A DNA stretch of 21,537 nt from a virus, in IMG/VR virus record IMGVR_UViG_3300009605_000186, positions 1 to 21,537 of that record; one strand, 5' to 3'. A model generated the notes under the pieces. It was not told where the DNA came from. It ran no database searches and saw only the letters and a program-made list of their open reading frames with translations. Below are positions 1 through 21,537 of the stretch, piece after piece (the stretch's first letter is position 1; each line of letters opens with the position of its first letter). A program made the translations under genes and the position numbers.

Positions 1-386
1 GATTGTCTAAGGCCCGCGCCTGCTATAACTATTTTAACACCCTGATTAAGTAATGCCCTAAGAATAGTATATACTGCGAGCATGGTTGTTTTAGCCCCAC
101 CTCTAGCCGCCAAAATCATAGGAAGTCTCTTGGTCCACAGAATTTTTAATATTGACATTTGATATGGAAATAGGTCCATATTTAAAAGGTGTTTTGTAGG
201 AAACTGTAGATAGTTTTCGTTCATACAAAGATTAATAATATCTTGAGGAACGTCTTTGTACTTTGTGGAAACAGAAAGGGGATTACTAACCTCTAAATTA
301 TAAGTATCTCCTATTTCCAGATAACTATTTTCTAGAAATTCACTTTTGTGTTCTTCCGTCCAGTGGTTTTGAAACTCACTCGTCAT
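1..386 (-). CDS. terL: Terminase large subunit, N-terminal part (truncated by window edge)
   Basis: This is the ATPase half of the DNA-packaging motor that drives phage DNA through the portal into the prohead. Only the first 128 codons lie in the window. Visible features are an adenine-binding-type FPYQ at residues 73-76, a Walker A P-loop AARGGAKTT at 93-101, and a following beta-strand/turn (VIAGAG, 120-125) like the segment after Walker A in TerL proteins. Walker B and the C-terminal nuclease domain would lie off the left edge. The ATG at 386-384 is preceded by GGAGG 9 bases upstream and overlaps the end of the ERCC4-nuclease gene by 11 bases, so the two are translationally linked. It is the last visible gene of a six-gene minus-strand operon and points away from the portal and capsid genes, whereas TerL is usually co-directional with portal. 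Family assignment is strong; the remainder is unseen. Confidence 0.9.
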   Translation of the reverse strand, partial: MTSEFQNHWTEEHKSEFLENSYLEIGDTYNLEVSNPLSVSTKYKDVPQDIINLCMNENYLQFPTKHLLNMDLFPYQMSILKILWTKRLPMILAARGGAKTTMLAVYTILRALLNQGVKIVIAGAGLRQ

Positions 387-939
387 CTAACGAATCCTCC
401 ATTTTGGTAGCATGCTTAAAGAAGTTAAGGGCAAACCTTTCTCCCATAGATCTACTGCTAGCAAAAAACACAGGAACTCCGTAGTCTATATATATTTCAG
501 AGATTCTTTTGATAATAAATTCTGGCGGCAAATTAAAATAACCCCTTCTTTTGCCTCGGCTAGAGTTATATCTAGCGTAAGCTTTACTCATATCATCCTC
601 TACTATTATGGCGGGTCTTTCAAATTCAGAAAGCTTCTCAAGTTCTCTCTTAAATCTTTTCCAGTTGTGTCCTATGTTTCCTAGGAACTCTTCCATTTTA
701 GCTTTTCTCTCTATTATTACACTAAAATCTTGCTCAGGAAACTCCAGCCCCAGTAAGCAATAATCACCGGCATCTAATTTATCGTGATAAATATTATTTA
801 TATTCATTCCCGAAGGAACGCTTTTAAATTCCCAAGGCCTTTTTTCTCTAGTATCAATAATAATATTTACGTCTAGGATATTTTTTTGCTCGCTTTTTTC
901 TGGATGTCTTTTTATGTTTTCCGTTTTGGAATGAGACAT
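376..939 (-). CDS. ERCC4/XPF-type nuclease-domain protein
   Basis: A 187-residue protein with the ERCC4 (XPF/MUS81) nuclease signature: IIDTREKRPW at residues 27-36, GDY at 58-60, and IIERK at 75-79 followed by an acidic residue at 83. These residues bind the divalent metal in this family. In eukaryotes and archaea the fold cuts branched or flap DNA next to a helix-hairpin-helix domain. Here there is no room for such a domain, so this is a minimal stand-alone nuclease. After the signature come a basic helix (WKRFKREL) and a hydrophobic strand ending in VEDD. The start at 939 is supported by a GGAGGGAT ribosome site just upstream, although it lies 86 bases inside the HNH gene. The next Met (residue 45) would remove the catalytic Asp29. 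Position directly before TerL suggests resolving replicated DNA before packaging, or recombination; that role is an inference. Confidence 0.8.
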   Translation of the reverse strand: MSHSKTENIKRHPEKSEQKNILDVNIIIDTREKRPWEFKSVPSGMNINNIYHDKLDAGDYCLLGLEFPEQDFSVIIERKAKMEEFLGNIGHNWKRFKRELEKLSEFERPAIIVEDDMSKAYARYNSSRGKRRGYFNLPPEFIIKRISEIYIDYGVPVFFASSRSMGERFALNFFKHATKMEDSLDDE

Positions 940-1288
940 TTGATCCCTCCGACTGTCTAATAGTCCTATTGTTTCTTGATGCTATTGTCTGTAGCATATC
1001 CTCATACTTTTCTTCTTTGCCAGTTATTTTTTTGTGACATTCTTGACAAAGAGTAATACCGTTTAAAGGCTCGGTTCTTAACCCTTTATTGGAACTGTAT
1101 TTTCTTATATGGTGTACCTCTAGCCTTCTTTTTTTGTCGCATCCAGGATACTGGCAACAAAAAGAATCTCTCACTAAGACCGATCTCCTAAACCTATTAT
1201 AGGAGGGGTTTGTCAGACGAGAGTATACTTTCCTTTTCCTTGATAACGAACGTCCTTTATTCTTAGAAAAATCTCTCTTTCGAGGCAT
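854..1288 (-). CDS. HNH endonuclease next to terminase
   Basis: A 144-residue HNH-family nuclease. The zinc-binding Cys pairs are C45/C50 and C81/C84. The core has the HH pair at 59-60 (VHHIRKY), Asn76 in LNGITLC, and His85 in CQECHKKI. Both ends are strongly basic. HNH genes beside terL are common in cos-type phages, and HK97 gp74 is known to act with terminase in genome cutting, so a packaging role is the best guess. A homing endonuclease is the alternative, but the tight overlaps on both sides do not look like a recent insertion. Its start lies 26 bases inside gmd and has no clear Shine-Dalgarno, so it may depend on translational coupling. Its last ~28 codons, a Lys/Arg-rich tail, overlap the ERCC4 gene by 86 bases. 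Confidence 0.85.
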   Translation of the reverse strand: MPRKRDFSKNKGRSLSRKRKVYSRLTNPSYNRFRRSVLVRDSFCCQYPGCDKKRRLEVHHIRKYSSNKGLRTEPLNGITLCQECHKKITGKEEKYEDMLQTIASRNNRTIRQSEGSNVSFQNGKHKKTSRKKRAKKYPRRKYYY

Positions 1289-2273
1289 CCATAGTATTAT
1301 ACACTACACCAGATAATGTTTCCAGATCGCTCTCATACATCTCCTTGAGGAGACTCTTCCAATCATAAGAGGTGGTCCAGTTGAGAACTTTTTTAGCCTT
1401 GCTAGCGTCTCCGCATAAATACGGAACTTCTGCTGGTCTCATATATTTCTCGTTTATCTCGTAGACGTTATCAAAATCTAAATCAGCCAATCCGCAAACG
1501 TATTGTATGGCCTCTTTTACTGTGGCCGTTTTTCCTGTTGCTATAACAAAATCGTCTGGAGTGTCTTGCTGTAACATTAGGTGCATAGCCTCAACATAAT
1601 CACGAGCATGACCCCAGTCTCTAACAGCGTCTATATTGCCCATTTTTAATTTATCTTTTAATCCTAATTTTATACCGGCTATACCATCAGTTATTTTTCT
1701 TGTAACAAATTCTTTTCCTCGTCTTGGGCTTTCATGATTAAACAGGATTCCGCAACAGCCAAAAATCCCATAAGCTTCCCTATAAATGTTTACCATATTA
1801 TGTGCGTATAGTTTGGCTGCACCATAAGGACTTCTTGGAACAAACAAAGATTCTTCATTCAGGATCGTTCCATCTTCCACCTTTCCATACAGCTCTGAAG
1901 TAGACGCTTGATAAAATTTTGTCTTTGGTGAATGTTGTCGTATTGCCTCAAGCACTGCTGCTATAGCATATCCGTCTGTCATTACTGTAGTAAGAGGTTC
2001 CTTAAAACTTTGACCAACATGTGACATGGCAGCTAAATTATAATATTCATCTGGCTGTATAGAGTGAACCAAATCAGTTACTCCACTAGCATCACAAATA
2101 TCCATTGTGACACTGTGAAAGCTAGAATTACTTTCACAGAAATTCATAAAATTATTTTCTCTAGTACAACGGCGCTGTACTCCATATACCTCATACCCCT
2201 TGCCCAACAAAGACTCGCATAAATACGAGGCATCTTGTCCTGGACAACCTGTAACAATAGCTTTTTTATTCAT
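1263..2273 (-). CDS. gmd: GDP-mannose 4,6-dehydratase
   Basis: A 336-residue short-chain dehydrogenase/reductase of extended type. It converts GDP-mannose to GDP-4-keto-6-deoxymannose, the branch point to GDP-fucose, GDP-rhamnose, perosamine and colitose. Visible motifs are the NADP-binding TGCPGQDASYL (8-18), YNLAAMSHVG (78-87), STSELYG (124-130) with the catalytic Thr125/Glu127, YGAAK (150-154) with catalytic Tyr150/Lys154, NHESPRRG (179-186), RDWGHARDYVEAM, and RPAEVPYLCGD near the end. Length is normal for the family and all key residues are present, so it should be active. The ATG has a strong AAAGGAGAA site 6 bases upstream and overlaps the preceding gene by 8 bases. It is an auxiliary metabolic gene inside a packaging/transcription operon. 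No reductase or glycosyltransferase partner is in the window, so the final sugar is unknown. Confidence 0.95.
   Translation of the reverse strand: MNKKAIVTGCPGQDASYLCESLLGKGYEVYGVQRRCTRENNFMNFCESNSSFHSVTMDICDASGVTDLVHSIQPDEYYNLAAMSHVGQSFKEPLTTVMTDGYAIAAVLEAIRQHSPKTKFYQASTSELYGKVEDGTILNEESLFVPRSPYGAAKLYAHNMVNIYREAYGIFGCCGILFNHESPRRGKEFVTRKITDGIAGIKLGLKDKLKMGNIDAVRDWGHARDYVEAMHLMLQQDTPDDFVIATGKTATVKEAIQYVCGLADLDFDNVYEINEKYMRPAEVPYLCGDASKAKKVLNWTTSYDWKSLLKEMYESDLETLSGVVYNTMDASKERFF
1296..1305 (-). promoter_or_regulatory. Promoter-like AGTGTATAAT inside the end of gmd
   Basis: Reading leftward on the minus strand this is AGTGTATAAT followed by A, a perfect match to the motif found upstream of several plus-strand genes. 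It lies in the last codons of gmd (Val-Tyr-Asn). The HNH start is only 13 bases downstream of the first T of TATAAT, so a transcript from here would be nearly leaderless for HNH, but it could carry the ERCC4 and TerL genes. A coding coincidence is possible. Confidence 0.35.
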
Positions 2274-3117
2274 CGTTTTCTCCTTTTTGTTTTTCCATTA
2301 ATTCAATTGTTTCTGAATCCAATAACTGAGGGGCTATCTCTCCGTCCATATATTGTACAGATTGCCTCATCTTTTTTTCATTATTATCCGCAGCCATTCT
2401 AAGAAGCTCAGCCTTTCTCCCCTCCTTCTGCCTAACAGACCGATTCTCAAATTCCTTACATAACATAAAGAATGTTTCAGCCCCAACCTTACCTCTCTCT
2501 TCCCTTTGCCGCCTAGTGACGTTCAAAGACTCACTCATCTTAGTTATTTTGTCCAGCAGCTCCTTATATTCTTTATTAAGATCAATCATTCTAACGCTGG
2601 CTGAATATATTTTTTCATATATTGCGGATTCTTCTGGGTCTTGTAGATCTAAATCCTTAAGGTCTCTAATGCCACTTTCGTCCATAAGGGAGTCTCTCAG
2701 CAATACAGAAGATTGATAATCCTTCTGGTTCTTATCCATTCTTAATTTTAAAATAATAATGTGTTCTATTGTATTTTCTTCTGTGTGAGTTAGGTCGTCT
2801 AGCTGCATGTGATATGCAACCCATTCATATACTAGGGTTTCCCAATCTTCATCTCCCAATTCTCTTCGAAGTCTCTTTCCTCTTACAGAAGACATTAAAG
2901 AATTTTTATAGTACCTTTCAAGATCGGTATCGTTAGGATTATCTTCATCTAAATTTAGATTTGCTTTTACGCCTCTTTTCATTAACCCCATTTTCTTTCT
3001 GGACCTCTCAATAGTTCTAACAGTACAACCAAGAACATCAGCGATTTCGCTATCTGTTTTTCTCAAATAGTTTTCCCTTATATATTTGTGGTCAGTTTTT
3101 GTTAGCTTCTTCGCCAT
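2266..3117 (-). CDS. HTH-domain protein, possible terminase small subunit
   Basis: A 283-residue protein. The first ~50 residues form a helix-turn-helix/Myb-like domain (DSEIADVLGCTVRTIERSRK, about 22-41, then KMGLMKR). The rest is mostly helical and charged, with a coiled-coil-like stretch around residues 165-200 and an acidic C-terminus. Nothing catalytic is visible. DNA-binding N-terminus, helical body and membership of the terL operon fit a terminase small subunit, which recognises the packaging site. However, it is longer than most TerS proteins and four genes separate it from terL. A transcription regulator is the alternative. Start ATG 3117 has AGGA about 7 bases upstream and lies 26 bases inside the sigma-like gene. 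Its HTH resembles the stand-alone HTH protein at 3793-3993. Confidence 0.5.
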   Translation of the reverse strand: MAKKLTKTDHKYIRENYLRKTDSEIADVLGCTVRTIERSRKKMGLMKRGVKANLNLDEDNPNDTDLERYYKNSLMSSVRGKRLRRELGDEDWETLVYEWVAYHMQLDDLTHTEENTIEHIIILKLRMDKNQKDYQSSVLLRDSLMDESGIRDLKDLDLQDPEESAIYEKIYSASVRMIDLNKEYKELLDKITKMSESLNVTRRQREERGKVGAETFFMLCKEFENRSVRQKEGRKAELLRMAADNNEKKMRQSVQYMDGEIAPQLLDSETIELMEKQKGENDE

Positions 3118-3712
3118 TATTCATCCTATTCCACTCTACCATTATGTCTTGAATTTCCTTTAATAATTTGCCCTTATAATAAGAGGAAACGTTTTCGTCA
3201 TTTAAACAATCGTGATAAACATCTTTTAATTGCTCAGAAAGATTACTTTCAATAAAATCTACCAGCTCCCCATACTCTAGGGATTTTAGTTGAATGTCCC
3301 CCTTTATATATGCCGAGGTCTCATTCGTAGTATTGATGGAATCCAACTCTAAACAGTTGGCTAAATTTACACGAGACTCCTTATGTTTTTCGTTAACACT
3401 AGTATAATTATCTCTATAATAATTTGCTAGTCTGTTTTTAATTACTCTATTCAGCCACCTTTCCAAAGAGTTAATTGGAGAGGTTCCTATGCCTTTCTCG
3501 GGTTCGTAGTGTTTTATTTGTTGGAGACATATTAGCTTTGCCTGAGACTCTATATCGTCTTCAGTAAAATAAGCAAACTTTTTTCCCCTATGCATCTTTG
3601 ATACATATTCAATAACATTTACAATGTCTTCTTCTGTTACTTTATCTGTAAAGGATTTATTCATAGTTTTTACGAGAGCCTTCACCGGATTATCTTTATT
3701 TTCTTTAGGCAA
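3092..3712 (-). CDS. Sigma-factor-like protein (candidate late sigma, T4 gp55-like)
   Basis: A 206-residue protein. Residues ~46-103 look like sigma-70 region 2: an acidic helix start (FTEDDIESQAKLICLQQIKHY), the turn EPEKG at 70-74, then RWLNRVIKNRLANYYRDNY (85-103), like the core-binding and -10-reading helices. The C-terminal ~60 residues are helical (LSEQLKDVYHDCL), possibly a shortened region 4 or a clamp/flap-binding tail. Length is close to T4 gp55, the late sigma that reads only a -10-type element. Established knowledge: phage late sigmas direct host RNA polymerase to structural genes. Inference: this one reads the GTGTATAAT motif described here. The start is TTG (3712-3710), with TAAGGA ~8 bases upstream; the next Met, residue 17, lacks such a site. 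It heads the minus-strand operon behind a TATAAT element. Confidence 0.6.
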   Translation of the reverse strand: MPKENKDNPVKALVKTMNKSFTDKVTEEDIVNVIEYVSKMHRGKKFAYFTEDDIESQAKLICLQQIKHYEPEKGIGTSPINSLERWLNRVIKNRLANYYRDNYTSVNEKHKESRVNLANCLELDSINTTNETSAYIKGDIQLKSLEYGELVDFIESNLSEQLKDVYHDCLNDENVSSYYKGKLLKEIQDIMVEWNRMNNGEEANKN

Positions 3713-3736
3713 ATTAAAATCCTTATTTCTGAATAT

Positions 3737-3745
3737 ATTATACCC
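3737..3745 (-). promoter_or_regulatory. Promoter-like GGGTATAAT for the minus-strand operon
   Basis: On the minus strand this reads GGGTATAAT followed by ATATTC. The first T of TATAAT is 30 bases before the TTG of the sigma-like gene. The same GGGTATAATA occurs before the gene at 9714. No -35 hexamer is visible upstream. It sits back to back with the plus-strand element at 3751-3761. Confidence 0.55.
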
Positions 3746-3750
3746 GTTTT

Positions 3751-3761
3751 TAGTGTATGAT
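3751..3761 (+). promoter_or_regulatory. Promoter-like TAGTGTATGAT for the plus-strand HTH gene
   Basis: A one-base variant (TATGAT for TATAAT) of the recurring element, preceded by a T run as at 11383-11390 and 19214-19219. The first T of TATGAT lies 37 bases before the GTG start at 3793, within the 30-46 base range seen elsewhere. The ATG at 3757 lies inside this hexamer, so it is unlikely to be a start codon. Confidence 0.5.
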
Positions 3762-3792
3762 TATATCATTAAGGACATTTAGGGGTAATAAA

Positions 3793-3993
3793 GTGGAACA
3801 AACAATAAAAAGAACTAAAGCTAGGTGGACGGAAGAAGAGAAGTTTTTTCTTAAACAGAATGCTGGTACTATGAGAGACGTTGATGTTGCGGAGAGATTA
3901 GATAAGACTGTTAAGGCCATCAGGGAAATGAGAAGAAGGCTTGGTATTATCAAGAAATCTGGACGAGGAATTGTTGCTCTGCGGGATTCTTAG
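3793..3993 (+). CDS. Small Myb/HTH-type DNA-binding protein
   Basis: A 66-residue basic protein made almost entirely of one Myb/SANT-like helix-turn-helix unit. It has an opening WTEEEKFFL, a middle helix around VDVAERLDKTV, and the recognition-type KAIREMRRRLGI. It resembles the N-terminal domain of the 283-residue minus-strand protein at 2266-3117. GTG at 3793 is chosen because AGGGG lies 8 bases upstream and the earlier in-frame ATG (3757) falls inside the promoter-like hexamer. As the first plus-strand gene at a divergent promoter region, it may regulate either arm; that is an inference. A packaging-site-binding role is the alternative. Confidence 0.65.
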   Translation: MEQTIKRTKARWTEEEKFFLKQNAGTMRDVDVAERLDKTVKAIREMRRRLGIIKKSGRGIVALRDS

Positions 3994-3998
3994 AAAAA

Positions 3999-4008
3999 AG
4001 TGTATAAT
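3999..4008 (+). promoter_or_regulatory. Promoter-like AGTGTATAAT
   Basis: A full match to the recurring motif, in the 39-base gap between the small HTH gene and the next start. The first T of TATAAT is 30 bases upstream of ATG 4033. No -35-like sequence is seen at the expected distance. Confidence 0.6.
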
Positions 4009-4032
4009 CTGTAAGTATATGGGAACAATACA

Positions 4033-4380
4033 ATGAGTGAATTTCAAAAGATTTTAGAAAATTTGGCAAAAACCTCTAAGGGTTTTAAGAGAGCATTGGC
4101 TGCAGAGCATGATTTTGAGGGTTTTCCTACAGAGGGGCCTCCTTCTGGGGAACCAGCAGAATATAATCTTACTCTAGATGAGGTAGTCGAAAGGCTAGAA
4201 GGCTTTATTGATGATTGGACAGATACAGAACATCAATATTATACGGACGTAGAGCTGCTTTTGGATGAAATCCAAGGTGGTGAGGCTGAGATTCCTATGG
4301 ATATTGAGGGCCTTGAGATACCCGGAGGCGCCGGATACGGTAGACGTAAACGCTGCGGCTGCGGCAAAAAAAAACACTAA
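4033..4380 (+). CDS. Unknown 115-residue protein, likely N-terminal part of a frameshift product
   Basis: I do not recognise this protein. The N-terminal half is helical (SEFQKILENLAKTSKGFKRA), followed by a Pro/Gly-rich turn, an acidic helical region, and a short basic Cys tail GRRKRCGCGKKKH. The ATG has GGGA ~8 bases upstream and a promoter-like element 30 bases upstream. The stop comes directly after a run of nine A (4366-4374) coding for Lys-Lys-Lys. In the -1 frame the reading stays open through this stop for 200 more codons (entry 4374-4976). It lies just before portal, a spot often used for small head or packaging genes, but no function can be assigned. Confidence 0.7.
   Translation: MSEFQKILENLAKTSKGFKRALAAEHDFEGFPTEGPPSGEPAEYNLTLDEVVERLEGFIDDWTDTEHQYYTDVELLLDEIQGGEAEIPMDIEGLEIPGGAGYGRRKRCGCGKKKH
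4366..4374 (+). other. Nine-A slippery run: candidate -1 frameshift site
   Basis: The zero-frame codons GGC-AAA-AAA-AAA-CAC-TAA carry a nine-A homopolymer two codons before the stop. One -1 slip by the Lys tRNAs, or one extra A added by RNA polymerase, moves translation into the open frame that continues to 4976. No strong stimulatory stem-loop or upstream Shine-Dalgarno is visible. A one-base homopolymer undercount in sequencing would look the same. Confidence 0.5.
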
Positions 4381-4976
4381 AGAAAATTTTCAACCGCATA
4401 GTTGGGGAAACTCCTATACCTGTAAAAAACCCTACAGAACAAGAAATCACCCAAGAATTAATTTGTTCAATGGATTCGGAATGTCCGCCCGATTATCGTT
4501 GTGAAGATGGACGGTGCATAGACAATAATGAGATAATATGGACATTTGGTAAATGCTGTGAAAGCGTTGTTCCGTTTCAATGGTGGCTTGATAGGCCAGG
4601 ACCAAATTCTATGATGGGCGATTGTGATAAAGGTGGAGCTTTATGGACAGCCCCTCCTGAAATCGGGGGGACCTGTATAGACAATAAAGTATGCAGCGAC
4701 GCTTATCGTCCGTTCGATAGATTATTTCCAGATAGAAGCTGTGGGGGGGATAATCCTGTTTCGTATGATGGTGGAGGACCACTAGGTATTGTCACCAATT
4801 GGATGAGTGCTTGCAATGCGCACGTTTACGAAGAAGGTAATGGCCCCAATAATCAAGGTGACCATGGCAAATGCCGGTTGGCTCCGCTTTGTCAAGATGC
4901 TGTCAACGCAATGGCTGCGGCTGGACATTATTCTAAGATAAGCTGTGGGCTTGATCCTATAGTCAGTCCACAATAG
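4374..4976 (+). CDS. Cysteine-rich protein, probably expressed as -1 frameshift extension of the 4033 gene
   Basis: This frame is open from 4350 to the TAG at 4974-4976. It has no Shine-Dalgarno-supported start: the first ATG (4470) has none, and it would cut off the first Cys of a repeated-looking C-x5-C-x5-C-x4-C unit (CSMDSEC, then YRCEDGRC). Read from the slip point it gives about 200 residues with 14 Cys, plus several Trp and Gly-rich segments. This suggests a disulfide- or metal-stabilised fold, unusual for a phage protein made in the cytoplasm. Such Cys-Asp-Gly-Cys units occur in extracellular proteins, so a virion-surface role is possible. The fused product would be about 314 residues. 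A separate non-ATG start (for example ATT 4386) is the alternative. A terminator follows at 5016. Confidence 0.6.
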   Translation, partial: TLKKIFNRIVGETPIPVKNPTEQEITQELICSMDSECPPDYRCEDGRCIDNNEIIWTFGKCCESVVPFQWWLDRPGPNSMMGDCDKGGALWTAPPEIGGTCIDNKVCSDAYRPFDRLFPDRSCGGDNPVSYDGGGPLGIVTNWMSACNAHVYEEGNGPNNQGDHGKCRLAPLCQDAVNAMAAAGHYSKISCGLDPIVSPQ

Positions 4977-5015
4977 TGCGTTAACGGAGTGTGATACGAA
5001 TAGTTTATATTAACA

Positions 5016-5040
5016 GCGGCCACTTATTGTGGTCGCTTTT
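5016..5040 (+). terminator. Rho-independent terminator before portal
   Basis: An 8-bp stem GCGGCCAC / GTGGTCGC (one G-T pair) with a TTATT loop is followed by TTTT. It lies 40 bases after the Cys-rich ORF and upstream of the portal promoter-like element, so it separates these transcripts. Confidence 0.8.
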
Positions 5041-5052
5041 AAATTATTGTAT

Positions 5053-5067
5053 GTGTATGACTATAAT
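5053..5067 (+). promoter_or_regulatory. Promoter-like element for portal (variant)
   Basis: GTGTATGAC is immediately followed by TATAATAGG. The TATAAT (5062-5067) is 37 bases before the portal ATG, matching the spacing of the other elements, but the GTG prefix is attached to the preceding TATGAC. Either hexamer could be used, so this is a weaker match. Confidence 0.4.
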
Positions 5068-5098
5068 AGGAATGGAGTACCATTGGAATTAAACTATT

Positions 5099-7141
5099 AT
5101 GAGTGAAGAACAAGAAGAAAAAAAACAACCGTATTATTCTACAACAAACCCAGATAAACAGAAGGGTTTGGAAAACTTATCTACAGCATTAGACGCCACC
5201 AGACACGTTCAAGGCGCATATTATAGCGATGTAGAAGACGGCATATCTGTAAGACCTCCGTTTACAAGAAAACATTATTCAAGATTTAGACCAGGAGAGG
5301 CTATACCAACTGATCCTGTAGATATAATGACCGCGTGCAGGGGGGCATATGAGAGCGTTGGCATTATTCGGTCTGTTATTGATCTTATGACAGAAATTGC
5401 TATAGAGGGCCTCGAGATTGTTTGTGAGGACGACGATATTGAGAAGTTCTATGTGAACTGGTCTAAGAGGGTTTCTTTAACAGAGAGAGCAGAGAGATTC
5501 GCCAATCACTTCCTTGTTGAGGGCAACGTGGCTGTTCGTAGAAGGATTGGAACAATTGAAACTTCTGAAGTTAGAAAGATGAAAAAGTCAACCTCGCGCA
5601 AAGATCGTAAGAAAACTCAGCCAGGGAAAATCCCACTTGAATATGTTTTTTATGACCCACAATCAATAAACTTGTTGGGTGGTGATCTTGCAATTTTTTC
5701 AGGTATAAAAAAATGGGGTCTTAAAATAACCAACGTTCAAATGAAGGAGCTGGTCAAGGTATATAAAAGCGATTCGTCGTTTAAGAAAAGTTTACCAGAA
5801 GAGATAGTAGAGATATTAGAGAAGGGTTCGAAGAAAAGGACTAGGACAACAACTGGGGATATTATACTACCAATTCCAGAAGACAAGCTATACGTTGCTC
5901 ATTATAAAAAGAAGGACAGCGAAACTTGGGCTAAGAGTTTTATTTTCAGCATTCTTCATGATGTTACATATAATGAAAAATTAAGGTTGGCAAAGATCAG
6001 CGCCTTAGATAGTTGGTATAACTCGGTTAGGATTTGGAAATTAGGAGACCATAAAGAAGAGATTCTTCCAGACGTAGGTTCTATTTCAAAGCTAGCTGCC
6101 ATACTTGAAAACCATAGTGGAGGAAATCTTGATATTATCTGGGATTCAATGTTAGAATATAGTCAGTATTTTCCGCCCATAGAGAAACTTGAAAACTTTA
6201 CAGAGAACTATGAATCTATGCTTTTAGGTCTTGGTATACATAAGTCCCTTATAGGTGGAACAGAAAGCATATCAGGAACAGCAAATGCATTTACTGGTCT
6301 TCGCAATATGATGAAGAGAATAGATGCCGTAAGAAGATCTATCACCGCTTGGCTCGAAGAGGAGATTAGTATAATTAATGACAATTTGGGGTTTAAGATC
6401 ACCCCATCTATTAGATTCAGTATAAACAATCTGTTTGACCAAACGGCTTACTTTAGACTTCTTGTAGACCTTAATGATCGCAATATTATCTCTAACAGAA
6501 CCATCATAGAGAAGATTGGCGAGATGCATAGTATTGAAGATGCACGTTTGGCTTCTGAGAGAGAAGCAAGGGAGGTGGGAGACATGATGCCTAAATATAG
6601 TCCATTCATACAGAGTGAGGTTCCCGAGTCTAACTTTGAGAAGGAGTTGGAGCTAAAAGATATGGGAGGGTCTAGTGGCCCATCTATTAAAAACTCCGGT
6701 GAGCCTGCGCAAGACAATGAGCCTACAAAGAGGATGGGAAGACCTCCTGGAAGCAAAGATACTATAAAAAGAAACAGGAGATATAGAAGCAAGGCTTCCG
6801 ATATAATTTTAGGTGATCGTATTCAGGACAAGATTGATCCTATTATAGATCAGCATTATTTGGTGTATAATAGTTTGAAAAACAAAAGAGAATTATCTTC
6901 GGCTCAAAGAAAAGAGCTTGATAAGATAAAGCTGCAGGTGCTTTCGTGTTCAGAAAATACCGACATAGAGTCTTATGAAGATATTGAGAAGATTTTAAAT
7001 AGTGCTGACGATTATATGTCTAAAGCATTTCTTGGGAGATTTGAAGAGAACGTAAGGGGTTCAGGTCCCAATTTAAATCAAGATGATATTAAGAGCATTA
7101 AGAGTTTAACTTTTGCCGAAATGAGAGAATACATACAATGA
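5099..7141 (+). CDS. Portal protein
   Basis: A 680-residue protein with the features of phage portals, the dodecameric ring at the capsid vertex through which TerL drives DNA. Early segment GIIRSVIDLMTEIAIEGLEI is a typical portal N-terminal helix. A crown/clip-like region follows, and the central LLGLGIHKSLIGG-TESISGTANAF-LRNMMKRIDAVRRSI pattern is the conserved portal stretch before the channel helix. The C-terminal ~150 residues are hydrophilic and probably disordered at first, with a basic RMGRPPGSKD (545-554) like an AT-hook. The ATG has no strong ribosome site; a GGA lies ~12 bases upstream. The stop overlaps the next gene (ATGA). It follows a terminator and a promoter-like element, so it starts a new head-gene transcript. 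Confidence 0.8.
   Translation: MSEEQEEKKQPYYSTTNPDKQKGLENLSTALDATRHVQGAYYSDVEDGISVRPPFTRKHYSRFRPGEAIPTDPVDIMTACRGAYESVGIIRSVIDLMTEIAIEGLEIVCEDDDIEKFYVNWSKRVSLTERAERFANHFLVEGNVAVRRRIGTIETSEVRKMKKSTSRKDRKKTQPGKIPLEYVFYDPQSINLLGGDLAIFSGIKKWGLKITNVQMKELVKVYKSDSSFKKSLPEEIVEILEKGSKKRTRTTTGDIILPIPEDKLYVAHYKKKDSETWAKSFIFSILHDVTYNEKLRLAKISALDSWYNSVRIWKLGDHKEEILPDVGSISKLAAILENHSGGNLDIIWDSMLEYSQYFPPIEKLENFTENYESMLLGLGIHKSLIGGTESISGTANAFTGLRNMMKRIDAVRRSITAWLEEEISIINDNLGFKITPSIRFSINNLFDQTAYFRLLVDLNDRNIISNRTIIEKIGEMHSIEDARLASEREAREVGDMMPKYSPFIQSEVPESNFEKELELKDMGGSSGPSIKNSGEPAQDNEPTKRMGRPPGSKDTIKRNRRYRSKASDIILGDRIQDKIDPIIDQHYLVYNSLKNKRELSSAQRKELDKIKLQVLSCSENTDIESYEDIEKILNSADDYMSKAFLGRFEENVRGSGPNLNQDDIKSIKSLTFAEMREYIQ
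6862..6871 (+). promoter_or_regulatory. Promoter-like GGTGTATAAT within portal gene
   Basis: TTTGGTGTATAATA here is identical to the elements before 11426 and 14987 over the core, but it lies in portal codons (Leu-Val-Tyr-Asn). No start codon lies 30-46 bases downstream; the next genes start at 7138 and 7319. It could be an internal promoter for the portal-to-protease genes or a coding coincidence. Confidence 0.35.
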
Positions 7142-7317
7142 GCAGTAATAGTAAAAAAACGTTAAAGAATGCAATGAAAAGCAGGGGTCTTGGTGACACA
7201 GTTTCTAATGCTATTAAAACATTGAGCGGTGGTCGTATTAAAGAATGTAAATCTTGTGAGAAGAGAAAGAACTCTCTTAACAAGATGTTTCCTTATAAGG
7301 GCGGCGACAGTGCGTGA
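7138..7317 (+). CDS. Small conserved-type CxxC phage protein (59 aa)
   Basis: A 59-residue basic protein whose ATG overlaps the portal stop (ATGA), so it is coupled to portal translation. The N-terminal half is helical (GLGDTVSNAIKTL). The C-terminal half has ECKSCEKRKNSLNKMFPY, a Cys-x2-Cys followed by a basic helix and an LNxMFPY ending. Small proteins with this Cys/KRK/LN-FPY pattern occur in head modules of many phages, and the pattern looks like a zinc- or metal-binding knuckle, but I cannot name a function. The downstream gene starts 1 base after its stop. Confidence 0.75.
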   Translation: MSSNSKKTLKNAMKSRGLGDTVSNAIKTLSGGRIKECKSCEKRKNSLNKMFPYKGGDSA

Positions 7318-7318
7318 T

Positions 7319-8020
7319 ATGAAAAGATTTGAAAATATAGATTACTTTGTTGATGCTTTTAATATTCAACCCCAATCGGTAGTTCAATCGATCTTGAGTC
7401 AATTGACACATGACGATATAGGGACTAGACCTAAAGACGAGGAAGAAGAAGAGATTGGGCTTGAGTTCTTTGGCGGCGGGACGGGGTTGCCGGAAGAGGC
7501 GCTGCCTGTCGAAGAAAATACAGCCGTAAGAGACTGGCTTTTGAGAAGACACATGACCCTTCATACTAAGGAAGTTAATGAACGATTAAAGAACAAAGAA
7601 GAGATTGTTGTATATGATCCTTTCGCTAAACCTGAAGAAGATGTGAGCGATCCTTTTTATCCAGGCGGACATTTGGGGAACCCTAATACTGAACCACCAG
7701 AAGATCCAGAAATAGTATACGACCCTGAAGAAGAGGAGAGATCGGCAGAAGAATCACAAGAACAAGATCTCGGAGATCCTTCTGGTGAGCATGCAGCAGA
7801 GTATGGATGCTACGTTCCGGGAACAAATCAACAAACACAATATGTTGAGTATGACGACCAAGACCCTCCAGTAGCCATTCCCAGTACACGACGACCACAC
7901 ACTGAAGCAGAGTGTGCTGAGCTTCCTGCAGAGTGGCGACAAATTCCCAGAGACTTGAACCCTGACGAAAGCGAAGAAGACCCTTGGGGACATCCAGATC
8001 CGCCCCCAGGAAATCCGTAA
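7319..8020 (+). CDS. Acidic, Pro/Glu-rich disordered protein of unknown function
   Basis: A 233-residue protein. Only the first ~35 residues (MKRFENIDYFVDAF onward) look ordered. The rest is rich in Glu, Asp and Pro, with an EEEEE run early and several Pro-rich acidic segments to the end (PDPPPGNP). There is no catalytic motif. ATG 7319 is chosen because it directly follows the stop of the CxxC gene (TGA 7315-7317). The longer in-frame reading from 7229 would run through that gene. Its place between portal and prohead protease suggests a head-assembly accessory, such as a scaffold- or portal-associated protein, but this is only positional. Confidence 0.65.
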   Translation: MKRFENIDYFVDAFNIQPQSVVQSILSQLTHDDIGTRPKDEEEEEIGLEFFGGGTGLPEEALPVEENTAVRDWLLRRHMTLHTKEVNERLKNKEEIVVYDPFAKPEEDVSDPFYPGGHLGNPNTEPPEDPEIVYDPEEEERSAEESQEQDLGDPSGEHAAEYGCYVPGTNQQTQYVEYDDQDPPVAIPSTRRPHTEAECAELPAEWRQIPRDLNPDESEEDPWGHPDPPPGNP

Positions 8021-8028
8021 GGCAATTA

Positions 8029-9642
8029 ATGAATATTTACGAAAGCGAAAAACACATAGCGAGACTTATTGAAAACAATAAGGCAACTTGTGATTCAAAG
8101 ATTATTTTAGATTCCAGCGTTAACGTTAATCGGCTGTTATCAGAAGCATCAATTAACCCATGTACCGAGTCATGTAAGGCAGCTATAGAAAACACCACGG
8201 ATGACGTAATGCCTTTTTCTTCACTGCTGGTTACAGATCTTTGGAACAGAAACGATGACGTGTTTACAACGAAAGAAATAGTCCAGTCGTACAGTACCGC
8301 TAAATATAAACCAATTAACTGGATGCACAGGGGTTCAGAAGACAGGGACAATGAAACTATCGGAGTTATGATTAATAGCGATCTTATCACAGGATTAATT
8401 ACAAACCTGCAACCTTTAACAGAAGAACTCGGTGAAAAGTTTTTACAAAACCAAACATCCGGAAACATCCACATCAAACAAGACGGGCTAATTTGGTCCG
8501 CCTATTTTCCATCTTATGCAGCGTCAATACAAAGAGGGATTGAAAACAAAGACCTATATGTTTCTATGGAGTGTTTCTTTGACGATTTTGGTTATGCTCT
8601 TAGAAAAAACAGTGATAGCGAGGAAACCCTTTTCCTAGAAAGAAACCCATCGAATTCATACATGAGCGATAAGCTTGATGCCTATGGCGGGTCTGGTAAA
8701 GTTCGATATAACGGAAGTGAATATCAAATTGGAAGATGGCTTAGAGAAATAGTATTTTCTGGACAAGGAATTGTTGACGATCCAGCTAATAGAATGGGTT
8801 CTGAAATTCTTAGTGTAATCTTTGCTAATAATAAAGACACTACACAGGAAAGCGTATCAGGGGCTGTTGATTCTACCCAAAATGAAAATATAGGGTATAA
8901 AGAAGTAGAAGAAAAAAAGGTTATATCTATGTCTGACTTTGAACAAAAGTATAATAAAGCCATTGAAGAGAACACTAAACTCCAAGAAGAGCTAGATTCT
9001 GTTAGGGATGCAGCTGTACAGGCTGGTCATAAAGAACAAGAAGAGGTGTTAGCAAAAGCTTTAAAAAGGGCTGGTTCTTACAAGAAGGATCTTGAGGCTG
9101 CTAAAGCGGCCATTGTTGATGCAACAACTGTTATCAAGGGTTTCTCTGAGATCACAGAAGAAAGAGCATACTACAAGAGTTATGCAGAAAAATCCGAGGC
9201 GGTTTTTGGTGAAATGAGATCTCAAGAAAGAGCTTACTCTAGAGTCCGAGAAATGACAGAGTTGGTTGGAGAGAACGTTTATGGTCCTGGCGACATAGAA
9301 GAACTAAAGAATATGGACGATTCTGTTTACGAAGAATTAAAGAAAGCAATTTCTAAGGTTTCTTCAAGTATTATTGGCGAAGATTCTGAGAATGAAGTGG
9401 CTCCCAAGGAAAGCAAACGATGTCTTCCATGTGAAGCGGCCGCAAAGAAAGCAAAAGAAGCAAAAGCGGATATGGCGCAACAACATGCGTTGATTCCAAA
9501 AACTGCTCTTGAGGCACTAAAGAGTCTTCCGCACGCCACAATTGGCAAAGATGAGACGGTTAACATTGTTCCTACAGCATATCACGACCCATTAGCCGAT
9601 GCTAAGAACCTCATCAAGAATGTTTTAAGAAAAAATAACTAA
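8029..9642 (+). CDS. Prohead maturation protease with C-terminal scaffold domain
   Basis: A 537-residue protein. The N-terminal ~290 residues resemble phage prohead serine proteases of the herpes-assemblin fold: NWMHRG with candidate catalytic His100, TIGVMINSDLI, DLYVSMEC with candidate catalytic Ser179, and the conserved end SGQGIVDDPAN (243-253). The C-terminal ~235 residues are helical coiled coil rich in Glu, Lys and Ala (FEQKYNKAIEENTKLQEEL), as in capsid scaffolds. The protease would cut scaffold and capsid N-termini during maturation. ATG 8029 is chosen because it follows the previous stop by 8 bases with TAAGG upstream; the longer reading from 7984 overlaps that gene. The C-terminal scaffold is probably also made alone from 8929. 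Catalytic residues are assigned by eye. Confidence 0.75.
   Translation: MNIYESEKHIARLIENNKATCDSKIILDSSVNVNRLLSEASINPCTESCKAAIENTTDDVMPFSSLLVTDLWNRNDDVFTTKEIVQSYSTAKYKPINWMHRGSEDRDNETIGVMINSDLITGLITNLQPLTEELGEKFLQNQTSGNIHIKQDGLIWSAYFPSYAASIQRGIENKDLYVSMECFFDDFGYALRKNSDSEETLFLERNPSNSYMSDKLDAYGGSGKVRYNGSEYQIGRWLREIVFSGQGIVDDPANRMGSEILSVIFANNKDTTQESVSGAVDSTQNENIGYKEVEEKKVISMSDFEQKYNKAIEENTKLQEELDSVRDAAVQAGHKEQEEVLAKALKRAGSYKKDLEAAKAAIVDATTVIKGFSEITEERAYYKSYAEKSEAVFGEMRSQERAYSRVREMTELVGENVYGPGDIEELKNMDDSVYEELKKAISKVSSSIIGEDSENEVAPKESKRCLPCEAAAKKAKEAKADMAQQHALIPKTALEALKSLPHATIGKDETVNIVPTAYHDPLADAKNLIKNVLRKNN
8893..8901 (+). promoter_or_regulatory. Weak promoter-like GGGTATAAA before nested scaffold start
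   Basis: GGGTATAAA differs by one base from the GGGTATAAT elements at 9665 and 3745-3737. Its first T is 33 bases before the internal ATG 8929, the same spacing as at real gene heads. It is inside coding sequence, so chance cannot be excluded. Confidence 0.25.
8929..9642 (+). CDS. Nested scaffold protein (internal start within protease gene)
   Basis: An in-frame ATG at codon 301 of the protease gene is preceded by AAAAAAAGG with 8 bases spacing, a usable ribosome site, and falls exactly where the protease domain gives way to coiled coil. It would make a 237-residue scaffold alone, in the manner of lambda C/Nu3, where the scaffold is translated from inside the protease gene in the same frame. 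The product is highly charged and helical, with one CLPC motif (from the CGATGTCTTCCATGTG stretch near 9418) before a Lys/Ala-rich helix. No separate scaffold gene exists elsewhere in the head module. Confidence 0.5.
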   Translation: MSDFEQKYNKAIEENTKLQEELDSVRDAAVQAGHKEQEEVLAKALKRAGSYKKDLEAAKAAIVDATTVIKGFSEITEERAYYKSYAEKSEAVFGEMRSQERAYSRVREMTELVGENVYGPGDIEELKNMDDSVYEELKKAISKVSSSIIGEDSENEVAPKESKRCLPCEAAAKKAKEAKADMAQQHALIPKTALEALKSLPHATIGKDETVNIVPTAYHDPLADAKNLIKNVLRKNN

Positions 9643-9664
9643 ATTTAACTTATTTTAATTAATA

Positions 9665-9673
9665 GGGTATAAT
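9665..9673 (+). promoter_or_regulatory. Promoter-like GGGTATAAT before capsid genes
   Basis: GGGTATAATAATTAAG in the 71-base gap after the protease gene. The first T of TATAAT is 46 bases before ATG 9714. The preceding sequence is AT-rich with no -35 hexamer. It is well placed to boost the two capsid genes. Confidence 0.55.
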
Positions 9674-9713
9674 AATTAAGAACAAGTTTTTATAGAAAAG
9701 AAGGTATAAAAAA

Positions 9714-10238
9714 ATGGCACTAAAACCAGATAGAAATATTGTCGATGACAGCGTTAGTTACTTTGTTCCCGGAGACTATGATGATCAATCGGGTATCACT
9801 TACGGCGGTACTCGTGGCGGCGTTGTTGTTTCTACAGGAGCAACTCCATCAGGTGCTGCATTGGACCAAACCGTTAATGGAGCTTGGTATATTGGCGCTC
9901 CGTCAGGAGAAACTCCAATTGGAATGCTTATGAACGATGTTGTTGCAGTTGATCTGACACGACAGATATTGAATCCTTATAAGAGTGAAGCGCAAGTTGG
10001 AGACAAGGTTTCCATTATGCGTAAGGGTTGGGCAGTTACAAGCTCAGTTGATACTACAACCGGCACGGTTGTAGTTGGAGGCGCGTGTTACTTAGGCCCA
10101 TCAGGCAACCTATCCGCTGATAGCGGTGGACTTTGGGGAAGCGGTATCGGGGGAGCAGAACCCAAGCATCCGTTAGTTGGCAAATGGCTTTCAGGAGCTG
10201 ACGAAGACGGTTATTATAAGGTATACATCGATCTTTAA
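9714..10238 (+). CDS. Putative capsid decoration protein
   Basis: A 174-residue Gly/Ser/Thr/Val-rich protein with a beta-rich pattern (VGDKVSIMRKGW, TGTVVVGGACYLGPSG). It lies directly before the major capsid gene, has its own promoter-like element and an AAGG ribosome site 8-9 bases upstream of ATG. Position and composition are those of small head decoration/stabilisation proteins such as lambda gpD neighbours, and phrases like VGDKVSIM-x2-G are common in them, but there is no decisive motif. A spike or fibre-like head protein is the alternative. Confidence 0.55.
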   Translation: MALKPDRNIVDDSVSYFVPGDYDDQSGITYGGTRGGVVVSTGATPSGAALDQTVNGAWYIGAPSGETPIGMLMNDVVAVDLTRQILNPYKSEAQVGDKVSIMRKGWAVTSSVDTTTGTVVVGGACYLGPSGNLSADSGGLWGSGIGGAEPKHPLVGKWLSGADEDGYYKVYIDL

Positions 10239-10276
10239 ATCAAGATTGATTAAATAAGAAAAAGAAGGTAAATACT

Positions 10277-11329
10277 ATGGCAAAAGAATCTATTACAGCG
10301 AGCGTAGAAAAAGAAGAATTAACCGAGGGAGCAAAGCGGCTCCTAGTTGATGCTGGAAGCAATGACCGTGAAGTAGCTATTGCTGCTCAGGCCAAGATTG
10401 CAGACGGCGTTACTGAAGCCCTTCGCAACCCAGTTCAGGCTGAAATTCGCGAAGGCATTATGGACGGAGACATTGTGTCCGACATCTTTGTTAGCGAAGA
10501 TTTTTCGACAACTGGCGATATGCAAATTCCTCTAGACCTGTTAACTCCAGGTACAGAGAAAGAGCATGTTGCTTATACGATGCCCGATCATGGCAAAATC
10601 CCACTGCGTAGAGTAGAAGGTGACTACATTCAGTTGAATACCTACCCAATCGGTAGTTCAATCGACTGCACTCGTCGTTATCTTAGAAATGCTCGATTCG
10701 ACATTCTTCGTCGAATGATGGAAGTTCTAGAACTTTCCTTCGTTAAGAAGAACAACGATGACGGTTGGCAAACATTGATTACGGCTGGTAAAGGCCGTGG
10801 TCTTGTAGCCTATGACTCAACAGCAACAGCTGGTCAGTTTACACCTAAGCTAGCATCACTTATGAAGACGGTAGTTCGTCGAAACGGTGGTGGCAACTCC
10901 TCTAGTATTAATAGAAAGAGATTGACCGACCTCTATGTTTCACCAGAAGCCCTGGAAGATATGGTAGGTTGGAGTCTCGACATAATCTCCGACGATCTTC
11001 GTAGCGAAATTCATCGTAGCGAAAGCGGCGGAATTTCCGGAATGTACGGTGTTAACTTCCACGATCTTGATGAACTCGGTGTTGGACAAGAGTATCAAAT
11101 ATATTACACAACCACCATTAGTGGTTCAATGGGAGCCTCAGACGAGGAAATCGTTGTTGGTTTAGACCAAACTAGTCCAGACTCTTCATTCCTTCATCCA
11201 GTTACTGAAGACCTTACGATCACTGAAGACGAATCATTACACCGCTCAGGTCTCGTAGGTTTCTACGGAACTATGGAAGGTGGATGGGCAGTTCTCGATG
11301 TACGACACGTACTTATCGGCAGCTTCTAA
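10277..11329 (+). CDS. Major capsid protein (HK97 fold)
   Basis: A 350-residue protein forming the icosahedral shell. The N-terminal ~60 residues are helical and charged, as in a delta domain or scaffold-like segment that the upstream protease may remove. HK97-type features follow: an E-loop-like region around residues 85-115, the long spine-helix region (NARFDILRRMMEVLELSFVKK, ~137-157), and LTDLYVSPEALEDM before a Gly-rich loop and the P-domain. It ends at DVRHVLIGSF, the common form of these proteins. Codon use shows more C-ending codons than neighbouring genes, fitting high expression. AGAAGGT lies upstream of the ATG. A strong terminator follows at 11359. No protease site can be fixed by eye. 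Confidence 0.85.
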   Translation: MAKESITASVEKEELTEGAKRLLVDAGSNDREVAIAAQAKIADGVTEALRNPVQAEIREGIMDGDIVSDIFVSEDFSTTGDMQIPLDLLTPGTEKEHVAYTMPDHGKIPLRRVEGDYIQLNTYPIGSSIDCTRRYLRNARFDILRRMMEVLELSFVKKNNDDGWQTLITAGKGRGLVAYDSTATAGQFTPKLASLMKTVVRRNGGGNSSSINRKRLTDLYVSPEALEDMVGWSLDIISDDLRSEIHRSESGGISGMYGVNFHDLDELGVGQEYQIYYTTTISGSMGASDEEIVVGLDQTSPDSSFLHPVTEDLTITEDESLHRSGLVGFYGTMEGGWAVLDVRHVLIGSF

Positions 11330-11358
11330 TTAAAAGCTTGTTTTAGGATTCTTTGTGG

Positions 11359-11391
11359 GAGTCGTGACATGTTCACGGCTCTCTTTTTTTT
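11359..11391 (+). terminator. Rho-independent terminator after major capsid gene
   Basis: A 9-bp stem GAGTCGTGA / TCACGGCTC (one G-T pair) with a CATGT loop is followed by a run of eight T. It ends exactly where the next promoter-like element begins, forming a terminator-promoter boundary. Confidence 0.88.
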
Positions 11392-11401
11392 GGTGTATAA
11401 T
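11392..11401 (+). promoter_or_regulatory. Promoter-like GGTGTATAAT
   Basis: A full motif match, directly after the T run of the capsid terminator. TATAAT starts 30 bases before ATG 11426. It restarts transcription for the neck genes. Confidence 0.65.
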
Positions 11402-11425
11402 AAGATGTAAAAGGAGATTTAAGAC

Positions 11426-11896
11426 ATGGCAGTAACATATAGCCAATCTGGTAGTGGCACTAGATACGGAGGCGGTTTTTCCAGAATTAGCTCAACAAAC
11501 ATTCCGTTTTTCCCAACTGCGGCTACCGGCATACCAAGTGGGCCAACTTGGCCGGATGCTAAATTTGATAAGACAGTAGAACCATATTCGTTGGGAACTG
11601 GCGTTTATGTAGACTCAACCGGTAGATACCTTATGGATGAAACATATACCCCTGTAGAAAAGTTTGTAGTTATTAACGACTCTTCGGAAGATCTTATAGC
11701 TGGTGTTAATATAGCATCGAGCGGAGCGTGGTCTTTAGACAAGGGCCTTGTTCTTGAGGCTGGAGCTAGTTACGAGTTTGGTTCAGCTGGATCCAATGAT
11801 CAAATAATAAGAAATGTTTGGGCAATGTCTTTACCAGCGGCGGGTCCGATATCCCCAATTCAAGGTTATGCTATGAACCAAAGGGAATGGGTATGA
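11426..11896 (+). CDS. Unknown virion-type protein
   Basis: A 156-residue Gly/Ser/Pro-rich, beta-type protein with an AAAAGGAG site 9 bases before ATG and its own promoter-like element. The opening is low-complexity (YSQSGSGTRYGGGFSRISS). The second half contains VEKFVVINDSSEDLIAG and LEAGASYEFG, like small beta-sandwich decoration or fibre-base proteins. It sits between the major capsid and neck genes. I cannot name it; a second decoration protein or head fibre is the best positional guess. Confidence 0.6.
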   Translation: MAVTYSQSGSGTRYGGGFSRISSTNIPFFPTAATGIPSGPTWPDAKFDKTVEPYSLGTGVYVDSTGRYLMDETYTPVEKFVVINDSSEDLIAGVNIASSGAWSLDKGLVLEAGASYEFGSAGSNDQIIRNVWAMSLPAAGPISPIQGYAMNQREWV

Positions 11897-11900
11897 TTGA

Positions 11901-12374
11901 ATGGCATGGGATACCACTCTTGTTAATAGACTGAGATTCTATATTCACGATATAGACCCCTCTTCACAATCTTATACTGATAGCACGCTTGCTAAGTATC
12001 TTGCTATAGCATCTATTGATGTTACAAGTGATGTTAACTTAATAACTAAGACATTTACTGTGGACACAGACTCTCCCTCAATATCTCCAGACCCAACAGA
12101 CGCATCTATAGATCAGGGAATAGCTAATCTGTTTGTTACGAGAGCAGCCCTTCTTGTTGTTATGGGTGAAATGAGAAGAGATGTTGCAAAGTATGGTATT
12201 AAAATTCGTGATGATGTTACGTCCTATGATGCTACAGGAGCAATGAAGGGCCGCGCTGAAGTATACAAAAACTTCGAAGAGAATTACGAAAAAACAAAAT
12301 GGGAATGGGAAAAGGGAAACAAGGCTGCTGGAAAGGCTATTCTTGGACCTTATGCTAGTCAGGATCTAGCGTAG
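11901..12374 (+). CDS. Putative head-tail adaptor (connector)
   Basis: A 157-residue protein, mostly helical. The N-terminus VNRLRFYIHDIDPSSQSYTD-x4-KYL follows the pattern of phage head-tail adaptors of the HK97 gp6 type (R-L-R-x-hydrophobic-I-x-D-x-D-P, then YTD and a short helix). A second helix (LFVTRAALLVVMGEMRR) fits too. These proteins form a ring under the portal. Its position after capsid and before other neck genes agrees. ATG 11901 follows the previous stop by 4 bases; the GGGAATGGG upstream is a little distant. Confidence 0.5.
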   Translation: MAWDTTLVNRLRFYIHDIDPSSQSYTDSTLAKYLAIASIDVTSDVNLITKTFTVDTDSPSISPDPTDASIDQGIANLFVTRAALLVVMGEMRRDVAKYGIKIRDDVTSYDATGAMKGRAEVYKNFEENYEKTKWEWEKGNKAAGKAILGPYASQDLA

Positions 12375-12395
12375 AGCCAATATTTAATAATAATT

Positions 12396-12917
12396 ATGTC
12401 GCTGGTACCAAATGATGTTAAGAACGAATGGAAAAATGTAGCCACCCTCCTGAACAGCTCTAGCGGTGGACTCGGCGTGGTATGCACATTAATTTTTGAA
12501 GGAGGGATAGAGTCTACATCCGATATCGCAATAGATAACATAGGAATTAAACCAAGGGTTGGGCTTTCCTTCGGGGGAAGATCTTCCGCACGTACAATTA
12601 CAGGACAAAGCACCACTGACAATGAGGCTGAATCAGACCAAGGGCTACGTGAAAAACAAATAGAGAAAGAGATAGATGCAAGGGTCTACGCTGTCACAAA
12701 AGATTTTGATAGATATGGTATTGTTGTCTCAAAAAACAGGGGCGTGTGGAGGGTCATTACAAAAAACCAGTACCTTCCCGATCTTATGAGATGTAAGGAA
12801 ATCATCCTCTATAAAGATCTAAAAGAAAAAAGAATAAGAGCAAGATTGATTAAGCCACCTCAGCCTCACGGTCTAGGACAAGCTGTTCAGTGTAAAAGTT
12901 TTTGGGAAGAGGTTTAG
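12396..12917 (+). CDS. Putative neck protein (head completion position)
   Basis: A 173-residue protein of mixed type with a Ser/Gly/Thr-rich loop (LSFGGRSSARTITGQ) and a basic C-terminus. No motif is recognised. Its place after the adaptor and before tail genes is where head-closure/stopper proteins are coded in long-tailed phages. There is no clear ribosome site before ATG 12396; the sequence there is AT-rich, and it starts 21 bases after the previous stop, so reinitiation may be used. Confidence 0.55.
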   Translation: MSLVPNDVKNEWKNVATLLNSSSGGLGVVCTLIFEGGIESTSDIAIDNIGIKPRVGLSFGGRSSARTITGQSTTDNEAESDQGLREKQIEKEIDARVYAVTKDFDRYGIVVSKNRGVWRVITKNQYLPDLMRCKEIILYKDLKEKRIRARLIKPPQPHGLGQAVQCKSFWEEV

Positions 12918-12918
12918 C

Positions 12919-14001
12919 ATGGCGAAGAAAAAACAAATGCATACAGATAACAAAGCATTTCTTAAAGCGCATGAGCGTAAGGTAAAAGCTTTTATGCAAT
13001 CAGTCAAGAAGGGAAAAGGAGATGCAAAAGTCGCAGCTCCAGGTGGGCCAGCGGCCAGGCTAACAGAATCTGTTGAGCTAGGATATGGTTTTGAAATTGA
13101 TTCTATAGATTTTGTAGCGACAGACGAAGGATATTTTAATGTAGCAGCCCAGTTAACATTGGCAATTAGGCCTGCGTTCAGAAGAGTCGTTGAGGTGTTA
13201 AGAAAAGTTTTGCCAGAAATGGTTAGAGAAAAATTAGACGGAAGTAGGGTTATACAGGATTTAAAAAACCAAGAAAGTGAACTTGTCGCGGTTTTGGGGT
13301 TGGCAGACTCCGCATCAAATGTATCCGATCTGATAGAACATATAGTAAAAAACATTAGAGTGAGAATTACTACAGTTGAAGAGGCTGTAGGAAAAAGCGA
13401 TTTTCAAGTTCCTCAAATACTTTGGGGAATTGGGGAAGACAAGCTTATGGAGGTTGGTGGGTGGGGAGCCTATACATCATATCCAAGTAAGGACAGCATT
13501 GATTGGGCTGTGTGGCTTTTACAAAATTCATATAGAAAAAGTGGACACCGTGTAAAATTTGGAGCATTTTCTGGAAGACAGAGTAGAACTCGAAGGGCCA
13601 TCATGATACCAGGAGGATCGTTTAGTCTTACTCAATATATAGACCCTTACGAAGTAAACTTTGTTGCAGATATTATAGACGAGAATCTAGCTGTAAAAGT
13701 ACAACAGATAGCCGAAAAAATTATAACACAAGAAATTGCTAAAATTCCTCAGGTAGACATTGGCAAAACGGCTGGTCTACTTCAATTAAAAGCGGGTAAA
13801 GCTGTTCATATTTCTGTTGGTGACACAACGAGACCGATAGAGGCCGTGGCAAAAGATGCTGATTTAATATTTGGTGTTACCGCAGACATTATAAGTAAAC
13901 TAAAAGAGTTGGCGGATGCTAAGCTTATAACTCAAGAAGAGGCGAGTGCCGTGATGCATCGCGAGATTAATATAGATACACTAATGGGGCGGTTAGGATA
14001 A
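12919..14001 (+). CDS. Putative neck/tail-completion protein
   Basis: A 360-residue protein. It has a very basic N-terminus (MAKKKQMHTDNKAFLKAHERK), a Gly/Pro linker, and a central region with DSIDWAVWLLQNSYRKSGHRVKFGAFSGRQSRTRRAIMI and a GGSFSLTQYID turn. The W-x2-WLL and basic Gly-rich pattern resembles gp10-like tail-completion proteins, but weakly. The last ~90 residues are helical and end in LITQEEASAVMH, like the C-terminal helix of other phage structural proteins. ATG has AGAGGT 6 bases upstream and begins 1 base after the previous stop. Confidence 0.55.
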   Translation: MAKKKQMHTDNKAFLKAHERKVKAFMQSVKKGKGDAKVAAPGGPAARLTESVELGYGFEIDSIDFVATDEGYFNVAAQLTLAIRPAFRRVVEVLRKVLPEMVREKLDGSRVIQDLKNQESELVAVLGLADSASNVSDLIEHIVKNIRVRITTVEEAVGKSDFQVPQILWGIGEDKLMEVGGWGAYTSYPSKDSIDWAVWLLQNSYRKSGHRVKFGAFSGRQSRTRRAIMIPGGSFSLTQYIDPYEVNFVADIIDENLAVKVQQIAEKIITQEIAKIPQVDIGKTAGLLQLKAGKAVHISVGDTTRPIEAVAKDADLIFGVTADIISKLKELADAKLITQEEASAVMHREINIDTLMGRLG

Positions 14002-14002
14002 C

Positions 14003-14938
14003 ATGGCACTTAGGAATATAAATTATTTTGGCCAGGCAACCAATCGTACTCATATTCGTGAAAATGTTATGTGGATGCTAAAGGAATCATTTATTAATGC
14101 CGGTGGTTATTATAATATAAGTAGCGGAACTCTTGGGTATGATGGGTCTGATCTAAGCGTTATGGCTGCTAGCTATCAACCAGAGCATTCTAACTTTCAA
14201 TTTTGGAAGGGGATGTCTCACCAATGGGTTTGGGAAAGCGGAATAAGCCCAACATATACTGGGGGATCTGACCCCATACAAGTTTCTGGTATTTATGTTA
14301 GCGGTGTGTTTTATCCGTCTGGAGACGGCGGTCAATACGATCACTATATTGATTACAACAGGGGAGGAATAGTGTTCACTTCTGCAATGCCCTCTGGATT
14401 AAATGTATTTTGTGATCGATCCGAAAGGGCGACTTTTATATACCCCGCAGAATCAAACGAATACAGGGAGCTGTTATTCGAGCAATTGAGATTATACGAT
14501 AATATTCCAGGGTCTGGTCTAGATACGATTTCACCAGAGTTTTCTAGTTTCTTGCCAGCCATCTTCGTGAAGGTTGATCAATCCCGAACTACCCCATATG
14601 AGCTTGGGTCTATGGCTAAATTCGTAGATTTCAGAATTACTTTCGACATTTTTTCGGAAGACCTGCAGCAGCTAGATTTCCTGAGAGACTCTTGTTTATC
14701 CCTCGAAGGACAGCCCATGAAAACCTTTGATGTCAATGATGTATCCGATAACAACAAGTTGCCATTAGATTATAAGGGAAGGCTTAGGACGGGAAACGCC
14801 CTGATAAGATCTCAATTATTGTCCTCATACCCATGGAAAACTGGAAGGTTTCTAGAAAACGCTGTAGAGACAAAATTACCCGACATAATGCCTATGATGA
14901 GATCCCGTGTTATTATAGATTTTCAGATTGTAGGATAG
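14003..14938 (+). CDS. Unknown virion protein, tail-terminator position
   Basis: A 311-residue, mostly beta-type protein. It has repeated SG-rich strands (SGIYVSGVFYPSGDGG) and a strand pair typical of phage structural proteins, DYNRGGIVFTSAMPSG, followed by acidic and hydrophobic alternating segments. The C-terminus (MRSRVIIDFQIVG) is a beta strand. It lies directly before the tail tube gene, where tail terminator proteins usually sit, but most terminators are shorter (~130-250). It is too short and unlike a contractile sheath. ATG has TTAGGAT 5 bases upstream. Confidence 0.6.
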   Translation: MALRNINYFGQATNRTHIRENVMWMLKESFINAGGYYNISSGTLGYDGSDLSVMAASYQPEHSNFQFWKGMSHQWVWESGISPTYTGGSDPIQVSGIYVSGVFYPSGDGGQYDHYIDYNRGGIVFTSAMPSGLNVFCDRSERATFIYPAESNEYRELLFEQLRLYDNIPGSGLDTISPEFSSFLPAIFVKVDQSRTTPYELGSMAKFVDFRITFDIFSEDLQQLDFLRDSCLSLEGQPMKTFDVNDVSDNNKLPLDYKGRLRTGNALIRSQLLSSYPWKTGRFLENAVETKLPDIMPMMRSRVIIDFQIVG

Positions 14939-14942
14939 CTTT

Positions 14943-14952
14943 GGTGTATAAT
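14943..14952 (+). promoter_or_regulatory. Promoter-like GGTGTATAAT before tail tube gene
   Basis: TTTGGTGTATAATAAA, identical over the core to the element at 11392. It starts a few bases after the previous stop. TATAAT begins 40 bases before ATG 14987. No -35 hexamer is visible. Confidence 0.65.
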
Positions 14953-14986
14953 AAATTAGTTAAATCGTCCTATGGAGAAAATATAA

Positions 14987-16069
14987 ATGGCCAGAGATAA
15001 TAATAGAATTTTCTATGCTGTACACGCGGTGGGCTTGGCAAAATTTGCTACCACTGGCGTTGGTGACTTTAAGGCAGCTTCAGGTGTACAATCTGTTGGA
15101 ATAAATACCACGTTTAACCTTGAGCAGGTCTTCCAGCTCGGTCAAATCGAAATCTATGAAAATATTGAGAACATCCCCGATGTTGAAGTTACCATTGAAA
15201 AAGTGCTTGATGGCGCACCTCTAATCCAACACTTGGCTACACAAGACGCTAGTGTTGGAACTCTCTCAGGTCGATTTAACAATACCAGAGCAATGGTAAA
15301 CGTTGCTTATTATGACGATGCTAACAGTAATGCAAGCGGTGTACCACTTGCTCAAGTACACATGTCAGGCATGTATGTAAGTTCAATGAACTTCTCTCTG
15401 CCTACAGACGGTAACTTTACAGAGGCCTGCACCCTTGTGGGAAATGATAAAACTTGGAGTACTGGTGTTGGTGGTGATGATCTTCCGTACGAAGAATGGG
15501 GATTTGGTCCCACTACATATACAGACAGCGGCGCTCCTATAGCTGCATCTGGCGTTCAAAGAAGAGAAAACCTAGTTATGTCTGGGTGTATCTTCCCGTT
15601 AGAGATTCCGGGAATGACCGTACATTCTGCTGGTGGATATGGTGGTGGAGAAAACGTTCTAACTGGCGACAAGCACGCGGTTCACATTCAATCAATTAAT
15701 GTTGCGACCGACTTGGGTCGTACAGAGTTGTTTGAATTAGGAAAGCGCGGTCCATATCACAGATTTGCTGACTTCCCAACTGAAGTAACATGCTCGTTTG
15801 AAATTGTTGAAACAGAACTTGGCGACTTTATTGATGCGGCTGCTGAAGGCGTAAATATTACAGACCAAAAAATCTTCCTTCTATGTTCAGACGGAACAAG
15901 GTTTGATCTTGGTAGTAATAATAAACTAGCCTCTATCAGCTCTACCGGCGGTGAAACTGGCGGCGGCAACAGAACAAGTACCTATAACTATAGCAACTTT
16001 AATAGGCTTACTGTTGTTTCTAAGCTTGATCCAGTTGCTGGTTTAAGACCAGATAATTTCCCAACATAA
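14987..16069 (+). CDS. Major tail (tube) protein with duplicated domain
   Basis: A 360-residue protein placed two-thirds of the way between neck and tape measure, with its own promoter-like element, a GGAG site, and C-ending codons like the capsid gene, all fitting a highly made tail tube protein. It carries an internal duplication: residues ~34-80 (VQSVGINTT, VFQLGQIEIYENIENIP-VEVTIEK) and ~234-282 (IQSINVATD, LFELGKRGPYHRFADFPTEVT). Both have a hydrophobic-x-LG-x3-Y and a P-x-V/E-V-T strand. This resembles tube proteins that form trimers acting as hexamers, such as T5 pb6. The tail tube carries DNA and interacts with the tape measure. A baseplate protein is unlikely given position and length. 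Confidence 0.75.
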   Translation: MARDNNRIFYAVHAVGLAKFATTGVGDFKAASGVQSVGINTTFNLEQVFQLGQIEIYENIENIPDVEVTIEKVLDGAPLIQHLATQDASVGTLSGRFNNTRAMVNVAYYDDANSNASGVPLAQVHMSGMYVSSMNFSLPTDGNFTEACTLVGNDKTWSTGVGGDDLPYEEWGFGPTTYTDSGAPIAASGVQRRENLVMSGCIFPLEIPGMTVHSAGGYGGGENVLTGDKHAVHIQSINVATDLGRTELFELGKRGPYHRFADFPTEVTCSFEIVETELGDFIDAAAEGVNITDQKIFLLCSDGTRFDLGSNNKLASISSTGGETGGGNRTSTYNYSNFNRLTVVSKLDPVAGLRPDNFPT

Positions 16070-16084
16070 ATTTAACTTGTTGGG
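16060..16084 (+). terminator. Hairpin spanning the tail tube stop codon
   Basis: A perfect 7-bp stem CCCAACA / TGTTGGG with an 11-base loop that contains the TAA stop. Only a short T run (TTT) follows, so it may be a partial terminator or an mRNA-protecting hairpin that lowers read-through into the tail-chaperone genes. Confidence 0.4.
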
Positions 16085-16101
16085 TTTAGGAAAATTGAAT
16101 T

Positions 16102-16839
16102 ATGAGGACGGGAATTATATATATAGCTCTATTGGGCTTATTAATCGGATGCGATGTCACAGGCGTTTCTGGAAGAGACGCTTTTACTATTGATCAAGAC
16201 GGTTCCATAAGCTATGAGAGGGAAGTTGGGTCTGAGTCAAACAGTATATCTGGAAATCCATCAGAGATAACTATACCAGAAATCCACGCAAGACCAATTA
16301 TAGTTGGAGAAAAGGAAACAATAGGGCCAGATGGAACTATTACAACAGAGCCATCAATTTCATTTATATTCAGTAGCGAAGGGGTTAGCGCAGTTAGCGC
16401 ATGGATTTCTTCTGCAGAAATAGCCGCCTCATTATTGGAGTGGCCAATTATAATAGCGTCTATACTTGTTGTTTTAGGTATAGTTATTGTAATAGCAACA
16501 CCACTTAAAAGGCTTGGTTTTGCTGTTGGTATAGGTGGAGCTATTCTTGGCGTTCTCGCTTACTTATTAATACAATACGCTACTTTAATATTAATTTCAA
16601 TTGCGATTCTAGTTGTGGCTTCTATTATATATGGAATCTTTTATATACGACGACAAGATGGGGCCGTGGGCGATTTTGTAGAGTCCATAGAAGTAATGAA
16701 GGATCGTTACATGACAGACGAAGATAAAGAAGACGCATTTAATAGTTCGAGCGGAACGGTTGTTAAGTTGCAATCGAATAGCACTCGTAGAGTAGTTAGA
16801 GATAAAAGAGAAAAACTCGGAATCAAAAGGAGATTTTAA
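16102..16839 (+). CDS. Phage lipoprotein with membrane segments
   Basis: A 245-residue membrane protein with a type II signal peptide: MRTGIIYIALLGLLIGC, lipobox LIGC with Cys17 as the likely lipidated residue. Asp18 (+2) is the inner-membrane retention signal in E. coli. A ~95-residue soluble region follows, then three hydrophobic segments around 115-133, 138-160 and 160-182, and a charged C-terminus (~183-245) ending RREKLGIKRRF-like. It lies inside the tail module but is not structural in look. Phage lipoproteins are known as superinfection-exclusion factors (T5 Llp) or outer spanins, but the membrane helices do not fit a spanin. Function is unknown. ATG has TTTAGGA ~10 bases upstream. Confidence 0.65.
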   Translation: MRTGIIYIALLGLLIGCDVTGVSGRDAFTIDQDGSISYEREVGSESNSISGNPSEITIPEIHARPIIVGEKETIGPDGTITTEPSISFIFSSEGVSAVSAWISSAEIAASLLEWPIIIASILVVLGIVIVIATPLKRLGFAVGIGGAILGVLAYLLIQYATLILISIAILVVASIIYGIFYIRRQDGAVGDFVESIEVMKDRYMTDEDKEDAFNSSSGTVVKLQSNSTRRVVRDKREKLGIKRRF

Positions 16840-16840
16840 A

Positions 16841-16966
16841 ATGATTGAATTCTTACAAGGCACATTAGGTGCAATTTTTTATACAGTAGTAATATTTGTT
16901 GCTGGAGCATTAATTGGTAAGCCCCTATTCGCTTGGGTAAATGAAAAACTGCCATGGAATAGATAA
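16841..16966 (+). CDS. Small single-membrane-helix protein (41 aa)
   Basis: A 41-residue protein with one membrane helix (TVVIFVAGALIGKPLFAW) and a basic end KLPWNR. A strong AAAGGAG site lies 8 bases before ATG 16841, and it starts 1 base after the lipoprotein stop; the two are likely co-translated and may form a pair. Holin-like or exclusion-type small membrane proteins are the alternatives; it is shorter than most holins. The next gene starts 2 bases after its stop. Confidence 0.7.
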   Translation: MIEFLQGTLGAIFYTVVIFVAGALIGKPLFAWVNEKLPWNR

Positions 16967-16968
16967 AA

Positions 16969-18051
16969 ATGGCTGAGGATAATTACGAGGATTTGAGGAA
17001 TAAGGTACTACAGATATCATCCGCCAAGTATTATATCAAATACCTTGACGGAATATTTACATATAATGAACCCTCGTTAGAATTAGAAACTGAAGCTTAT
17101 TGTAAATATAAGACGTTCTATAAACGTGCTATTGGAGAGGGGTTCCTGACACAAGAAGGAGAGGAAAAACTTTTAAGAAAAAATATGGTTTGGAATGATG
17201 GGGACGAGCGGGATATGGAACTAATGATTGAAGATATAAAGAAATTGAGATCGGGCAGATCGCAATATAAGTTTCAATCAAACCATCTTAAGGCGGTTGA
17301 CACCGCAACCAAAAGACTTGAAGAAGAAATAACAGGACTCCTTCTTAGAAAGAATTCTTTTCTCTCTCAAACCGCTAATTATCAGGCAATGCAAGACAAA
17401 TTTCAATTCTTGTTAAAGGCGTGTGTAGAAGATTTGCACGGAAGATTGGTTTGGCCAACACAAGAAGACCTAGATGGTGACCAGGATATGGGTAGAGTTA
17501 ATTTCTTGATAAATAAGATATTTTATGAGCGTCTATTTTCTGAATCTGAAATTCGTAAGATTGCTAGGAGTGAGCCGTGGAGAACAACATGGCGCCTTTC
17601 GGTAAAAACAGGAACACCACTCTTTAATAGAAGTGCTTCAGAATTTACTAGAACACAAAGTGATTTGTGTCATTGGTCAATACTGTATGATTCGGTGTAC
17701 GAGAGTATTGATTGTCCTAGTTCTAACATAATAGAAGACGATAACCTGTTGAATCAGTGGTTTATAGAACAATATGAAAAGAAAGACAACAGTGGCGGGG
17801 CATCGTCTGATGGAATCAATAACTCCAAGATAGCTGAGGCTCAAGAAGTTTTTATTAAGGTAGATACTCCTGAAGACGCAAGAAAAGTGTATGAAACGAT
17901 GAACACGCCCGAGTCTCGTAGGATAATACAGTCGAGGCAAAAGGCCCTGTTTGATAAGGGTAAGTTGAGAGAGGATGAGCTGCCGGATGTTAAGAGAAAC
18001 ATATCCATGCAGAGAACACAGGAATATATAGGAAAGATGAAACAAACATGA
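16969..18051 (+). CDS. Candidate tail assembly chaperone A (paralogue of the 18403 gene)
   Basis: A 360-residue, mostly helical protein in the position between tail tube and tape measure, where tail assembly chaperones are encoded. Residues ~42-70 (YKTFYKRAIGEGFLTQEGEEKLLRKNM) and ~145-175 (FQFLLKAC-x6-GRLVW-x3-EDL) match segments of the 259-residue protein at 18403, so the two are paralogues. The C-terminal third is longer and has a repeat-like EDARKVYETMNTPESRRII. Chaperones of this type coat the tape measure during tail assembly. No frameshift site to a longer product is obvious at its end; it overlaps the next ATG by 4 bases. Function is inferred from position and helical content. Confidence 0.5.
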   Translation: MAEDNYEDLRNKVLQISSAKYYIKYLDGIFTYNEPSLELETEAYCKYKTFYKRAIGEGFLTQEGEEKLLRKNMVWNDGDERDMELMIEDIKKLRSGRSQYKFQSNHLKAVDTATKRLEEEITGLLLRKNSFLSQTANYQAMQDKFQFLLKACVEDLHGRLVWPTQEDLDGDQDMGRVNFLINKIFYERLFSESEIRKIARSEPWRTTWRLSVKTGTPLFNRSASEFTRTQSDLCHWSILYDSVYESIDCPSSNIIEDDNLLNQWFIEQYEKKDNSGGASSDGINNSKIAEAQEVFIKVDTPEDARKVYETMNTPESRRIIQSRQKALFDKGKLREDELPDVKRNISMQRTQEYIGKMKQT

Positions 18052-18410
18052 GTTATAGGAATATTAGGAAGGGTTTTAAAGAAGATGCTCAAAAGAGAAT
18101 TGAAGACTCCATAGACCTTTCTTCTTTTAATAGTTTAAATAGAATAGCTAAAAAAAGATTTCAAACAGTTTTTGTTGGGGCGGTAGCATCTATTGAAGAG
18201 TCGTTTGGAGAGTTGTGGGGTAATGACAATGTCGATGAAGAGGATATGACGCCTGCACAATTACAGTGGTACAATAGGTTTTTAGAAATTAGAGATAGAA
18301 TATTTGATCAAGGAAACAATCAAAAGGAAAAGTTTTTAAGAGATCTTTCAAGATTTAAGATTAAACAAAACGTTATAACAATGGAAAGAGAGGATTTGGA
18401 CAATGCCTAA
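18048..18410 (+). CDS. Unknown small protein between paralogous tail genes
   Basis: A 120-residue helical, charged protein. The middle (KKRFQTVFVGAVASIEESFGELWG) and FLEIRDRIFDQGNNQKEKFLRDL are amphipathic helices. Proteins with a KRF-x-T-x-F-x-GA and GNNQ-type pattern are seen in phage structural regions, but I cannot name a function. It overlaps both neighbours (4 and 8 bases), so all three genes are translated as a set. Confidence 0.65.
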   Translation: MSYRNIRKGFKEDAQKRIEDSIDLSSFNSLNRIAKKRFQTVFVGAVASIEESFGELWGNDNVDEEDMTPAQLQWYNRFLEIRDRIFDQGNNQKEKFLRDLSRFKIKQNVITMEREDLDNA

Positions 18411-19182
18411 AAAGGTAGATGACAATACGAGAAAATTTAAGATGGATGGTAAGAATTATAAGGTAATTCGGCCCACTAATAAAATTAGAAGAGAGAGCGA
18501 GGCCGTGTATGCAAGGGCCTATCGCAGGGCTATTCAGGATGGATTTTTTCTTGATGCTGAAATTGAAGAGGTATTAAGAAACAGAAACATGGATAATAAG
18601 AGCCTAAGAGATAAAAAGAATAATATTACGGGTCAGATTAAAACTTGTGAGATGCAGCTTAAGAACGAAGACTTTAAGAACAAGGATGCTGGTAGACAGT
18701 TAGCGTTGGACATCATTGATCTGAGGACCGCTCTTGATGAGCTAGATTCTGCAAGAGTAGAGCTTAATAATCAGTCTGCAGCCACTCATGCAGAAAACCA
18801 AAGGTTTAGTTATTTTGCATACGCATGTTGTCTTAACGGCAAAAGTGCTAGAATGTGGGATTGTTTTGAGGATTTTGAGGAGGACGAATCGCCTCTATCT
18901 TACAGGGCTGCTACAGAGCTTCTCCTGCTTTTGTATGAAACAAACAAAGATATTTTTGATGCGGACTCAGACACCCGTATAGAAAACATTTGGCTTATAG
19001 AAAATGGGTATGGTAATGACACAATCTTAGCGTCTCTTATGGGAGACGCGTCTAGTCTTTTGGACTCTGAAAGCGAGTCGGAGGATTTAGAGAAGCCCGA
19101 AGAGAAACCCGAAGAGAAAAAGCCCAAAAAGACTACAGCAACAAAAAAGCAGGCGGTTAAGAAAAAGGCAGTTGCGAAATAG
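18403..19182 (+). CDS. Candidate tail assembly chaperone B (paralogue of the 16969 gene)
   Basis: A 259-residue helical protein. Its segments ARAYRRAIQDGFF (~37-49), EEVLRNRNM (~55-63) and YFAYACCLNGKSARMW-x3-EDFEEDE line up with the 360-residue protein at 16969, sharing the RAI-x-[ED]-GF, LR-x2-NM and AC-x5-R-[LM]-W signatures. It ends with a low-complexity acidic (SESESEDLEKPEEKPEEK) then Lys/Ala tail. It sits directly before the tape measure gene, the place of gpG/gpGT-type chaperones. A second chaperone from a duplicated gene instead of a frameshift is the inference. ATG has AGAGGA 9 bases upstream. Confidence 0.5.
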   Translation: MPKKVDDNTRKFKMDGKNYKVIRPTNKIRRESEAVYARAYRRAIQDGFFLDAEIEEVLRNRNMDNKSLRDKKNNITGQIKTCEMQLKNEDFKNKDAGRQLALDIIDLRTALDELDSARVELNNQSAATHAENQRFSYFAYACCLNGKSARMWDCFEDFEEDESPLSYRAATELLLLLYETNKDIFDADSDTRIENIWLIENGYGNDTILASLMGDASSLLDSESESEDLEKPEEKPEEKKPKKTTATKKQAVKKKAVAK

Positions 19183-19190
19183 TCTAAAGT

Positions 19191-19219
19191 GAGGCGCGGT
19201 AATATGAGCCTTGTTTTTT
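19191..19219 (+). terminator. Weak terminator-like hairpin before tape measure gene
   Basis: GAGGC and GCCTT can pair across an intervening ~13 bases, followed by six T. The stem is short, so this may be only a partial terminator. As after the capsid gene, the T run runs straight into a promoter-like element. Confidence 0.3.
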
Positions 19220-19229
19220 AGTGTATAAT
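19220..19229 (+). promoter_or_regulatory. Promoter-like AGTGTATAAT before tape measure gene
   Basis: Full match to the recurring motif, preceded by TTTTTT. TATAAT begins 35 bases before the TTG start at 19259. No -35-like hexamer is visible. Confidence 0.65.
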
Positions 19230-19258
19230 TAATAGACTAAAGGAAAGGATTAGGACTT

Positions 19259-21537
19259 TTGCCTTCAAGTTTTGTATTAAATGTAACCGGTAGACTTAGA
19301 ACTATTGCAGTTTCTCAGGAAGCTGTAAGTCGCGCTGCAAAACAGATTAGCTCTGGGTTAAAAGCTGCTACTGGAAAAAGGCTAACTCAAGAGGTTACTG
19401 TTATCATAAGTTCTAAGGGCCAGCAGGCTCTTAAAAGGGATATGAAGGCGGCTGTTGGGTCAGCCCAAAAAGCCTTAGGAAAATTAGGAACGGCTAAAAC
19501 AGGAAAGCAAAAAGCCCAAGCGATTGTACAAGTAGAAAAGTCTCTAAGAAATCTTCAGGTTCTTTCTAGGGAGGCTGGTGCTACACTGGACCTAATGTTC
19601 TCTAAAAAGCCCGGTGCCACCAAACAGATAGGTCAGATGAAACAGTTTCAGAGAGAGGTTGGAATTGTTACAAGCCAACTAAATAAAGCTGCTCAGGCTC
19701 ACGCAGAACTAGCACAATCAAAAATTAAACTAAGACCATCAAGGGGTGGCGGCGCTGCCGTTGGTCTTATTGGCGGTCCTGAAGTTGGGCTAACTATAGA
19801 TCCTAGAGCCAAGGCCGCATCTGCTGCTCGAAAAAGAGCGGAAGCAGAAAGGCTGAGAGCGATAAAAGAAGCGGCTAGAGAAAAAGCAAGAGCCGCTGCG
19901 CAAGAAAAGAAACAGACCGTAGAGGTCCGCAAAATGAAGAAGCTGCAGGTTGAGCTTAACCAAAGAGTTGTAGAATATGTAAGACTTTTGCAAAAAGCAG
20001 ATATAGCAGCAGAAAGAGTTGCTAAGTCAACAGGTAGAACCTTTACTCCAAGATCAACTCAGACATTGCAAAAACAGGCGCGAAAAGACATCTTTGGATC
20101 TGGAGATATAACAGATGCTAGAAGAATAAAATCTAAAGAGAGGTTAGCAAGATCTACAGATCGCGCAGTGTTGGCAACAAGAAAGCAAAGAACTGAGCTG
20201 GCTCTTCTTAGCGATACGATAAGACAAGTTGGCGTACAACAGACTATGTATAATAAAACGGTCAAGAACTCTCTTGGCCCACTTCAAAAGTTTGGTAATC
20301 AGGCTGCGTTGGCTGCTAGAAGATATGCTGCGTACCTGTTACCAACCACGGGACTGTTTGCGGTTATTGGTGCAATTAGAAGTAGTGTTGAGGCATTCAA
20401 GGAGTTTGAGGCAGAGCAAACAAAACTTGCACAAATTCTTGAGGTACCACAGAATTCTATTAGAGATTTTACTCAGCAATTACTTGATCTTTCTACAGCT
20501 ACAGGCGTAGCTGGACAAGACATCCTTAGGGTTGCAAGATTGCTAGCTCAGGCCGGTTTTGGTAGAGGGACAACGGGACAACAAGACCTTATTGATTCAA
20601 CCGAAGCTATTGTTCGCACACAACTTCTTGCTACATTTGGATCAGCTGAATCAGTTGTAGATGGTCTTATTGCTGTCTTCAAACAGTTTAACAAGGAACT
20701 AGTAGACACTGGGGATATTCTGGATGTTACTAACCAGCTCGCAAAGGATTTTGCTACTGAATCAAAGGATATATTTGAAGGTATTAAGAGGGGCGGTGCA
20801 GTTTTCGCTGTTGGCAATGCAAGCTTTGAAGAGTTTGCTGGACTTATGACCTTGATTCGTGCTGAGACTAGAGAAAGCGCTAGAATGCTTGGAACGTTCT
20901 TTAAGTCTATTGGCGCTAGATTATTCCGTAAAGACATAGAAGAACTCTTAGAAGATGTTGATGCGAGAATAATTCAAGTAGATAATGTTGCTACTCGTCT
21001 CCGGCTTTTAGCGGCTTCGTTTGAAAAGCTTGATGCTGGTGAAAAGATTAGGGTGGCAACTCAAATCTCCGGAGTTAGACAGGCCTCTCGTCTTGTAAAT
21101 ATTTTGAACGCCATTAATAGAGATGCTGGTAAAATTGATATTAGTATTATTAAGTCTATTGGGTCAGCGGAAAGAGATGCCGCAAAAAGACTAGACGACC
21201 TCGTAGTTAAGTTTCAAATTGCCCAACGAGAAATTAATAAGACTGTCATTAAATTCATAGAAACAGACACGGTAAAAACAATTATTAATCTTTTTACGAA
21301 GATGATCGGGGGAATAGGTGCAGCGTTTGGCGCGCTAGCTCCTATACTAGCTCCCATAACAGCGTTGGTCGGAACCCTTGGGGCTATATCATTTACTAAA
21401 TCGTTTGCGAAGGGCATGGGTATTATCGGTGGAGGCCGTAGAGACCTCGCTAGCAAAGCGCTTGTTGCAGCAACTACAACTAATACTGGGTCGGTAACAA
21501 GGTTGACAGCTTCGATAGACAGGCTTAGTGGAGTAGC
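19259..21537 (+). CDS. Tail tape measure protein (truncated by window edge)
   Basis: A TP901-type tape measure protein; 759 codons are seen with no stop and the end lies beyond the window. It sets tail length and is threaded through the tube. The first ~360 residues are helical and Ala/Lys/Arg-rich (AREKARAAAQEKK) after an opening FVLNVTGRL. The TP901 core runs from ~380 to 570 (FEAEQTKLAQILEV, TATGVAGQDILRVARLLAQAG, FATESKDIFEGIKRGG, RMLGTFFKSIGARL). Hydrophobic segments lie at ~355-372 and ~682-712. The start is TTG at 19259: AAAGGA lies 9 bases upstream, an in-frame stop is at 19238-19240, and no ATG lies in between. The end and any lytic domain are not visible. Confidence 0.88.
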   Translation, partial: MPSSFVLNVTGRLRTIAVSQEAVSRAAKQISSGLKAATGKRLTQEVTVIISSKGQQALKRDMKAAVGSAQKALGKLGTAKTGKQKAQAIVQVEKSLRNLQVLSREAGATLDLMFSKKPGATKQIGQMKQFQREVGIVTSQLNKAAQAHAELAQSKIKLRPSRGGGAAVGLIGGPEVGLTIDPRAKAASAARKRAEAERLRAIKEAAREKARAAAQEKKQTVEVRKMKKLQVELNQRVVEYVRLLQKADIAAERVAKSTGRTFTPRSTQTLQKQARKDIFGSGDITDARRIKSKERLARSTDRAVLATRKQRTELALLSDTIRQVGVQQTMYNKTVKNSLGPLQKFGNQAALAARRYAAYLLPTTGLFAVIGAIRSSVEAFKEFEAEQTKLAQILEVPQNSIRDFTQQLLDLSTATGVAGQDILRVARLLAQAGFGRGTTGQQDLIDSTEAIVRTQLLATFGSAESVVDGLIAVFKQFNKELVDTGDILDVTNQLAKDFATESKDIFEGIKRGGAVFAVGNASFEEFAGLMTLIRAETRESARMLGTFFKSIGARLFRKDIEELLEDVDARIIQVDNVATRLRLLAASFEKLDAGEKIRVATQISGVRQASRLVNILNAINRDAGKIDISIIKSIGSAERDAAKRLDDLVVKFQIAQREINKTVIKFIETDTVKTIINLFTKMIGGIGAAFGALAPILAPITALVGTLGAISFTKSFAKGMGIIGGGRRDLASKALVAATTTNTGSVTRLTASIDRLSGV

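Follow-up and report, generated by a model that had tools for sequence, protein, structure and literature searches.

The window analysed here is a 21,537-nt (21.5 kb) virus record (IMGVR_UViG_3300009605_000186) from a tailed phage, in which rightward structural genes begin at about 4 kb and the leftward genes encode a terminase fragment, an ERCC4-type nuclease, an HNH endonuclease and a GDP-mannose dehydratase. The portal gene (5099 to 7141, plus strand) has a weak match to the PHROG 'portal protein' and was used as the anchor to find relatives. The left end of the window (1 to 245, minus strand) resembles the large terminase subunit found in distant relatives (57 to 73% identity) and lies on the strand opposite to the portal gene, whereas many relatives carry terminase immediately 5' of the portal gene on the same strand. 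The GDP-mannose 4,6-dehydratase gene (1263 to 2273, minus strand) is a strong match (Pfam E 1.7e-108) and adjoins the HNH and ERCC4-type nuclease genes.

Upstream of the portal gene lies ORF1 (4033 to 4380, plus strand, as are all of the features of this unit described below), a gene of 115 codons. Its product is predicted to form four helices, has the tail GGA...CGCGKKKH and is modelled at a mean pLDDT of only 43. The 3' end of ORF1 reads GGC AAA AAA AAA CAC TAA, which bears out the initial annotation in placing the end of this gene just after a nine-A run. The run (A9, 4366 to 4374) is read in the zero frame as AAA AAA AAA, is bounded by C on either side and is the proposed slip site for either the ribosome or RNA polymerase; a slippery site is thus present just before the zero-frame TAA stop (4378 to 4380). 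A9 is the sole homopolymer of at least nine of any base in the 21,537 nt, and at this frame junction it reaches the length of eight or more that we took from PMC3711429 as the threshold for poly-A transcriptional slippage. By itself the slippery word says little in favor of frameshifting, given that the window's genes contain 47 in-frame slippery heptamers and that three consecutive AAA codons would be expected 0.37 times across these genes.

The -1 frame is open across the ORF1 stop, as had been claimed, and runs from 4350 (after a TAA at 4347 to 4349) to a TAG at 4974 to 4976. Counted from CTA at 4377, ORF2 (4377 to 4976) comprises 199 sense codons and the TAG and encodes 14 Cys, and a -1 slip within A9 yields a fusion computed at 314 residues, matching the approximate length first suggested. 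The open frame is beyond chance: the ORF2 frame stayed open in none of 3000 dinucleotide shuffles of 4377 to 4973, and no frame in them was open for more than 186 codons. Because its codon score is near zero (0.03 vs 0.12 to 0.48 for the other genes), ORF2 may be foreign or weakly expressed. Its four-Cys unit CSMDSECPPDYRCEDGRC, with the spacing C-x5-C-x5-C-x4-C (4464 to 4517), falls in the only part of ORF2 that is confidently modelled, about residues 31 to 50 of a single-sequence model with a mean pLDDT of 43, and the first Cys of the unit, at 4464, does precede the first ATG, at 4470, as the initial annotation had observed. The Cys region has weak Pfam matches to the EB module, the lustrin Cys-rich repeat and DUF7107 (E 0.016 to 0.14), all of which have a four-Cys spacing like that of ORF2 residues 30 to 47. 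However, these matches score 12.9 to 15.9 bits against curated cut-offs of 24 to 27, and by that test ORF2 is a member of none of the three families. No homologue of ORF2 was found in the viral contigs, phage records, genome contigs, 33 portal-relative records, PHROGs, Pfam or PDB; the empty result of the short exact peptide pattern searches is informative for close relatives only. A scan with the pattern QWWLDRP returned ten loci, and the best two, L038 and L042, share CQVYDPPQWWLDRPDP within ORFs of 248 to 252 aa, which we did not accept as homology because the pattern had itself picked out the match. An Rfam search found nothing.

One close relative, L001 (IMGVR_UViG_3300006736_002917), carries an ORF1 with 75% identity across the aligned part and a portal protein that is 86% identical over the first 372 residues. 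The L001 ORF1 ends in ...GCGCGKK-TAA, compared to ...RCGCGKKKH-TAA in the window, so that the two stops lie at most two residues apart, and it ends there without an extension. On sequence grounds, then, ORF1 is a small but complete tailed-phage gene with a genuine, native stop, and the A run is part of the ORF1 tail given that the L001 protein likewise ends in Lys-Lys. At the junction L001 has A6 and then T, with neither A9 nor ORF2; the comparison of relatives that had been proposed for a conserved A run and frame relation thus came out negative in the sole close relative found. The common sequence ATAGTTTATATTA resumes some 40 nt after the L001 ORF1 stop and is followed by a terminator hairpin and the portal leader. 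In the window the terminator-like hairpin (5015 to 5037) comes after ORF2 and closes a single unit made up of ORF1 and ORF2, while its counterpart in L001 lies directly after ORF1. ORF2 is therefore a lineage-specific piece of about 600 nt between the ORF1 stop and the terminator, either gained here or lost in L001. The window and L001 agree at all 61 nt of 5053 to 5113, which run into the start of the portal gene, despite a 14% difference in the portal protein; this block contains TATAAT and a mini-frame, MTIIGMEYHWN, and is probably the promoter and leader. A TAA at 1575 to 1577 of L001 breaks the portal frame in place of a sense codon of the window (ENYESMLLG), which is either an error or a real nonsense change. 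Further scans for close relatives by portal and ORF1 returned only L001, and a genome scan returned none. The portal protein has 33 more distant relatives at 51 to 60% identity, none with a match to ORF2 and, among those searched for it, none with a match to ORF1. Two distant relatives, L006 (4530 to 4877) and L031 (4612 to 4908), have a small pre-portal gene whose product is conserved in an N-terminal segment and contains Cys in its C-terminal part; these genes were considered as ORF1 relatives and proved unrelated by BLAST. The spot before the portal gene seems to change its small genes often.

The initial annotation held that ORF2 lacks a supported start, and this held for the conventional codons: no ATG, GTG or TTG occurs in the ORF2 frame before ATG 4470 (4470 to 4472), which is ORF2 residue 32, lies two codons after the Cys at 4464 and has an anti-SD duplex of only -0.7 kcal/mol, compared to a median of -6.0 kcal/mol for the window's genes. 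It had overlooked an ATA at 4416 behind a GGGGA. Position-specific base composition favors the ORF2 frame in the 93 nt before ATG 4470 (4377 to 4469), at -178.3 bits vs -184.5 and -187.6 for the other frames, a lead of 6.2 bits over the next; applied to the window's genes, on which it was trained, this test chose correctly for 122 of 133 stretches. The preference is also seen over 4416 to 4469 and amounts to 25 bits over the next frame in 4470 to 4973. The codon scores upstream of ATG 4470 have the same sign as the base-composition test, in an ORF that is atypical. The four weak Pfam matches span the first Cys and start before ATG 4470, and none was left after trimming to that codon, while the pLDDT of the ORF2 model exceeds 50 from residue 27, again 5' of ATG 4470. 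Translation therefore probably enters ORF2 upstream of ATG 4470, given the base composition, the Pfam trimming, the model confidence and the weak anti-SD energy at this ATG. Entry would be either by slippage on A9 or at an unusual start codon, for which ATA 4416 is the best candidate; CTG 4353 and CTG 4359 were rejected, as both lie inside ORF1 and are without a strong SD. A gene caller would report ORF2 as a 168-residue gene from ATG 4470, with 13 Cys and minus the first Cys of the domain.

We hypothesized that slippage on A9 yields the 314-residue fusion beside the 115-residue ORF1 protein, a proposal to which we give about even chances. The zero-frame codons AAA AAA AAA would permit tandem -1 re-pairing, with the ribosome on A-AAA-AAA, and an RNA polymerase adding an A to make ten would lead to the identical fusion. 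By either path, a fraction of translation would pass the TAA of ORF1 and continue into ORF2, so that the Cys-rich part would be carried on a minority of ORF1 copies in an extended form in which a flexible linker (about 27 residues) joins ORF1 to the four-Cys unit and the remainder of ORF2. Nine-A frameshifting was reportedly assayed in E. coli, and, provided that the count of nine is right and the host resembles E. coli in its behavior, some of the fusion is likely to be produced. In that reporter a nine-A cassette gave 40% frameshifting, while seven A's gave 10% and eleven gave 63% (PMC3711429); transcription slippage on nine A's is established in bacteria (PMC5009743), and such runs slip at tens of percent (PMC3711429, PMC5009743). 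No stimulatory structure is predicted downstream of A9 (fold z -0.61) and no internal SD core occurs 8 to 14 nt 5' of it; neither is necessary for polymerase slippage, and the absence of a predicted downstream structure suits polymerase slippage or slippage on a bare A run. The claim of a programmed -1 frameshift thus stands in part: the native ORF1 stop, the lack of a conventional start 5' of the four-Cys unit, the upstream coding signal and the slip-prone A9 agree with it, but the signs of selection, a conserved frame relation and a stimulatory structure, are absent. That the slip takes place, how often, and with what function on the virion is our inference.

Three other explanations were weighed. 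ORF2 could be a separate gene on the same transcript that starts at ATA 4416 or ATG 4470, perhaps aided by ribosomes finishing ORF1, a possible but on the whole unlikely arrangement. The stretch from GGGGA (4404 to 4408) to ATA (4416 to 4418) has an anti-SD duplex of -5.5 kcal/mol, against the gene median of -6.0, with a spacing of seven bases, and a start at this ATA keeps all 14 Cys; poor SD sites also occur in some of the window's genes. However, ATA start codons are very rare, and the frame preference goes on upstream of this one, but only slightly, by 2.1 bits over 39 nt (4377 to 4415), while a start at ATG 4470 removes the first Cys of the unit. We considered it slightly less probable that the A run is miscounted or varies in length within the population, with ten or seven A's making ORF1 and ORF2 one plain frame in all genomes or a part of them and phase variation being conceivable. 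Runs of nine identical bases readily acquire indels, and a survey attributed most orphan single frameshift cases to sequencing errors or indels (PMC3711429). A plain miscount is nevertheless disfavored because the zero-frame stop would then match the position of the L001 stop by accident, for which we estimate a chance of about one in six.

In the last explanation, ORF2 was acquired and is still open but is little expressed or in decay, and any slippage fusion is noise. The lack of a homologue in the collections searched, the absence of ORF2 from the closest relative and its near-zero codon score are consistent with such a segment, but the 199 codons that no shuffle kept open, the 25-bit frame preference and the presence of the Cys-rich unit in the confidently modelled part all argue against it, and we consider it improbable. 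Returning to the slippage fusion, an orphan Cys-rich module would lie in the wrong frame behind a small head-region protein, and a bare A9 would attach it to a fixed proportion of that protein, perhaps for display on the virion surface; we regard this extended scenario as doubtful, and only the position of the ORF1 gene would place its product on the virion.

One proposal, repeated in a review (PMC5009743), is that mobile domains of frameshift-extended phage coat and tail proteins first insert out of frame by accident and are later exploited through frameshifting. If the A9 fusion is made, domain acquisition would have been caught early here, with the segment present, out of frame, in one of two close phages and reachable through an A run grown from the lysine tail of its carrier, which would favor an origin of frameshift-made phage extensions in insertion accidents. 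Known genes with poly-A slippage include the magnesium chelatase family (PMC3711429), Citrobacter tssM (PMC4256274) and endosymbiont genes (PMC5009743). These are alike in having a long A run at the frame junction, but they have conserved junctions in relatives or experiments behind them, and ORF1-ORF2 has neither. Among phages, C-terminal extensions of coat or tail proteins by frameshift are described for T3/T7 gene 10, Lactobacillus phage A2 and Listeria phages A118, A500 and PSA (PMC5009743). The extension proposed here differs from these in being rich in Cys and in showing no hint of an Ig-like domain, and its carrier is a small protein encoded before the portal gene. The A9 fusion would be at most a further case of a known phenomenon, sharing with the extended coat and tail proteins a short form that ends at its own stop, a nearby shift site and a domain in another frame that is carried as a minority fusion.
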